NCBI RefSeq assembly: GCF_000252855.1
Contig: NC_017045.1
Span: 186,001-250,000 of the forward strand
Reading direction: 5' to 3'
From: Riemerella anatipestifer ATCC 11845 = DSM 15868
Lineage (GTDB): Bacteria; Bacteroidota; Bacteroidia; Flavobacteriales; Weeksellaceae
DNA length: 64,000 bases
The notes under the pieces were generated by a model. That model made no database searches. It worked only from the letters and a program-made list of their open reading frames with translations, and was not told the origin of the DNA. Within the stretch, counting starts at the first letter, position 1. Every line of letters starts with the position of its first letter. Below, in pieces: positions 1-64,000 of the stretch. The position numbers and the translations under genes were made by a program.

Positions 1-1301
1 TAGCATGGAGAGATCCCAATTTACCAGAAATGAATACTATGAAATGGGGTTCTGATAACCAGTTTGTTACAGCAATGTATTATCGTGTTATGTATCAAGT
101 AACACTTACCAGTGAATTTATTAGAGAAATGTCTGACGATAAACTATCGTCTCGTGGTATTACAGGAGTTCAGGCTGAAGAAGCTAGACTTTTCAGAAAT
201 GAAGCTCGTTTTTTAAGAGCACTGAGTTATGCACACGCCATAGATTTATTTGGTAATGTTCCTTTTGTAAATGAAAATACAGAAATAGGTTTAACACCTC
301 CTGCGAGAATAGAAAGGAAAGCTTTATTCCAATATGTAGAAAAAGAATTAAAAGACTTAGAAGGATTATTAAAAGCGCCAAGAGCTAACGAATACGGGAG
401 AGCAGATAAAGCTGCTGTATGGATGCTGCTTGCTAAACTTTACCTTAATGCAGAAGTTTATACAGGAGAAAAAAGATATACAGAAGCAGCTGATTATGCA
501 GAAAAGGTAGCAACGGCAGGGTATAGCTTAAAAGGAAATTACGAGGAACTTTTTTTAGCAGATAATCATTTGGATAATAATGAGGTAGTATTTTCTATCA
601 ATTACGATGGTATTAGCTCTCGTACTTATGGAGGTACAACATATCTTATTCATGCTGCTGTAGGAGGAAAGATGACGGCTTCTAATTTTGGTATCAACGG
701 TGGTTGGGGAGGACTTAGAGCTACTAAAAATTTAGTAGAAAAATTCCCGAATGCTTTAGGAGATATAGACAAAAGAGGTAGATTTTTCACCAATGGGCAG
801 AATTATGAAATTAATGATATAGCATCATTTACAGATGGCTATGCGTTCATTAAGTTTAAAAATATAGATAGAGCAGGTAAAGCAGGTTCTGATGTTTCAG
901 GAACTTTTACAGATACAGATTTCCCTCTATTCCGTTTAGGAGATGCTTATCTTATGTATGCAGAAGCAGTATTGAGAGGAGGTTCTGGAGACCTTAGCAA
1001 AGCTCTTACTTATGTAAATAAAATTAGAGAAAGAGCCTATGGCAATACTAATGGAAATATTACTGCATCACAATTAACTTTAGACTTCATCTTAGACGAA
1101 AGAGCTAGAGAGTTAGCTTGGGAAGGTACAAGAAGAACCGATTTAATTCGTTTCGGTAAATTTACTTCTGGTGCTTATCTATGGCCTTGGAAAGGTGGTG
1201 TTAAAGGTGGTGCTGCAGTAAGCGATACTAGAAATCTTTATCCAATTCCTGCAAAGGATATAATAGCTAACCCTAACTTGGTTCAAAACCCTGGTTACTA
1301 G
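1..1301 (+). CDS. SusD/RagB family outer-membrane lipoprotein (5' end outside window)
   Basis: The frame is open from base 3, ahead of the first ATG at 30, and encodes AWRDPNLPEMNTM before it, so this is the C-terminal part of a longer protein (about 433 residues here; the family is usually 480-600). SusD proteins are surface lipoproteins that cap a SusC TonB-dependent transporter and bind glycans. Family marks are the helix segment FLRALSYAHAIDLFGNVPFV (TPR-like fold), the late motif RARELAWEGTRRTDLIRFG and the ending LYPIPAKDIIANPNLVQNPGY, which is typical of SusD C-termini. The signal peptide and lipobox lie upstream of the window. It is followed by a GH97 alpha-glucosidase, suggesting a starch or maltooligosaccharide utilisation locus with its SusC upstream (inference). 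Confidence 0.93.
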   Translation, partial: AWRDPNLPEMNTMKWGSDNQFVTAMYYRVMYQVTLTSEFIREMSDDKLSSRGITGVQAEEARLFRNEARFLRALSYAHAIDLFGNVPFVNENTEIGLTPPARIERKALFQYVEKELKDLEGLLKAPRANEYGRADKAAVWMLLAKLYLNAEVYTGEKRYTEAADYAEKVATAGYSLKGNYEELFLADNHLDNNEVVFSINYDGISSRTYGGTTYLIHAAVGGKMTASNFGINGGWGGLRATKNLVEKFPNALGDIDKRGRFFTNGQNYEINDIASFTDGYAFIKFKNIDRAGKAGSDVSGTFTDTDFPLFRLGDAYLMYAEAVLRGGSGDLSKALTYVNKIRERAYGNTNGNITASQLTLDFILDERARELAWEGTRRTDLIRFGKFTSGAYLWPWKGGVKGGAAVSDTRNLYPIPAKDIIANPNLVQNPGY

Positions 1302-1322
1302 TATAATTATAACCTAAATATA

Positions 1323-1353
1323 GCAAAAGTGTTGCCTAAAACAACACTTTTGC
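1323..1353 (+). terminator. Strong hairpin between susD-like gene and GH97 gene
   Basis: GCAAAAGTGTTG (1323-1334) and CAACACTTTTGC (1342-1353) form a perfect 12-bp stem with a 7-nt loop, 20 nt after the SusD stop. The following bases (CGTTTAATT) are only a weak U-tract, so it may be a terminator, an attenuator or a processing/stability element that lowers GH97 expression relative to SusD. Confidence 0.6.
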
Positions 1354-1382
1354 CGTTTAATTCAACTATATAAATATCAGTT

Positions 1383-3530
1383 ATGAAGAAAAGAAATATC
1401 ACCATAGCATTCTTAGGACTTTCTTTCGGAGTCTTGTCTGCACAGAGCCTAAAATCGCCTGATGGCAAGTTTGAAATGAATTTCAAACTAGAGAACGGAG
1501 TTCCGTATTATAGCCTTAGTTATGAAGGTAATCCTGTATTAGAGCCGTCAAAATTAGGTTTTGAAGTTTTTAAGAAATCAACTTATAACTATAAAGACAT
1601 CAGCAATCAAGAGAGCTTAAACTTGAGTTCTGGCTTTGTAAAGATAGATGAAAAAAGAGATTCTAAAAATGAAGACTGGCAACCTGTTCTAGGTGAAAAA
1701 AAGTTCTATAAAAATCATTATAATGAACTTGCGATTACTTTAAATCAAAAGGAACAGAATAAGAATATCGTTGTTAAATTCAGGCTTTTTAACGATGGTT
1801 TAGGTTTCCGTTATGAATTTCCACAACAAGAAAATCTCAACTATTTTATCATAAAAGAAGAGCTTACCGAGTTTGATTTCCCTATGGATATGAAGGCGTG
1901 GTGGTTGGCTGGAGATTATGATACGCAAGAGTATGTTTATCAGACGAGTAATGTTTCCGAAATACCTGCTAAATGGGCTGCTGCTGTGGAAGACAATGTT
2001 TCGCAAAGTCCTATCAAAAACGGAGTTCAGACACCGTTAATGCTTAAAAGGGAAGGTAAGAAACCGCTCTATATTAACTTGGCAGAAGCTGCTGTGATAG
2101 ATTACCCTGCGTCTAACCTAGATGTTAGTGCTAAAGATTACAAATTTACAATTCATCTTACACCTGATGCACAAGGAGCAAAAGGTTATGTTCAAACTTC
2201 TGCGGTTACACCTTGGAGAACCATTATTGCCTCACCAAAGGCAGAGGAAGTTTTAGCTTCTAAAATGTTATTCAACCTTAATGAACCTACCAAATACAAG
2301 GATACTTCTTGGATTAAACCTACTAAATATATGGGCGTATGGTGGGAAATGATTATAGGTAAATCTCAGTGGGCGTACTCTACGGCAGACAATGTAAAAA
2401 TAGGAGAAACCGATTTCACGAAACTAACACCTAACGGAAAACACGCTGCTAATAACGAAAAGGTAAAAAACTATATAGACTTTGCCTCTAAACACGGTTT
2501 TGATGCATTGTTAATTGAAGGTTGGAACATTGGTTGGGAAGACTGGTTTGGTAAATCAAAGGAATTTGTTTTTGATTTCGTTACGCCATATCCTGATTTT
2601 GATATAAAAATGCTTAACGATTATGCTCATAAAAAAGGAATTCGTCTAATGATGCATCACGAAACATCGGGAGCAGCAACTAACTACGAAAGGTGGGCAG
2701 ATGAGGCATTTAAACTAATGAATAAATACGGATATACTGCTGTTAAAAGTGGTTATGTGGGCAATATTATTCCTAGAGGCGAACATCATTATAGCCAATG
2801 GATGATTAACCATTACAACCGTATCGCAGAAAAAGCTGCGAATTACAAAATTATGGTTAACTCTCACGAGTCTGTAAGACCTTCTGGACTTAATAGAACT
2901 TACCCTAACTGGGTAGCAGCTGAAGCTGCTAGAGGTACTGAATACGAAGTTTTTGGAGGTAATCCGCCAGAACACCAAACCATATTGCCGTTTACGAGAT
3001 TTATGGGTGGTCCAATGGACTATACGCCAGGTATTTTCCAAACTAAAATGAACTATTATTTCCCTAATGATACTAGATTTGTTAAAACCACTTTAGCAAA
3101 ACAGTTAGGGCTTTATGTTGTGATGTATTCGCCTTTACAGATGGCTGCAGATTTACCAGAAAACTATGAGAAGCACCTAGAGGCCTTCCAGTTTATCAAA
3201 GATGTTGCTGTGGATTGGGACGATACTAAAATCTTGGCTGCAGAACCGGGAGATTACATTCATACTGCTAGAAAGGCTAAAGGAAAAGAAGAGTGGTTTG
3301 TGGGTGGTATCACAGACGAAAATGCTAGAGATTTTGTGGTAGATTTATCATTCCTTGATAAAGGTAGAAAATATGAAGCAACTATCTACGAAGATGGTAA
3401 AGATGCTGATTATGTTAATAATCCACAATCGTATCATATTTACAAAAAAGTAGTAACTAGTAAGTCTAAAATTCCTGTTAAAATGGTAAGGAGTGGAGGA
3501 TATGCCATTTCTATTAAACCAGTGAAATAA
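1383..3530 (+). CDS. Glycoside hydrolase family 97 (SusB-type alpha-glucosidase)
   Basis: 715 residues, the usual GH97 length. A Sec signal peptide (MKKRNITIAFLGLSFGVLSAQ) starts at the ATG 1383, then a beta-sandwich N-terminal domain, the catalytic barrel from about residue 300 and a C-terminal beta domain. Glu427 in HHETSG, Glu496 in NSHES and the Glu in RGTEYE around 520 are candidate catalytic or calcium-binding acids of the family. Gly457 in VKSGYVG sits where retaining GH97 galactosidases carry an Asp nucleophile, so the inverting SusB-like alpha-glucosidase subgroup is more likely (knowledge of the family; alignment not run). The product would be periplasmic and cleave maltooligosaccharides imported by the neighbouring SusC/SusD system. 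It ends before a terminator at 3553-3580. Confidence 0.93.
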   Translation: MKKRNITIAFLGLSFGVLSAQSLKSPDGKFEMNFKLENGVPYYSLSYEGNPVLEPSKLGFEVFKKSTYNYKDISNQESLNLSSGFVKIDEKRDSKNEDWQPVLGEKKFYKNHYNELAITLNQKEQNKNIVVKFRLFNDGLGFRYEFPQQENLNYFIIKEELTEFDFPMDMKAWWLAGDYDTQEYVYQTSNVSEIPAKWAAAVEDNVSQSPIKNGVQTPLMLKREGKKPLYINLAEAAVIDYPASNLDVSAKDYKFTIHLTPDAQGAKGYVQTSAVTPWRTIIASPKAEEVLASKMLFNLNEPTKYKDTSWIKPTKYMGVWWEMIIGKSQWAYSTADNVKIGETDFTKLTPNGKHAANNEKVKNYIDFASKHGFDALLIEGWNIGWEDWFGKSKEFVFDFVTPYPDFDIKMLNDYAHKKGIRLMMHHETSGAATNYERWADEAFKLMNKYGYTAVKSGYVGNIIPRGEHHYSQWMINHYNRIAEKAANYKIMVNSHESVRPSGLNRTYPNWVAAEAARGTEYEVFGGNPPEHQTILPFTRFMGGPMDYTPGIFQTKMNYYFPNDTRFVKTTLAKQLGLYVVMYSPLQMAADLPENYEKHLEAFQFIKDVAVDWDDTKILAAEPGDYIHTARKAKGKEEWFVGGITDENARDFVVDLSFLDKGRKYEATIYEDGKDADYVNNPQSYHIYKKVVTSKSKIPVKMVRSGGYAISIKPVK

Positions 3531-3552
3531 ATTTAAAGATTTATTCAATTTT

Positions 3553-3580
3553 AAAGACTGTCTTTTTTGAGGCAGTCTTT
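3553..3580 (+). terminator. Rho-independent terminator after GH97 gene
   Basis: AAAGACTG / CAGTCTTT form an 8-bp stem with a 12-nt loop, followed by TGTTTTAT, 23 nt after the GH97 stop codon. Confidence 0.75.
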
Positions 3581-3628
3581 TGTTTTATACTGATTTTAAA
3601 AGGGGTAGTCTGATTTATATATTTTTTG

Positions 3629-3636
3629 TACTTTTG
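3629..3636 (+). promoter_or_regulatory. Candidate -7 promoter element for the S41 protease gene
   Basis: TACTTTTG matches the Bacteroidetes -7 consensus TAnnTTTG. It lies about 65 nt upstream of the ATG at 3702, giving a leader of roughly 60 nt. No convincing -33 TTG was found. Confidence 0.45.
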
Positions 3637-3701
3637 GAGAATGAGGGCTTTAGAGAGAGTTCACTTTCTACTGATTAACTAAGAATTTATTATAAAAAAC
3701 G

Positions 3702-6700
3702 ATGAGAAAGTTAAATTTTGCTTTACTATTGCTACTGGTTTGGACTAGTGCTTTTGGGAACAATTCGCCTTTGTGGTTGAGAAATATTGCCATTTCTCCT
3801 GATGGAAAAAAAATTGCGTTTACCTATATGGGAGACATTTATGCAGTCTCTACGGAGGGTGGTTCTGCAGTAAGGCTTACTACACATCCAGCTTACGATT
3901 CAGACCCTGTATGGTCACCTGATGGGAAATTTATTGCGTTTAGTAGTGATAGAGAAAATGGGTTTCAACGAATTTTTATTATGCCTTCTCAAGGTGGAGA
4001 GGCAAAGCAAGTTACCTTCCATTCTCAGGCAGCATTGCCATTAGCTTTCTCTAAAGATGGGAAAAATATTATCTATTCGGCTAATCTCCAAAATAGCCCT
4101 CAGAATGTTATTTTTCCATCGGCTTCCATACAGTTATATCAAATTTCTATTGATGGAGGACAGCCAAAGCGAATTTTCAACTCTTCTACTAAGTCTATTA
4201 GCTTGACTTCCAACGGAGAGGCGATGTATTATGAAAATATTAAAGGCAACGAAAATCAGTGGCGTAAACATCATACCTCTTCCGTTACGAGAGATATATG
4301 GAGATACGATTTTAAGTCTAAAAAGCACACTCAAATTATCAATTGGAAGGGAGAAGACCGAAATCCTGTATTGAGTTCAGACGGGAAAACTTTATATTTC
4401 CTTAGTGAAAGAGCGGGTAATTTTAATGTGTTTAAAACTTCTGTTGCACAGCCTTCTAAGATAGAACAGGTTACTTTTCATAAAGATTTTCCAGTACGTT
4501 ATTTATCTGTAGCGAATAACGGCTATATAGCTTACAGTTATGATGGCGAAATTTATTTATCCAAACCGATGGGCAAACCTCAGAAGGTAAATGTAAATAT
4601 CATTAGTGATGTTTCTAATCAGCAGAGTAAATTTATGGCATTCAGTTCGGGGGCAACTTCATCTTCGGTTTCTCCAGACGGTAAGCAGATAGCAATGGTA
4701 ATCAGAGGAGAAGTTTTTGTAAATTCTACCGACTATAATACAACTAAACAAATCACTAAAACGGCAGCTGCAGAGCAAGGTGTAAGTTTTTCAGCAGATG
4801 GGAGAAGTCTTGTTTATGCCAGTTATAGAGATGGATATTGGGATTTGTACAAAGCAAGTATTCAAAGAAAAGAAGATCCTAACTTTTCTAATGCAACTCT
4901 AATTACCGAAGAAAAACTCATTCCTAGTGATAATTCAGAGAAAATGTATCCTCAATATTCGCCTGATGGTAAAGAGGTAGCTTTTGTTCAGAACCGAACG
5001 CATATTGCTATTTACAATTTTGAAACTAAAAAAATCAGAAAAATTACAGACCCTAAGTATCAAACAGAGAGAAATGGATATATCAATTACGAGTGGTCAC
5101 CTGATGGGAAATGGCTTGTAGTACAGTATATTGCGAGGGATAGGGTACCTTATTCTGATATAGGTATCATAAGTACAGAAGGTGGTAAGGAGATTGTGAA
5201 TATTACAGACTCTGGTTATTTTGATACCAATCCTCGTTGGGCGTTAGATGGTAATGCTATTATTTGGAAATCTGAACGCTACGGAATGCGTAATCATGCT
5301 TCTTGGGGTTCTATGAGCGACCAAATGATCGTGTTTCTCAATAGAGAAGCCTACGACAAATACCGTATGAACAAAGAGGAATACGAACTTTTAACTGAGG
5401 CTGAAAAGAATGAAAAGAAATCCGAAACGGAAGATGCTAAAGATGGCAAAGACGATAAAAAAGAAACGCCTAAGAAAGATAAAAAATCTAAAGATATCAA
5501 TATAGAATGGGAGAATCTATCCGAACGAGTGGTAAGACTTACACCAAATTCTTCGGAGCTTGGCGATGCCATTATTAGTAAGGACGGAAAGAAACTCTAT
5601 TATCTAGCTTCTTTTGAAAAAGGGTTTGATTTATGGGTACACGATTTAAGAGAAAGGTCAACAAAACTATTGTCTAAACTCAATGGTTCGTCGGCTTATT
5701 TAGATGCAAGTAAAGATGGTAAGAAAATATTTTTACTGAGTGGACAAAAAGCTAAACTTTTAGAATTGCCATCAGAAAAGATAAAAGACCTTAGTTTTTC
5801 AGCAGATATGAAGTTGGATTTAACTAAGGAGAGAGAGTTTATGTTTGATATGGTGAAAAGAGAACTCAAAGAGCGTTTTTATGTTAAAGATATGCACGGA
5901 GTTAATTGGGAAAAACTCACAGAGCAATACCGAAAATATCTTCCGTATATCAATAACAACTACGATTTTTCAGAAATGCTTAGTGAGCTTTTAGGAGAGC
6001 TTAATGTATCACATACAGGTTCTAGGTATCGTTCTCCGTCATTAAGTCAAGAGGCTACGGCGGAGCTAGGTGTATTTGTCACTCCACAGGATAATGGGCT
6101 TTTGATAGAAGAAATACCTGTGAATAGTCCGTTTGATAACTATCGTTCTAAAGCTAAGCAAGGGCATATTATTGAAAAGATAGATGGGGAAGCTATTACA
6201 TCTAAAGTAGACTATTATCAGTATTTGGAAGGTAAAGCAGGAAAGAAGATTTTAATTTCTCTTTATAATCCTAAAGATGGAACACGCTGGGACGAAGAAA
6301 TAAAAGGGATAAATGCGTGGAGATGGAACGAAATCCTTTATCAAAGATGGATTAAGCAAAGAGCCGCAGATGTAGAAAAATGGTCTGGCGGAAGGTTAGG
6401 CTATGTGCATATTCGTTCTATGGGAGATGATAGTTTCCGTGAGGTGTATTCTGATGTTTTAGGGAAATATAATAATAAAGAAGGTGTCGTAATAGATATT
6501 AGAAATAATGGAGGTGGGCGTTTGCACGAGGATATAGAGGTTTTCTTTAGTGCTAAAAAATACCTTACTCAGAAAGTTCAAGGTAAGAAGTATGGAGTAA
6601 TGCCTAGCCGCCGTTGGACGAAACCTTCTATTATGGTAATTAACGAAGCAGACTATTCTAATGCACATGGTACGCCGTGGGTTTATAAGCACTTAAAACT

Positions 6701-6941
6701 GGGTAAGTTGGTAGGAGCACCAGTTCCAGGAACAATGACTTCAGTTAATTGGGTTACCTTGCAAGATTCAACATTAAATTTTGGAATTCCTGTCGTAGGC
6801 TATGAAAAAGAAGATGGTACTTATCTAGAAAACTTTGAACTTCAGCCAGATGTAGAGGTTTATTTAGATCAAGAAAAAGCCAATCAAGGCGAGGATAATC
6901 AGCTTAAACGAGCGGTAGAAGAACTACTGAAAGATTTGTAA
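3702..6941 (+). CDS. Tricorn-like S41 family serine protease with TolB/WD40 propeller
   Basis: 1079 residues with signal peptide (MRKLNFALLLLLVWTSAFG). Residues about 25-540 hold repeated SPDGK units (SPDGKKIAFTYMGD, SPDGKFIAFSSDR, SPDGKEVAFVQN), i.e. a TolB/WD40-like propeller. A low-complexity charged linker rich in Lys and Glu follows at about 565-605. Then come a second short propeller, a PDZ domain around 790-870 (ELGVFVTPQDNGLLIEEI) and an S41 peptidase domain with GYVHIRSMGDD and DIRNNGGG. The probable catalytic Ser is Ser986 in DYSNAHG. Tricorn-like proteases degrade peptides; the signal peptide places this one in the envelope. The last 228 nt (6714-6941) recur, diverged but still open, at 10251-10478. 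Unlike that copy, this one is not followed by the terminator at 10494, which suggests the 3' end or its flank has been exchanged. Confidence 0.92.
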   Translation: MRKLNFALLLLLVWTSAFGNNSPLWLRNIAISPDGKKIAFTYMGDIYAVSTEGGSAVRLTTHPAYDSDPVWSPDGKFIAFSSDRENGFQRIFIMPSQGGEAKQVTFHSQAALPLAFSKDGKNIIYSANLQNSPQNVIFPSASIQLYQISIDGGQPKRIFNSSTKSISLTSNGEAMYYENIKGNENQWRKHHTSSVTRDIWRYDFKSKKHTQIINWKGEDRNPVLSSDGKTLYFLSERAGNFNVFKTSVAQPSKIEQVTFHKDFPVRYLSVANNGYIAYSYDGEIYLSKPMGKPQKVNVNIISDVSNQQSKFMAFSSGATSSSVSPDGKQIAMVIRGEVFVNSTDYNTTKQITKTAAAEQGVSFSADGRSLVYASYRDGYWDLYKASIQRKEDPNFSNATLITEEKLIPSDNSEKMYPQYSPDGKEVAFVQNRTHIAIYNFETKKIRKITDPKYQTERNGYINYEWSPDGKWLVVQYIARDRVPYSDIGIISTEGGKEIVNITDSGYFDTNPRWALDGNAIIWKSERYGMRNHASWGSMSDQMIVFLNREAYDKYRMNKEEYELLTEAEKNEKKSETEDAKDGKDDKKETPKKDKKSKDINIEWENLSERVVRLTPNSSELGDAIISKDGKKLYYLASFEKGFDLWVHDLRERSTKLLSKLNGSSAYLDASKDGKKIFLLSGQKAKLLELPSEKIKDLSFSADMKLDLTKEREFMFDMVKRELKERFYVKDMHGVNWEKLTEQYRKYLPYINNNYDFSEMLSELLGELNVSHTGSRYRSPSLSQEATAELGVFVTPQDNGLLIEEIPVNSPFDNYRSKAKQGHIIEKIDGEAITSKVDYYQYLEGKAGKKILISLYNPKDGTRWDEEIKGINAWRWNEILYQRWIKQRAADVEKWSGGRLGYVHIRSMGDDSFREVYSDVLGKYNNKEGVVIDIRNNGGGRLHEDIEVFFSAKKYLTQKVQGKKYGVMPSRRWTKPSIMVINEADYSNAHGTPWVYKHLKLGKLVGAPVPGTMTSVNWVTLQDSTLNFGIPVVGYEKEDGTYLENFELQPDVEVYLDQEKANQGEDNQLKRAVEELLKDL

Positions 6942-7076
6942 TAATTTTTTTAAATAGATATAACAAAATGGATGATATAAATTATTATAGTTTTTTTACC
7001 TTTTTAGATAATATTTACTGTCGCTCATTTGTTTTTAATGTGTATTGTTCATTAAAGTGAGATTTGTTTTTTTTCT

Positions 7077-7084
7077 TAGTTTTG
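7077..7084 (+). promoter_or_regulatory. Orphaned -7 element of the porin-like gene, cut off by IS982
   Basis: TAGTTTTG fits TAnnTTTG and lies 50 nt left of the IS copy. If the IS and one target-site copy are removed, this element would be about 45 nt from the ATG now at 8131. It is the plausible original promoter of that gene (inference). Confidence 0.4.
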
Positions 7085-7118
7085 TAGGTAGAGAAACGCA
7101 AATGTAATCCGTTTAAAA

Positions 7119-8116
7119 TAATAAAAAACTCGTTGTGCATTTTAAATAATACTGATTTTTAGATGATTTAATTTTCTTTGGAAGATAAATTTATTGATAT
7201 ATTGAATAACCGTTGCGGCGGTTATTTTACTGATTATCCTTGTTTTAAAGCCTTCAAAAGTTTTAGCATAGTTTCTTTTAATCATAAATTGGTCGCAAAG
7301 TTGAGAGAAAAATGTCTCAATTCGTTTTCGCTTTTTCTTGTACAATGAAAATTGAGGAATATAATCTTTCTGATTACTTCTCATTGGTGTATCTAATTTA
7401 ATATTAGCATAGTTAAATAAATCTATTTGAACTTTTGCTGATAAATAGCCTCTATCTCCAATTAAAGTACAGTTTCGCATTTGCTCACCAATATCTTTTA
7501 AATAGTGGATGTCGTGAACGGATGCAGGGCTTATATCAAAATTCTTAATCACACCATTTAAAGAACATACTGCGTGTAGTTTATAGCCATAGAAATATAA
7601 TTTCTGTGAAGCACAATAACCATATGTTGGTGAAGAATAGGATTGCTCTTTACAAATTTTTGAACGAGTAGAACGAGCGTTTTCACAAACTTTCATTGGC
7701 ATGCTATCAACGATAAAAATATCTTCAAACTCATTGAACTCCATCGAAATACGCTGTCTAATTTGCTCTGTTTGTAGGGATAGTCTTCGTTTTCGCTTAT
7801 TGTAAACACTTCTTTCAATTTTGTTTATCAGAGAGTTTGGCAATTTTCTAAATAACTGTAATTCGCTATCAATACTCAAGTATTCAGCAGTAATATTAAG
7901 ACTTATGACTTCTAAATCGCTCATTTTAGGTGTTCTTCTCTGATAACTAATCAGTTGATTTTCTGAAAAAAGTCCTAAAACTTCCAAAATTCTTTCATAT
8001 ATTTGCTCTAAGTTGTTCATTTATATCGTTTTATAGCAAAAACAATATACTGATTTTCAGTCTAATAAACAACTCTTGTTTTTTTCATTTCATAATGCAC
8101 AACGGGTTAATAAAAA
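7119..8116 (-). mobile_element. IS982-family insertion sequence, ISRa1-like, copy 1
   Basis: The element spans 7128-8107 (980 bp). It begins ACTCGTTGTGCATT and ends AATGCACAACGGGT, imperfect terminal inverted repeats. It is flanked by a perfect 9-bp target duplication TAATAAAAA at 7119-7127 and 8108-8116. It carries one transposase gene on the minus strand. The second copy at 18931-19910 has the same length, the same protein and, where compared by eye, the same sequence, so at least one move is recent. The end upstream of the transposase faces the porin-like gene. Confidence 0.95.
7142..8020 (-). CDS. IS982-family transposase (copy 1)
   Basis: 292 residues, full length for the family. The DDE catalytic triad is visible: Asp105 in IFIVDSMPMK, Asp189 in LIGDRGYLS and Glu235 in RIETFFSQL. 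The N-terminal part (about 1-95) is helical and the DDE domain runs to about 285. The stop codon is only 14 nt from the IS end. The protein is identical to the product at 19018-19896, so both elements are presumably active or recently active. It would catalyse cut-and-paste transposition of its own element. No frameshift is needed for expression. Confidence 0.95.
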   Translation of the reverse strand: MNNLEQIYERILEVLGLFSENQLISYQRRTPKMSDLEVISLNITAEYLSIDSELQLFRKLPNSLINKIERSVYNKRKRRLSLQTEQIRQRISMEFNEFEDIFIVDSMPMKVCENARSTRSKICKEQSYSSPTYGYCASQKLYFYGYKLHAVCSLNGVIKNFDISPASVHDIHYLKDIGEQMRNCTLIGDRGYLSAKVQIDLFNYANIKLDTPMRSNQKDYIPQFSLYKKKRKRIETFFSQLCDQFMIKRNYAKTFEGFKTRIISKITAATVIQYINKFIFQRKLNHLKISII

Positions 8117-8130
8117 CAATAAAGATAGTG

Positions 8131-9450
8131 ATGCAATTAAGATTGATATTTTTAGTAATGCTATTATTAGTAGTAAATTTATATGCACAAGAAAAAGACT
8201 CTATTGTACAAAAAACAGATACTTTGAGAGCCATTGAAAAATTAAAGTATCAACAACAGCCTGGGTTAGCTCTTGCAGCATCTAAGATTTTTTTTTCGGA
8301 TAAAAGGTACTCTATTAGTGGGTTTGGAGAGTTTAATTATGTGCCTATTCAAGATAATGTAAATACCAATGTTGGAGATTTAGAGTTATATTATTCAGGA
8401 CTTTATAGATTTGCAACTTTTTTTGGTTATCGTATTACTGATAAACTTATTTGGAATTCAGAGTTTCAGATTGAGTTTTTACATCATAAAGCAGAAGAAA
8501 CTCATCACGAAATTGTAATAGAAGCCTTTTTAGATTATCTTTTTAAAGATTATTTAAAAGCTCGTATGGGTTTTTATCCTTTAACTATAGGCTATGTTAA
8601 TAATAATGATGAGCCTATTATGTTTTATTCTGTAAACCGTTCTGAGGTAGAAAGGCTGATTACACCATCTACTTGGATAGAATTTGGAGCTATGTTTTAC
8701 GGTAATATTTCAAAAGATTGGAGCTATGCACTTGGTTTTTCTCAGGGGTTAAATAATAAAAACTATTTAAGTGGTTCATGGATAAGACAAGGAAGAGAAA
8801 TAAGGTTTGATATGCCTAAATCTATTTCTACAAATCTTCAAATAAACTACACTGGTATTAAGAATTTAACATTATCAGCTTCTGGGTACTATGGCAATTC
8901 TGGTCAAGGGGAGATGGTGGAAATCAACAGCAAACAGGTTAAAGTAAATAGTAAAATTAATCTAACAACGGCTTATGCAAAGTATGATTGGAAAAACTTT
9001 AGATTTATAACACTTGGAACTTATGGACAACTTGGAGATACTGAAAAAATATTTGAACTTACTAAAAATGAGAGTGGTCAAAATGGACAAGTTTTAGGGA
9101 AGGAAGTTTATGGATACCTATTTGAGTTAGGTTGTGATGTTTTACCTTATCTAAGAGGAGGTAAGAGTAATAAACCTGCTAAAGAAACATTTTTGTATGA
9201 TACTCATAAAATGAAGTTAAGTTTTTTTACTCGATATGAGAGACTAAATACTCATCAAAGTATTCATAAATTTCTTAATGCTTTGCCTAGGGTGGAAAAT
9301 AATATGAATATTTGGACATTTGGTGTCAATTTTAATACTAAAGAAAATATAGTGTTTAAAACCAATTATCAGTATAGATTAAACAAATTTGCAAATGATC
9401 CTAATCCTGTGAAAAATATATTTGAAATGGGTATTGGTTTTATTTTTTAA
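8131..9450 (+). CDS. Porin-like outer-membrane beta-barrel protein
   Basis: 440 residues from the ATG at 8131. The ATG at 8095 lies inside the IS terminus and is unlikely to be native. MQLRLIFLVMLLLVVNLYAQ is a signal peptide. The rest is rich in alternating aromatic and polar strands and ends IFEMGIGFIF with a C-terminal Phe, typical of outer-membrane barrels. Strands such as ARMGFYPLTIGYVNN and TWIEFGAMFYG resemble phosphate-selective porin O/P type proteins, but substrate specificity cannot be read. The IS982 insertion ends 14 nt before the target duplication finishes upstream of this ATG and separates the gene from its likely promoter at 7077. It lies between the intact S41 gene and decayed duplicates of downstream genes, so it looks like imported cargo. 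Confidence 0.75.
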   Translation: MQLRLIFLVMLLLVVNLYAQEKDSIVQKTDTLRAIEKLKYQQQPGLALAASKIFFSDKRYSISGFGEFNYVPIQDNVNTNVGDLELYYSGLYRFATFFGYRITDKLIWNSEFQIEFLHHKAEETHHEIVIEAFLDYLFKDYLKARMGFYPLTIGYVNNNDEPIMFYSVNRSEVERLITPSTWIEFGAMFYGNISKDWSYALGFSQGLNNKNYLSGSWIRQGREIRFDMPKSISTNLQINYTGIKNLTLSASGYYGNSGQGEMVEINSKQVKVNSKINLTTAYAKYDWKNFRFITLGTYGQLGDTEKIFELTKNESGQNGQVLGKEVYGYLFELGCDVLPYLRGGKSNKPAKETFLYDTHKMKLSFFTRYERLNTHQSIHKFLNALPRVENNMNIWTFGVNFNTKENIVFKTNYQYRLNKFANDPNPVKNIFEMGIGFIF

Positions 9451-9474
9451 TTAAAGGAATCCTATTCTAGAATA

Positions 9475-9772
9475 TAAAAAAACAAAAAAAGATGTGGCTT
9501 ACTAATCTTCGGATTTGGTTAAGATTTTTGAGAAGAAGTTTAGGTTTGAAGAGAAGCTATTAGCTTTCCAAATCAAAGATTTTTTAGAAGATTATTTGGA
9601 CGATGAACTTTTTAAAAAAATAGGAGATGTTAATCTTTTGGACAAAACTTTAACTATAAAAGTAAAATCTCCATTGCTAAAAAATGACTTTAGATTGAGG
9701 AAACCTTTTTTTATTCAAAAATTTAAAGAAGTAGCAGGTGAAAATATGGTGGAGGAAGTCTATTTTGTTTAG
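9475..9772 (+). pseudogene. Decayed DUF721 (DciA-like) gene copy
   Basis: From SSDLVK onward this encodes the same protein as the intact gene at 11489-11785 (KFRFEEKLLAFQIKDFLEDY here, KFGFEEKLLAFQIKGFLEDY there), about 90 percent alike. Its 5' end is broken: the ATG-AAG-AAT start is lost and an in-frame TAA lies at 9503-9505. Only a TTG at 9515 could start an 85-residue product. It sits tail-to-tail with a decayed recombinase fragment, as in the intact pair, so it belongs to one duplicated block. Confidence 0.85.
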
Positions 9773-10250
9773 TGTTTTCTTTCTTTCTTTTTCTAGTTCT
9801 ATTACCATTTTTTCGGCATTGGTATTAATTTTTGACTTTATAGGTATAAAGAATTTTGCAGGATTTTTAACAAATGTGTTAAAAATTTCTCTATAGATTA
9901 ACTCTACTTCTCCAAATTTAACTTTTCTAGAACGAAACGCTAACGGCATCGATAATCCAAAACTTACAATAAAGTTAAAAAATCTGATTAGGAATACCGT
10001 GATGAAACTAATCCAAAAAGTTCCCATATCAATATCGAACCCTTTTCCGTATATGGTTAAAGCTAAGTTACCAGCGGCAAAGGTTAATGTGTCTAATGTC
10101 TAAATCCAATCCTAAAAAGTTACCAATAGGAGCTGAGGCACCTAAGAATACTCTGAACCAAAAGTTAGAAATAACGTTCGCCCAGTTTTTAGAATAAAAT
10201 ACAGATATGCTTTGTGCTGCCTTTGTATTGTTAAGATAAGCATTTAAAAT
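9766..10250 (-). pseudogene. Decayed C-terminal fragment of recombinase-like membrane protein
   Basis: The minus strand encodes two shifted pieces, about 10250-10068 (SISVFYSKNWANVISNFWF) and about 10045-9766 (MGTFWISFITVFLIRFFNF), that match the last 160 or so residues of the intact product of 11782-13812. A frameshift lies around 10080 (HINLCRW instead of HITFAAG), the normal stop is lost and the N-terminal three quarters are absent. Homology ends abruptly near 10250, where a copy of the S41 3' end starts on the other strand. Confidence 0.85.
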
Positions 10251-10478
10251 GGTGCTCCAGTTCCAGAGACAATAACTTCGGTTAATTGGGTTACACTGCA
10301 AGATCCAACATTAATCTTTGGAATTCCTGCGGTAGGCTATGAAAAAGAAGATGGTACTTATTTAGAAAATTTTGAACTTCAGCCAGATGTAGAAGTTTAT
10401 TTGGATCAAGAAAAAGCCAACCAAGGAGAAGATAATCAGCTTAAAAGAGCGGTAGAAGAACTGCTGAAAGATTTATAA
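10251..10478 (+). pseudogene. Second copy of the 3' end of the S41 protease gene
   Basis: 228 nt aligning without gaps to 6714-6941, from GAPVPETITSVNWVTLQD to the stop VEELLKDL. The frame is still fully open for the last 75 codons, but there is no start codon and no upstream part of the gene. It is followed at 16 nt by a strong terminator, which may be the original terminator of the S41 gene. No function is expected; it is a rearrangement scar. Confidence 0.9.
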
Positions 10479-10493
10479 AATAAATAAAAACTA

Positions 10494-10525
10494 AAATCCC
10501 TGTTATAGATTTGTAACAGGGATTT
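10494..10525 (+). terminator. Rho-independent terminator (probably once of the S41 gene)
   Basis: AAATCCCTGTTA (10494-10505) and TAACAGGGATTT (10514-10525) form a perfect 12-bp stem with an 8-nt loop, followed by TTTAT. Confidence 0.85.
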
Positions 10526-10568
10526 TTTATGTAAAAAACGCTATTTTTGGATATTCTTTTAACATAAT

Positions 10569-11477
10569 ATGATTAAAACAGAAAAACAGGGATTATTACA
10601 ACTATTTAAAATAGCATCACCATATCTTATTTACACAACACTGTATGCTATACTTGTGTTAGGTCTAGAGGAGCTTTTTGGAGACCATATTTATAAAATA
10701 TCGGGGCAAATAGGCTCTGTATTTGGTCTTGCAATTGCATTTTTCTTGGGATTTAGAATGAATTCCGCATACGACCGTTGGTGGGAAGCGAGAAAGATAT
10801 TTGGAGAACTTACCAATAATTCTAGGAGCTTTGTGGCTAAAATCTATGCTTATTACAGTAATGATAAGAATATCAACTTAGCTGCTCTAGAAAAAAACGC
10901 TAAAATATATGACCTTATTCAATTGACTATCGCTTATATACGACAGTTTAAAAATGAAATTCATAATAATCCTAAACCTATCTTTGATGAAAAATCAAAG
11001 GTGTTACTAGAGAAGTATAACATCAACGAGGAACATAAAATTTCTAATGAATTGTTGGTAAGTATTTCTAAAGAAATAGAAGAAGACTTTAAGAATACGG
11101 CAAATATTGAAAAAAGCGATTTGATGCAGCATATCAATCGTTTTTATGATATACAAGGTAAGGCAGAAAGGATAAAAAATACTCCTTTTTTAATGATTTA
11201 TAGTGCCTTTACTAAGATTATAGTGAGTTTTTATGTAGTTTTAATTCCTTTGTTTATAGGAGATATAGATTTGGGTGGAGAGAAAAGCGGTCTAGAATTC
11301 TTAGCTATTCCTATTATGGTGATTATCAGCACTTCTTTTTTAACTATAAATAAGTTAGCCAACCTTTACGGAGAACCTTTTTCTGAAAATAAAACATCTG
11401 TAACGGTAACCGAAATTTGTAACACTATCGAGAGCAATTGTAAAGAAGTTCAATCTAAATTATCAGTCAAAAATTAG
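10569..11477 (+). CDS. Bestrophin-like (UPF0187) membrane channel protein
   Basis: 302 residues. Hydrophobic segments lie near residues 15-35, 50-65, 220-240 and 245-262. The segment FFLGFRMNSAYDRWWEARK is the characteristic bestrophin/YneE signature (NxxYxRWWEgR). Bacterial bestrophins form pentameric ion channels in the inner membrane; ion selectivity cannot be told from sequence alone. The gene starts 92 nt after the S41 3'-end remnant and is followed after 11 nt by the intact DUF721 gene, probably one transcript. It occupies the same relative slot between S41 3' end and DUF721 that the porin-like gene occupies in the other block. Confidence 0.85.
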   Translation: MIKTEKQGLLQLFKIASPYLIYTTLYAILVLGLEELFGDHIYKISGQIGSVFGLAIAFFLGFRMNSAYDRWWEARKIFGELTNNSRSFVAKIYAYYSNDKNINLAALEKNAKIYDLIQLTIAYIRQFKNEIHNNPKPIFDEKSKVLLEKYNINEEHKISNELLVSISKEIEEDFKNTANIEKSDLMQHINRFYDIQGKAERIKNTPFLMIYSAFTKIIVSFYVVLIPLFIGDIDLGGEKSGLEFLAIPIMVIISTSFLTINKLANLYGEPFSENKTSVTVTEICNTIESNCKEVQSKLSVKN

Positions 11478-11488
11478 CATATTATTTA

Positions 11489-11785
11489 ATGAAGAATAAG
11501 AAAAAAAGGGCTTATCAGTCTTCGGATTTGGTTAAGATTCTTGCGAAGAAATTTGGTTTTGAAGAGAAGTTGTTAGCTTTCCAAATCAAAGGTTTTTTAG
11601 AAGATTACCTAGATGATGAACTTTTTAAAGAAATAGGAGATGTTAATCTTTTGGATAAAACTTTAACCATAAAAGTAAAATCCCCATTGCTAAAAAATGA
11701 TTTTAGAATGAGGAAAACTTTTTTTATTCAAAAATTTAAAGAAGTAGCAGGTGAAGAAATCGTAGAGGAGGTGTATTTTGTTTAG
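11489..11785 (+). CDS. DUF721 domain protein (DciA-like)
   Basis: 98 residues, intact from MKNKKKRAYQSSDLVKIL. DUF721 proteins include DciA, the helicase loader/operator of bacteria lacking DnaC; a role with DnaB is possible by family but not shown here. It starts 11 nt after the bestrophin-like gene. Its stop codon overlaps the stop of the convergent gene by 4 nt (TTAG at 11782-11785). A decayed duplicate lies at 9475-9772. Confidence 0.85.
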   Translation: MKNKKKRAYQSSDLVKILAKKFGFEEKLLAFQIKGFLEDYLDDELFKEIGDVNLLDKTLTIKVKSPLLKNDFRMRKTFFIQKFKEVAGEEIVEEVYFV

Positions 11786-13812
11786 TTTTTCCCCTCTTTT
11801 TCTAGCTCTATTACCATTTTTTCGGCATTGGTATTAATTTTTGACTTTATAGGTATAAAGAATTTTGCAGGGTTCTTAATAAAAGAATTAAAAATCTCTT
11901 TGTAGATGAGTCTTATTTCTCCAAAATTAACCTTTCTAGAACGGAACGCTAATGACATTGACAACCCAAAACTTACAATAAAGTTAAAAAATCCGATTAG
12001 GAATACCGTGATGAAACTAATCCAAAAAGTTCCCATATCAATATCGAACCCTTTTCCGTATATGGCTAAAGCTAAGTTACCAGCGGCAAAGGTAATGTGT
12101 CTAATATCTAAATCTAATCCTAAAAAGTTCCCAATAGGAGCTGTGGCACCTAAGAACACTCCAAACCAAAAATTAGAAACAACACCAGCCCAATTTTTAG
12201 AATAAAATGCAGAAATGCTTCGTGCCGCCTTAGCTCCAAAGGCTTTGTTAAGGTATGGATTTTTAATAATTCGCTGGGGAATTTGGTAAAACCTAGAATT
12301 GTTGCTGATATTTCCAGATATAATCCCTGAAATAAATAGAAATACACCAGCTATACTAGCGTGTAGAATAGCCTTAGACTCTACTGGATTTAAGTCTCTT
12401 AAAAGTTTATTAGCCTTATCTATGGCAAGGTTTTGTTGGAAGATAATATCCAATCCATAGATAATAAGCAGAGCTACAGGGAAAGCAAGTAATACATTGC
12501 CTACAAACGCAATGAATTGAGTTCTAAATAATTTTGATACTAAGTCTGCAAAATCAGTATAGTTTTTAGAAGTATTTTTATCTTCGGATAATACTTTCGC
12601 CATGGTTGCCGCAGTCATAGCAGGTTGTTTGGTTGCTAAGGTATAATGCAAAAGATAAATGAGTACAAAGCCCATAGCATAGTTGAATGAGTACAAAAAT
12701 GCGTGGGTAAATTCACTACCATTACTATAGCTGTAAAGCATTTTGAGAACACATAAAAACCCTACGATGATACCACCTCCAGCAGCTTTTTTAAACATAT
12801 CCATGTACTGTTTATAATTGAAAGCGATATAATGAGTCCCTGCTTGTGCGGTATGGGTAGTAATGAGGTGAGAAAGTTGTAAGGTGCTATCTGCAAATAG
12901 TTCGCTGAAATTGTTTCTGTGAGATTTGTACCTAAGAATATTTTCTACCAAAGTTTTAGATTGCTCAAGATGAGTGGTTTTTTCCTCTGTAACTAATAGC
13001 GGTAATATTTCAGAAATTCTCACTAACTGTTGTCTAATTTTCATTAAAGACTGGTTGGTCTTACTAGACAACCCATATTTAGAGGTGTTTTTAAATGCTA
13101 TTTTAATAAATTCTAAACATTGGCTGAGATAAACTTTAGCTTGTTTATAATGTTCGTTTTTAGCGGAAATTTGGACTTTTGGGTCTTCTTGGAATAGCTC
13201 TAAAAGACAATCAATTTCATTTTGTAGAGCAATAAAAGGATTGTCAAAATTTTTATATTCAGGAGCCATTTTAACCACTTCTACATCTAGAGCATTTCCT
13301 ATGGCTCTCCATGCTAAAATATTGACGGATAGAAACAAATCTTTCTGAACGGATTCCTGTGCAAAAAGACTCTCAAATCCCATAATTTGTAGAAAAGTAT
13401 TCTTTTCTTCTTCTGAGAGGTTAAGCAGAAAATCAAAATTCTGTTTAGAACTAAGTAGTATTTTTTCTATAACGAAAGAAACAGTGTCTTCATCTTCTAC
13501 TGCTGGGAGTACTTTAGCAATTACTCTCTTTTTAAACTCTGCAAAGAAAGAGTTTTCGGATAAAATATTCGCTTCCGTAAGAGCAAGAACCATTCGTCTT
13601 CCTCGGAAAATATTTTTTAGATAATGAGCGAAATTATTTTTTAAATCTTCATTTTCGGTGAGTATATTTAATAAATGGCTAAAGCCTTCCTTTTTAGTAG
13701 CTTCGAATATTTCAGACAAAGGTTCTAGTGCAGAAGTTTCGTTCTGAAATTTAAAATACTTTGTAATGAGAGATTCTAATGATTCTATAGGACGATTACT
13801 AAATATATTCAT
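11782..13812 (-). CDS. Site-specific recombinase-like membrane protein (Gcr/COG4389 type)
   Basis: 676 residues from the ATG at 13812 (MNIFSNRPIESLESLI). A longer start at 13857 would overlap mtgA, and its first residues look like a read-through of that gene. The N-terminal half (to about residue 330) is soluble and helical. The C-terminal half has several membrane segments, e.g. GGGIIVGFLCVLKMLYSY, FALIYLLHYTL-like, FIAFVGNVLLAFPVALLI and FLFISGIISGNIS. This layout fits the family annotated as site-specific recombinase Gcr, whose recombinase activity is poorly supported; a membrane role is as likely. It follows mtgA by 5 nt and is probably co-transcribed with it. The last 160 codons are duplicated and decayed at 9766-10250. 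Confidence 0.7.
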   Translation of the reverse strand: MNIFSNRPIESLESLITKYFKFQNETSALEPLSEIFEATKKEGFSHLLNILTENEDLKNNFAHYLKNIFRGRRMVLALTEANILSENSFFAEFKKRVIAKVLPAVEDEDTVSFVIEKILLSSKQNFDFLLNLSEEEKNTFLQIMGFESLFAQESVQKDLFLSVNILAWRAIGNALDVEVVKMAPEYKNFDNPFIALQNEIDCLLELFQEDPKVQISAKNEHYKQAKVYLSQCLEFIKIAFKNTSKYGLSSKTNQSLMKIRQQLVRISEILPLLVTEEKTTHLEQSKTLVENILRYKSHRNNFSELFADSTLQLSHLITTHTAQAGTHYIAFNYKQYMDMFKKAAGGGIIVGFLCVLKMLYSYSNGSEFTHAFLYSFNYAMGFVLIYLLHYTLATKQPAMTAATMAKVLSEDKNTSKNYTDFADLVSKLFRTQFIAFVGNVLLAFPVALLIIYGLDIIFQQNLAIDKANKLLRDLNPVESKAILHASIAGVFLFISGIISGNISNNSRFYQIPQRIIKNPYLNKAFGAKAARSISAFYSKNWAGVVSNFWFGVFLGATAPIGNFLGLDLDIRHITFAAGNLALAIYGKGFDIDMGTFWISFITVFLIGFFNFIVSFGLSMSLAFRSRKVNFGEIRLIYKEIFNSFIKNPAKFFIPIKSKINTNAEKMVIELEKEGKN

Positions 13813-13817
13813 AAAAA

Positions 13818-14462
13818 TTATTTTAAAGAGATAAAGTTCATTTGCCTCATAATCCATTTATGCTTCCTATTGAGGTAAGGTGTTGGGTTTTTAGGGTCGT
13901 ATTTCTTTGGGTTAGGCAATACGGCAGCTATCCAAGCGGCTTCGCTTTTGGTAAGGTCTTTAGATGATTTATTAAAATAGTACTGCGATGCCGCTTCTAC
14001 CCCAAAAACGCCCTGTCCCATTTCTATAGAATTAAGGTATCTTTCTAGAATAATATCTTTAGACCAAATCTTTTCAATAATAAAGGTATAGACAGCCTCT
14101 AGCCCTTTTCTTATCCAACTTCTGCCATTCCATAAGAAGATGTTTTTGGCAGTTTGTTGAGAAATGGTGCTGCCTCCTTGTATGCTTTTGCCTTTTTCGT
14201 TGTGTTTCATAGCCCTTTCAATAGCTTTAAAATCAAAGCCGTTGTGGGTGTAAAAATTTTGGTCTTCGGAGGCTATAACGGCTTTTTTTACATGGTTGCC
14301 CATTTCAGAAAATGCAATATAATCTCTATCTAGTTTGTGGTATTTTATCAATCCTTCTACCTGTGTAATGGTAATGATGGGATTGAAAAACCGCCCACTA
14401 ATTAGCATTAGTATATTTATCAGTACAACTAAAAACAGTATTTTCTTAATGAATTTAAACAT
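13818..14462 (-). CDS. mtgA: Monofunctional biosynthetic peptidoglycan transglycosylase
   Basis: 214 residues, close to the usual size. One N-terminal membrane anchor (FLVVLINILMLISGRFF) precedes a GT51 domain with the signature EDQNFYTHNGFDFKAI (catalytic Glu in EDQ), GGSTISQQTAKN and LERYLNSIEMG. It polymerises lipid II into glycan strands on the outer face of the inner membrane. A -7-like element TATTTTTG (minus strand, 14501-14494) lies about 32 nt upstream of the ATG. The recombinase-like gene follows at 5 nt. Confidence 0.95.
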   Translation of the reverse strand: MFKFIKKILFLVVLINILMLISGRFFNPIITITQVEGLIKYHKLDRDYIAFSEMGNHVKKAVIASEDQNFYTHNGFDFKAIERAMKHNEKGKSIQGGSTISQQTAKNIFLWNGRSWIRKGLEAVYTFIIEKIWSKDIILERYLNSIEMGQGVFGVEAASQYYFNKSSKDLTKSEAAWIAAVLPNPKKYDPKNPTPYLNRKHKWIMRQMNFISLK

Positions 14463-14493
14463 AATTGATTTCCAAAAAGTAAAAAATTTCTCA

Positions 14494-14501
14494 CAAAAAT
14501 A
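14494..14501 (-). promoter_or_regulatory. Candidate -7 promoter element for mtgA
   Basis: Reads TATTTTTG on the minus strand, matching TAnnTTTG, 32 nt before the mtgA start codon. Confidence 0.4.
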
Positions 14502-14522
14502 AGGTATAATTTTTAAATACTG

Positions 14523-14565
14523 CCCCGTCGTGCATTTTAAAAATGGTTTTGTTTTAATGTTATTG
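14523..14565. mobile_element. Terminal relic of an IS982-like element
   Basis: CCCCGTCGTGCATTTTAAA resembles the transposase-3' end of the complete copies (ACTCGTTGTGCATTTTAAA). The next 25 nt (GTTTTAATGTTATTGA) resemble the relic at 15870 (GGTTTTAATATTATTAA). No transposase sequence remains. The match is by eye. Confidence 0.5.
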
Positions 14566-14573
14566 ACTTTACT

Positions 14574-14634
14574 ACTAAAAAATAGATAATCGCAACTGGA
14601 AACGGTATCTTATCACTAAAAAATAGATAGTCGC
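14574..14634. repeat. 20-bp direct repeat, two copies
   Basis: ACTAAAAAATAGATAATCGC at 14574-14593 and ACTAAAAAATAGATAGTCGC at 14615-14634 differ at one base and start 41 nt apart, between the mtgA promoter region and the end of the metallophosphoesterase gene. Confidence 0.7.
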
Positions 14635-14650
14635 GATATTGCCTCTTTTC

Positions 14651-15856
14651 TTATTCTAAGACAAATAGGGTAATTTCTGGATTGATGCCCACTCTTCCAG
14701 AAAATCCTAATACTCCAAAACCTCTGTTTACATAGAGATATTTCCCATTGCTTTCGTAGAGGTCTGCCCATTTAGGATAGCGGTATTTTACGGGAGACCA
14801 CTTGATGTTTTTTAAATCAATTCCGAACTGCATTCCGTGGGTGTGTCCAGAAAGTGTGAGCTGTATATCTTTGGGGTGATGTTTTACTATGTGGTCAAAG
14901 TGGGTAGGGTCGTGGCTCATAAGTATTTTAGTGGCTTCTTCGGGAATGCCTTTAGTCGCTAAGTCTAAATCTCCAAATTGAGGAAATGGCAATTCTCCCC
15001 AATTTTCTACACCGATAAGATACAAAGAAGCTCCATTTTTATTGATGATATGGTGTTCATTTCTTAACATTTTAAAACCAGCTTTGTTTTGTAGTTCTAT
15101 TAGTTTTGGGATATTTTGGGCTTTTTCTTCTTTGGAGTTCCATTGTCCATAATCTCCGTAGTCGTGGTTTCCGAGTACAGAGTATTTACCGTCTTTGGCT
15201 TTAATTTGAGAAAATAAATCAACAAAAGGTAAAAATTCTTCTGCATAATTATTCACCATATCTCCTGTGAATAGCACCAAGTCAGGGGTTTGTGAATTGA
15301 TGAGTTCAATGGCTTTTCGTAATTTTTCAGGCTGACTAAAACTACCGCTATGGACATCAGAAATTTGAATGATTTTGTAACCTTTAAATTCTTTTGGTAG
15401 ATTTTTTAGTTTTAGTCTTACTTGTCTTAAAGTATGGCGGTATTTTCCGAAAATAATTCCGTCAATCACAGAGGCTGAAAACAAGGCTGCTGCACCCAAG
15501 CCAATTAAGGTAATGAAGTTTCTTCTTTCTGGATAAAATGCAGATTTAGATAAAATGCGTTTAGTCCCAAATTGTAGAACTCTTATAATATCATCAAATA
15601 AAATAAACGCCAGTAAGAGCAACTTTGGAAGCATAAAAACCATGAAAATACTAGAGATAATAAACATTTTTTTATTATTTCTAGCAGAAGCATCAAAGGT
15701 TAGTATCTCAAAAAGTAGCCAACCATATAATGCAATAGTAATAAGCCAGTAAGTAATTTTAAACCAAGAGTTAGAGTAAAGAGTTCTAATAGCATTATAA
15801 ATATAGAACTCTAGCAAGAAAAAAATAACGATAAAGAGAATTATGTTTTTTAACAT
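14651..15856 (-). CDS. Membrane-anchored calcineurin-like metallophosphoesterase (YaeI-like)
   Basis: 401 residues. Residues 1-140 hold several hydrophobic helices (IILFIVIFFLLEFYIY, ITYWLITIALYGWLLF, IFMVFMLPKLLLLAFILF and a short one near 125). From about 155 comes a metallophosphoesterase domain with the metal-binding motifs IIQISDVHSG, LFTGDMVNN, VLGNHDYGD and LSGHTHGMQFG. Relatives act on phosphoesters such as lipid A or UDP-linked precursors; the substrate here is unknown. It stands alone, flanked by two IS982 relics (14523 and 15870), one of which lies just 14 nt upstream of the ATG. Confidence 0.9.
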   Translation of the reverse strand: MLKNIILFIVIFFLLEFYIYNAIRTLYSNSWFKITYWLITIALYGWLLFEILTFDASARNNKKMFIISSIFMVFMLPKLLLLAFILFDDIIRVLQFGTKRILSKSAFYPERRNFITLIGLGAAALFSASVIDGIIFGKYRHTLRQVRLKLKNLPKEFKGYKIIQISDVHSGSFSQPEKLRKAIELINSQTPDLVLFTGDMVNNYAEEFLPFVDLFSQIKAKDGKYSVLGNHDYGDYGQWNSKEEKAQNIPKLIELQNKAGFKMLRNEHHIINKNGASLYLIGVENWGELPFPQFGDLDLATKGIPEEATKILMSHDPTHFDHIVKHHPKDIQLTLSGHTHGMQFGIDLKNIKWSPVKYRYPKWADLYESNGKYLYVNRGFGVLGFSGRVGINPEITLFVLE

Positions 15857-15869
15857 AGATTTAGTTTTA

Positions 15870-16435
15870 ACCTGTTGTGCAATTTAAACTATATTGGTTT
15901 TAATATTATTAATATTTCTATTGAAAATAAACTTATTAATGTATTGTAGTTAAGGAATTTATTTTGGCAAGTATCCTTGTTTTAAAGGCTTCAAATGATT
16001 TAGCATAGTTTCTTTTAATCATAAACTGCTGACAAAGTTGAGAGAAAAATGTCTCAATTTGTTTTCGCTTTTTCTTGTATAATGAAAATTGAGGAATATC
16101 ATCTTTCTGATTCCTTCTCATTGGTGCATCTAATTGAATATTAGAATAGTTAAATAAATCTATTTGAATTTTTGCTGATTAAATATCCTCTCTTTCCAAC
16201 TAAAGTATAGTTTTGCATTTGCTCGCCCATATCTTTTAAATAATGGATGTGGTGAACGGAGGTAGAGCTTAAAAATTCTTAATAACACCTTTTAAGGAAT
16301 ATATTGCCTGTAGTTTATAGCTATAGAAATACAATTTCTAACCATATGTTGGAGAAGAATAGGATGACTCTTTACAAATTTTTGAACGAGTAAAACGAGC
16401 TTTTTCACAAACTTTCATGGGCTTACCATAAGATA
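15870..16435 (-). mobile_element. Truncated, diverged IS982-family element
   Basis: Begins ACCTGTTGTGCAATTTAAA, matching the ACTCGTTGTGCATTTTAAA end of the complete copies. It carries a decayed transposase 3' half on the minus strand: 16121-15936 encodes KKRKQIETFFSQLCQQFMIK, the catalytic Glu region, against KKRKRIETFFSQLCDQFMIK in the intact copies. Further upstream the frame is broken several times. Homology ends near 16435, so about 40 percent of the element, including the other terminus, is missing. The divergence shows it is older than the two complete copies. Confidence 0.85.
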
Positions 16436-16727
16436 AATAGTTTCGTTGGTGACTGTGATTTTGGAATTTTTTTCTCATTTTAAAAACAATATCGCTCACT
16501 GACCTTTTCTGTGCGAATGTTTAAAAAGAGAGAGTATGTGCTATCTTACTCTTATAGAAATCCCTTTGTTGTTATAGACAATTCTTTCTTCCTCATAACC
16601 ATGCAAATCAATTAAGGTATCCTTAGTGATAAAAAACGTTTCCGAAAATTTTTAGTTTACATAATTTATGAGTACATTCAATTTTATTGGATACTATGGA
16701 ATCCTTAAGGGCTCTTTATTTTCTATA
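16436..16727. other. Intergenic stretch with a gene fragment
   Basis: No complete gene seen. The minus strand at about 16651-16541 has an open piece (KFSETFFITKDTLIDLHGYE, ending GISIRVR and stop) without a start codon, probably the tail of a lost gene. Confidence 0.4.
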
Positions 16728-17267
16728 TTACTCAACTTTAAGCAATTCTACAATCTCTTTATTCCCCTGCATTATTGCATAGTCAATAGCCTGATTGCCA
16801 TAATTATCTATCTGATATTTATCAACACCATAGCTTAGTAGCAGTTTTACTATATCTCTGTGACCAAAGGTGGAAGCAAAAAACAAAGCATTAGCATTGT
16901 TATAATTTAACACATTAGGATCTGTTTTTGCTAAAAGGAGTTTTTCTACTATTTTAGTATACCCTTTGAATGATGCTCCCATCAAAGCTGTATTACCACT
17001 TTTATCTTGTAAATTTGTTTGTGCTCCAGATTTTAATAAAAGATCTATGCACTCTAGAGAATTATTGTAACTGGCCAATATAAGTAAAGAATGCTTTTGT
17101 GTATTTAGTGTGTCTATATTTTGCTTTTGAGCTATATATTTTTTCAGATATTCTACATCATTATACCTTACAGCGGAAAATACATCAATAGAAGAATTTT
17201 GTTGTGAATATGTTTTTTTAACAGTGAAGAATAAAATAGAAATAAATAAAATAAAAGATAATTTCAT
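16728..17267 (-). CDS. Exported ankyrin-repeat protein, partner of catalase
   Basis: 179 residues with signal peptide (MKLSFILFISILFFTVKKTYSQ). Four to five ankyrin repeats follow, e.g. LLILASYNNSLECIDLLLKS, DKSGNTALMGASFKGYTKIV, NNANALFFASTFGHRDIVKL and DNYGNQAIDYAIMQGNKEIV. It lies 89 nt downstream of the exported catalase on the same strand. In Pseudomonas and other proteobacteria a periplasmic ankyrin protein (AnkB) is encoded next to catalase KatB and supports its activity; the same role is likely here by context (inference). No separate promoter was recognised, so the pair is probably one transcript. Confidence 0.85.
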   Translation of the reverse strand: MKLSFILFISILFFTVKKTYSQQNSSIDVFSAVRYNDVEYLKKYIAQKQNIDTLNTQKHSLLILASYNNSLECIDLLLKSGAQTNLQDKSGNTALMGASFKGYTKIVEKLLLAKTDPNVLNYNNANALFFASTFGHRDIVKLLLSYGVDKYQIDNYGNQAIDYAIMQGNKEIVELLKVE

Positions 17268-17356
17268 AGTAAGAGAAAATTAATTTTAAAATTCTAACAG
17301 GGAGAAAAATAATCTCCCTGCTAGAATTATCTATAAAATATCATTATTGCTAAAGT

Positions 17357-18886
17357 TTATTTTTTATACTTTTTATGGAATATACTTTCCACATCCTCTC
17401 TAGTAAGCTTAAGTTCAGAGGCTATTTTTTTACCTAATGAGTTATCTGCCATATAAAAATGTCCTGTTATTATTTTTTGAATATCCTTATTTGTAACTTG
17501 TTTAAGATCTGCTAACAAATTCTTAAGAAGATTTTCTTGATTCTTTTTATCTAAACTCCTATAAAAATCTCCTGCTTGTTTAAAGTCATTAGGTTTATCA
17601 ATTTTATCTTGAGTAATAAACACATTAGAATATTCTCTTTTGGATTGCTTGTACTTAGCATCATCAGGTTTATTATTTATTCTAGATGGCTGATAGTTTG
17701 TATCGCTCTTAGTACCCCTCTCACTCATAGGTCCATCTTGATTGTTAGAATTTACACTAACAATAGGCCTATTAACAGCTAATTTTTGAAAATTAGCTCC
17801 AACACGATGCCTTTGTGTATCAAAGTAAGAGAAAAGACGTCCTTGTAAAAGTTTATCTTCGGAAGGCTCAATACCTGGAATAAGAGTCCCTGGAGAAAAA
17901 GCAGATTGCTCCACATGTTCAAAGTAATTATCTGGAATTTTATTGAGTGTCATAGTTCCTATTAGCATAGGTTTAGCATCTGTCTCATTCCAAATTTTAG
18001 TTGCATCCAAAGGAAAATAATCTAATTTATCAAAATCGGAAGGTTTTAAAATCTGTACATATAAATCCCACTGAGGATAATTACCTTTCTTTATATTGTC
18101 GTATAAATCTGTTGTGGCGTGTTGAAAATCCATTCCCTGTATTTTAGAAGCCTCCTCCATGCTTAAATTTCTTTCTCCTTGTTTACTTTTCCATGTATAT
18201 TTTACATACACAACCTCTCCATTATTATTAATCCATTTAAATGCATGTACACTAGAGCCGTCCATTTCTCTATAATTTGCAGGTATACCATAATCAGAAT
18301 ACAATCTCATTAACATATGTGTAGATTCTGGAATGTGAGAAAAAAAGTCCAAGTAACGATTTGGATCTTGCCTATTGGTTATAGGAGATGGTTTTAGAGA
18401 ATGAACCATATCAGGAAATTTAATAGCATCTCTAATGAAAAATACAGGTAAATTATTTCCTACAATATCATAATTCCCCTCTTTGGTATAAAATTTTGTA
18501 GCAAACCCTCTTGGATCTCTAAGAGTTTCTGGCGAACCTGTACCATGTATTACTGTAGAAAATCTAACAAAAACAGGGGTTTTAACACCTACTTCACTAA
18601 AAAGCCTTGCCTTTGTGTAAGGAGACATATCTACTTTACATTCAAATTCACCATAAGCTCCAGCTCCTCTAGGATGCACTACTCTTTCAGGTATTCTTTC
18701 CCTATCAAAAGCTGCCAACTTTTCTACCAGGTGAATATCCTGTAAAAGTACAGCACCATTGTTGCCAACTGTAAGAGAGTTCTGATTATCTCCCACAGGA
18801 GCACCAAAATTAGTCGTGAGAGTCTGTTGCCCCATGTAGGCAGAAACACTAAGCAATAAGCCTAGGCCAATAAATGTTTTTTTCAT
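17357..18886 (-). CDS. katA: Exported monofunctional heme catalase
   Basis: 509 residues including a signal peptide (MKKTFIGLGLLLSVSAYMG), so the enzyme should act in the periplasm, unlike most KatA. The distal heme residues are His71 (RVVHPRGAGAYG) and Asn144 (IVGNNLPVFF). The proximal heme ligand is Tyr354 in LFSYFDTQRHRVG. The length matches small-subunit clade catalases. It breaks down hydrogen peroxide. The ankyrin-repeat gene downstream probably assists it. Its promoter region is altered by an IS982 copy inserted 44 nt upstream of the ATG, within or just beside the -7 element TATCTTTG at 18930-18923. Confidence 0.95.
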   Translation of the reverse strand: MKKTFIGLGLLLSVSAYMGQQTLTTNFGAPVGDNQNSLTVGNNGAVLLQDIHLVEKLAAFDRERIPERVVHPRGAGAYGEFECKVDMSPYTKARLFSEVGVKTPVFVRFSTVIHGTGSPETLRDPRGFATKFYTKEGNYDIVGNNLPVFFIRDAIKFPDMVHSLKPSPITNRQDPNRYLDFFSHIPESTHMLMRLYSDYGIPANYREMDGSSVHAFKWINNNGEVVYVKYTWKSKQGERNLSMEEASKIQGMDFQHATTDLYDNIKKGNYPQWDLYVQILKPSDFDKLDYFPLDATKIWNETDAKPMLIGTMTLNKIPDNYFEHVEQSAFSPGTLIPGIEPSEDKLLQGRLFSYFDTQRHRVGANFQKLAVNRPIVSVNSNNQDGPMSERGTKSDTNYQPSRINNKPDDAKYKQSKREYSNVFITQDKIDKPNDFKQAGDFYRSLDKKNQENLLKNLLADLKQVTNKDIQKIITGHFYMADNSLGKKIASELKLTREDVESIFHKKYKK

Positions 18887-18922
18887 TGTTATATACGTTT
18901 AAGGTTTAACTTAATGACGAGG

Positions 18923-18930
18923 CAAAGATA
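18923..18930 (-). promoter_or_regulatory. -7 element of the catalase gene at the IS982 junction
   Basis: Reads TATCTTTG on the minus strand (TAnnTTTG), 36 nt before the catalase ATG. Seven of its eight bases are the IS target duplication, so the element survives but everything upstream of it, including the original -33 region, is now IS sequence. Confidence 0.65.
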
Positions 18931-19917
18931 ACCCGTTGTGCATTATGAAATGAAAAAAACAAGAGTTGTTTATTAGACTGAAAATCAGTATATTGTTTTT
19001 GCTATAAAACGATATAAATGAACAACTTAGAGCAAATATATGAAAGAATTTTGGAAGTTTTAGGACTTTTTTCAGAAAATCAACTGATTAGTTATCAGAG
19101 AAGAACACCTAAAATGAGCGATTTAGAAGTCATAAGTCTTAATATTACTGCTGAATACTTGAGTATTGATAGCGAATTACAGTTATTTAGAAAATTGCCA
19201 AACTCTCTGATAAACAAAATTGAAAGAAGTGTTTACAATAAGCGAAAACGAAGACTATCCCTACAAACAGAGCAAATTAGACAGCGTATTTCGATGGAGT
19301 TCAATGAGTTTGAAGATATTTTTATCGTTGATAGCATGCCAATGAAAGTTTGTGAAAACGCTCGTTCTACTCGTTCAAAAATTTGTAAAGAGCAATCCTA
19401 TTCTTCACCAACATATGGTTATTGTGCTTCACAGAAATTATATTTCTATGGCTATAAACTACACGCAGTATGTTCTTTAAATGGTGTGATTAAGAATTTT
19501 GATATAAGCCCTGCATCCGTTCACGACATCCACTATTTAAAAGATATTGGTGAGCAAATGCGAAACTGTACTTTAATTGGAGATAGAGGCTATTTATCAG
19601 CAAAAGTTCAAATAGATTTATTTAACTATGCTAATATTAAATTAGATACACCAATGAGAAGTAATCAGAAAGATTATATTCCTCAATTTTCATTGTACAA
19701 GAAAAAGCGAAAACGAATTGAGACATTTTTCTCTCAACTTTGCGACCAATTTATGATTAAAAGAAACTATGCTAAAACTTTTGAAGGCTTTAAAACAAGG
19801 ATAATCAGTAAAATAACCGCCGCAACGGTTATTCAATATATCAATAAATTTATCTTCCAAAGAAAATTAAATCATCTAAAAATCAGTATTATTTAAAATG
19901 CACAACGAGTAAAGATA
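18924..19917 (+). mobile_element. IS982-family insertion sequence, ISRa1-like, copy 2
   Basis: The element spans 18931-19910 (980 bp) from ACCCGTTGTGCATT to AATGCACAACGAGT. It is flanked by a 7-bp target duplication AAAGATA (18924-18930 and 19911-19917). Inverted orientation relative to copy 1. Intact direct flanks for each copy show that no inversion between the two has occurred since insertion. The duplication is shorter than the 9 bp at copy 1; IS982-family elements are known to vary. Confidence 0.95.
19018..19896 (+). CDS. IS982-family transposase (copy 2)
   Basis: 292 residues, identical to the product of copy 1, with the DDE triad Asp105, Asp189 and Glu235. The start codon is 88 nt inside the element. 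The gene is transcribed away from the catalase gene. It should be functional. Confidence 0.95.
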   Translation: MNNLEQIYERILEVLGLFSENQLISYQRRTPKMSDLEVISLNITAEYLSIDSELQLFRKLPNSLINKIERSVYNKRKRRLSLQTEQIRQRISMEFNEFEDIFIVDSMPMKVCENARSTRSKICKEQSYSSPTYGYCASQKLYFYGYKLHAVCSLNGVIKNFDISPASVHDIHYLKDIGEQMRNCTLIGDRGYLSAKVQIDLFNYANIKLDTPMRSNQKDYIPQFSLYKKKRKRIETFFSQLCDQFMIKRNYAKTFEGFKTRIISKITAATVIQYINKFIFQRKLNHLKISII

Positions 19918-20008
19918 ATAATTTTGTTTTATGTGCACAATCTATATAGGCTATGTATAGTATTGAGAAAAATTATTATATACTTTCTTAATTCTTGTCT
20001 ATAGACTG

Positions 20009-20860
20009 ATTTAAACTTTTTCTTGAGAAATAAAAAAGGGTTGACGAAATTTGTGTTGCAAAACATAATCATTTCAAAGCCAACTCTATGATGTGTAAAA
20101 TACCTGATAAAGATACAATATAAAGAGGGGTTCAAGTGACAGTTCCTTTAGAAGAAGTAGTAAATGCTATCATTTTCAAATTAAAATTGGGAACCTAGTG
20201 GTATTTATTATCCATAGAATCTTTCTTTGAGGAAAAATCACTCTCGTGGCAATCAGTCTATTATCATTATCGAAAATAGTATAAAATTGATACTTTAAAG
20301 AATCTATGGTGTCAAATATTAGAAAAATTAGACCTTTCAAACCTATCCCTTGATGGAAGCCATACCACAGCCTTCAAAGGTGGCGAAGAAGTAGGCTATC
20401 AAGGAAGGAAGACTCTTAAAACCATACAATGACTATACTTAAATGATAATCAAGGTTTCCTTTTAGCTATTTCAACCCTGTAGTGGGTAACTATAATGAC
20501 CTTTATGAAATAGAAGTTCAGTTTAAAACCATTACTGATACCCTTGAGAAAGCAAATATTGCATTTGATGGACTTTTTCTCAATGCTGATGTAGGTTTTG
20601 ATTCTAAAGAGTTCCGTTGCTCTTGTGAAAAGAAAGAAATACAAGGTAATATTTGTCTTAACAAAAGAAATGAAGGTGTTTCTGATAGGGATGAGTATTT
20701 TGACCCTCTTCTCTACAAAGAAAGGTATAAAATAGAAAGAACCAATGGTTGGATTGATAGTTACAGGGCTTTACTAAATAGATTTGATACAACAGTAGCT
20801 AGTTGGCTAGGATTTAATTATTTAGCTTTTATAGTCATCGCTCTTAAAAAGTTTAAATAG
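20009..20860 (+). mobile_element. IS5-family element relic with decayed transposase
   Basis: ATTTAAACTTTTT at 20009-20021 and its inverse AAAAAGTTTAAAT at 20846-20858 are probable terminal repeats. Between them the plus strand encodes an IS5-type DDE transposase in broken pieces. From about 20091 (MCKIPDKDTI then a stop) come fragments reading VPLEEVVNAIIFKLKIG and SNLSLDGSHTTAFKGGEE, then an open frame 20483-20860 with LFLNADVGFDSKEFR and RYKIERTNGWIDSYRALLNR. The DDE residues are seen as D in LDGSHT, D in NADVGFD and E in KIERTNGW. At least two frameshifts and stop codons make it inactive. Confidence 0.8.
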
Positions 20861-20899
20861 CTTTATTCTTAAAGTTCTGAACTAGTAAATAATTAAAAT

Positions 20900-21245
20900 T
20901 TAGGTTTTAGATGGCCATGACGGAGAATAAATCAATGGAGCCATTAAAGAATCTGTGGATGATCAAAAGTATTGTTTTTACAGATAAGCGTACTTACTTA
21001 TATTGCTATAGTCAGCTTTGTGGAATTGCATATTATGGAAAAGAGTTCCAAAGAAACAACATAAGAAACTTTAAAATGGATTCATATTACTATTAGTGAT
21101 GCAGAGAGGAATTTGTTGGGCGAACATCACAAAATTAAAAGAAACGCTCTTCAATTGTGCTTAAATGAGTTTATTTATAAGTTAAATTGAAGATATTTTA
21201 GAGATAAACTCTTTGAAAATTTGTTGTTGCTAATATTTATTGCAG
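20900..21245 (+). pseudogene. IS1595-family transposase relic (C-terminal part)
   Basis: Broken frames on the plus strand resemble the end of IS1595/ISXO2-like transposases: DGHDGEINGAIK near 20928, KEFQRNNIRNFKMDSYYY to 21096, then in another frame ISDAERNLLGEHHKIKRNAL and YFRDKLFENLLL near 21190-21235. The N-terminal half is missing. Family assignment rests on recall of the C-terminal YHKIK...LNEF.YKLNRRYF pattern. Confidence 0.55.
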
Positions 21246-21323
21246 AACTATGATTTGCGGATATAAAAATATTTTTATATCTTCAGACAATAATTCAAAA
21301 ATATATTAGATATGATTGTGGAA

Positions 21324-24312
21324 ATGAAATTGAAAGTATTGAGTGTAGGGGTGCTCTTTTTGGGGATTCAGAGCATAGTAGCACAAGAAGCAAAAAAAGA
21401 CTCTATTAGAGAAATAGAGGAAGTAGTTGTACTTGGATATACCAAGGTCAAAAAGGAAAATTACGCAGGTACAGCCACTACTGTGGATATGAAATCTGTG
21501 GAAAGTAAAAATGTCTCTAGTATATCACAAGCTTTGGTAGGAGAGGCCTGCGGGAGTTCATGTTGTTACCAGCTCTGGTCAACCTGGTACTACGCCTACT
21601 ATTAGGATTAGAGGTTTTGGCTCTGTAAATGGAAATCGTAGTCCTCTTTTTGTGGTAGATGGTATTCCTTATAATGGAAATGTAACTTCTATAAATCCAG
21701 AAGATATAGAGAGTACGGTTATTTTAAAAGATGCCACGGCAACAGCTATTTATGGGGCAAGGGGTGCCAATGGAGTTGTTCTGATTAACACTAAAACAGG
21801 AAGAGGGCGCTCTGTAATAACCTATGAATCTAAATTAGGTTTTAATATGGATCTGTTACCAAGGTATGATGTTATACGCTCTCCAGAGGAATATATAGAA
21901 ATATCTTGGAATGCGATGTACAACAGAGGACTTTTATCTAGCACTGAAGACCAACTTATAAACCCTGTAGATTTTGCAAATTCTAATGTTTTTAGCAGAA
22001 TAGGTATCAGCCCTAGGTACAATTTATGGGGAAAAGACATTAAAGATTTAATAGATCCAGTAACGGGGAAATTCAGACCAGGGGTCAGTAGGCTGTATAC
22101 TCCTGAAAATTGAGGGAGGTATGCTTTTAATACAGCTACGAGAATAGAAAACAACTTATCTATTAGCGGAGGGAACGGTAATACCTCTCACTATGCCAGT
22201 ATAGGGCATTTAAAAGATGAGGGCTACTCTATAAATTCTAGCTTTGAGCGTTTTTCAGGAAGGTTAAACTTAAGCCATAGGGCTAAACCTTGGCTAAAAG
22301 GAAGCTTCAATATTGGGTATACTTTTGCAAAGATTAAAAATATAGGACAGGGACAGGATTCTAGTAATATATTTCTTTTTGTAAACAATACTCCTCCTAT
22401 CTATCCTTTATTTTTGCGGGATGAAGATGGAAACTTTGTTCCAGACCCATATTATGGAGGTAATCAGTTTGATTATGGCGAGGGGGGTAGAGGATTTTCT
22501 CCATTAGCTAATGCCATTGCCGATGCGATTTATGGAGCACAACGTTCTGAGCGACATGAGATGAATGCCAATTTCTTGCTTCAGGCTAATATTACCAAAG
22601 ATTTGAGTTTTGAAACTCGTTTGGGAGGTCAGTATTATAATGGTTCAGGGTTAAGTTATGCTAATCCTTATTATGGTCCATCTGCAAATGAAAAAGGTAG
22701 ATTATCTAGATCTGATATAGAACGTTTTACTTATAACTTCCAAAAAATACTTAGATACGAGTCTACTTTTGATACGGAACATAAAATAAATGCTTTAGCA
22801 GCCCATGAATCTCATTATTTAAAAGATAGATCCTTCTCTGCTAGTAAATATACAATGGTAGTTCCTGATCTGTTAGAATTTAATAATTTTATCAATAACA
22901 ATTCTATTGGTTCTTATGTTAGTGATTTCTCTCTGGAGAGTTATTTTACACAGGTAGATTATAGTTATTTAAACAAATATTTCTTCACTGGAAGCTGGAG
23001 AACTGATGGATCCTCCAGATTTTTGATCAATAAGTGGGATCAGTTTTATTCTCTCGGTGCTGGTTGGATACTTTCTAGAGAGAACTTTTTAAAAGATAAT
23101 AAAATTTTAAAATTCCTTAAACTCAAGACCTCTTATGGAACTACAGGAGACCAAGCAGGGGTGGGTTTTTACGGAGGGTTTGATGTGTGGAATGCTTCCA
23201 ATTTTGCAGGAATACCCGTAGCTACTTTCAGTAGGGTAGGGTATCCTAACCTTACTTGGGAGAAAGCTAAGATGTTTCAAACAGGAGCTGAACTTACATT
23301 GTTTAACAATAGGGCTCTAGAGATTACTTTAGATTACTACAGAAAGCTTACCACACAGCTTATATTTGACAACAGAATCCCCCCTTCCACGGGTAATGCT
23401 ATTATCAAAGTAAATGATGGACTTTTACTTAATCAAGGATTAGAGTTTAATATCATTGCACATTTGATACAGAAAAAAGACTTTTTCTTGGATTTCTCCA
23501 TGAATGGAGAAACCATACGTAACAGAATATTACGTATGCCTATAGATTTTGCTACAGGTAGAGAGAAAATTATTGATGGTAGTTATGTTAGAGGAAAATC
23601 TCTATTTGATTTTTATATTAGAGAATACAGAGGAGTAAATCCAGATAATGGAGAAGCTTTGTTTACGAGGTATTATCATGATAAAAATGATAATGGTAAG
23701 TTAGATGATAATGAGGGTATCCTTTCGCTTTATGAATATATGGCTAATAATCCTAACGCGAAAATCCTGGAAACTACTACTGGTGATCTTAGTCAAGCTA
23801 CTCTAAAATTTATCAATAAATCTTCTATTCCAGATTTAAGAGGAGCATTTAATATCAATACTGGTTATAAAGGTTTCTCTTTGAGTGTACAAATGCTTTA
23901 TAGCATAGGAGGATATAGGATAGACAATGCCTATGCAGATTTAATGTCTTCTGGAAGAATAGGCAATAATAATTATCATGTGGATATACGTGATAGATGG
24001 CAAAAACCAGGGGATAAGACAGATATTCCTAGAATTTCATCAGGGTTTGGTCAAGATGATCTTTTTAATAATAGATCCACAAGATTCTTAACCAAAGGAG
24101 ATTATCTTATGCTGAATAATATAAGATTAAGTTATAGTTTGCCTAAAAAATATTGCCAGTATTTAAATCTAAATAGTTTGGTATTGTCTGTGTCTGGAGA
24201 TAACCTTTGGGTGGCGTCTCATAGAAGAGGTTTTAATCCTTATTTTATAAATGGTACCTATAGCTATAACCCTCTATCAACCCTATCATTTGGATTAAAA
24301 ACAAGTTTTTAA
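21324..24312 (+). pseudogene. Broken SusC/RagA TonB-dependent receptor
   Basis: The start at 21324 gives a signal peptide (MKLKVLSVGVLFLGIQSIVAQ), then directly the TonB plug (EEVVVLGYTKVKKENYAG) without the usual carboxypeptidase-like domain. One extra base around 21549 (GCC-T-GCGGGAGTT) throws the frame after ALVGEA. The right frame resumes as AGVHVVTSSGQPGTTPTIR, IRGFGSVNGNRSPLFVVDG and ATAIYGARGANGVVLI. A second lesion, TGA at 22111-22113 (PEN-stop-GRYAF, probably from Trp TGG), cuts the barrel. Restored, the protein would have about 995 residues and end STLSFGLKTSF with a C-terminal Phe. The intact SusD partner starts 31 nt downstream. Two independent lesions indicate a true pseudogene. 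Confidence 0.93.
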
Positions 24313-24343
24313 AATATTAAAGTTTCATAAAAAACCATAAAAA

Positions 24344-25792
24344 ATGAAAAATAAAATATTAAACCTAATAGTTTTAAGTATTTGCTTAAGCTTGAGTTCT
24401 TGTAGAAAAGACTTTTTGGATACTCAACCTACTGAAACATTACCTAATCCTCCAGCAGAAGCTAGAATAGGAGGGATATATCCTCTTATGGTAACACCAG
24501 GAGTGGGAGGTACGAATAGGCATGATGATTTTGGACAAAAGGGAATTGATATTTATTCTGATATGCTTTCTTCTGATATGGTCTTATGTGGTGATAATTA
24601 TAGGTGGTATTCGGAGCTAGCACAGTTAATTTCAACTCGATCTAGGCAATTTGATGAAAACTATATATCTTGGAGATATTATTATCGTTTAATTTTTGTA
24701 TGTAATAATATTATCCATTCTCTAGGGGGAGAAGAGGCTATCCCAACATCTAATGAAGATAAGTATGCTATAGGGCAAGTAAAAGCCCTAAGAGCATATT
24801 GTTATTTTTATCTTTTACAGCTCTACACCAATAAGTATGAGCCCTCAGGCATGGCCATTCCTTTATCATTGAAAACAGATCTTAAAGCTTTGCCAAAATC
24901 CACTCAGAAAGAGATCTATGATAAGATTACCAAAGATCTAGAAAGTGCTGTAGATTTATTAAAAGATTTTAAAAGACCTAACAAAGGCTATATAGATCAA
25001 GACGTAGCTAAAGGTATTTTAGTTTATGTATATTCTACCACAAAGCAACATGATAAAGCTGTAAAGCTTTGCGATGAAATTATTGGAAAATATCCTCTCA
25101 CTACTGAAAAGGAACTTACGGGAGGTTTTAATGATATAAATACACCCAGTTGGATGTGGGGATTCGATTCCCAAATAGAAAATAGCCATAGCCTAGCATC
25201 TTGGTGGGGGCAAATGGATATATTTACCTATTCTTATCCTGCAGCAGGGGATTATAAAGCTATAGATGATCACTTGTATAATAAAATAGATGCTGCAGAT
25301 TATAGAAAAAATCAATTTCTGACTTTAGAAGATCCGGATTTTCCTGGAGTTGCTTATAATAAGTTTTACGATGCAGATAGAGAAATACAAGGTAGGAGAA
25401 TTGTTATTCAGGATTATATCTTTATGAGAGTGGATGAATTTCATCTTCTAAAGGCAGAAAATTTAGCTTTCCAAGGTGATATGAAGCAAGCTAAAGATGC
25501 AATTAAATCCTTTGTGAAAACAAGAATGAAAACCCCTGAAGCTATCAAAAAAGAGGACGAAAAAATAGATAAATTATCAGCGCAAGAGTTAAAAGATTAT
25601 ATTTACCTACAAACAAGAATAGAACTTTGGGGAGAAGGTAAATCTTACCTTGCCATGAAGAGAAACCAGGCTACCATAACCAGAGGTAAAAATCATCTAT
25701 TTTATGCAGGTATGTCCTTTCAGTATGATGCTAATGAGCTTACATTTGAAATACCAGAAGAGGAAATTTTAAATAATCCTCATATACGATAG
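24344..25792 (+). CDS. SusD/RagB family lipoprotein
   Basis: 482 residues. Lipoprotein signal peptide with lipobox SLSSC (Cys at about residue 20). Family marks are the early TPR-like segment YRLIFVCNNIIHSL, AIGQVKALRAYCYFYLLQLY, the late motif LQTRIELWGEGKSYLAMKR and the end FEIPEEEILNNPHIR. It would be the surface binding partner of the SusC encoded just upstream, but that receptor gene is broken, so this SusD has no local partner. The substrate is unknown; no glycosidase or peptidase gene is linked. Confidence 0.92.
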   Translation: MKNKILNLIVLSICLSLSSCRKDFLDTQPTETLPNPPAEARIGGIYPLMVTPGVGGTNRHDDFGQKGIDIYSDMLSSDMVLCGDNYRWYSELAQLISTRSRQFDENYISWRYYYRLIFVCNNIIHSLGGEEAIPTSNEDKYAIGQVKALRAYCYFYLLQLYTNKYEPSGMAIPLSLKTDLKALPKSTQKEIYDKITKDLESAVDLLKDFKRPNKGYIDQDVAKGILVYVYSTTKQHDKAVKLCDEIIGKYPLTTEKELTGGFNDINTPSWMWGFDSQIENSHSLASWWGQMDIFTYSYPAAGDYKAIDDHLYNKIDAADYRKNQFLTLEDPDFPGVAYNKFYDADREIQGRRIVIQDYIFMRVDEFHLLKAENLAFQGDMKQAKDAIKSFVKTRMKTPEAIKKEDEKIDKLSAQELKDYIYLQTRIELWGEGKSYLAMKRNQATITRGKNHLFYAGMSFQYDANELTFEIPEEEILNNPHIR

Positions 25793-25859
25793 GTATAGTA
25801 TTTACTAAAATAAAGAAAAGTGTAAAGGTAAAAGTGTAAAAAATCAAAAATAATTTGTC

Positions 25860-26357
25860 ATGAAAAATATGTTCCATATACTCAAAAGAGTTATAGTAAT
25901 CGTACTGCCTATGATATTTGTGATGTCATGTGAATCCAGAGATTATATGACAAGAAATATCAATACAGTTAAGCCATTATCTAATTATTTCGTGGATAAA
26001 GATAATAATCGTTTAACTGCTAATGATTTGCTTTCTCACATCAAAAAGCAAGCTGATATCGGAGAAAATATCCAGTTAACGGACATTAGATTAAGAAAAT
26101 TAAACAAGGAAGAAAAATCTCCAAAAGATGGCCTAGAAGAAATTTATGTACTTGAAGCCAAAACTCAAGATGGGTATTCTAGTATTGCAAAAACCTTTAG
26201 AGTGAGAGGTAATAATAGACTTATGCTTGAAAATAGCAGTTGTAAGTGTACATCGTCAAAATGTAATAATGGTTGCAGTGCACAAATTTTTGGAGGAGAT
26301 TGTATGTGTTCGTATTGCTCTTATGAATGTAAAAAAGAATCGAGCATCACATATTAA
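25860..26357 (+). CDS. Lipoprotein with cysteine-rich C-terminus, unknown function
   Basis: 165 residues. The signal peptide ends in a lipobox (IFVMSC, Cys at about residue 24), so the protein is lipid-anchored. The middle is polar and helical. The last 40 residues carry ten cysteines in a CxC and CxxC-like pattern (SSCKCTSSKC, CSAQIFGGDCMCSYCSYEC), suggesting metal binding or disulfide cross-links. No family is recognised. It follows the SusD gene by 67 nt and ends before a terminator. It may be the ligand-side or accessory lipoprotein of the SusCD system (inference). Confidence 0.8.
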   Translation: MKNMFHILKRVIVIVLPMIFVMSCESRDYMTRNINTVKPLSNYFVDKDNNRLTANDLLSHIKKQADIGENIQLTDIRLRKLNKEEKSPKDGLEEIYVLEAKTQDGYSSIAKTFRVRGNNRLMLENSSCKCTSSKCNNGCSAQIFGGDCMCSYCSYECKKESSITY

Positions 26358-26385
26358 GGATTATTTTTACACTTTTCTTTAGAAG

Positions 26386-26411
26386 AGGAAGAAATAGAAG
26401 TATTTCTTCCT
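26386..26411 (+). terminator. Terminator after the Cys-rich lipoprotein gene
   Basis: AGGAAGAAATA and TATTTCTTCCT form a perfect 11-bp stem with a 4-nt loop, followed by TTTTTT. Confidence 0.85.
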
Positions 26412-26482
26412 TTTTTTGTGCTAAATATTTATTAACACAAAAGCTAAAAAGGGTTCATGTTTTTTAATGTTAATTTTTTTGT

Positions 26483-26505
26483 TAAATACCTCACTGAGGT
26501 ATTTA
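26483..26505. promoter_or_regulatory. 23-nt perfect dyad, possible operator
   Basis: TAAATACCTCA and its inverse TGAGGTATTTA are separated by a single C. The very short centre argues for a protein-binding site rather than an RNA hairpin. It lies 290 nt upstream of the frameshifted lipoprotein-like gene and 83 nt before a 35-codon open frame. Confidence 0.5.
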
Positions 26506-26587
26506 CTCTAACTCAAAATATTTTTTAATATTCGCAATTAATTAAGGCTCTAGACTAGCAAACGATTAAATTTTATTTATTTTTACA

Positions 26588-26695
26588 ATGGCAAACAACA
26601 ATAAATTTAATCATTTTTCTAGTATTGTGGTTAATATATATAAAAATTACATTATTTTTTTAGATTGTAAATCAATAAGTTGCATATATAGATGA
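26588..26695 (+). CDS. Possible small peptide, 35 residues
   Basis: Open frame from ATG 26588 (MANNNKFNHFSSIVV, ending CKSISCIYR and stop TGA). It contains two cysteines. It lies in a 360-nt AT-rich gap that holds no other gene, 83 nt after the dyad. Codon use and composition cannot distinguish it from chance in such AT-rich DNA. Confidence 0.2.
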   Translation: MANNNKFNHFSSIVVNIYKNYIIFLDCKSISCIYR

Positions 26696-26772
26696 AGGAT
26701 TTTATGTAAAAAAAAAAATTGCAATTGTAAAAAAAGATTTGTACATTCGGCGCATAATTTTAAATTAAAAAA

Positions 26773-27406
26773 ATGAAAAATTCACTTAAATTTAGTTTGT
26801 TGTTTTTGGTGCTTGTTTTTATCTCTGTATGGCAACAATAACGATAAAGAGCTTAGGGATATTTTTAATTCTTCGAAATTTGTTACACTTACCAAGACAT
26901 TTGGCATTGCTTCTAAGGACATAAATTTAGATAATTTTGAAAAAGAGAAAATAGATAATGATTCTTCAATTTATCGTTTTACAGTTACCAGAGATAATAA
27001 TAAAGATTATTTGACTGTTATAAAAATGAACAATGAGGCTACTGTTTTTATCTTTGAAAAAAATAATCTTGATGAAAATGAAAACGGATATATTGAACAG
27101 TATGATGAGAAAGGTAACTTCCTTTTAGATTATAGAGTCAATAAATTGGTAAGCGGTAAGTATTCTGTTGTATTGAATGACTTTATGATTAGTAGAAGAT
27201 TGGGGTTAGATTCAACAAATAAGTTGGATACAGTTACTGAAAGTTGGGTAGAATGTGTTCAAAGAGTACGCGATGTTATTAGGGAAGCGTGTAAATCTAA
27301 TAGTGTATGTACTATAACTTGTGATTTGTCAGCAAGTTGTGAGGCGTATGTATATGGTCTTGCAGCAACGAGATGTACAGTAGATAGATTGAAAGACAGA
27401 TATTGA
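26773..27406 (+). pseudogene. Frameshifted lipoprotein-like gene
   Basis: The ATG at 26773 starts a signal peptide (MKNSLKFSLLFLVLVFISV) that ends in a TAA at 26839. The mature region is in another frame (GNNNDKELRDIFNSSKF onward, to 27406, about 190 residues). A 2-bp loss of TG in a former GTATGTGGC would restore FISVCGNNND, a lipobox-like junction, so a small deletion near 26830 is likely (inference). The mature part is polar and ends with six cysteines (VECVQRV, EACKSNSVCTITC, ASCEAY, TRCTVD). The alternative is expression without signal from TTG 26813. Function unknown. Confidence 0.65.
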
Positions 27407-27438
27407 TTTTATAATTATAACAACAAAATTAAAGAACT

Positions 27439-27627
27439 ATGGGTTTATTAATCGTCATTACTATTCTTAGTCTAATTATAGGAAATTTTGTTTATGCAAT
27501 TTTAAACATAAGAAAAGATGATCCTTATAGGTTGTTATGGCATCTGTTTATATGTTTTTTTCCTATAATTGGACCTTTGGTATTTCTTTCTGTTAAAGGA
27601 AGATTAAGAGAAAAACATAATTATTAA
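27439..27627 (+). CDS. Small two-helix membrane protein (PLDc_N-like)
   Basis: 62 residues. Two hydrophobic helices (LLIVITILSLIIGNFVYAIL and WHLFICFFPIIGPLVFL) are separated by a charged loop NIRKDDPYR, and a basic tail follows. This matches the small PLDc_N/phospholipase D N-terminal-like membrane family, in which the FPIIGP segment is typical. Such proteins occur as immunity or accessory membrane proteins, but no role can be assigned here. It follows the frameshifted gene by 32 nt. Confidence 0.65.
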   Translation: MGLLIVITILSLIIGNFVYAILNIRKDDPYRLLWHLFICFFPIIGPLVFLSVKGRLREKHNY

Positions 27628-27689
27628 TATACAAAAAATGGGAGCGGTTTTAGTTTAAAAAATGGCATCCCACTTATACTTTGTTTACT

Positions 27690-28421
27690 ATGAAAAATGT
27701 TATTCTAATATTATGTTTCATTACTACATATACATGTACCAGTGCTCAGAAGATTAACATATCATATGAAATTAAAAATGCTAAGGCTATCGTACCCTAT
27801 CTTCTTTTAATTGATCAACAAAGATCTGTATTTATTCCTAAAGCTAAATGTATGCAAAATACGGAAGATATAATTCCGATTATTTCTTCTGAGGTGATAG
27901 TTGAAAAAACTACTAATGTTAAAATTTTTGATAAAGTTGGAAAAATTGGGGTTTATTTTATGCCTAAAGTTCAAAAATTAGATTGGGAAATAGTAGATGA
28001 AATAAAGGAAGAGAATGGGTTTTATTTAAAAAAAGCGCTTACAACATTTCAAGGTAAACAATGGGTAGCATGGTTTATTGAAGAAATAATGATATCCGAA
28101 GGGCCTTTTATTTTCAAAGGTTTACCAGGGCTTATATATTCTGTAAATAGTGAAAATGACGAAGCTAATAAAATTATTTTTCAACTAACAGAAATTATAG
28201 AAAAACAAGAATTATGTGGATTAGATTTTTCTAATTATAAAGAGCTTACGGAAGAAAAATATAAAAGTACAATTAAATCCTCTGCAGAAGTAGATAGTAA
28301 GTTACTAGAAAGTTTGATGAAATTAGATATTTCTGAACTTTCTGGTGGTGATTTTGAATCACTAAATGACAAAATTTTGAAGTCAAATCTACTAAGAGAT
28401 TTACTAATCCAGTTTTCTTGA
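27690..28421 (+). CDS. GLPGLI family exported protein
   Basis: 243 residues from ATG 27690; an earlier TTG at 27681 is less likely. Signal peptide MKNVILILCFITTYTCTSAQ. The diagnostic segment GPFIFKGLPGLIYSV is near residue 145, and VQKLDWEI and GKQWVAWF are also usual in this Bacteroidetes family (TIGR01200). Members are periplasmic, of unknown function, and often lie near TonB-dependent receptors. It is the last gene of the SusC(broken)-SusD cluster. A hairpin with T-tract follows at 28506. Confidence 0.9.
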   Translation: MKNVILILCFITTYTCTSAQKINISYEIKNAKAIVPYLLLIDQQRSVFIPKAKCMQNTEDIIPIISSEVIVEKTTNVKIFDKVGKIGVYFMPKVQKLDWEIVDEIKEENGFYLKKALTTFQGKQWVAWFIEEIMISEGPFIFKGLPGLIYSVNSENDEANKIIFQLTEIIEKQELCGLDFSNYKELTEEKYKSTIKSSAEVDSKLLESLMKLDISELSGGDFESLNDKILKSNLLRDLLIQFS

Positions 28422-28505
28422 GAGAGTTATTATTTTCTAGGTCTAGAAACTACAAACATAAAGTTTTAATACTTTTTTAGTTGCTGTTGTAAAAATAAAA
28501 AATGG

Positions 28506-28552
28506 GGGGTGACTTTTAGACGAAGTCATCAAAAAAGTTACCCCTATTTTTT
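28506..28552 (+). terminator. Terminator after the GLPGLI gene
   Basis: GGGGTGACTTTT (28506-28517) pairs with AAAAGTTACCCC (28533-28544) with one G-T wobble, followed by TATTTTTTT. It may also mark the edge of the IS1595 relic that starts here. Confidence 0.65.
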
Positions 28553-29175
28553 TATCAATTTCCATCACTCTTTTTCCATTTCCTTTACCTCTTTTATCCA
28601 CCTCCATTCGCATTCTTTTAAATGTAGGTTAAAAGTAGATTTTACCCCATTAAATTTTGTTAATCTTCCACTTCATAAAACTCCAAAAACTTTCTATTCC
28701 ATTAATGTGAACACCATTCTGATTGGAAAGACTTTTACTCTTGTCAATCCTAAAATGCTTCTCCTATCCCATATTTAGAAGTCCACTATAACCTCGCCAA
28801 ACCTCGGTAAACAAAATACTTTCCAATGAAACTTTTCCTCGAATAACTTTTCTTAATGTTTTATTTTTTGCATTTGGAATCAATTCGGTATAAACCCTAC
28901 CCTCTCTTTCAAAAACGCTAAAAACAGGTGGTTTCCATGTTCCTATTCCTCGTTTATGCGGCATATTAGCCCCCTTTAATCTTCTTGCTCTAAAAAAATA
29001 AACTTAAATCTGCTTATTGTTTTTCAAAAATCACCTCCCTAAAAATTCTAAAATAGCGGTTAATGGTATTCCTGTTGAGTTCTAAAATTTCTGCGGTTTT
29101 AGTCGTAGCAATATTGCTACAAAAACACTTAATTATTTTTTTTATTTTATAATCGCTAATTTTACTCCTATTCAT
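28545..29175 (-). pseudogene. IS1595/ISXO2-family transposase relic
   Basis: Read on the minus strand from ATG 29175: MNRSKISDYKIKKIIKCF, then TTKTAEILELNRNTINRYF (helix-turn-helix), a stop, then an open piece 28964-28764 with MPHKRGIGTWKPPVF and GKVSLESILFTEVWRGYSGL. After another frameshift HINGIESFWSF (the conserved Asn-Gly-x-Glu-Ser motif of the family) and NPTFKRMRMEV follow, to about 28550. Several stops and shifts make it inactive. No clean terminal repeats were found. Confidence 0.85.
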
Positions 29176-29256
29176 AGGACTCATCAACAAAGTTAATCAT
29201 TGTTTCATAGTCTTAAGCCATAGTAATTTAAGACTTATCTAAATAGTTTTTCTGAT

Positions 29257-29282
29257 CCCATTGAGCATTATGAAATAAAAAA
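29257..29282. mobile_element. Solo IS982-like terminus
   Basis: CCCATTGAGCATTATGAAAT and the following A-run match the transposase-5' end of the complete copies (CCCGTTGTGCATTATGAAAT) with three mismatches over 26 nt. No further IS sequence is present next to it. Confidence 0.45.
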
Positions 29283-29309
29283 GCACCCTTGAAATATTGA
29301 GTGCTTTCA
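29280..29309 (-). terminator. Terminator after porT
   Basis: AAAGCAC and GTGCTTT form a 7-bp stem; on the minus strand it is followed by TTTTATTTC. It lies 35 nt after the porT stop. Confidence 0.7.
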
Positions 29310-29325
29310 TTTACTTTGTTATGAG

Positions 29326-29346
29326 TTATTATTATTATTATTATTA
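29326..29346. repeat. Seven tandem TTA triplets at the end of porT
   Basis: (TTA)7 on the plus strand, read as seven successive TAA codons on the minus strand. The first is the porT stop. Confidence 0.9.
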
Positions 29347-30108
29347 TTCAAATTTTAGCACAAACATAAAACTTCTTCCTTGGGTAGAGGTGAGTGCAGA
29401 CGTCCAGTAAGGTGGAGTGTTGGCATTATCTCTCACGAGTTCATTACCCATAGTAAAAGTTCCTCTAAAAGCTGGTGTAAGTTTAAATTTACTGAAATAA
29501 AACTGAATACCTATCTCTGCTGAATAACCAAAGTTATGAGTGGTGCTACGGAAAGTACCGTGGGCGTTATCATCTTCACTGCCAGAGTTAGATTGTAAAT
29601 TAACTAGCCAGTTGATACCAGCCGCTGCGTAAGGTCTAGAGTTAAACCATCTATCAGCGTGTATTTCTAATAAAAGTGGAATATCTATTGTAGTTGCCTT
29701 AATCTTTCTCACTTTATCTTCTTCGGTAAGTGTTTTTGGAGTGAATGGAGCCTTGGCATCAGTAGCGTAGATGCTATTAACTTGGGTGTCAAAATACAGG
29801 TCTCTTTCTATAAATTGCATACCTGGCTCTAGTCTTAAATCTAGGTTTTTGTTGAGTCTCATTCTTCCTATCAATCCTGCCCCAAAGCTATAAGTAGGTT
29901 TGGAAGAAACTAAGTTCTTATTTCCTCTAGTACCATATTTAGGGTCTAGCACCATTTTATAATCGTTTTGGCTACCATTAAGGAAAAAACCGTAGCTGAG
30001 CTTTTTATCATCAATGCCTTCCATTCTGTCCATTCTATCTTTTATTCTGAACTGTGCAGAAGCCATGGCAGAAATACTAATGAGAGTTAAAAAAAATATC
30101 TTTTTCAT
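29344..30108 (-). CDS. porT: PorT-like outer-membrane protein of type IX secretion
   Basis: 254 residues. Signal peptide MKKIFFLTLISISAMASAQ, then a small beta-barrel with alternating strands (YSAEIGIQFYFSKFKLTPAF) and an aromatic C-terminal end (SFMFVLKFE). PorT proteins are needed for type IX secretion and are typically encoded next to ubiE in flavobacteria, as here (45 nt downstream of ubiE). The name rests on family look and this neighbourhood. It is the third gene of a likely three-gene operon led by the gene at 31457. Confidence 0.8.
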   Translation of the reverse strand: MKKIFFLTLISISAMASAQFRIKDRMDRMEGIDDKKLSYGFFLNGSQNDYKMVLDPKYGTRGNKNLVSSKPTYSFGAGLIGRMRLNKNLDLRLEPGMQFIERDLYFDTQVNSIYATDAKAPFTPKTLTEEDKVRKIKATTIDIPLLLEIHADRWFNSRPYAAAGINWLVNLQSNSGSEDDNAHGTFRSTTHNFGYSAEIGIQFYFSKFKLTPAFRGTFTMGNELVRDNANTPPYWTSALTSTQGRSFMFVLKFE

Positions 30109-30152
30109 GGATTATATTCTTATTTCTAGTATATAACAAAGAATATTGTTTT

Positions 30153-30875
30153 TTATTTTGTTGCTTTGTAAATAGTGGCTATACCTAAACTTTGTTTTTT
30201 GTATTCTACCTTTTTAAAACCTACATTTAATAGGATTTTTTTCATTTTTTCACCATAAGGGAAGGCATTTACAGAATCTGGTAAATAGGTGTATGCACGG
30301 CTGTCTTTGGAGATAAGTTTGCCTATTCTAGGGAGAATGTTTTTAAAATAAAACATATAAAAAGGAGCCAAGAAGCCTTCTACCTTAGAAAACTCAAGAA
30401 TGTAGATGCTAGAACCTTCTTTTACCACTCTTCGGAATTCAGATAAGCCTTTTTCTAAGTTTTCAAAGTTTCTAACTCCAAATGCAGAAGTTACAGAATC
30501 AAATTTATTATCCTCGAAAGGTAGATTTTCGGCATCGCCTTTCATCATTTTTATTTTGTCAGAAAGATTTAGCTTTTTAACCTTCTCTATTCCAATATTT
30601 AACATTTGTTGCGACAAATCTAGACCTACAATTTCGGCTTTAGTACCTTTTTCCATAGCGATGGCGAGGTCTCCTGTGCCTGTGGCAATGTCTAATATTA
30701 GTTTTGGTTGGTCTTTTTTAAGCCAATTAACTAGATTTTTTCTCCAAATTAAATCCACTTTTAGAGAGAGAGCTCTATTTAGAAAATCATACTGTGGAGC
30801 TATATTATCAAACATAGCTTCTACTTCTTTTTTCTTTCCTGCTTCGGTGTTATATGGAGTAACTTGTGTTTTCAA
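30153..30875 (-). CDS. ubiE: Demethylmenaquinone methyltransferase
   Basis: 240 residues, full length. SAM-binding motif LDIATGTGDLAI, then GLDLSQQML and the family signatures SAFGVRNFENLEKGL and ILEFSKVEG. The N-terminal AGKKKEVEAMFDNIAPQYDFLNRALS is the UbiE/MenG signature. It makes menaquinone from demethylmenaquinone. Lying 12 nt after the gene at 30888-31457 and just before porT, it is part of a compact operon. Confidence 0.96.
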   Translation of the reverse strand: MKTQVTPYNTEAGKKKEVEAMFDNIAPQYDFLNRALSLKVDLIWRKNLVNWLKKDQPKLILDIATGTGDLAIAMEKGTKAEIVGLDLSQQMLNIGIEKVKKLNLSDKIKMMKGDAENLPFEDNKFDSVTSAFGVRNFENLEKGLSEFRRVVKEGSSIYILEFSKVEGFLAPFYMFYFKNILPRIGKLISKDSRAYTYLPDSVNAFPYGEKMKKILLNVGFKKVEYKKQSLGIATIYKATK

Positions 30876-30887
30876 TTTTAATGTTTT

Positions 30888-31457
30888 TTAAAATTTATAA
30901 TATTCGTTATAATAATTTAGAAAATCTTGTTTTCTGAATAGCTTGGTTCTCGACTCTACTTTCTGTATGTTTTTTACCACAGCATCGTAATCTTCGTCTA
31001 CATTATAATAGAAATCTTCTATGTATAGTTTGTTGTAATGGGTTACATCACCTAGATAATCTTTATCATCTATTACGGTTTTTCCGTGAGATAATAAAAG
31101 TGAATCCTTGTTAGGAATATAGCCATAAAACTGTCTATTAACATAATAATCTTGATGAGCGATATTAAGTAAACCTCTTAATTTATTTACTTGAAAAGCA
31201 GAGTCGTAAATGATTTTTTTGTTATTATCAAAAACCTGAATGCTGTTTTTACCTTTAGATAAATCTACTTGTACAGATTGCCCTGCACTTATAATCTGTT
31301 CAGAACCATTATTTATTTTAAAATAATAAGTGTTAGGCGTTGGGTTATCTACCAAATAGTAATTTTTCTTAGCCAAGAAAAAAAAGTAAATAGCAAAGGC
31401 TAAAATAACCGCAAGAAAGGAAAAAATAAACCCTTTTACAGGAGCAGATAAATTCAT
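30888..31457 (-). CDS. Single-pass membrane protein, unknown function
   Basis: 189 residues. One N-terminal membrane helix (FIFSFLAVILAFAIYFFFLA), then an envelope domain with beta-like segments (YYFKINNGSEQIISAGQSVQ) and a charged helical tail. No family recognised. It is the first gene of the ubiE-porT transcript, 12 nt ahead of ubiE. A -7 element TACCTTTG lies about 22 nt upstream of its ATG. Confidence 0.85.
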   Translation of the reverse strand: MNLSAPVKGFIFSFLAVILAFAIYFFFLAKKNYYLVDNPTPNTYYFKINNGSEQIISAGQSVQVDLSKGKNSIQVFDNNKKIIYDSAFQVNKLRGLLNIAHQDYYVNRQFYGYIPNKDSLLLSHGKTVIDDKDYLGDVTHYNKLYIEDFYYNVDEDYDAVVKNIQKVESRTKLFRKQDFLNYYNEYYKF

Positions 31458-31478
31458 AATCTTAAAAATTTACAGCCA

Positions 31479-31486
31479 CAAAGGTA
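31479..31486 (-). promoter_or_regulatory. -7 element for the ubiE-porT operon
   Basis: TACCTTTG on the minus strand, 21 nt before the ATG at 31457. Divergent from the promoter at 31570. Confidence 0.55.
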
Positions 31487-31569
31487 ACATAAAACCACGA
31501 TTTGAGCAATTTTACTCTTAAAACATAAAACTCTTTCTCCAAAGTTAAAGTGTTTATCATTATAATTAT

Positions 31570-31577
31570 TAAATTTG
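31570..31577 (+). promoter_or_regulatory. -7 element for ketoacyl synthase gene
   Basis: TAAATTTG, 24 nt before the ATG at 31602. Because the possible upstream TTG start (31575) lies inside it, the ATG is the better start. Confidence 0.6.
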
Positions 31578-31601
31578 CAGTCTAATTTATCCAAAATACT
31601 T

Positions 31602-32669
31602 ATGCCAAATACAGTCATTATAGGTTCAGGAAGTTGTGTACCAAGCAATATAATTAAAGGGTCAGATTTTTTAGATTCTATTTTTTTTGATGATAATAAA
31701 GAGCTGATTGATAAACCTGTACAGGAAGTTATAGACAAATTTGTAGAAATTACAGAAATAGAAGAACGGCGTTATAGTAATCTAGAAGAGTATAACTCTG
31801 ACTTAGGACTAAAGGCTTCTCTAGAGGCTTTGGAGGACGCTGGTATAGATAAAGAAGAACTAGATTATATTATTTACGCAAGTAATTTTGGTGAGGTAAG
31901 TAATAGTGGTGTTTCTGATTTTATGCCTAGTATGTCTGCAAGACTAAAGAATAAATTAGGGATTAAAAATCTTAGTTGTATCAATTATGATATGATATTT
32001 GGTTGCCCAGGCTGGGTAGAAGCTATGATTTTGGCGGATAGCCTTATTAAGGCAGGGAGAGCTAAATATATTTTGGTTGTAGGCGGGGATACTCTAAGTA
32101 AAGTAACCGACCCTTACGATAGAAATAAAATGATTTTTGCTGATGGTGCTGGTGCTGTAGTGGTAAAGGCTGACGAAAGTAAAGATAAAGGCATTATTGC
32201 GGATAGTACTTTGTGTTTTAATGGGGAGGAACTAAGTTATTTAGAAAACTCGTCTTCGTTGAATCCAAATGTACCACAAGACAAAAATTATATCAGAATG
32301 CGTGGGAGAAAAATTTATGAATTTGCTCTCAAATATGTCCCAGATGCCATAAAATCTACAATAGATAAAGCAGGATTAAGCATTCAGGACATTGATAAAA
32401 TTTTAATTCATCAAGCTAATGCTAAGATGGATCATGCTATTATTTCTCGTTTGCATCGCCTTTACGGAATGAAAACCTATGATGAGGCAATAGCACCAAT
32501 GACGATTCAGAAATTTGGTAATTCTTCCGTGGCTACTGTACCTACAATGTATAATCTTATCAAGAAAGGGAAGCTAGGTAATCATCAATTTAAACAAGGA
32601 GGATACATTGTGTTCGCTTCTGTAGGAGCAGGAATGAATATCAATGCAATTCTTTATAAAATGGACTAA
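31602..32669 (+). CDS. Beta-ketoacyl-ACP synthase III family protein
   Basis: 355 residues from MPNTVIIGSGSCVP. Catalytic Cys in IFGCPGWVEA, His in LIHQANAKMD and Asn in FGNSSVATVPT form the KAS III triad. The usual FabH substrate loops are changed and the protein is about 30 residues longer than E. coli FabH. It may be a second, specialised KAS III rather than the housekeeping FabH, hence no gene name. It would start fatty-acid or polyketide-like chains from acyl-CoA and malonyl-ACP. It is followed at 12 nt by a small holin-like gene. Confidence 0.9.
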   Translation: MPNTVIIGSGSCVPSNIIKGSDFLDSIFFDDNKELIDKPVQEVIDKFVEITEIEERRYSNLEEYNSDLGLKASLEALEDAGIDKEELDYIIYASNFGEVSNSGVSDFMPSMSARLKNKLGIKNLSCINYDMIFGCPGWVEAMILADSLIKAGRAKYILVVGGDTLSKVTDPYDRNKMIFADGAGAVVVKADESKDKGIIADSTLCFNGEELSYLENSSSLNPNVPQDKNYIRMRGRKIYEFALKYVPDAIKSTIDKAGLSIQDIDKILIHQANAKMDHAIISRLHRLYGMKTYDEAIAPMTIQKFGNSSVATVPTMYNLIKKGKLGNHQFKQGGYIVFASVGAGMNINAILYKMD

Positions 32670-32681
32670 ACTTCTGTTATT

Positions 32682-33026
32682 ATGAAACTGATTATCAAAC
32701 TTCTTATTGTAGCGGTAAGTGCCTTTGTACTTCAGTATGTACTATCTGGAGTGCATATTGCTTCATTTGGCACTGCGGTGATATTTGCAATTATTTTAGG
32801 TCTATTAGACATCACAGTAAAACCTATCTTGAAAATTTTAGGTTTTCCATTAACTATTATTACTTTGGGTTTATTTTCGTTAGTCATTAACGCCTGTATT
32901 ATGCTTTTAGCAGAATATCTAGTCAATGGGGTTGTTATTGATAGTTTTTGGTGGGCATTAGGTTTTAGTATTGCTTTGTCTGTCGTTACTTCTGTGCTTA
33001 ATGACTTGTTTTTGAGTAAGAAATAA
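32682..33026 (+). CDS. Phage-holin-family (YvlD-like) four-helix membrane protein
   Basis: 114 residues with four hydrophobic helices (LIIKLLIVAVSAFVLQYVL, FGTAVIFAIILGLLDITV, LTIITLGLFSLVINACIML, FWWALGFSIALSVVTSVL). The segment GLLDITVKPILKILGFPL (Asn/Asp-x-x-x-KP) is the signature of the YvlD group, called phage holin family only by similarity of topology. Not a sign of prophage here; such genes are common in core genomes. Function unknown. It ends 7 nt from the convergent M64 gene. Confidence 0.85.
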   Translation: MKLIIKLLIVAVSAFVLQYVLSGVHIASFGTAVIFAIILGLLDITVKPILKILGFPLTIITLGLFSLVINACIMLLAEYLVNGVVIDSFWWALGFSIALSVVTSVLNDLFLSKK

Positions 33027-33033
33027 TATTTTT

Positions 33034-34320
33034 TTACTTCGTATAGAATAATATAGTTTCCAGCAAAGCATCTGTACATACAGGGCAGAAATTTTCTGGA
33101 GTGTTAGACTTCATTCTGCAATCTTGTACAGGGCTATATATACCTTTTGGAGTGTAGCCACCGCCTTCAAATACTCCAATACTATTCTTATATAACTCCG
33201 TTCTAGGCGTTGGTATAGGTGTATTTTTATTAACCTTATGCTTCCATTTTTTGCCAAAATCTACTAGAGTGGTGAGGTTAGGTTCCCAAGGTTCTATTTT
33301 TAAATTATATAAATCGGTAGTTCCACCAGAGTTGTTGTAATATTCATCTCCGAGACCAGCAAAGCCGTGTCCAAATTCGTGCACAAATACTTTTTCAGAT
33401 AAGTAGTTATCCGCTGATACCAAGTTAATCACATTATAAAAACCACCGCCACCATATCTTGGTGTATTTACGATAACAAAAATTTGGTCATAAGGTACAT
33501 TGGCAGCTATATCTGAAATTTTAAAAGAGGATAAAGTAGTAAGATAGCGAGGCTCTCCGAAGGTATAAAAATGAGAGTTTAAAATGGTGTTTTTATAAAT
33601 ATTTTCTCCAGAAATATCCGTTCCAGACTCTTGGGAGGGCGACTCTATGGTATATACATTAAAATGATTTCTATTTGATTTAAAAGGCTCTACGCTCATC
33701 ATATAATCAATAAAGCGTTGAGCGTCTTTTTTAAATTTAGACATTTCTTCGGTGGTGTAGCCTTCTGCTAGAATGGCGATATCTACTGCATTTTGTGGAG
33801 GTTTATGACCGTAAATTTTAGTTGAAGGATAGAAAGAAGGCGTTTCTTTAACAATATCAAATTGATTAGGATTGATGGCTTCTGTAAGAAGATTAGAAAA
33901 CGAACCATCTCTTTCTCTAGACTGTACTTCAATAATAATGTTTTGTTTAGGGAAAGGTATGGTGAAAGTGTTTTCAAAAGACTTGTATTTGTTTTTAGCT
34001 TCTTCGGTGGCTTGCCATTCGCTGAATATGGGGCTGAAGCCTTTAGAAAAAATCATTTTTTTGGAAAGCTCATCTTTTATCACAATTCTATAGTTCCCCA
34101 AATCTGGAAAAATAAGCTGTGCCGAAGTCCCACCACCGTAGTGAGGTTCTTTTTTTAGTTGATGTATGGTAGCTGTTTTGTAGGTATGGTTACCTGCGAG
34201 TAACAAATCTATGCGGAGACTTCCACTAGTGAAATAATCATCAAAATTAAGAGCTTGTGCCATACTCATCTGTGATAAGATAAGCATTGTTATAATGAGT
34301 AGATGGTATTTTATTTTCAT
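33034..34320 (-). CDS. Exported M64 family (IgA-peptidase-like) metallopeptidase
   Basis: 428 residues from ATG 34320; the upstream ATG at 34344 adds eight residues before the signal peptide MKIKYHLLIITMLILSQMSMAQ. The N-terminal domain (to about 150) is followed by an M64 domain with zinc motif VFVHEFGHGFAGLGDEYY (HExxHxxGxxxE-like, around residue 325) and a C-terminal CPVCTDALLE. M64 includes an IgA1 protease of Clostridium ramosum; Bacteroidetes homologues are common and of unknown substrate. It acts outside the cytoplasm. It stands alone, divergent from ychF. Confidence 0.9.
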   Translation of the reverse strand: MKIKYHLLIITMLILSQMSMAQALNFDDYFTSGSLRIDLLLAGNHTYKTATIHQLKKEPHYGGGTSAQLIFPDLGNYRIVIKDELSKKMIFSKGFSPIFSEWQATEEAKNKYKSFENTFTIPFPKQNIIIEVQSRERDGSFSNLLTEAINPNQFDIVKETPSFYPSTKIYGHKPPQNAVDIAILAEGYTTEEMSKFKKDAQRFIDYMMSVEPFKSNRNHFNVYTIESPSQESGTDISGENIYKNTILNSHFYTFGEPRYLTTLSSFKISDIAANVPYDQIFVIVNTPRYGGGGFYNVINLVSADNYLSEKVFVHEFGHGFAGLGDEYYNNSGGTTDLYNLKIEPWEPNLTTLVDFGKKWKHKVNKNTPIPTPRTELYKNSIGVFEGGGYTPKGIYSPVQDCRMKSNTPENFCPVCTDALLETILFYTK

Positions 34321-34413
34321 AAAAGTAGAATATGCTTCACACAAAGTAATGAAAAAATCCTCAAATAACTTTAAAAAACAGATGTCTTATTTTTTAATCC
34401 AATCTTACTTAAC

Positions 34414-34421
34414 TATATTTG
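34414..34421 (+). promoter_or_regulatory. -7 element for ychF
   Basis: TATATTTG, 22 nt before the ychF start codon. Confidence 0.6.
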
Positions 34422-34443
34422 CAAAATTATAATATATCTGATT

Positions 34444-35535
34444 ATGAAATGTGGAATTGTAGGTTTGCCTAATGTAGGAAAATCAACCTTGTTTAACTGT
34501 CTTAGTAATGCAAAAGCACAGAGTGCTAACTATCCTTTCTGTACCATAGAGCCTAACTTAGGAACGGTATCTGTACCAGACCAGAGATTGTTTGAGTTGG
34601 AAAAATTGGTTAATCCAGAGCGAGTTCTTCCTGCAGTGGTGGAGATAGTGGATATAGCGGGACTGGTTAAAGGAGCGAGTAGAGGAGAAGGTTTAGGTAA
34701 TCAGTTTTTGGCAAATATCCGTGAGTGTGAGGCTATTATCCATGTATTGAGATGTTTTGATAATGGGAATATCGTGCACGTAGAAGGTTCGGTGGACCCA
34801 TTAAGAGATAAAGAAATTATAGATATAGAGCTACAACTAAAAGACATAGAAACTCTAACTAAAGCGGTAGAAAAAGCTAAAAAGTTTATAAAATCAGGGA
34901 AGAAAGAGGATGTTTTAAAATACGAAACATTAAAAAATATCTTAGAGTTTGTAGAAAGCGGAAGAAATGCTCGTGAGTTTGAAACTGACGATATTACCCA
35001 GCTTATTATAGACGAAATACAATTATTAACTAAAAAGCCTGTGCTTTATCTTTGTAATGTAGATGAAAACTCTATTAAAAATGGTAATGAATGGATAAGT
35101 AAAGTGGAGGAAATAGCTCAAAAAGAAGGAGCGGAAGTGTTGGCTTTGGCAGCACAGATAGAGGCAGATATTAATGAGCTAGAAACCTACGAAGAACGCC
35201 AAATGTTCTCAGAAGAGTTAGGGCTAGAAGAGCCAGGAGTTAACCGTCTTATCCGTAAAGCGTATGAACTTTTAAAGTTGCAAACTTATTTCACAGCAGG
35301 CGTAAAAGAGGTAAGAGCATGGACGATAGGTAAAGGTTGGACGGCGCCTCAAGCGGCAGGAGTTATCCATACTGATTTTGAGAAAGGGTTTATCCGTGCG
35401 GAAGTAATTAAGTACGAAGATTTCATCAATTACGGTTCGGAAGCTAAGGTAAAAGAAGCAGGTAAACTTTCTGTGGAAGGTAAAGAATATGTGGTACAAG
35501 ACGGTGATATTATGCATTTTAGATTTAATGTTTAA
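34444..35535 (+). CDS. ychF: Redox-regulated ribosome-binding ATPase YchF
   Basis: 363 residues, full length. P-loop GLPNVGKSTLFN at residues 5-16, switch region VDIAGLVKGASRGEGLG (family signature), a NxxE-type base motif (YLCNVDEN) in place of NKxD, consistent with ATP preference, and a C-terminal TGS domain (AWTIGKGWTAPQAAGVIH to MHFRFNV). It binds ribosomes and influences stress responses. Monocistronic, with its own promoter and a shared bidirectional terminator. Confidence 0.97.
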   Translation: MKCGIVGLPNVGKSTLFNCLSNAKAQSANYPFCTIEPNLGTVSVPDQRLFELEKLVNPERVLPAVVEIVDIAGLVKGASRGEGLGNQFLANIRECEAIIHVLRCFDNGNIVHVEGSVDPLRDKEIIDIELQLKDIETLTKAVEKAKKFIKSGKKEDVLKYETLKNILEFVESGRNAREFETDDITQLIIDEIQLLTKKPVLYLCNVDENSIKNGNEWISKVEEIAQKEGAEVLALAAQIEADINELETYEERQMFSEELGLEEPGVNRLIRKAYELLKLQTYFTAGVKEVRAWTIGKGWTAPQAAGVIHTDFEKGFIRAEVIKYEDFINYGSEAKVKEAGKLSVEGKEYVVQDGDIMHFRFNV

Positions 35536-35553
35536 TATCTAAATCAAATAATA

Positions 35554-35589
35554 AAAAAATCCTCATAACTTAGTTGTGAGGATTTTTTG
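35554..35589. terminator. Bidirectional terminator between ychF and the transaldolase gene
   Basis: AAAAATCCTCA and TGAGGATTTTT form an 11-bp core stem whose loop extends pairing (AAC/GTT). A and T runs on both sides serve both convergent genes. Confidence 0.85.
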
Positions 35590-35611
35590 TTTTTAATTAT
35601 GATGTTGTTTA

Positions 35612-36265
35612 CTAGCCTAATTTCTGTGCATCAGCTACAAACTGTGCTAGACCATTATCCGTTAAAGGGTGTTTAAGTAAACTCAATATAGGAGCTAAAG
35701 GAGAAGTGATAACATCAGCACCTATCTTAGCACAATCTATAATGTGCATAGAGTGTCTTATAGAAGCGGCTAGAATTTCAGTTTCAAACATATAGTTATC
35801 ATATATAGTTCTGATTTCTTCTATTAAATTAAGTCCGTCAGTAGAGATGTCGTCCAGTCTTCCCAAGAAAGGCGATACATAAGTCGCTCCCGCCTTAGCT
35901 GCTAAAAGAGCTTGTCCTGCCGAAAATATTAAAGTGCAGTTAGTCTTAATACCTTTATCAGAAAAATACTTTATAGCTTTTATCCCGTCTTTTATCATTG
36001 GTATTTTTACCACGATATTAGGGTGGATGGCTACTAGTTCTTCGCCTTCTTTTATCATTTCTTCATAAGTTGTAGAAAGTACCTCTGCCGAAATATCTCC
36101 GTCTACCAGTTCGCAAATAGTTTTGTAGTGGTTAATTATAGCTTCTTTCCCTTGTATACCTTCTTTAGCCATTAGGGAAGGATTGGTAGTTACGCCATCT
36201 AAAATACCTAGATTTTTAGCTTCTTTAATTTGTTCAAGATTAGCGGTGTCAATAAAAAATTTCAT
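35612..36265 (-). CDS. fsa: Transaldolase-like / fructose-6-phosphate aldolase
   Basis: 217 residues from ATG 36265 ([20 protein letters not shown]). The longer start at 36292 lies in the -7 element and is not credible. Signature segments are [33 protein letters not shown] (Schiff-base Lys expected here), [18 protein letters not shown] and [11 protein letters not shown]. The small transaldolase subfamily (TalC/FSA, 210-225 residues) transfers or condenses dihydroxyacetone units; activity type cannot be fixed from sequence. Cytoplasmic, single gene. Confidence 0.93.
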
Positions 36266-36289
36266 TTTTAAATTAGATTTTTGTTTCAG

Positions 36290-36297
36290 CAAAGATA
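36290..36297 (-). promoter_or_regulatory. -7 element for the transaldolase gene
   Basis: TATCTTTG on the minus strand, 24 nt before the ATG at 36265. Confidence 0.6.
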
Positions 36298-36389
36298 GTA
36301 ATTTAATGTAAGAAGTCTAGTCAAATTTAGGGTTGATTGTAATCCCAATCTTATTTTTTTTATTATTTTTGTTGCTAAATAAAATAATT

Positions 36390-37208
36390 ATGTCATACGG
36401 ATTATTAAAAGGAAAAAAGGGAATTATATTTGGAGCTCTTAACGAGCAATCTATCGCTTGGAAAGTAGCAGAAAGATGTCATGAAGAAGGTGCTGAATTT
36501 ATCTTATCTAATGCACCTATCGCTATGAGAATGGGAGAATTAAACGCTTTGGCAGAAAAAACAGGAGCCGAAGTAATAGGGGCAGACGCTACTTCTATGG
36601 AAGATTTAGAAAAACTTTTTGATGCTGCGATAGAAAAATTTGGAAAGCTAGATTTTATTTTACACTCTATAGGAATGTCGGTTAATGTAAGAAAAGGAAA
36701 ACCTTATACTGACCTTAATTATAGCTTTTTAGAAAAAGGTTGGGATGTGTCGGCGGTTTCTTTCCATAAAGTTATGAAAACCGCTTGGGATAAAGATTGT
36801 ATGAACGAGTGGGGCTCTATTTTAGCACTTTCTTACATTGCAGCTCAGAGAACTTTCCCAGACTATAACGATATGGCAGATAACAAATCTTATTTGGAGA
36901 GTATTGCGAGAAGCTTTGGGTACTATTGGGGTGAAAGAAAAGTAAGAGTAAACACCATATCACAATCTCCAACACCTACAACAGCAGGAAGTGGGGTAAA
37001 AGGCTTTGGCGGTTTCTTGGGTTATGCAGAAGATATGTCTCCACTAGGTAACGCAACAGCTTTAGATTGTGCTAACTACTGCGTAGCTATGTTTTCTGAT
37101 TTAACAAGAAAGGTAACGATGCAAAATCTTTTCAACGATGGAGGATTTAGCAATACTGGGGTTTCTCAGAAGATAGTGGATAGGTATGACGAAAGTAAAG
37201 AAGATTAA
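36390..37208 (+). CDS. fabI: Enoyl-ACP reductase (NADH)
   Basis: 272 residues from ATG 36390 (MSYGLLKGKKGIIFGALNEQ). The preceding in-frame hydrophobic codons from 36333 are untranslated leader. NAD-binding GALNEQSIAWKVAERC, then DFILHSIGMS and the active-site pair Tyr-x6-Lys in DYNDMADNKSYLES. The close is typical of FabI (TMQNLFNDGGFSNTGVS). It reduces enoyl-ACP in fatty-acid elongation; target of triclosan-like inhibitors in the family. Monocistronic. Confidence 0.96.
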   Translation: MSYGLLKGKKGIIFGALNEQSIAWKVAERCHEEGAEFILSNAPIAMRMGELNALAEKTGAEVIGADATSMEDLEKLFDAAIEKFGKLDFILHSIGMSVNVRKGKPYTDLNYSFLEKGWDVSAVSFHKVMKTAWDKDCMNEWGSILALSYIAAQRTFPDYNDMADNKSYLESIARSFGYYWGERKVRVNTISQSPTPTTAGSGVKGFGGFLGYAEDMSPLGNATALDCANYCVAMFSDLTRKVTMQNLFNDGGFSNTGVSQKIVDRYDESKED

Positions 37209-37295
37209 TCTACTATACTTGAAATAAAAGTAATACCGAGGCCAGATACTAAAGTTTCGGTATTTCGTTTTAACCATTCCCAAATTAAATTAACG

Positions 37296-38378
37296 ATGAA
37301 AAAAGTCTTATCTTTGTGTGTTGCTTTATTAGCAATTTTATCATTAACTAATTGTAATCCTATATACAAAAAAATGAATATCGAAAAAGAATTTTACAAC
37401 GCTCTTCCAGAGGGTGTTTATGCAAAAATGGAAACTTCTAAAGGAAGTATGATTATCCAGTTTAACGACAAAGAATCTCCTGTAACTGTAGCTAACTTTG
37501 TTGGATTAGCACAAGGTACAATAGAAAATAAAGCTAAGAAAAAAGGAGAGCCTTATTATGATGGGATTATTTTCCATAGAGTTATCAAGGATTTTATGAT
37601 TCAAGGAGGAGACCCTACTGGAACGGGAATGGGAGATCCTGGTTATAAATTTGATGACGAGAAGAATGACCTAAAGCATGAGGGTAAAGGTTATCTATCC
37701 ATGGCTAATTCTGGTCCTAACACCAATGGTTCTCAGTTTTTTATTACAGAAGTGGCTACACCTTGGTTAGATGGTAGGCATACGGTGTTTGGTAAAGTGA
37801 TACAAGGTTTAGAAGTTATAGATGCTATTGCTAATGTAGAAAAAGGAGCACAAGATAAGCCAAAGCAAGATGTAGTAATACAAAAGGTAGAGGTTTTCAC
37901 TAAAGGTGATTCTTACAAAAACTATGATGCAGCAAAAATATTTAATGAAGGTAAGTCTAAAATCCAAGAAAGAAATAAAGCTTACATAGCTAAAAAAGAA
38001 GCAGAGGCAGCTAAGAAGTTAGAAGAGTTAAAGGCAGGAATGACAGCTACAGCGTCTGGACTTTTATATAAAATTACAAAATCTACTGAAGGTAAAGCTC
38101 CTAAAGCAGGTGATATGGTGGCAGTACACTATGCAGGAAGATTAACTAACGGGCAAGAGTTTGATAACTCTTTTAAAAGAGGAGAACCAATAGAGTTTCC
38201 TGTGGGGACTGGTAGAGTAATTAAAGGTTGGGACGAAGGTATTATGCTTCTTAAAGAAGGCGAGCAAGCAACATTGCTTATCCCATCTAATTTGGCTTAT
38301 GGAGAAAGAGGTGCAGGAGGTGTTATTCCACCTAATGCGTGGCTATTATTTGATGTAGAATTGGTTAAAGTTAAATAA
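37296..38378 (+). CDS. Lipoprotein with cyclophilin and FKBP peptidyl-prolyl isomerase domains
   Basis: 360 residues. The signal peptide ends in a lipobox LSLTNC (Cys at about residue 20). A cyclophilin domain follows at about 40-210 ([45 protein letters not shown]), a charged coiled linker at 215-245, and an FKBP domain at 250-360 ([52 protein letters not shown]). Both isomerase types in one lipoprotein suggests an envelope folding factor for secreted proteins. The fusion is seen in other flavobacteria. Single gene followed by a strong terminator. Confidence 0.95.
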
Positions 38379-38399
38379 CTTACATTTTATTCTCAGATA

Positions 38400-38432
38400 T
38401 TAAGGGCTTGGTGGTTTTCATCAAGCCCTTAA
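38400..38432 (+). terminator. Terminator after the isomerase gene
   Basis: TTAAGGGCTTG and CAAGCCCTTAA form a perfect 11-bp stem with an 11-nt loop, followed by TTTGTTAT. Confidence 0.85.
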
Positions 38433-38543
38433 TTTGTTATAAATCTGATGATTAGTTTCTATGTGGAATTTATTTTGTATGTTTTGCATATTATTTATAA
38501 TATTGATTATTATTGATTTAACTTAAATTTAACATTTAATTAT

Positions 38544-38555
38544 TATGCATGCATA
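38544..38555. promoter_or_regulatory. Candidate MarR operator
   Basis: TATGCATGCATA, a perfect 12-bp palindrome, lies 10 nt upstream of the -7 element of the marR gene, between the expected -33 and -7 positions. Autoregulatory MarR sites are usually such short palindromes overlapping the promoter (inference). Confidence 0.5.
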
Positions 38556-38565
38556 GTATTTGTAT

Positions 38566-38573
38566 TATATTTG
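38566..38573 (+). promoter_or_regulatory. -7 element for the marR-fad operon
   Basis: TATATTTG, 25 nt before the ATG at 38599. Confidence 0.6.
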
Positions 38574-38598
38574 AAGTACAAAGTTTTTAGATATAAAA

Positions 38599-39048
38599 AT
38601 GGAATCAAATAAAGACAAAATAGAAAACATAGATTTAATACTTAAATCCACTTGGTTAGCTGTTTCTAGAATGTATTCGGAGAAAGCTCAAGAGCATGAT
38701 TCAACTACTGTACAGGCACTTACTTTGCTGAAAATAGACCCAAAGAACGGAACTAGAAGCACCAATTTAGGTCCTAAAATGGCGATAGAACCCACTTCGC
38801 TTACAAGGATTATTAAACTATTGGAGGATAATGGCTATATCTACAAGGATAAATCTTCTGTAGATAAAAGAGAAGTTATCATTAAGCTAACTGAAAAGGG
38901 TTTAGAGTCTAGAAATTTATCCAAGGCGATGGTACTTAACTTTAATAAATTAATTCTTGAGAGAATTTCACCCGAAAAATTAGAGGTTTTTAAAGAGGTA
39001 ACTAATGATATTGTGAAGATTGCCAACGAACTCAACCGTAAAAAATAA
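38599..39048 (+). CDS. MarR family transcriptional regulator
   Basis: 149 residues. Winged helix-turn-helix with TSLTRIIKLLEDNGYIYKDK (recognition helix and wing start) and SSVDKREVIIKLTEKG, the DxR wing signature of MarR. It heads an operon with three fatty-acid beta-oxidation genes (23 nt to the next), so it most likely represses them and is relieved by acyl-CoA or fatty acid, as FadR/PsrA-type regulators do elsewhere (inference). A palindrome at 38544 may be its operator. Confidence 0.92.
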   Translation: MESNKDKIENIDLILKSTWLAVSRMYSEKAQEHDSTTVQALTLLKIDPKNGTRSTNLGPKMAIEPTSLTRIIKLLEDNGYIYKDKSSVDKREVIIKLTEKGLESRNLSKAMVLNFNKLILERISPEKLEVFKEVTNDIVKIANELNRKK

Positions 39049-39071
39049 ATAAAAATAGAATTATACTTAAT

Positions 39072-41477
39072 ATGAAAAGAAGAATTAAACACATTACCGT
39101 TCTTGGTTCAGGAATTATGGGTGCTGGTATAGCGGCTCATTTTGCCAATATAGGCGTAGAGGTGCTTATGCTAGATATTGTTCCTTTTGAACTTACAGAA
39201 GCGGAACAGAAAAAAGGTCTTACTAAAGAGGATAAAGCCTTTAGAAATAGAATTGCGACTGAAAATTTGGAGAAACTTAAAAAGGCAAGTCCTGCATTGC
39301 TTTACACTCCAAAATTTGCAGATAGAATAACGGTAGGTAACTTTGATGATGATATGTCTAAAATCAAAAATACCGACTGGATTATTGAGGTGGTAGTAGA
39401 GAGATTGGATATTAAAAAATCGGTTTACGAAAAGATAGAGCAATACAGAAAAGAAGGTACTTTGGTTTCTTCTAATACATCGGGTATTCCTATCCATCTT
39501 CTTACTGAGGGCAGAAGCGATGATTTTAAGAAATATTTTGCAGGGACACACTTCTTCAATCCAGTAAGATATTTACCACTTTTAGAAATTATTCCTACTC
39601 CAGAGACCGCTCCAGAAGTGGTAGATTTCTATATGGAATACGGGGCTAAATTTTTAGGGAAAACTACAGTTTTAGCGAAAGATACACCAGCCTTTATTGC
39701 GAATAGAATAGGTGTTTTTGGTATGATGGATTTACTTCACAAAGTACAAAAACTAGGGTTAAGTGTATCTGATGTAGATAAACTAACAGGCCCAGTAATT
39801 GGTAGACCGAAATCTGCGACATTTAGAACGGCAGATGTGGTGGGGCTGGATACACTTGTACACGTGGCTAATGGAGTTAGAGAAAGTGGAGCAGAGGCGG
39901 AAGAGTTTAAGGCGGTATTCCAGTTGCCAGATTATATCCAAAAAATGATGGATAATAATTGGCTAGGTTCTAAAACAGAACAAGGTTTCTTTAAGAAAGT
40001 TAAAAATGCCGATGGCAAATCAGAGATATTAGGATTAAACTTAGATACCTTAGAATATGAGTTACAAGATAAGTCTTCTTTCCCTACTTTAGAATTAACT
40101 AAAAATATTGACAAACCTATTGATAGATTTAAAGTTTTAATAGGGGGTAAAGATAAGGCAGGCGAGTTGTATCGCAGCACTTTGGGAGCATTGTTTGCCT
40201 ATGTTTCTCACAAAGTTCCAGAAATTTCAGGCGAAGTTTATAAGATAGATGATGCTATGCGTGCTGGATTTGGTTGGGAAAATGGACCTTTTGAAATTTG
40301 GGACGCTGTAGGTGTTCAAAAAGGTGTAGAATTGGCCAAGGAAGCAGGGTATGAAGTATCAGATTGGGTTAAATCTTTAGCAGAGCAAGGTAAAGCGTTT
40401 TATCAAGTGAGTGAAGAAGGTCAAACTTTATACTTTGATAAAACTAAGGCAGATTATCAGTCTATACCAGGGCAAGATGCCTTTATCATTTTAGATAATA
40501 TTAGAAAAAATAAAACGCTTTGGAGCAATTCAGGTTCGGCGATACAGTATTTAGGTGATGGTATCATCAACTTTGAAATTCGTTCTAAGATGAACTCTCT
40601 TGGAGGAGAAGTTTTAGACGGTCTTAACAGAGCGATAGACCTAGCAGAAAAGGAATACGATGGTCTAGTAGTGGCTAACCAAGGAGCTAATTTCTCGGTG
40701 GGTGCTAACTTAGCTATGATTCTGATGATGGCGATTGACCAAGATTGGGACGATTTGAATATGGCGATTGCTTATTTCCAAAAGTCAATGATGAGGCTTC
40801 GTTACTCTTCAATACCAGTAGTGGTAGCTCCGTTTGGAATGACACTAGGTGGAGGTTGCGAGATGACGCTTCACGCTGACCGTGTGGTAGCTGTTGCAGA
40901 AACTTACATTGGTCTGGTAGAAGTAGGTGTAGGGGTTATCCCAGGCGGTGGTGGTACTAAAGAAATGACTTTAAGAACCATGAAACAAATGTCTAAAGAC
41001 GATGTTAAAAATAACCGTCTAAGAGATGCCTTTATGAATATTGCTATGGGTAAAGTGGCTACTTCGGCTTACGAAGCCTATGATATGGATATTCTTCAGC
41101 ATGGTAAAGACTTTGTGGTAGTCAATAAAAATAGACAGATTGCAGAGGCTAAAAAAGTAGCGTTACTAATGGCAGAACAAGGCTATACACAGCCTGTTTC
41201 TGAGAAAGTAAGAGTTCTAGGTAAAGATACATTAGGTATGTTCTATGTAGGTACAGACCAAATGCTTACAGGTAATTTTATTTCCGAACATGATAAGAAA
41301 ATTGCAGATAAGTTAGCTTTTGTAATGGCAGGAGGAAATCTTTCTGAAGAAACTTTAGTTACAGAGCAATACCTTCTTAACTTAGAGAGAGAGACTTTCT
41401 TACAGCTTTGTGGAGAGAGAAAAACTTTAGAACGTATCCAATTTATGCTTCAAAAAGGAAAACCACTAAGAAACTAA
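39072..41477 (+). CDS. fadB: 3-hydroxyacyl-CoA dehydrogenase / enoyl-CoA hydratase fusion
   Basis: 801 residues. The dehydrogenase comes first: NAD-binding GSGIMGAGIAAHFANIG at about 12-28, AGTHFFNPVRYLPLLEI and DTPAFIANRIGVFGM. A second C-terminal dehydrogenase-like domain follows to about 480. A crotonase/enoyl-CoA hydratase domain lies at about 500-720 (NQGANFSVGANLAMI, PFGMTLGGGCEMTLHADR, LVEVGVGVIPGGGGTKEM). The order (dehydrogenase then hydratase) is that of Bacillus FadN, reverse to E. coli FadB. It catalyses two steps of beta-oxidation. Operon with marR, thiolase and acyl-CoA dehydrogenase. Confidence 0.95.
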   Translation: MKRRIKHITVLGSGIMGAGIAAHFANIGVEVLMLDIVPFELTEAEQKKGLTKEDKAFRNRIATENLEKLKKASPALLYTPKFADRITVGNFDDDMSKIKNTDWIIEVVVERLDIKKSVYEKIEQYRKEGTLVSSNTSGIPIHLLTEGRSDDFKKYFAGTHFFNPVRYLPLLEIIPTPETAPEVVDFYMEYGAKFLGKTTVLAKDTPAFIANRIGVFGMMDLLHKVQKLGLSVSDVDKLTGPVIGRPKSATFRTADVVGLDTLVHVANGVRESGAEAEEFKAVFQLPDYIQKMMDNNWLGSKTEQGFFKKVKNADGKSEILGLNLDTLEYELQDKSSFPTLELTKNIDKPIDRFKVLIGGKDKAGELYRSTLGALFAYVSHKVPEISGEVYKIDDAMRAGFGWENGPFEIWDAVGVQKGVELAKEAGYEVSDWVKSLAEQGKAFYQVSEEGQTLYFDKTKADYQSIPGQDAFIILDNIRKNKTLWSNSGSAIQYLGDGIINFEIRSKMNSLGGEVLDGLNRAIDLAEKEYDGLVVANQGANFSVGANLAMILMMAIDQDWDDLNMAIAYFQKSMMRLRYSSIPVVVAPFGMTLGGGCEMTLHADRVVAVAETYIGLVEVGVGVIPGGGGTKEMTLRTMKQMSKDDVKNNRLRDAFMNIAMGKVATSAYEAYDMDILQHGKDFVVVNKNRQIAEAKKVALLMAEQGYTQPVSEKVRVLGKDTLGMFYVGTDQMLTGNFISEHDKKIADKLAFVMAGGNLSEETLVTEQYLLNLERETFLQLCGERKTLERIQFMLQKGKPLRN

Positions 41478-41545
41478 TTTAGAACTAAACAATCAATTCT
41501 GTACAAAAAGTGCTTTTAGCATAAGTACACAATACAAAGAAATAT

Positions 41546-42724
41546 ATGAAAACAGCATACATAATAAAAGGTTACAGAACAGCTGTAGGCAAGGCACCTA
41601 AAGGGTCTTTAAGATTTACAAGGCCAGATGTGATGGCAGCTAAAGTAATAGAAAAACTGATGAGCGATGTGCCTCAGTTAGATAAAGATAGAATAGATGA
41701 CCTCATCGTGGGGAATGCAATGCCAGAGGCAGAACAAGGGCTTAATATAGCGAGGCTGATTTCGCTTATGGGGCTTAATACAGATAAAGTTCCAGGAGTT
41801 ACGGTGAACAGATATTGTGCTTCAGGGTCTGAAGCTATTGCGATTGCTTCGGCTAAAATTCAGGCAGGTATGGCAGACTGTATCATTGCAGGGGGAACGG
41901 AATCTATGAGCTTTATTCCAATGGGTGGGTACAAGCCTGTACCAGAGACGGATATAGCTAAGTCTAACCCTGACTACTATTGGGGAATGGGCTATACAGC
42001 AGAAGCGGTGGCAAAACAATACAACATCAGTAGAGAGGAGCAAGATTTATTCGCTTTTGAATCACACCAAAAAGCATTAAAGGCATTGGCGGAAAATAAA
42101 TTTGCCAATCAAATTGTGCCTATTTCAGTAGAATATACCTTCCTTGATGAAAATCAAAAGTTACAAACTAAATCTTTTGACTTCTCTGTGGACGAAGGTC
42201 CTAGAAAAGATACTTCTTTAGAAGGTTTGGCTAAACTAAGACCTGTATTTGCGAATGGAGGAAGCGTTACGGCAGGTAACTCATCACAAATGTCAGACGG
42301 AGCAGCGTTTGTTATTGTAATGTCTGAAGATATGGTAAAAGAGTTAGGCTTACAGCCTGAAGCAAGGTTAGTATCTTATGCAGCAGCAGGTCTAGAGCCG
42401 AGAATTATGGGTATGGGACCTGTTTACGCTATTCCAAAAGCACTTAAACAAGCAGGCTTACAACTTAAAGATATAGATTTAATAGAGCTGAACGAGGCAT
42501 TTGCCTCTCAATCAGTAGCAATTAAAAAGGAGTTAGACCTTAATCCAGAGATTGTAAATGTGAATGGAGGTGCTATTGCATTAGGACACCCGCTAGGTTG
42601 TACAGGTACTAAACTTACCGTTCAGCTTTTAGACGAAATGAGACAAAGAGGCAGCAAATACGGTATGGTAACTATGTGCGTAGGAACAGGACAGGGAGCT
42701 GCAAGTATTTTTGAGCTTTTATAA
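41546..42724 (+). CDS. fadA: Acetyl-CoA C-acyltransferase (thiolase)
   Basis: 392 residues, the usual length. Nucleophile Cys in [19 protein letters not shown] (near residue 93), [13 protein letters not shown], His in [17 protein letters not shown] and the second Cys in [14 protein letters not shown]. It releases acetyl-CoA in the last step of beta-oxidation. It lies 68 nt after the fadB-type gene and 51 nt before the acyl-CoA dehydrogenase gene. Confidence 0.96.
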
Positions 42725-42775
42725 GAGTTCAAAAATGATTTAATATTTAATAATACAACACTTAAAATTTACAAA

Positions 42776-44554
42776 ATGAGTACAATACTAAAAGGGGGAG
42801 AATTTTTAATTAAAGAAACTCCAGCAACACAAATTTTCTCAATAGAGGAACTGTCAGAAGAACAAAAAATGCTTAGAGACTCTGCAAAGGAGTTTATAGA
42901 TAGAACCGTAATCCCAAATAGGGAGCGTTTTGAAAAGAAAGATTATGCTTTTACAGAAGAGTGTATGAAAGAAATCGGAGCTATGGGCTTTTTAGGAATT
43001 TCGGTTCCTGAGTCTTATGGTGGTTTGGGTATGGGCTTTGTAACCACTATGTTGGCTTGTGATTATCTGTCGGGAGCTACGGGGTCTTTGGCTACGGCAT
43101 ACGGAGCACATACAGGTATCGGTACGCTGCCTATTTTACTTTACGGAACGGAAGCTCAAAAACAAAAATATCTACCAGACTTAGCTACAGGGGCTAAATT
43201 TGGAGCTTACTGCCTTACAGAGCCAGACGCAGGGTCTGATGCCAACAGCGGAAAAACTAAGGCAAGACTTTCAGAAGATGGTAAACATTATATCATCAAC
43301 GGTCAAAAAATGTGGATTTCTAATGCAGGTTTTGCAGATACCTTCACTTTCTTTGCTAAAATAGATGACGACAAAAATATCACTGGGTTTGTGGTTAATC
43401 GTTCCGAGTTAGAAAATCCAGAAAGTCTAACTTTCGGGGAGGAAGAGCATAAACTTGGTATCCGTGCTTCTTCTACGCGTCAGGTATTCTTTAACGATAT
43501 GAAAGTGCCTGTAGAGTGTCTTTTAGGAGAGAGAAACAATGGGTTTAAAATCGCTCTTAACGCGCTTAATGTGGGTAGAATTAAACTTGCTGCAGCTTGT
43601 TTAGATGCTCAAAGAAGAATCCTTAGCTATTCTATCCAATATGCTAACGAGAGAAAGCAGTTCGGAACTTCTATTTCTACTTTTGGGGCTATCCGTAAGA
43701 AAGTAGCGGAAATGGCAACTGGTATATTTGTGAGTGAAGCAGGTTCTTACCGTGCGGCTAAAGATGTTCAGGATAAGATAGATGAACTCGTAGCGGGAGG
43801 AATGAACCACCAAGAGGCAGAGCTTAAAGGAGTAGAGGAGTATGCAGTAGAATGTTCTATATTAAAAGTATTCGTGTCTGATTTGTTGCAACAATCGGCT
43901 GATGAGGGGATTCAGATTTTTGGAGGAATGGGCTTCTCGGAGGATACACCAATGGAAGCGGCTTGGAGAGACTCTAGAATTTCTAGAATCTACGAAGGAA
44001 CCAATGAGATTAACCGATTGTTAGCCGTAGGTATGCTGATTAAAAAAGCGATGAAAGGGCAAATAGACCTAATGTCTCCAGCAATGGCAGTAGGTAAGGA
44101 GTTGATGTCTATCCCGTCTTTTGAAACGCCAGATTATTCTGCATTTATGAGTGAGGAAAAGGCGATGATTGCTAATCTTAAAAAGGTTTTCCTAATGGTT
44201 TCAGGAGCGGCTTTACAGAAGTATATGATGGATATTGAAAAACAACAGCATCTTCTACTAAATGCATCTGAAATTCTTAACCAAATTTATATGGCGGAGT
44301 CTGCTATTTTAAGAGCAGAGAAGCATTATGCACCAGATTCTGCAGAGGCAGCAATGGCACAGCTGAATCTTTATAAAGCAGTAGAGAAGATTATTGTATC
44401 TGCTAAAGAAGGTATTGTGTCTTTTGCAGAAGGCGATGAGCAAAGAATGATGCTTTCTGGTCTTAGAAGATTTACTAAATATACCAACACCCCTAATGTA
44501 ATTGCCCTTACTGAAAAAGTAGCGAAACATTTTATTGAAAAAGGAGGGTATTAA
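42776..44554 (+). CDS. Acyl-CoA dehydrogenase
   Basis: 592 residues. Standard acyl-CoA dehydrogenase domains occupy residues 20-400: TEPDAGSDANSGKTKA (FAD-binding motif), GQKMWISNAGFADTF, YANERKQFGTSISTFGAIRK and the active-site region RISRIYEGTNEINRLL. A C-terminal extension of about 180 helical residues is typical of long- and very-long-chain enzymes. It performs the first beta-oxidation step and passes electrons to ETF. Last gene of the operon; a terminator follows at 44588. Confidence 0.95.
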   Translation: MSTILKGGEFLIKETPATQIFSIEELSEEQKMLRDSAKEFIDRTVIPNRERFEKKDYAFTEECMKEIGAMGFLGISVPESYGGLGMGFVTTMLACDYLSGATGSLATAYGAHTGIGTLPILLYGTEAQKQKYLPDLATGAKFGAYCLTEPDAGSDANSGKTKARLSEDGKHYIINGQKMWISNAGFADTFTFFAKIDDDKNITGFVVNRSELENPESLTFGEEEHKLGIRASSTRQVFFNDMKVPVECLLGERNNGFKIALNALNVGRIKLAAACLDAQRRILSYSIQYANERKQFGTSISTFGAIRKKVAEMATGIFVSEAGSYRAAKDVQDKIDELVAGGMNHQEAELKGVEEYAVECSILKVFVSDLLQQSADEGIQIFGGMGFSEDTPMEAAWRDSRISRIYEGTNEINRLLAVGMLIKKAMKGQIDLMSPAMAVGKELMSIPSFETPDYSAFMSEEKAMIANLKKVFLMVSGAALQKYMMDIEKQQHLLLNASEILNQIYMAESAILRAEKHYAPDSAEAAMAQLNLYKAVEKIIVSAKEGIVSFAEGDEQRMMLSGLRRFTKYTNTPNVIALTEKVAKHFIEKGGY

Positions 44555-44587
44555 GAGTAAAGTATAAGCAGTTATTGAATTTTTGAA

Positions 44588-44616
44588 AAATTGAGGTTTT
44601 TATAGAACCTCAATTT
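44588..44616 (+). terminator. Terminator of the fad operon
   Basis: AAATTGAGGTT and AACCTCAATTT form a perfect 11-bp stem with a 7-nt loop, followed by TTTTTGT. Confidence 0.9.
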
Positions 44617-44628
44617 TTTTTGTATAAA

Positions 44629-44887
44629 ATTATAAACAAAATATACGAATACCCTACAGTTGCTTATTGCCCTATGGTAGAAAAAGTCTTTCAAAAATAT
44701 TGATAAAGAAGAAGTTATTAACTTCTTTGAAAGGTATGCTCTAGAATATTGTAACGATTTTGTTTTACCTAAAGTGATAGAGGATAACTTTTACATTAAT
44801 ACTGAAATAAGAGCTGATATAGAGTCTATTAAAAAATATATTGATTTCAGAAAAACTACTGAGGCTAAATGGGAGGATATAGAATAG
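44629..44887 (+). pseudogene. Frameshifted gene fragment, unknown
   Basis: Two frames join into one plausible sequence: KIINKIYEYPTVAYCPMVEK in the first, which hits a stop, then EEVINFFERYALEYCNDFVL and so on to TTEAKWEDIE and a stop at 44885. One indel near 44690 separates them, and there is no clear start. No family recognised. It is part of a decayed pocket between the fad operon and the surface-protein genes. Confidence 0.4.
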
Positions 44888-44951
44888 TAGAACTTTATCT
44901 CCGTACTGAATTCAAGTGGAAGTTAATAAATGTAAAAGAGTTTTTAGTAAT

Positions 44952-45222
44952 ATGGTTGTATTCGTTAGTTTTTCCATTATCATATCAGGAATTGTAGGAT
45001 TTATACTTTTTAGAACAAGATGAAATGGAAAATTATTTTGTTGCTACATTTGCTTTAGGTCTTTCTTATTTTATAGGATACTCTTTTATGGAGTCAGTTA
45101 ATTCTATATTTGAGGCAAAAAGAATGGAAGATGACCTAAAAAAGTGTAACGATAACGCTGAAAAAAAATATAAGTTTACAATCTCATTGCCTTATCTAGC
45201 AATGCTGCATAAATATTTGTAA
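44952..45222 (+). pseudogene. Small membrane protein, probably frameshifted
   Basis: ATG 44952 gives a membrane helix (MVVFVSFSIIISGIVGFIL, ending FRTR and stop at 45021). The following frame from ATG 45025 gives a second helix (NYFVATFALGLSYFIGYSF) and a charged tail of 65 codons to 45222. They may be one broken two-helix protein or two short genes. No family recognised. Confidence 0.35.
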
Positions 45223-45277
45223 ATTAAGGAGTTGTTTTTGTAGAGATTATTTCTGAAAAATAGATGAATAAGCATTT

Positions 45278-45367
45278 TATTTAAACTTTCTATGAATGCC
45301 TAGGCTAAAGAGAACTAAATCATACTTTGCAGGGTCTTTGGCGTCCCATTTTCTAATGGTGTGGTCT
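45278..45367 (-). pseudogene. Second copy of the 3' end of the TIGR02757 gene
   Basis: 90 nt aligning without gaps to 47887-47976, the last 30 codons of the intact gene, about 86 percent identical by eye. The 40 nt farthest from the stop are nearly all identical, while the part near the stop has diverged. The rest of the gene is absent. It marks the left border of the three surface-protein genes. Confidence 0.9.
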
Positions 45368-45652
45368 TGTAATGTTATGCTTTAATACTAAAATTGATTA
45401 AACTTAATATTTTATCTGTTATAGTATATATATTGGAGGAGGGAATGCTTGATATTTTATAAACCAGTTATAACTTAGAGTTAGAGTATTTTGAAAAAAG
45501 CAAGGATATATATAAGGGTATTTAGTATTTCTAAAGAGTATATAAAGATGTATTGTCATATGACATTGTCTAATTTCTATGGCAATTATATATATAGTAT
45601 TTAATTTTATATTTGGCATATTTTTTGACATTATGGAAAGCAAAAAATAAAA
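45368..45652. other. AT-rich intergenic stretch with a promoter element
   Basis: No gene seen. TATATTTG at 45608-45615 fits the -7 consensus, 38 nt before the ATG at 45653, and may drive the three surface-protein genes. Confidence 0.45.
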
Positions 45653-46435
45653 ATGTCGAATAATTTTATGTTTTTGGGAATGTTGTGTTTTGGGATAAAC
45701 TTTTGTGATGCACAAAAAGTGGGTATAGGAACAACATCTCCAGTATATACTTTAGATATAAAAACAACTACTAATAAACCAGAAGATAAGGCTTTTAGAA
45801 TCTTGAACTCAGATGATAAAATCATTATGTCAGGCAGAAATAATGGGGCGTTTGGGTTTGGTGCTACAACTACAGATAATCCTATTGCTCAAATGACTGT
45901 CTATGGTAAAGATAATACTTATCTAGATACGGTACCTACTTTTAGTATCTATGCACAAGATACTAAAGCTAGTTTTAGAACTTATATAAATCCAAAGCAG
46001 AAAGAGCTTAATCAGTCATATATGGGGACTCATTCTTGGATACTTGACAAAGATAGTAGCAAAACAACCTATAAAACCGCTAATGCAAGTGGAGCTTCCG
46101 CATACGGAGCATTCGTGGGCTTTCATTCTAACGGAACCGCTAATGGCTTTTTTCTGTTTGATTCAGGGACAACAGTTTTTGCTTCTCATAGGATAGATTC
46201 CAGTCCTGCTATCTATAGCTCTGTACTTTCTGGAGATAGGCAAATAGCTTTATTAACAAGTGGCTCCTTAAGGATAGAAGATGAAGGAAAAGCGTATTCT
46301 GCTGAATCTAGCTGTACAAATCCAGGTGTTATTGCCTTTGATAGTACTAATGACAATTTTATAGGTTGTGTGGAAATTTATTCTAATGGAGTAAAGACGG
46401 GAGAGATGAAGTGGAAAAAATTAAACAATAATTAA
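45653..46435 (+). CDS. Exported surface protein, GIGTTSP-type, paralogue 1
   Basis: 260 residues. Signal peptide MSNNFMFLGMLCFGINFCDA, then the segment KVGIGTTSPVYTLDI common at the N-terminus of Bacteroidetes surface and fibre-like proteins. The middle is a polar beta-rich region of unknown role. It ends with the motif SSCTNPGVIAFDSTNDNFIG-C and WKKLNNN, two cysteines that recur in the two following genes. Function unknown; probably an exposed, variable envelope protein. The three genes are 3 and 15 nt apart and co-directional, so one transcript. Confidence 0.8.
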   Translation: MSNNFMFLGMLCFGINFCDAQKVGIGTTSPVYTLDIKTTTNKPEDKAFRILNSDDKIIMSGRNNGAFGFGATTTDNPIAQMTVYGKDNTYLDTVPTFSIYAQDTKASFRTYINPKQKELNQSYMGTHSWILDKDSSKTTYKTANASGASAYGAFVGFHSNGTANGFFLFDSGTTVFASHRIDSSPAIYSSVLSGDRQIALLTSGSLRIEDEGKAYSAESSCTNPGVIAFDSTNDNFIGCVEIYSNGVKTGEMKWKKLNNN

Positions 46436-46438
46436 AAT

Positions 46439-47165
46439 ATGAGAAAATTAAATATACTTTTAGGACTTCTTATTTCTAGTTTAGCCTTTTCTCAGTTAGG
46501 AAATGTGGGGATTAATACTCTGCGACCTGAAGCCCGTTTAGAAGTTAAGAGTTTGGGAAATACTTTTGGGACAAAAGCCCTGCGATTAACTTATGGTGCT
46601 AATGCCTCTAATGTTGCTTTTTCTGTTTCTGATGATGGAATGTTTGGATTTAATAATCTTAATCCAACGGGAACTGTAGATATAATTACTAGTTCTTTTG
46701 GAGCTTTTGATAAGGGGTGGGCTTCTGAAGCTGATAAAGTGGCAGATAGTGAAGCTGCTACTAATAATACTAGCTATACATACACTCCCAAATTACAAAC
46801 ATTCTATTCTTATGGTGCGGGTTCGTTTGATAATAATAATTTAGGAGGAATTCTGTTTGTATTAAACCTTGGGTCAAGTGCTATATTTAATGTAAATGTA
46901 CCTAAATTGGGTAACTACATACTTCCTGTGAGTGCAGCTAAAAACCCTAAATCAGGAGTTTTTTTCTCTGCTTCAGGGTTGGTTGGTGGGAGTTTCTCTC
47001 AACCGTTTACCTACCACTAAGATAGATGTAGGAGGCAGTATAAAACTAGAAGAAGTTAGTGATTTACCCGCAGCATCTACTTGCATTAATGGGGAAATGG
47101 TCTATTATAAAGGGCATTTTTATGGATGTAATGCTAAAGTGTGGAATCAGTTAGATAATAATTAA
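46439..47165 (+). pseudogene. Exported surface protein, paralogue 2, frameshifted
   Basis: The ATG at 46439 gives a signal peptide (MRKLNILLGLLISSLAFSQ) and LGNVGINTLRPEARLEVKS. The frame ends at 47018 as SGLVGGSFSQPFTYH. The expected C-terminal part is in another frame: VGVSLNRLPTTKIDVGGSIK to NGEMVYYKGHFYGC and VWNQLDNN, stop at 47163. Removing one TTGG unit from the tandem TTGGTTGG at 46979-46986 would join them as SGLVGVSLNRLPTTK, so a 4-bp duplication is the likely lesion. The first-frame product lacks the conserved C-terminal Cys motif. Confidence 0.8.
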
Positions 47166-47180
47166 GTTAATACAGTACAA

Positions 47181-47849
47181 ATGAAATTTTTTAAAATAAC
47201 AAGTCTTTTATTGCCAATAATGGTATTTTCGCAAGGTAAATTGGGAATTAACAATTCAGAGCCAGAGGCTACATTAGATATTCAAACTCCGTCAGCGTCA
47301 GTTGCTACCACTCTATTGAGATTTAATAATGGGGATAGTGATATTTTACATATTAAGGGGAGTGGGAAGCTTTACTTTAATTATGCTACTCAAGATAATA
47401 CTAAACCAGATATTTATACTTATGTGAAAAATACAAAATTGGCTGATTTTGCAGTTGTTAATAGAGATAATCCGAACTCATTTGTAAAGCATTATTCTAA
47501 TGTTGATAAGCAGGGAATATTATCAGATTATGGAATTGATATAGGAAATAGGTCTGGTCATTTGTTTTTGTTTTCTACAGGGGTAGATGATGGTTTCTTT
47601 ATTGGGGGATATACTGATAGAGCTAATGGTCTATATATAGGTGAGAATGGGAATAATGGCGTTTCAGCTAAGGAAAAACCTACAGAAAAACTAGTTGTGG
47701 GAGGCTCTTTGGTTATAGGAGGGGGAGACCGAGAAGGAGCAACACTTAGTTTGACTGAAGGAAGTGCTTGTACAAAAATAGGTCAGATAGCTTTTTCAGT
47801 CTCATTTTATGGTTGTACATCTAAAGGATGGAAAAAGTTAGATAATTAA
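47181..47849 (+). CDS. Exported surface protein, GIGTTSP-type, paralogue 3
   Basis: 222 residues. Signal peptide MKFFKITSLLLPIMVFSQG, then KLGINNSEPEATLDIQTPSA. Middle region beta-rich and different from its neighbours. The end KPTEKLVVGGSLVIGG is followed by ACTKIGQIAFSVSFYGC and WKKLDN. The shared start and end with diverged middles suggest a duplicated family with a variable central domain. Function unknown. It ends 37 nt from the convergent TIGR02757 gene. Confidence 0.8.
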   Translation: MKFFKITSLLLPIMVFSQGKLGINNSEPEATLDIQTPSASVATTLLRFNNGDSDILHIKGSGKLYFNYATQDNTKPDIYTYVKNTKLADFAVVNRDNPNSFVKHYSNVDKQGILSDYGIDIGNRSGHLFLFSTGVDDGFFIGGYTDRANGLYIGENGNNGVSAKEKPTEKLVVGGSLVIGGGDREGATLSLTEGSACTKIGQIAFSVSFYGCTSKGWKKLDN

Positions 47850-47885
47850 ATTGAGCGGGTTTTAGTATTTAGTTTAGTATCAACC

Positions 47886-48656
47886 CTATTTAAACTCTCC
47901 AGAAACGCCTAGTCCAAAGAGGGCAAAATCGTACTTTGCGGGGTCTTTGGCGTCCCATTTTCTAATGGTGTGGTCTAGTTCTTCCACGGTTTTCCAATCG
48001 TTTTGGGTTCTTGTAATCAGTTGGAGCTGCCTTGCTATGTTGCCCGTGTGCACATCTAGTGGGATAGACAGTAGGGCAGGGTCTAGCTGTTCCCAAATGC
48101 CAAAATCTACGCCTTTGTTGTCCTTTCTTACCATCCATCTTAGGAACATCATCAGCCGTTTAGCCGCAGATTTCTTGTAGGTAGAGCTGATGTGCTTGTG
48201 GCTACGGTGCTGGGTGGTGGTATCTAGGAATGCATTTCTAAAGCGTTCTAGTGCGTGGTAGAAATTGGTTTCGCCGTCTTGGGGAAGTAGGAGCTCTTCC
48301 ATAGACGAGTGGTTTTGGTAGAGATGCTTAAATCTTTGGATAAAATAGATTAAGTCTTCCGAGTTAAAAGTGCGGTGTATGGCTCTAGTGCCTATCTTGT
48401 CTAAATCTTTATCGGTATGGTTCAGTACAAAATCCAATGGCGACTGTCCCATAAGCTCCATAATATGGTTGGCACTTTTGATAATAGATTTTCGGTTGCC
48501 CCAAGCAATGGTAGCTGCTATAAACCCTGCGATTTCAATATCCTGTTTTAGAGAAAACCGATGCGGTATTTGTATAGGGTCTTGCTCTATAAAATTGGGG
48601 TGGTTGTATAGGTCTGCCTTCTCGTTTAGGAAGTCTTTTAGCTCGTTGGAATCCAT
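47886..48656 (-). CDS. TIGR02757 (DUF2400) family protein
   Basis: 256 residues, full length. Family segments are HRFSLKQDIEIAGFIAATIA, WGNRKSIIKSANHIMELMG, RLMMFLRWMVRKDNKGVDFG and LDVHTGNIARQLQLITRTQN. Related to HhH-type DNA glycosylase folds by family description, function unproven. Its ATG overlaps the rnz stop by one base, and it is the last gene of a four-gene operon CPBP-rdgB-rnz-TIGR02757. Its final 30 codons are repeated at 45278-45367. Confidence 0.92.
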   Translation of the reverse strand: MDSNELKDFLNEKADLYNHPNFIEQDPIQIPHRFSLKQDIEIAGFIAATIAWGNRKSIIKSANHIMELMGQSPLDFVLNHTDKDLDKIGTRAIHRTFNSEDLIYFIQRFKHLYQNHSSMEELLLPQDGETNFYHALERFRNAFLDTTTQHRSHKHISSTYKKSAAKRLMMFLRWMVRKDNKGVDFGIWEQLDPALLSIPLDVHTGNIARQLQLITRTQNDWKTVEELDHTIRKWDAKDPAKYDFALFGLGVSGEFK

Positions 48657-49570
48657 TAGATTTTTATGGTTTCTAGCATTTTGGGTAGAAAGGTATTAGG
48701 GAATACGGTTCTAGCTTCATCGGTAAAGACATTTAAGTCGGCATATCGGTTAGAAAAGTGTCCTAAAATGAGTTTTTTAACCCCTGCTTTTTGGGCAATA
48801 GTAGCTGCTTCTAGGGCGGTAGTATGCCCCGTATAGTCTGCCATTTCCTTTAAATCGTGTAAGAAAGTTGCCTCGTGGTAGAGAACATCTACACCTTTGA
48901 TAATTGGGACGATACTTTCCAAATAGCGGGTATCACTACAAAAAGCATAAGATACAGAAGGTTGTGGTGGGGTGGTAAGTGCCTCATTTTTGAGTACAAA
49001 ACCATCGGATAGGGTAAAGTCTTTTCCTTTTTTAAGGTTGTGATAATCGCAAGTTTCTATTTCAGGATACTTGCTGATTTCCTCCATATTCAGGTGGCGT
49101 TCCTTTGGTTTTTCTCTAAAGAGATAGCCATTGCAGTAAATCCTATGGTTGAGCGGAATGGTAAAGACTTCCACTTTGTGGTCTTCGTAGATTTTTACCG
49201 ACTGATTGCCTTCTAGTTCGTGGTAAATCACTTCAAAGCCTCTTTGGGTTTCTGTAATTCTAAAAATAGTTTCTAGCATCTCTTGGATTCCCTTCGGACC
49301 ATAGATGTGTAAAGGGGTTTCTCTCCCTAGCAAACGAAACGATGCAATAAGTCCTGGTAAGCCAAAACAATGGTCGCCATGTAGGTGAGAGATAAATATA
49401 TGATTGATTTTAGAAAACTTGGCTTTGGCTCTTCTTAGTTGTACTTGTGCTCCTTCGCCACAATCTATTAAGAAGTAGCGTTCTTGTACCTCTAAAAGCT
49501 GAGAGGTCGTAGACGAGTTTACGGTAGGAATTGCTGAATTGAAGCCTAATATGGTTAAATGTACACTCAC
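48656..49570 (-). CDS. rnz: Ribonuclease Z
   Basis: 304 residues. Zinc-binding motif FISHLHGDHCFGLPGLIASF (HxHxDH at about 60-66), YAFCSDTRY, VLYHEATFL and ILGHFSNRY near the end. Metallo-beta-lactamase fold; cuts the 3' trailer of tRNA precursors. Translationally coupled to the downstream TIGR02757 gene (one-base overlap). Confidence 0.96.
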   Translation of the reverse strand: MSVHLTILGFNSAIPTVNSSTTSQLLEVQERYFLIDCGEGAQVQLRRAKAKFSKINHIFISHLHGDHCFGLPGLIASFRLLGRETPLHIYGPKGIQEMLETIFRITETQRGFEVIYHELEGNQSVKIYEDHKVEVFTIPLNHRIYCNGYLFREKPKERHLNMEEISKYPEIETCDYHNLKKGKDFTLSDGFVLKNEALTTPPQPSVSYAFCSDTRYLESIVPIIKGVDVLYHEATFLHDLKEMADYTGHTTALEAATIAQKAGVKKLILGHFSNRYADLNVFTDEARTVFPNTFLPKMLETIKI

Positions 49571-49583
49571 TGCTAGATGAAAT

Positions 49584-50159
49584 TTATTGGGTAATGGTGG
49601 TTAAAAACTGGTCTAAGGCATTTTTTCTATGGCTAATGGCGTTCTTTTCCTCTGGAGCCATTTCTGCAAAGGTGGTTTCGTAGCCGTTAGGTACAAAGAT
49701 AGGGTCGTAGCCAAAGCCCTGATGTCCTCGGTCTTCCTCTAGAAGATGCCCATGTACTTTGCCTTCAAAATAGGAAGTACCGTTTTCATCTACCAAACAT
49801 AATACAGTAATGAAATGAGCTGCTCTATTAGTTTTGCCTTGCATTTCTTCTAAGACTTTAGCAATATTGGCTTTAAAGTCGTGGTTGCCAGCATATCTTG
49901 CCGAGTAAATCCCCGGTCTTCCGTCTAAGGCATCTACTACAAGTCCACTATCGTCGCCCAAACTCGGAATGCCTGTTTTTTGGAAACAATAAGAGGCTTT
50001 AATAAATGCGTTTTCCTCAAAAGTATTGCCGTCTTCCACGATTTCATCATTGAGTTGATAATCGGAAAGGCTTTTTACTATGAAGCCATCACCTAAGATT
50101 TGTTGGATTTCTTCTTTTTTATGTTGATTGTGTGTTGCTATTAAGATTTCTTTTTTCAT
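49584..50159 (-). CDS. rdgB: Non-canonical purine NTP pyrophosphatase
   Basis: 191 residues. N-terminal ILIATHNQHKKEEIQQIL (substrate-binding T/SxN..K motif), SLGDDSGLVVDALDGRPGIY, GFGYDPIFVPNG and KNAISHRKNAL are all family signatures (RdgB/HAM1). It removes dITP and XTP from the nucleotide pool. Operon with the CPBP gene upstream (14 nt) and rnz downstream (13 nt). Confidence 0.96.
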   Translation of the reverse strand: MKKEILIATHNQHKKEEIQQILGDGFIVKSLSDYQLNDEIVEDGNTFEENAFIKASYCFQKTGIPSLGDDSGLVVDALDGRPGIYSARYAGNHDFKANIAKVLEEMQGKTNRAAHFITVLCLVDENGTSYFEGKVHGHLLEEDRGHQGFGYDPIFVPNGYETTFAEMAPEEKNAISHRKNALDQFLTTITQ

Positions 50160-50173
50160 TAGAGTATTGTTTT

Positions 50174-50986
50174 CTATTTGGTAAAGTGGGTTTTTCTATG
50201 CATAAACAGATAATAGGCAACTCCGAAGATAACCATGCCTATAATAAAAGATACTATTTTGTTGATACCTAAGAGTTCATAAGAGTGTTCTGTATCGGCA
50301 TAGACTAGCATCAGATAAGAGATGAAATTATTAAAAGCATGTAGTAAAATAGGGATTACAATAGATTCCGTTTTGAAATAAACTAATCCCAATACCAACC
50401 CCAATAAAAACGCGCCCACAAATTGCCAAGGATTGGCGTGTACAATACCAAATACTAAAGCAGAGATAACAATGGCTTTCTTGGGAGCAACGCCTTTGTT
50501 TGTAAGTCCACCTTGTATAATACCTCTAAATAAAACTTCTTCTAATAGAGGTGCAAGGCACACTACCATAATGGCAAGTCCTACCTTATCACTAAGCATT
50601 CCTTTAAAAACTCCCATAAAAGTATCGTAAAGCTTTCCTAATATGCCTCCTTTCGTTGGGATAAAGGAAGTAAGGACTTCTGCCATCAGCACCATACCTA
50701 CCATCATCATTAGAGATAAAAGAACATTAGAAGCCGTTACATTGCCTACACCTAAACGGAGCGGTTTTTTGGTCTGTGGTCTTACAATAAAAATATCAAA
50801 CGCTGCAATAGGCACTCCTAATGAGAGTACAAATGAGATTAGACTCAATCCCATAGAAGTAGCAACCTCTTCCTTTAAAATAAAGACATTAGCGATAGTG
50901 TACACAGCGAGTATAAGCGAAGCAACTATATAGCTCCCTATAAGTATAGCAATGCCGTCAAGCCCCAATTTGAATTTTTGATTCAT
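50174..50986 (-). CDS. CPBP family intramembrane metalloprotease
   Basis: 270 residues with about seven hydrophobic helices. Motif 1 LLEEVLFRGIIQGGL (EExxxR), motif 2 VFGIVHANPWQF and motif 3 ILLHAFNNF carry the conserved Glu, His and His/Asn residues of the Abi/CAAX-like family. Integral inner-membrane protein; the substrate is unknown. First gene of the operon to TIGR02757. A -7 element TATCTTTG lies 29 nt upstream. Confidence 0.93.
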   Translation of the reverse strand: MNQKFKLGLDGIAILIGSYIVASLILAVYTIANVFILKEEVATSMGLSLISFVLSLGVPIAAFDIFIVRPQTKKPLRLGVGNVTASNVLLSLMMMVGMVLMAEVLTSFIPTKGGILGKLYDTFMGVFKGMLSDKVGLAIMVVCLAPLLEEVLFRGIIQGGLTNKGVAPKKAIVISALVFGIVHANPWQFVGAFLLGLVLGLVYFKTESIVIPILLHAFNNFISYLMLVYADTEHSYELLGINKIVSFIIGMVIFGVAYYLFMHRKTHFTK

Positions 50987-51015
50987 CTACTAAATATAAA
51001 TAGGTTTGGATTTCG

Positions 51016-51023
51016 CAAAGATA
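51016..51023 (-). promoter_or_regulatory. -7 element for the CPBP-rdgB-rnz operon
   Basis: TATCTTTG on the minus strand, 29 nt before the ATG at 50986. Confidence 0.6.
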
Positions 51024-51077
51024 ATGGATTTAGAATCAAAACACCTAAATATTCCGTTTTGGCTTAGGCTATTTTTA

Positions 51078-51085
51078 TATATTTG
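51078..51085 (+). promoter_or_regulatory. -7 element for the glycosyltransferase-like gene
   Basis: TATATTTG. The TTG at 51083 lies inside it, so translation must start downstream (51125 or 51149). Confidence 0.55.
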
Positions 51086-51148
51086 TTGGGTAATAAAGAA
51101 AGGAAATCTAGAGTCTTAACAGAAATGCAAGACACAAATAGTAAGGTA

Positions 51149-52162
51149 ATGACTAAATATAAAATAGCTTATGTAGAGCTAGACACTCATGCAGAGATAG
51201 CTCTTAGTTTTAAAACATTGATGGAGGCATCTAATCGGGTAGAGGTAGATTATTTTTTCTCTAATAAAATAAAGAAGTTGTTGGGTAAAAACACGCCTAA
51301 CATTATAGAAGCAAATCCTAATACAATACTTAAGCTATTGTCAGCCAAAGAGTATGATTTGGTGGTGGTGGGGACGGTACATCGCTATTTTAATATTTTT
51401 GATAAAGTGGTTAAAAACTATAAGACCGCCATCATTTGCCATAATCTCAATTTCATTAAAGCGAGTAATACAGACTTGCTAAAAGTCTTATTGAAAGAAG
51501 ATACTGTTTATAGGATAAAACTCCTTTTAAAGGAAGGTCTGATGCTGAAAAATAGCGTTTACCAAAACTCGGTAAGCCGTTGGGTATTGTCGGAAGAGTT
51601 GGCTCCTTCTAAATATCAGCATATTCCGCTTTTTTATACAGAATATCAGCAGGAGTTTTCTAATAATAAGGGTTTAACATTGGTTATTCCAGGGATTGTA
51701 TCACAAAAACGAAGAGATTACAAGGCGGTAGTGGAAAGTCTAAGTAGTCAATACTTTAACGAACCTACCGAAGTTGTTTTCTTAGGGAAAGCAATGGGAG
51801 AGGAGTTAGATTGGCTCAAAAGTTTAGAACAAAAAAATCTAAATAACCTGAAATTAACCTATTTTACGGAGAAAGTACCACAAGAATTATTTGATGAGTA
51901 TTTACTGAAGGCTAGTTTGATTTGGGCACCTATACAGCAGAAAACTCACTTTTTTAATATTACAGAATACTACGGCAAAACGAAGGTAAGTGGTAATAAT
52001 GGTGATGCAATGAAGTACGGTAAAAAGATTGTTTTTTCTAAAAACATAGAAGAAGTATTAAGCTATCAAAACATTAGAGAAGTGGAGCGTACTTCAAAAC
52101 AAAAAGCATTAGAAATTACTGAAAACCTAATAGAAAGTGCCATAAACGCAAAAAAACACTAG
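51149..52162 (+). CDS. Glycosyltransferase-like protein of unknown role
   Basis: 337 residues from ATG 51149 (MTKYKIAYVELDTHAEIALS); ATG 51125 would add eight residues. Alternating beta-strands and helices look like a two-domain GT-B fold: YDLVVVGTVHRYFNIF, TAIICHNLNFI, then after about residue 180 TLVIPGIVSQKRRDYKAVVE, TEVVFLGKAMGEELDWL, LIWAPIQQ and SGNNGDAMKYGKKIVFS, as in the donor half of GT4-like enzymes. No catalytic motif is clear, so the call is tentative. Single gene with its own promoter. Confidence 0.5.
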   Translation: MTKYKIAYVELDTHAEIALSFKTLMEASNRVEVDYFFSNKIKKLLGKNTPNIIEANPNTILKLLSAKEYDLVVVGTVHRYFNIFDKVVKNYKTAIICHNLNFIKASNTDLLKVLLKEDTVYRIKLLLKEGLMLKNSVYQNSVSRWVLSEELAPSKYQHIPLFYTEYQQEFSNNKGLTLVIPGIVSQKRRDYKAVVESLSSQYFNEPTEVVFLGKAMGEELDWLKSLEQKNLNNLKLTYFTEKVPQELFDEYLLKASLIWAPIQQKTHFFNITEYYGKTKVSGNNGDAMKYGKKIVFSKNIEEVLSYQNIREVERTSKQKALEITENLIESAINAKKH

Positions 52163-52192
52163 TGATACAAAGATGAACCACTAAAAATTTCT

Positions 52193-52200
52193 TAAATTTG
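52193..52200 (+). promoter_or_regulatory. -7 element for hpt
   Basis: TAAATTTG, 15 nt before the ATG at 52216. It excludes the TTG start at 52198 and implies a very short leader. Confidence 0.55.
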
Positions 52201-52215
52201 CATTTTGGAAAGACA

Positions 52216-52773
52216 ATGGAAAAAGTAAAAATTCATGACAAAACTTTTGTTCCTTATTTAAAGAACGAAGAAATACAAACTTACATAAAAGCATTAGCTC
52301 TAAAAGTTTACGAAGATTATAAAGACGAAACACCTGTATTTATAGGAGTACTTAATGGAGTGATTATGTTTTTCTCAGACTTTTTAAAACACTATCCAGG
52401 GAAGTGTGAGGTAGCTTTTGTTCAGGTAAGTTCTTATCACGGAGGTTTGCAATCTACGGGGATTGTTTACACTAAAATGGAACTTACTAAAGAGGTAGAA
52501 GGGCGTCATATTATCCTTATGGAAGATATTGTAGATACAGGAAATACCATAGAAAGTCTTTTTGAATATTTTAAAAATACACACCGCCCTAAGTCGCTTA
52601 GAGTAGCTTCTCTTTTATTAAAGCCAGAAGTATTTAAGAAAGACTTTACCATAGACTATGTGGCAAAAGAAATCCCTAACAAGTTTGTGTTAGGCTACGG
52701 TTTAGACTATGATGAGTTAGGAAGAAATTTACCAGATTTATACCAATTAGAAGAAGGTAGAATTAACCATTAA
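52216..52773 (+). CDS. hpt: Hypoxanthine phosphoribosyltransferase
   Basis: 185 residues from ATG 52216 (MEKVKIHDKTFVPYLKNEEI). PRPP-binding motif HIILMEDIVDTGNTIESLF, VFIGVLNGVIMFFSDFL near the start, YVAKEIPNKFVLGYGLDYDE at the end. Purine salvage: converts hypoxanthine or guanine with PRPP to IMP or GMP. Probably co-transcribed with adk, 68 nt downstream. Confidence 0.95.
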   Translation: MEKVKIHDKTFVPYLKNEEIQTYIKALALKVYEDYKDETPVFIGVLNGVIMFFSDFLKHYPGKCEVAFVQVSSYHGGLQSTGIVYTKMELTKEVEGRHIILMEDIVDTGNTIESLFEYFKNTHRPKSLRVASLLLKPEVFKKDFTIDYVAKEIPNKFVLGYGLDYDELGRNLPDLYQLEEGRINH

Positions 52774-52841
52774 CAAAGAAAACTAACATTGATAAATCGT
52801 GTTTTTAGCGATTTTAGATATACTAAAAATTAGAAGTAAAG

Positions 52842-53423
52842 ATGATTAACATTGTATTATTTGGTCCTCCGGGAAGTGGTAAGGGTACTCAAGCTCAAAA
52901 TCTGATTGAAAAGTTCAATTTGAAACAAATATCCACAGGAGATTTGTTCCGTTATAACATGAAAAACGATACTGAGCTAGGGAAATTGGCGAAATCTTAT
53001 ATAGATAAAGGAGAGCTAGTTCCAGACCAAGTTACCATAGATATGTTAATAGACGAGGTGAGAAAACCTACGGATACCAAAGGATTTATATTTGATGGTT
53101 TCCCCAGAACAGCAGCACAGACAGAAGCCTTAGAAAAGATTGTGAAAGACGAACTTAATGAGGAGATAAGCATTTGTTTATCGCTAGTAGTAGAGGACGA
53201 AATTTTGGTTCAAAGACTTCTTAAGAGAGGTGAAACTAGTGGTAGAACAGATGATGCGGACGAGTCTATCATTAGAAACAGAATTAAAGAATACTATGCA
53301 AAAACTGCCGAAGTAGCAGAACTTTACAAGCAGCAAGGGAAATATGTAGAGATAAATGGAGTAGGCGAAATTTCCGAAATTGCAGAAAAACTTTTCTCAG
53401 AAGTAGAGAAGATTTTAAAATAA
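52842..53423 (+). CDS. adk: Adenylate kinase
   Basis: 193 residues, the short-lid type. P-loop FGPPGSGKGTQAQNL at residues 6-20, LKQISTGDLFRYNM (AMP site), FIFDGFPRTAAQTEAL and the short lid RGETSGRTDDADESIIRNR. Interconverts ATP, AMP and ADP. It follows hpt and precedes obgE, an order seen in other flavobacteria. Confidence 0.98.
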   Translation: MINIVLFGPPGSGKGTQAQNLIEKFNLKQISTGDLFRYNMKNDTELGKLAKSYIDKGELVPDQVTIDMLIDEVRKPTDTKGFIFDGFPRTAAQTEALEKIVKDELNEEISICLSLVVEDEILVQRLLKRGETSGRTDDADESIIRNRIKEYYAKTAEVAELYKQQGKYVEINGVGEISEIAEKLFSEVEKILK

Positions 53424-53521
53424 TAACAATAGAATGATAATCAAAAAACTATCAGAGTTTTAAGCTTTGATGGTTTTTTGGTTGTTTTATATCGTGTAAT
53501 AAGCATTTAATTAAATAAGAT

Positions 53522-54505
53522 ATGTCAAATTTTGTAGATTATGTAAAAATCCATTGTAAGTCGGGGCACGGAGGTGCAGGGTCAGCTCACCTCAGAAGGG
53601 AAAAATACATTCCTAAAGGCGGTCCTGATGGTGGAGATGGTGGGCGTGGTGGTCATATCATTATGAAAGGAAATGCACACGAATGGACTTTATTACCATT
53701 GCGTTACACAAGGCACGTCAAGGCAGAAAACGGTCAGCCAGGTGGTAAAAATCAGTTGACGGGTCGTTATGGAGAAGATGTTTATATAGAGGTGCCCATT
53801 GGCACTATCGCTAAAAATGAAGAGGGAGAAATCATAGGCGAAATTTTAGAAGATAGGCAAGAGATTATCTTAATGCAAGGCGGTAAGGGTGGTTTAGGAA
53901 ATGAGCATTTTAAGTCGGCTACTAACCAAACGCCTCGTTATGCACAACCGGGGCTTCCTGGGGAAGAAGGGTATATCGTGTTTGAGCTAAAAGTATTAGC
54001 AGATGTAGGTTTGGTAGGCTTTCCTAATGCGGGTAAATCCACACTATTGTCTGCAGTATCTGCCGCTAAACCTAAAATTGCCGATTATGCTTTTACAACG
54101 CTTACACCTAACTTGGGGATTGTAGATTATCGTAATTACAAGTCTTTTGTGATGGCAGATATACCAGGTATTATAGAAGGAGCTGCCGAAGGTAAAGGTC
54201 TAGGGCATCGTTTTTTAAGACATATAGAGCGAAACTCAATTCTTCTTTTTTTAATTCCGGCAGATGCGGAAGATTATTTCCAAGAATTCAAAATACTTGA
54301 AAACGAGCTTAAAGAGTACAATCCTGAGTTACTAGATAAAGATTTTATCATTTCCATTTCAAAGTCTGATTTATTAGACGAAGAACTCAAGAAAGAAGTT
54401 GCAGCTAAGTTCCCTGAAAACAGACAACCCTTATTTATTTCTGGAGTTACAGGAGAAGGGCTTACAGAACTTAAAGATGCAATATGGAAAAAATTACACG
54501 GATAG
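53522..54505 (+). CDS. obgE: GTPase Obg
   Basis: 327 residues. Glycine-rich Obg fold ([38 protein letters not shown]) to about 158, then the G domain: P-loop [15 protein letters not shown], switch [33 protein letters not shown] and the base motif ISKSDLLDE. Essential in many bacteria, ribosome assembly and stringent control. The C-terminal variable domain is absent, as in other Bacteroidetes Obg. Its stop codon lies inside the terminator stem. Confidence 0.98.
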
Positions 54506-54520
54506 ATTTTCTATCCGTGT
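54496..54520. terminator. Bidirectional terminator between obgE and tatD
   Basis: ACACGGATAG and CTATCCGTGT form a perfect 10-bp stem with a 5-nt loop, followed by TTTTTATTT. The obgE stop TAG is part of the stem. Confidence 0.85.
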
Positions 54521-54527
54521 TTTTTAT

Positions 54528-55295
54528 TTAAGCTAGTCCAAAAATTTGCTTAGCGTTGTTAGTGGTTATCCTATCTATTTCGCTGATAGGCATTTGGTAA
54601 ACATCTACTAGTTTACCGATGATTTGTTCTAGATAGGCAGATTCGTTTCGTTTTCCTCTGTAAGGTACAGGTGCTAGATAAGGCGAGTCGGTTTCTAAAA
54701 CGATGTACTCTAGAGGGATTTCATTTAAAAATTGGTCTATTTTACCATTTTTAAAAGTAACCACACCACCTATTCCTAAACTGAAATTGAGGTCTATGGC
54801 TTGCTTAGCGTGTTCTAATGTTCCAGTAAAACAATGGAAAATACCTCTTAATTTAGGGTGTCTTTTTTCTTCTAAAACCTCAAAAGTTTCATCAAAACTT
54901 TCTCTAGAATGTATCACGATAGGCAGGTCTTTTTCTATTGCCCAATCTATCTGTAGTCTAAAGGCTTCTTTTTGCAGTTCTAGATGGTTTTTATCCCAAT
55001 AGAGATCTATCCCAATCTCTCCGATAGCACAAAAATCCCTTTGCTCCAAATAGTCTTTTACCAATTTTATTTCTTGGTCGTAAGTTTCAGGGTTTATATA
55101 AGTTGGGTGCAGACCCATCATTGTCGATATTTGGTTAGGATATTCTGCCTCTAGATGAAGCATTTTTTCATGATATTCAGAATTGATAGCTGGTAGAAAG
55201 AAATGAGTAACTCCTTTATCTAATGCCCTTTGTATCATTAAATGTCTATCTTCATCAAATTCCTCTGAATATAAATGAGTATGCGTGTCTATCAT
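54528..55295 (-). CDS. tatD: TatD family metal-dependent nuclease
   Basis: 255 residues. N-terminal metal motif MIDTHTHLYSEEFDEDR, IGEIGIDLYWDKNHLELQK, LPIVIHSRESFDE, GIFHCFTGTLEHAKQAI and LETDSPYLAPVPYRGKRNE are the family signatures. DNase or tRNA-quality exonuclease, cytoplasmic. It is the last gene of a four-gene minus-strand operon (UbiA-like, DprE1-like, GSCFA, tatD) with 13-nt gaps. Confidence 0.95.
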   Translation of the reverse strand: MIDTHTHLYSEEFDEDRHLMIQRALDKGVTHFFLPAINSEYHEKMLHLEAEYPNQISTMMGLHPTYINPETYDQEIKLVKDYLEQRDFCAIGEIGIDLYWDKNHLELQKEAFRLQIDWAIEKDLPIVIHSRESFDETFEVLEEKRHPKLRGIFHCFTGTLEHAKQAIDLNFSLGIGGVVTFKNGKIDQFLNEIPLEYIVLETDSPYLAPVPYRGKRNESAYLEQIIGKLVDVYQMPISEIDRITTNNAKQIFGLA

Positions 55296-55308
55296 AAATA
55301 ATTGAAAG

Positions 55309-56268
55309 TTAGAAGTTTGAAAAAATTTTAAAATTAACTTTGGCTTGTTGCTCTTGTATTTTTTGTTTGAGATTATCTGTAAACTTTAGATAATCAGGGT
55401 GTTCAGTATGGGTTGGACGATGCCTTAAAGCCGAAATGATTTTCTGATTGTCAATGATAAATTTTTGTGTGTCTTCTGTGCAGTAGGCTTTTATAAATTT
55501 ATCAAAGATATAATCTATGGCTTGTTCGTTAGGGTGGATTAGGTCTGATTTGTAAAATCTGTAATCTCTTAAGTCGTCCATTAAAATCTCATAAATAGGC
55601 AGATAATGAGCATTTGGATACATTGCCACCACTTGATGCAGTGCATTGATGAGCCTTGATTTGCTAAGCTGATTTTCAACCATACCATCTTTAGTATGCC
55701 TTATGGGAGAGACTGTAAACAAAATATTTACAGTATTAAGACAGTGTTGATTGATGAGTTCTATTGCTTTTTTGATGTGGGTTTGCACTTCCTCATCAGA
55801 GAGCATTCTTTTATTAAAAAGAGTGTTTGGCATCTTATGGCAATTAGCCACCTTTTGTCCTGTGGGAAGGTACTCATAAATAAACGAAGTCCCTAAAGTG
55901 ATAATAACCCAAGAAGCGTTTTTTAAAAATGAATGAGCATTGGCTAGTTCGGTGTTTATTTTATCTAAAGTAGTAGTTTCAGAGATACCGTCAAACGAGG
56001 TATGATGGTCAAACGAAAGGTAATAACCACGATGATTAACCAAATCTTTCTCTTGATAACATTCAGAATGAACTATTTTTTCTAAAGCATTGGCAATAGA
56101 AAACGGATTAAATAGCGTCCCAAAAGGATTATTCAAACATCTTATTTGTCCCTCTGACAGTCGGTTACTCATTTCCGAAGCAAAGCAAGAGCCTATAGAA
56201 AAAACTTGGTCTGTAATTTCTATTTTTTTTGAGGAAGGCGTAAGATTAACTTCGGTTCTGAATTTCAA
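55309..56268 (-). CDS. GSCFA domain protein
   Basis: 319 residues. The family-naming motif is visible as FSIGSCFASEMSNRL near residue 27, followed by NNPFGTLFNPFSIANAL, and later WVITLGTSFIYEYLPTG, TVSPIRHTKDGMVENQLSK and FYKSDLIHPNEQAIDYI. The GSCFA family is related to SGNH/GDSL esterases and may modify glycans; the substrate is unknown. It sits between the DprE1-like gene and tatD in one operon. Confidence 0.92.
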   Translation of the reverse strand: MKFRTEVNLTPSSKKIEITDQVFSIGSCFASEMSNRLSEGQIRCLNNPFGTLFNPFSIANALEKIVHSECYQEKDLVNHRGYYLSFDHHTSFDGISETTTLDKINTELANAHSFLKNASWVIITLGTSFIYEYLPTGQKVANCHKMPNTLFNKRMLSDEEVQTHIKKAIELINQHCLNTVNILFTVSPIRHTKDGMVENQLSKSRLINALHQVVAMYPNAHYLPIYEILMDDLRDYRFYKSDLIHPNEQAIDYIFDKFIKAYCTEDTQKFIIDNQKIISALRHRPTHTEHPDYLKFTDNLKQKIQEQQAKVNFKIFSNF

Positions 56269-56280
56269 TTTAGTAAGATT

Positions 56281-57588
56281 TTAATTCGTAATTCTTTTTC
56301 TTTGTAAAGACCTAAATTTATGATTATCTACATTTTTGAGATAGTTAGTCAGTTGAGGATTACTCATACTATCTTTGGTAAGGTAAATTCTGCCACCCAA
56401 ATCCAATACAATTTGGTCTAAATCTTCAACGAGTTTTTTGAGCTTTTTATTCACTTTAAAATCTAGTGCAAGGGTATAACCTTCAAAAGGGAAGGAGTTG
56501 TATGCTTCTGGATTATTCTTTCCAAATAACTTTAGTACCGCTAAAAAAGAGCCATTACCACTATGAGCAATAGTTTTTAAAATTCGCTCCATACCTTCTT
56601 TGCCTTTGTCTTTTGGGATTACCATTTGGTATTGTATAAAACCGTTCTTACCATAGATTTTATTCCAATTATTGATGGCATCTAGAGGATAGAAAAAAGT
56701 TTCATAATCAATGATGTTTTTGACGATTTTTTTAGACTGTTTTTTGTAATAAAGCCAATTGAAGATTTTTACAGTCCATTGGTTTAGAACAAAATTTGGG
56801 AAATAAAAAGGAACACTTGGCTTTAATTTAGACTTTAGAGCTAAAGGGTTTTTTGCTAACTTAGAAGGAAGTTCGCCCTTTAGAGCGTGTTCTCCTCTCA
56901 TAAGTATAGATTTACCAATATCATCTCCTTTCTGTAAACAGTCTATCCACGCTACGGTGTAAGTCCAATCTTCACTTTCTTCAAAGAGTTGAAAGATTTC
57001 ATCTAGGTTTTTTGCTTTGATGCTTTCTTGTCGGATATAAGCCGTATCTATATTTTTAAGCTGAAACTTAGCCGATAAAATAATGCCTGTAAGCCCCATT
57101 CCGCCAATAGTTGCCCAAAATAGATCTGCGTTTTCAGTTCTAGAGCAGGTGATTATTTGAGCGTTGGTATTCAGTAGTTTAAATTCTAAAACATATTCTG
57201 AAAAACATCCTTCTGAATGATGGTTTTTGCCGTGTATATCAGAAGCTATGGCTCCTCCAACGCTAATGTATTTAGTACCTGGAGTTACATACAAAAAGTA
57301 ACCTTGTGGTACAATAACTTCTAAAACATCAGAAAGAAGAACACCTGCTTCGCACTCAATAATTCCGTTTAGCCTATCAAAATTAATAAATTTGTTCAAT
57401 CTTTTGGTTGAGAAGATATGTTCACCTAAAGAAGCGTCTCCATAACATCTACCATTTCCTCTAGCGATAACTTCGGAACGACTTTTAACAAAATCTTTAA
57501 TTTTTTCAAGATTATCTTCTGTAACTATTTCCTTTTCAACAATGGGAAAGTTTCCCCAATTAGAGACTTTTTGTATATGATTTTTCAT
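56281..57588 (-). CDS. FAD-dependent oxidoreductase, DprE1-like
   Basis: 435 residues. The FAD-binding type-4 domain is seen in SEVIARGNGRCYGDASLGEH, FLYVTPGTKYISVGGAIASD and IHGKNHHSEGCFSEYVLEF, ending with IYLTKDSMSNPQL. Overall resemblance to DprE1, the flavoenzyme that oxidises decaprenylphosphoryl-ribose in mycobacteria. Its stop-start junction overlaps the UbiA-like gene by one base, and that partner resembles the enzyme that makes the DprE1 substrate, so both probably act on a polyprenyl-phosphate pentose (inference). No DprE2-like reductase is adjacent. Confidence 0.85.
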   Translation of the reverse strand: MKNHIQKVSNWGNFPIVEKEIVTEDNLEKIKDFVKSRSEVIARGNGRCYGDASLGEHIFSTKRLNKFINFDRLNGIIECEAGVLLSDVLEVIVPQGYFLYVTPGTKYISVGGAIASDIHGKNHHSEGCFSEYVLEFKLLNTNAQIITCSRTENADLFWATIGGMGLTGIILSAKFQLKNIDTAYIRQESIKAKNLDEIFQLFEESEDWTYTVAWIDCLQKGDDIGKSILMRGEHALKGELPSKLAKNPLALKSKLKPSVPFYFPNFVLNQWTVKIFNWLYYKKQSKKIVKNIIDYETFFYPLDAINNWNKIYGKNGFIQYQMVIPKDKGKEGMERILKTIAHSGNGSFLAVLKLFGKNNPEAYNSFPFEGYTLALDFKVNKKLKKLVEDLDQIVLDLGGRIYLTKDSMSNPQLTNYLKNVDNHKFRSLQRKRITN

Positions 57589-58478
57589 TATTGTTTAGCG
57601 TAGATTTGGTAAAGAAAAACAACAATCCATAATACCAATGTAATTTGTATGTATCTATCTTTGTAGACTATTTTCGTTGGAGATTCAGTTCGATTATAAA
57701 CTAGAGTTTGCTGTAAATATCTTAAAAATGCAAACAAGACAAAAACCACCGTATAGAAAACTCTAGGATGAAATCTAGCTTGTACTTCTGGAGATAAAGT
57801 AAACATAAGATAGCAAACGATGGCCAAAGCACAGCTAATAGAAAGTGCAATATCTGCAAACTGAATGTTATAGCCGTCTAATGCTTTCCTAGTTTTACCT
57901 GTTAGTTGGGCATTTACTAATTCGCCTCTTCTTTTTTCAATTGCAAGAACTAAAGCGAGAACAAAGGTAAGTAAGATGGCCCATTGAGTAATGATAAGTC
58001 CTGTAATATAACCTCCTGCTAGTACTCTGAGTACAAAACCAATTGCAATAATGGTAATGTCTAAAATGGCAATATGTTTAAGTTTGAAGGTATAAGCCAA
58101 ATTCATTACGAAATAAAATAAAATAATACTTCCAAATTTCCATATATTACCAATATTAAATACCGAAAGTCCTATCCATAAACTTCCCAAGATTGATAAA
58201 ATAAGTCCACTAAAAAGAATTTGAGCTGTAGTTTTTGAAATAGCTCCACTAGCTAGAGGTCTGTTTTTTTTCTCAGGGTGTTGTCTATCAGAATCTATAT
58301 CCATATAATCGTTGATGATATAGATACTGCTTGCTGTGAGTGAAAAAATAAGAAATGCAAAAAAACTAAGATAAAATAAATCAACTTCAAGTATTTTACC
58401 TGAAAAGAAAAGAGGAACAAATACAAAAAGGTTTTTTACCCATTGTTCTACCCTAAGTAGATTAAAATATTTCTTCAT
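57588..58478 (-). CDS. UbiA-family prenyltransferase, decaprenyl-phosphate phosphoribosyltransferase-like
   Basis: 296 residues from ATG 58478 (MKKYFNLLRVEQWVKNLFVF). The ATG at 58526 lies upstream of the -7 element and is rejected. About eight to nine membrane helices. The polyprenyl motif YIINDYMDIDSDRQHPEKKN (NDxxDxxxDxxHP, about residue 75) and RPLASGAISK are typical of the group with mycobacterial UbiA (Rv3806c), which transfers phosphoribose to decaprenyl phosphate. It overlaps the DprE1-like gene by one base, which supports that role. First gene of a four-gene operon. Confidence 0.85.
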   Translation of the reverse strand: MKKYFNLLRVEQWVKNLFVFVPLFFSGKILEVDLFYLSFFAFLIFSLTASSIYIINDYMDIDSDRQHPEKKNRPLASGAISKTTAQILFSGLILSILGSLWIGLSVFNIGNIWKFGSIILFYFVMNLAYTFKLKHIAILDITIIAIGFVLRVLAGGYITGLIITQWAILLTFVLALVLAIEKRRGELVNAQLTGKTRKALDGYNIQFADIALSISCALAIVCYLMFTLSPEVQARFHPRVFYTVVFVLFAFLRYLQQTLVYNRTESPTKIVYKDRYIQITLVLWIVVFLYQIYAKQ

Positions 58479-58494
58479 AAGTTTTTGCAAAGCA

Positions 58495-58502
58495 CAAAGA
58501 TA
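58495..58502 (-). promoter_or_regulatory. -7 element for the UbiA-DprE1-GSCFA-tatD operon
   Basis: TATCTTTG on the minus strand, 16 nt before the ATG at 58478. Confidence 0.55.
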
Positions 58503-58516
58503 ACCATAAAAATAAA

Positions 58517-58540
58517 AAAACCGCAACTAAATGCGGTTTT
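58517..58540 (-). terminator. Terminator after the OmpA-like gene
   Basis: AAAACCGC and GCGGTTTT form an 8-bp stem; on the minus strand it is followed by TTTATTTTTA. Confidence 0.75.
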
Positions 58541-58560
58541 GATTTTATATAGAGTCTAGA

Positions 58561-59253
58561 TTAGTTCCCTTTCTGAGCCTCTTTTATCATATTTTCGTTA
58601 GCAGTGATAGCGAACTCTACTCGTCTGTTTTTTGCTCTTCCTTCGTCTGTATCGTTACTAGCGATAGGTTCTGCTTCTCCTACACCTTTAGCAATCATTC
58701 TACTAGATGCTATACCAAGAGAAGAAAGATAGCTTACTACGGCATTAGCTCTTCTTTCAGAAAGTCTTAAGTTATAATCATCAGCACCTCTACTGTCTGT
58801 GTGTCCGTAAACATTGATATTAGTGTCAGGATTATTCTTAAGCACTTGAGCTAATTTATCCAAATTGGTTTTTGCTACAGAAGTAAGGTTAGCAGAATCA
58901 AATCCGAAATTAACCGTATTTTCATTAAGGGTAATTTTAATACCCTCATTTACTCTTTCTACTTCCGCACCAGGTAAGGCTTCTTTAATTTCTTTGGCTT
59001 GTTTGTCCATTTTGCTACCGATAACATTACCTGCAACACCTCCAATGATACCGCCTAAAACAGCACCAGCAGGAGCATTTCTACCATTGCCTATATTATT
59101 ACCTAGTACACCTCCTAAAACAGCACCAGCAGCAGCACCTATAGCAGTTCCTTTTTGTTGATTATTAGCGTTTTGAACAGATTCGCAACTTGTAAGTAGC
59201 AAACTTCCTGATAAAAATAATGCTGCTACATTGGTTTTATTAAATATTTTCAT
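58561..59253 (-). CDS. OmpA family lipoprotein with glycine zipper
   Basis: 230 residues. Lipobox LLLTSC (Cys at about 23). A glycine-zipper region at about 37-85 (AIGAAAGAVLGGVLGNNIGN, AGAVLGGIIGGVAGNVIGSK) probably spans or inserts in a membrane. An OmpA-like peptidoglycan-binding domain at about 110-215 has NVYGHTDSRGADDYNLRLSE and RRANAVVSYLSS. It anchors the outer membrane to the cell wall. It follows the small lipoprotein gene by 8 nt. Confidence 0.95.
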   Translation of the reverse strand: MKIFNKTNVAALFLSGSLLLTSCESVQNANNQQKGTAIGAAAGAVLGGVLGNNIGNGRNAPAGAVLGGIIGGVAGNVIGSKMDKQAKEIKEALPGAEVERVNEGIKITLNENTVNFGFDSANLTSVAKTNLDKLAQVLKNNPDTNINVYGHTDSRGADDYNLRLSERRANAVVSYLSSLGIASSRMIAKGVGEAEPIASNDTDEGRAKNRRVEFAITANENMIKEAQKGN

Positions 59254-59261
59254 TTTATGGT

Positions 59262-59753
59262 TTATTTAGATTGATTTACTTTTTGAAATTCATAATACAC
59301 TTTTATATAGTTACCCTCGAATGGAACATTCTGAACTAATGTAAATGAGTTATCTGTTTGGTTTTGGAATTCTAATACATACCCAGAAACGTTTTGTTTA
59401 GCTTTTTCTCCAGAGTGTATTTTTTTAAACTGAAACTGATTTCCGTTTACCACTTCAAATTTGATAGGTTGAGATATCGCAGGACAACCATTATTTCCAT
59501 TAAGAGTGTAGTTACCAGTCCAATTATTAGGTACTAAAGACCAAGTGCTTCCCAAGAAACATTTAGCATCTACACCTTCATCAAAGGGTTTAATTTTATA
59601 GTTTTTGTCGTAATTAACACTTGCAACTTCCCAAGTTCCTTTAAGTTTCATAAAGTCTGAACGCTGATTTTGAGCTTGTTGACCTTTATGTACTGTAGAG
59701 CATGCAGACAAAGATAAAGCTCCTATAAGTCCAGTAAAAAGTAGTTTTTTCAT
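59262..59753 (-). CDS. Lipocalin-like lipoprotein
   Basis: 163 residues. Lipobox SLSAC (Cys at about 18). The segment FMKLKGTWEVASVNYDKNYK and the end YIKVYYEFQKVN, with CFLGSTWSLVPNNWTGNYTL and GNNGCPAISQPIKFEV between, fit a small lipocalin-like/calycin domain known in Bacteroidetes. It lies 8 nt ahead of the OmpA-like gene, so the two are co-transcribed. Function unknown. Confidence 0.8.
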   Translation of the reverse strand: MKKLLFTGLIGALSLSACSTVHKGQQAQNQRSDFMKLKGTWEVASVNYDKNYKIKPFDEGVDAKCFLGSTWSLVPNNWTGNYTLNGNNGCPAISQPIKFEVVNGNQFQFKKIHSGEKAKQNVSGYVLEFQNQTDNSFTLVQNVPFEGNYIKVYYEFQKVNQSK

Positions 59754-59874
59754 TATTATATTATTTTATACTCTGTTAAGTAGTAAAAATTGTGCCAATT
59801 AGCTTTTAAGTATCAAATAAAATGTAATCTAAGGTGGATTTTTAAGAGAAATAAGATTTAATTTTTAAAATGAT

Positions 59875-59882
59875 TATCTTTG
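59875..59882 (+). promoter_or_regulatory. -7 element for dacB
   Basis: TATCTTTG, 18 nt before the ATG at 59901. Confidence 0.6.
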
Positions 59883-59900
59883 AAAACATAAAATATAGAG

Positions 59901-61301
59901 ATGACTAAATTTTTGATGTTTATATTAACATTTTTCTACTCTCTTAGTTTAGCTCAAAGTGTTAAGGATAAGTTAGATAAAGCAACTAAATCGTTTTTGA
60001 ATTCCCCTAAAATGTACGCGGCTAATATGTCTTTTTATGTAGCTGATGAAAATGGGAATTTTATCTATGAATATCAAGGAAATAAAGGGCTTTCTACGGC
60101 TAGCACACAGAAGATATTTACCGCTGCTACAGCTTTGGAGCTTTTAGGGAAAGATTATAAATACAGGACTAAAGCCGTTTATGATGGCGTTTTAGAAAGG
60201 AGTGTTTTAAAGGGAAATATTTATATTACCTCCAATGGAGACCCTACTCTTGGAAGCTGGAGATATGACGGTTATAAACCCGAAGATTTTCTAGAAAAGT
60301 TCTATACAGCTTTAAAAAATCAAGGTATCAAAAAGGTAGAGGGTAATTTAATTATAGATGATACTTATTTTGACTTTCAAACCACGCCAGGAGGTTGGGC
60401 TTGGAACGATATAGGTAATTATTATGGTGCTGGAGTTTGGGGCGTTAATTGGAGAGAAAACCAGTTTGATATAGATATTGAGGGTGGAGCTTCTATTGGT
60501 AAACCTACAAAAATTAAGTCTTTTTCTTATCCTTTGGTACAAGTAAAATGGTTTAATGAGTTAACTTCGGCGGCTTCAAATTCAGGAGATAAAAGTTTAA
60601 TTTATACCGCTCCATACAGTTCTGTGGCGAGTATTAACGGAACACTTCCTGCTCAAAAAACAACTAAAATTTCGGGAGCAACGCCTAATCCACCAGTTCA
60701 GTTAGGGGCAGAAGTGGTTAGTTGTATTAAATATAAAGGGATAGAGTTCTCAGGAGAAGTCATAACAGGCAGACAATTACTTTTAGATGGAAAATCTGTT
60801 CCGTCTGTTACAGGCAAGTCTTTTTTTGAATACGAATCTCCTGAGTTGAGTAAAATAGTCTATTGGTTTTTGAGAAAAAGTGTTAATCTTTACGGGGAAA
60901 CCTTCATTAAAACTCTAGGAAAAGAGCAAAATAATGACTCTAGTTTTTCTAGTGGTGTTTCGGTGCTGAAAAACTTTTGGAAATCTAAAGGAATTCATTC
61001 TGCGATGATTAATTTTACGGATGGTAGTGGGTTGTCACCTCAGAACTATGCTTCGGCTAGGGCAGAAGTTCAGGCTTTACTTTGGGCTCAAAAGCAACCT
61101 TGGTTTAATGAGTTTTATAATGCATTACCTATTTATAATGATATGAAAATGAAAAGCGGTACAATAAAAGATGCTAAAGGTTATACAGGTTATCATACTT
61201 CTAAAAATGGTAAAAAGTATGTTTTTTCTATTATCGTGAATAATTATGATGGAGATGGCATCAATAATGAATTATTTTCAATACTTAATAACCTTAAATA
61301 A
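59901..61301 (+). CDS. dacB: D-alanyl-D-alanine carboxypeptidase/endopeptidase (PBP4, S13)
   Basis: 466 residues with signal peptide (MTKFLMFILTFFYSLSLAQ). SxxK motif with the nucleophile Ser in LSTASTQKIFTAATALELLG at about 63-66, SxN-like region NFTDGSGLSPQNYAS and KSGT in DMKMKSGTIKDAKGYTG. The large insertion between the first two motifs is the mark of class-C PBP4. It trims peptide stems and cross-links in the periplasm. A histidine kinase gene follows at 17 nt, probably co-transcribed. Confidence 0.95.
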   Translation: MTKFLMFILTFFYSLSLAQSVKDKLDKATKSFLNSPKMYAANMSFYVADENGNFIYEYQGNKGLSTASTQKIFTAATALELLGKDYKYRTKAVYDGVLERSVLKGNIYITSNGDPTLGSWRYDGYKPEDFLEKFYTALKNQGIKKVEGNLIIDDTYFDFQTTPGGWAWNDIGNYYGAGVWGVNWRENQFDIDIEGGASIGKPTKIKSFSYPLVQVKWFNELTSAASNSGDKSLIYTAPYSSVASINGTLPAQKTTKISGATPNPPVQLGAEVVSCIKYKGIEFSGEVITGRQLLLDGKSVPSVTGKSFFEYESPELSKIVYWFLRKSVNLYGETFIKTLGKEQNNDSSFSSGVSVLKNFWKSKGIHSAMINFTDGSGLSPQNYASARAEVQALLWAQKQPWFNEFYNALPIYNDMKMKSGTIKDAKGYTGYHTSKNGKKYVFSIIVNNYDGDGINNELFSILNNLK

Positions 61302-61318
61302 TTGTATTGTTATTCCTA

Positions 61319-62479
61319 ATGAAAAAAAACAGGAACATATTTTCTAAAGTCAATTTTTTAGTTGTTTTTCTGCTATTTAGTTCTGTTGTATTTGCTCTTA
61401 TTATTTACTCTGTGGTTATTGTGAGAGATTTAAGGCAGAAAGAAACGGCTAATATGGCAGTTTTTGCCAAAGCTATGAGGTTTTTACAAGATGAAAATCA
61501 GGGAGATGTAAGAATGCTGGAGCTGGTTCAGGAAATTATTACCACTAATGATAATATCCCAATTATTGTAACTAATCACCAAGGAGAACCAATTAAGGAA
61601 TTTATCAAAAATATTCCTGATAAAATTAAAGATAATTCAAAGGCTCTTAAGGTTCGCTTAGAAGAGATGAAAGAAGGATATCCACCTTTTGAGTTGCAAA
61701 TTTCGGAAGGTAATATACAGTATCTTTATTTTGATAATTCGGATTTAATGAATAGCCTTAGATACTATCCTGCATTGCTTGGTTTTTTCATTTTATTGTA
61801 TCTGTTGTTTGCTTATTGGTTTTTTAAAATCGTAAAAAAAACAGACGAAGGCTATCTTTGGGCAGGATTGGCTAAGGAAACAGCACATCAAATAGGAACG
61901 CCTCTTTCCTCTATGATAGGTTGGATAGAAATTCTAAGAATGGAGCATGAAAATAGCGTTGGAGTGCAGGAGATAGAAAAGGATATACATAGGCTTACTA
62001 CAATATCAGAGCGTTTTTCTAAGGTAGGTTCAGTCCCAGAGCTTAACGATTTTAATCTCAATGAAACTCTACAGCAAAACTATGATTATCTTAAAACTCG
62101 TATTTCTAAGAAAGTGGAATTTAATATAGCTTTACCAGCTAAGGAAGTGCTGATACCTCATAATCGTATTCTGATGAGTTGGGTCATAGAAAATCTTATT
62201 AAAAATGCGGTAGATGCAATGAAAGGCGATGGTAAATTAGAATTGAAACTCTATCAAAAAAATAAAAAAGTGATTATAGATATACAAGATACAGGTTGTG
62301 GTATGTCTGCAAAACAAGTAAGGAATGTTTTCAACCCAGGATATTCTACTAAAAAGAGAGGCTGGGGGTTAGGGTTATCTCTATCTAAAAGAGTGATTAA
62401 AGACTACCATAAAGGCGATATAAAAGTTGCCCATACAGAGATTGGTAAAGGAAGTATTTTTAGGATAGAAATAGCTTAA
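61319..62479 (+). CDS. Membrane sensor histidine kinase
   Basis: 386 residues from ATG 61319 (MKKNRNIFSKVNFLVVFLLF). Two membrane helices, at about 12-35 and 155-175, enclose a 120-residue periplasmic sensor. Phospho-acceptor helix LAKETAHQIGTPLSSMIGW (His near residue 191), N box ENLIKNAVDAM, G1 DIQDTGCGM and G2 RGWGLGLSLS. No response regulator is adjacent, so it is an orphan kinase. No HAMP domain is evident. Linked to dacB, it may sense cell-wall state (inference). Confidence 0.93.
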   Translation: MKKNRNIFSKVNFLVVFLLFSSVVFALIIYSVVIVRDLRQKETANMAVFAKAMRFLQDENQGDVRMLELVQEIITTNDNIPIIVTNHQGEPIKEFIKNIPDKIKDNSKALKVRLEEMKEGYPPFELQISEGNIQYLYFDNSDLMNSLRYYPALLGFFILLYLLFAYWFFKIVKKTDEGYLWAGLAKETAHQIGTPLSSMIGWIEILRMEHENSVGVQEIEKDIHRLTTISERFSKVGSVPELNDFNLNETLQQNYDYLKTRISKKVEFNIALPAKEVLIPHNRILMSWVIENLIKNAVDAMKGDGKLELKLYQKNKKVIIDIQDTGCGMSAKQVRNVFNPGYSTKKRGWGLGLSLSKRVIKDYHKGDIKVAHTEIGKGSIFRIEIA

Positions 62480-62494
62480 ATCTATAACTTTACG

Positions 62495-63616
62495 CTAAGA
62501 ACTACTTTTATGAATATATCTCGTTAGTTTAATCCCCATATCCGTCCATAGAATTTTCGCATTGGCATTTCTGCTAAGGTGATAATCCGCATCAGAAATC
62601 TCAGAAAGGATATCTTCTATATTTGCACCGTGGATAAAGTTAGAAAAAGCCTCCCAATTAAAATTATTTTTCATTAGTCTTTTATAAACTAAATTTTGGA
62701 CACCATAATTCTGTAACATTGCCAAGCGAAACATTTCGGTACAATATTCCAAGAAGTTTTTTTGTTTCTCTCTATTCCAATCGGAAATGCTTTTAGCCCA
62801 AATAATAAGGTCTTTTAACACTTTAGGATTTTTTTTCGCTTGGAAAGCTAATCTTACCCATTGTATAAAATAATCCTCATACTCCTCGTCAGAATTTTCT
62901 GCGGTAATGAGCTTTAAGGCTGTGTTATAGTTGCCTTGGGCTTGGTGTAGGACTTCTTTAATTTTATCTTCGTCAGAGGTAAGATGCCTGATGCCTTCTT
63001 CTAAATCTTTCTCTTCAATCCTAGGAACCTGAATGATTTGGCAACGAGAAAGTATCGTTTGGAGCATCACCTCCGAAGAGTTGGCTGTAAGGATAATAAT
63101 GGTCTTTTCAGGCGGTTCTTCTAGAAATTTAAGGAATTTGTTTGCCGCGTCTTCACGCATTTTATCGGCATTCCAAATAATGAGTATCTTGGTGCCACCC
63201 TCAAAACTTTTAAGGCTAAACTTTTCGCTTTTATCTAGAATTTCATCTACAGAAATGTAGAGTTGTTTATTTTCGGCATTTAGTTGGTTTACCCAGTCGT
63301 GATGTTCGGAGTAAGGGTTTTTAAGCATCATCTCCCGCCAAGTATCAAAGAAAAAACTACTTACAGATTTCCCCTTATCATCTCTAAATACAGGAAAACT
63401 AAAATGAACATCTAAATGATTAAGATGCTCCACTTTGGTAGCGGCTTTTTCATTTTCTCGTTTTAAGATTTCTTGGGCGTAGGCTAGAGCTAGAGCTAAA
63501 GTTCCGTAACCACTTTCTCCCAAAAATAATTGAGCATGGCTTACTCTATTATTATCAATGCTTTCTAGTAGAGTTTGCTTAATTTTATTTTGACCAATAA
63601 CCGCTTCCCAATTCAT
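62495..63616 (-). CDS. holB: DNA polymerase III delta' subunit
   Basis: 373 residues. Start MNWEAVIGQNKIKQTLLESI is typical for the clamp-loader delta' family. P-loop-like LFLGESGYGTLALALAYAQE is imperfect, as expected for delta', which does not hydrolyse ATP. Sensor and SRC motif ILSRCQIIQVPRI present; LKFLEEPPEKTIIIL follows the usual pattern. It is part of the clamp loader of the replisome. A -7 element lies only 4 nt upstream of the ATG, implying a leaderless transcript. Confidence 0.92.
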   Translation of the reverse strand: MNWEAVIGQNKIKQTLLESIDNNRVSHAQLFLGESGYGTLALALAYAQEILKRENEKAATKVEHLNHLDVHFSFPVFRDDKGKSVSSFFFDTWREMMLKNPYSEHHDWVNQLNAENKQLYISVDEILDKSEKFSLKSFEGGTKILIIWNADKMREDAANKFLKFLEEPPEKTIIILTANSSEVMLQTILSRCQIIQVPRIEEKDLEEGIRHLTSDEDKIKEVLHQAQGNYNTALKLITAENSDEEYEDYFIQWVRLAFQAKKNPKVLKDLIIWAKSISDWNREKQKNFLEYCTEMFRLAMLQNYGVQNLVYKRLMKNNFNWEAFSNFIHGANIEDILSEISDADYHLSRNANAKILWTDMGIKLTRYIHKSSS

Positions 63617-63620
63617 GTTC

Positions 63621-63628
63621 CAAAGATA
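63621..63628 (-). promoter_or_regulatory. -7 element directly at the holB start
   Basis: TATCTTTG on the minus strand ends 4 nt before the holB ATG. Transcription would start at or next to the start codon. Confidence 0.5.
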
Positions 63629-63757
63629 CTAAAATCTCTCTATTTTCCAATTTTTTTAGGTTCTGTAACGCCTTAACAAACTTTAACGCCTTTTAAATTT
63701 TCTCATTTCATTTATAATTAGGATATTTGCGTTCTGATTAAGATATTTATATAGATA

Positions 63758-64000
63758 ATGAAGAAAATCATTAACGCATCGTTCATCATTTTTGCAGGAT
63801 TATTGTCTGCACAGAATATAGGTAATTCGCCCTATGCTGCCTTTGGAATAGGAGATACTAAATATGATAATACTGCGGAAATAAGTGCTATGGCAGGGAT
63901 TTCTACGGCTTATGTTTGGGACTTTAACAATAGTTTTAACTTTAGCAACCCAGCCGCAAATACTAACTTTGGTTTAACGGCTTTTAAAATACAGGTGAAT
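63758..64000 (+). CDS. Exported outer-membrane-type protein (3' end outside window)
   Basis: Open from ATG 63758 to the end of the window (81 codons). Signal peptide MKKIINASFIIFAGLLSAQ, then NIGNSPYAAFGIGDTKYDNT and SNPAANTNFGLTAFKIQVN, the type of start seen in flavobacterial outer-membrane barrel proteins. The family cannot be fixed from this part. Confidence 0.8.
   Translation, partial: MKKIINASFIIFAGLLSAQNIGNSPYAAFGIGDTKYDNTAEISAMAGISTAYVWDFNNSFNFSNPAANTNFGLTAFKIQVN

Follow-up and report, generated by a model that had tools for sequence, protein, structure and literature searches.

In the naturally competent Vibrio cholerae, the effectors of T6SS clusters are displaced sequentially: a newly arriving module is anchored through homology in the upstream gene, and the previous 3′ end is pushed downstream with the previous cargo, leaving remnants (PMC5361080). 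Homology-facilitated illegitimate recombination, known in competent bacteria, has homology at one end only (PMC3240628). Natural competence has been reported for Riemerella anatipestifer ATCC 11845 (PMC6533540) and R. columbina (PMC6533540, PMC7965970). We describe here a locus of the duck pathogen R. anatipestifer ATCC 11845 in which gene ends are duplicated around different cargo.

Our window is a stretch of 64,000 nucleotides (C1:186001-250000) from the genome of this strain, a single contig of 2,164,087 bp (G000). It was compared with five other Riemerella genomes, one genome per species (six including G000), among them G001 (R. anatipestifer CCUG25054, a 95% match), G003 (R. columbina) and G004, a second Riemerella genome that is ~93–96% identical to G000 outside the shared tract described below. 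The features of the locus, in window coordinates, are as follows.

3702..6941, plus strand: intact tricorn-like S41 protease gene (Pfam Peptidase_S41, Tricorn_C1, PD40)
6942..7127: AT-rich spacer from S41 to the IS, with no counterpart elsewhere in the genus
7128..8107, minus strand: ISRa1-like IS982 element, 980 bp (transposase 7142-8020, minus strand)
8134..9450, plus strand: cargo 1, porin-like gene for a putative outer-membrane beta-barrel, with weak porin matches via relatives
9475..9772, plus strand: decayed dciA (DUF721) copy, 88.6% identical to the 11495-11785 side, frameshifted and with its start lost
9773..10247, minus strand: PF10136 gene, decayed 3′ part only (tblastn-type match, stops present)
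10246..10251: illegitimate join of recombinase and S41, old and identical in G004
10251..10350, plus strand: S41 remnant, first part, probably imported already decayed, identical to G004
10351..10478, plus strand: S41 remnant, second part, probable former end of the resident S41, diverged from G004
10493..10526: terminator-like hairpin whose stem has 13 pairs, as listed for the minus strand
10569..11477, plus strand: cargo 2, bestrophin-family channel gene (PF25539, 148 bits)
11489..11785, plus strand: intact dciA (DUF721; PF05258, 19.8 bits, cut-off 24)
11782..13857, minus strand: intact PF10136 gene (547 bits), annotated "site-specific recombinase"

The duplication was confirmed. Two copies of the S41 3′ end are present in direct order (6714-6941 and 10251-10478; 228 nt, 90% identity, ungapped), and likewise two of dciA with the 3′ part of the PF10136 gene (9478-10223 and 11495-12231; 88.6%). 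The repeat matches in G000 have E-values of 1e-84 to 1e-278, and an own-genome search found no third copies of the duplicated ends. These measurements bear out the first-pass annotation, which had placed the S41 end, the DUF721 gene and the recombinase 3′ part twice in the same order, had aligned the 228-bp S41 ends without gaps, had put the copies roughly 8–12 percent apart and had noted different cargo in the two blocks. The whole-unit repeat expected of a simple tandem duplication is absent, the porin-like gene of block 1 and the bestrophin gene of block 2 belonging to unrelated families. In block 1, dciA no longer has a start codon and contains 4 inserted nt close to its beginning; of the PF10136 gene, the 5′ ~75% is missing, and what is left, residues ~530-690, is interrupted by one TGA and one TAA. 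The alignments further revealed an allele mosaic: the 5′ end of the decayed dciA resembles the native allele of G004, and the decayed recombinase end has a C-terminal variant in common with the native gene of G000. We therefore rejected the divergence between the copies as a clock.

The DUF721 gene probably encodes DciA, the helicase loader, with PF05258 scores (19.8 and 21.0 bits) just under the gathering cut-off of 24. It adjoins the PF10136 gene across the genus, and the two are convergent in Riemerella and Epilithonimonas, also where cargo is absent. The PF10136 protein has about four hydrophobic, membrane-like segments, and its annotation as a recombinase looks doubtful. From the pairing with dciA in the absence of cargo and from these segments, we conclude that the gene is not a mobility gene of the block; nor is it likely that its product brought about the transfer, and the annotation should not be read here as evidence of a mobility gene. 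A recombinase-driven cassette was rejected on the same grounds, the gene being a fixed dciA neighbor in cargo-free genomes.

The porin-like protein is 100% identical in G004 and at most 41% identical elsewhere in the order. The protein itself had no match in Pfam or NCBIfam and no PDB relative in a profile search, and its distant relatives gave one match each to BBP2 (7e-5) and Porin_O_P (0.0025); the label "porin-like" is weakly supported by these sequence matches. A single-sequence structure model reached a pLDDT of 32 and was of no use for the fold. Carriage of the block by a plasmid or phage was considered and rejected, as no plasmid matched and the phage collection gave a single match, at 27%. 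For the bestrophin, G004 alone has a relative copy, which is decayed, and the stretch with the hairpin and the bestrophin (10479-11477) is confined to G000 and G004 among the six genomes. The strong terminator marked at 10494 in the first-pass annotation was confirmed as the hairpin at 10493-10526, which is symmetric enough to be read on the plus strand, too. An RNA element at the locus was rejected, as there was no Rfam match.

Between S41 and the porin-like gene lies an IS982 element that had been overlooked earlier. The element is complete: it has inverted ends and is flanked, at 7119-7127 and at 8108-8116, by the two copies of a 9-bp target duplication, TAATAAAAA. Its transposase scores 262 bits for NF033520 (cut-off 130). 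With its 879-bp transposase ORF and ~980-bp length, it resembles ISRa1, published as 979 bp with an ORF of 879 bp (PMC13277301), but it is here a passenger in the spacer and did not bring about the duplication. The window has another full ISRa1-like copy at 18929-19910, which matches this one without a difference over 982 bp, and a partial IS982 copy (83%) at 15874-16437. As the target duplication is kept in G000 and both IS junctions are rearranged in G004, S41, spacer and porin-like gene were formerly contiguous. A search for the origin of the spacer (6942-7127) gave nothing outside its own genome except a 26-base match. In G004, the genes to the left of the IS are prophage-like (named by eye).

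A large part of the locus is shared with G004 at ~100% identity: S41 from ~3.75 kb, the IS, the porin-like gene, the decayed dciA and recombinase ends and the initial ~100 bp of the S41 remnant. Across 3752-6944 and 7131-10350, ~6.4 kb, only three bases differ (3917, 6839 and 7491), the first two being the sole differences in the intact S41 after 3751. This near-identity has the sharp edges expected of a transformation tract, compared with differences of 2–10% outside. From 10351 on, a 20-bp deletion and many substitutions separate the genomes; block 2 is ~93% identical overall (85–98% per 300 bp), and two control regions are mostly 90–98% identical, with two windows above 99%. Given a background divergence of 4.5%, the tract was computed not to be attributable to chance. 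Both edges lie in donor–recipient homology, the left at the S41 start and the right inside the S41 remnant, ~100 bp past the join of recombinase and S41. G004 shows the same join and, throughout block 1, the same decay, the flanks of the join included, so that the join predates the transfer; its presence in an independent genome also argues against an assembly error. In G004, block 1 runs from the porin-like gene through the decayed dciA and recombinase end to the S41 remnant, and block 2 holds the terminator, the decayed bestrophin, intact dciA and intact PF10136 gene. The intact S41 of that genome lies ~2 Mb from the porin block, abutting another IS copy, and the contiguity of the tract there is thus reconstructed, not seen.

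The S41 remnant of G000 appears to be a hybrid. Compared with S41, its codons 1-32 show five nonsynonymous and five synonymous differences, whereas codons 33-76 show none and ten, respectively (Fisher p = 0.03; 20 codon differences in total); in G004, the same S41 end has five nonsynonymous and five synonymous differences and the 20-bp deletion. Read most simply, these counts make the second half of the remnant the working end of S41 until recently, with the terminator and the bestrophin belonging to it. The lack of nonsynonymous change in this half also agrees with the earlier suggestion that the position of the terminator, after the remnant, fits an exchange of the S41 3′ end.

On these comparisons, we consider it probable that block 2 is resident and that the S41 body and block 1 came by a recent import, homologous at both ends. 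Before the event, G000 would have had a single block of S41, terminator, bestrophin, dciA and PF10136 gene, and a G004-like donor would have carried S41, the IS, the porin-like gene and the broken dciA, followed by the remains of the PF10136 3′ part fused to a 3′ end of S41. The join at ~10248 would stem from an older, illegitimate event in the donor lineage, such as a tandem duplication, an unequal crossover or a one-sided homologous insertion. The donor DNA, entering probably by natural transformation, would have crossed over on the left near the S41 start, at about 3654-3917, and on the right, at about 10350-10376, between the incoming S41 3′-end fragment and the end of the resident S41. 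This would have replaced the S41 body and added the porin-like gene with the decayed ends. The resident block would have stayed downstream, preceded by the terminator and the final ~130 bp of the former S41. The near-identical tract with its edges, the decay pattern and the copies are shown by the sequences; we infer the direction of transfer, from a few codons, and also the transformation route and the nature of the earlier event. The first-pass annotation was right that DNA of a related lineage had been joined by homology in S41, as seen from the near-identical tract with its edges in S41 homology. Its polarity is not supported, however: the part that is ~100% shared with G004 is ~3.7–10.35 kb, the body of the intact S41 with block 1, and it is block 2 that appears resident.

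Both genomes have the full double arrangement with the same join, as would also be expected if the double block were old, made by tandem duplication or unequal crossover in their common ancestor, and homologous replacement had later copied the left part between the lineages, with no block added. A tandem duplication would give the order of recombinase and S41 with one novel join. This course of events seems unlikely, though worth keeping in mind, as the differing cargo would need a later cargo swap and the 3′ half of the remnant is free of nonsynonymous change in G000, unlike in G004. Identity alone has no direction, and the lineage of G004 could have been the recipient of the exchange, or a third lineage could have donated to both; the IS target duplication is intact in G000 and the surroundings of the IS are derived in G004, which would suit such a course. 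We nevertheless hold it to be improbable, since an undecayed S41 end directly follows the crossover in G000 only. The one-step additive import into G000 proposed earlier, with S41 homology at one end and an illegitimate join at 10250 at the other, is compatible with the architecture and has a precedent in homology-facilitated illegitimate recombination (PMC3240628), but for G000 it is largely refuted and very improbable, the join and decay being letter-for-letter the same in G004 and hence older than the transfer and the tract edge lying 100 bp beyond the join within homology; for the older donor event, it may hold.

The check across genomes proposed with that model gave a mixed outcome: G004, one of the five others, has the same double arrangement, and G001 is without the cargo and has S41 and dciA apart. 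The single-block genomes predicted by the two-ended import and by the earlier model were not found among the Riemerella genomes compared, one per species. In G001, we found no relative of the porin-like protein or the bestrophin and no linkage of S41 and dciA, S41 being on one contig and dciA beside bioA on another; in G003 and G005, an unrelated gene follows S41 and dciA is elsewhere. From these layouts, the adjacency of S41 and dciA is not general in the genus. The partners of bioA, dciA, S41 and a small gene are swapped between G001 and G000/G004, and as the orientations fit no single inversion, a single simple inversion behind the adjacency was rejected and several rearrangements are needed. 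A small lipoprotein-like gene follows bioA in G000 and G004, and a truncated, frameshifted piece of it lies at the S41 3′ end of G001 (L070:6899-7333), a sign of repeated rearrangement there. In G000, an insert of ~5.5 kb (L085:5877-11420, C1 ~2.135 Mb), whose genes were named by eye as DNA adenine methylase and restriction-like, lies between a small lipoprotein-like gene and an rsmB-like gene, a place at which G004 does not have it. G004 has, between its S41 remnant and terminator, a 3.6-kb element (L034:5431-9070) with inverted, ~350-bp IS-like ends, a TAAATAA duplication and two genes, for a zinc-metalloprotease-like and a beta-propeller-like lipoprotein (named by eye); related IS-like remnants are found at 28442-29220 of the window. 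The S41 3′ end beside dciA could conceivably be a recurrent landing place in R. anatipestifer-group genomes, each cargo leaving a remnant and the successive cargos being the bestrophin, the porin-like gene and the protease/lipoprotein pair flanked by inverted IS ends in G004; we regard this as rather doubtful.

No new process is needed for this locus. A competent bird pathogen would have gained an additional gene for a surface protein, next to one for replication, in a well-preserved case with a readable scar; it is clear but ordinary gene mixing and leaves the general understanding of gene transfer unchanged. Homology-facilitated illegitimate recombination would explain the older join of recombinase and S41, but the recent event has both ends in S41 homology. 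The likeness to effector displacement in V. cholerae, in the anchoring by upstream homology and in the displaced 3′ end and cargo, is one of process and not of gene content: the cargo here is a porin-like gene and a bestrophin, there are no effector–immunity pairs and only one layer of remnants, and both crossovers in G000 appear homologous. With ordinary allelic exchange in naturally transformed R. anatipestifer, the locus shares a near-identical tract of several kilobases in a diverged background; it differs in that sequence was added, because the incoming DNA would have had two S41 3′ ends.
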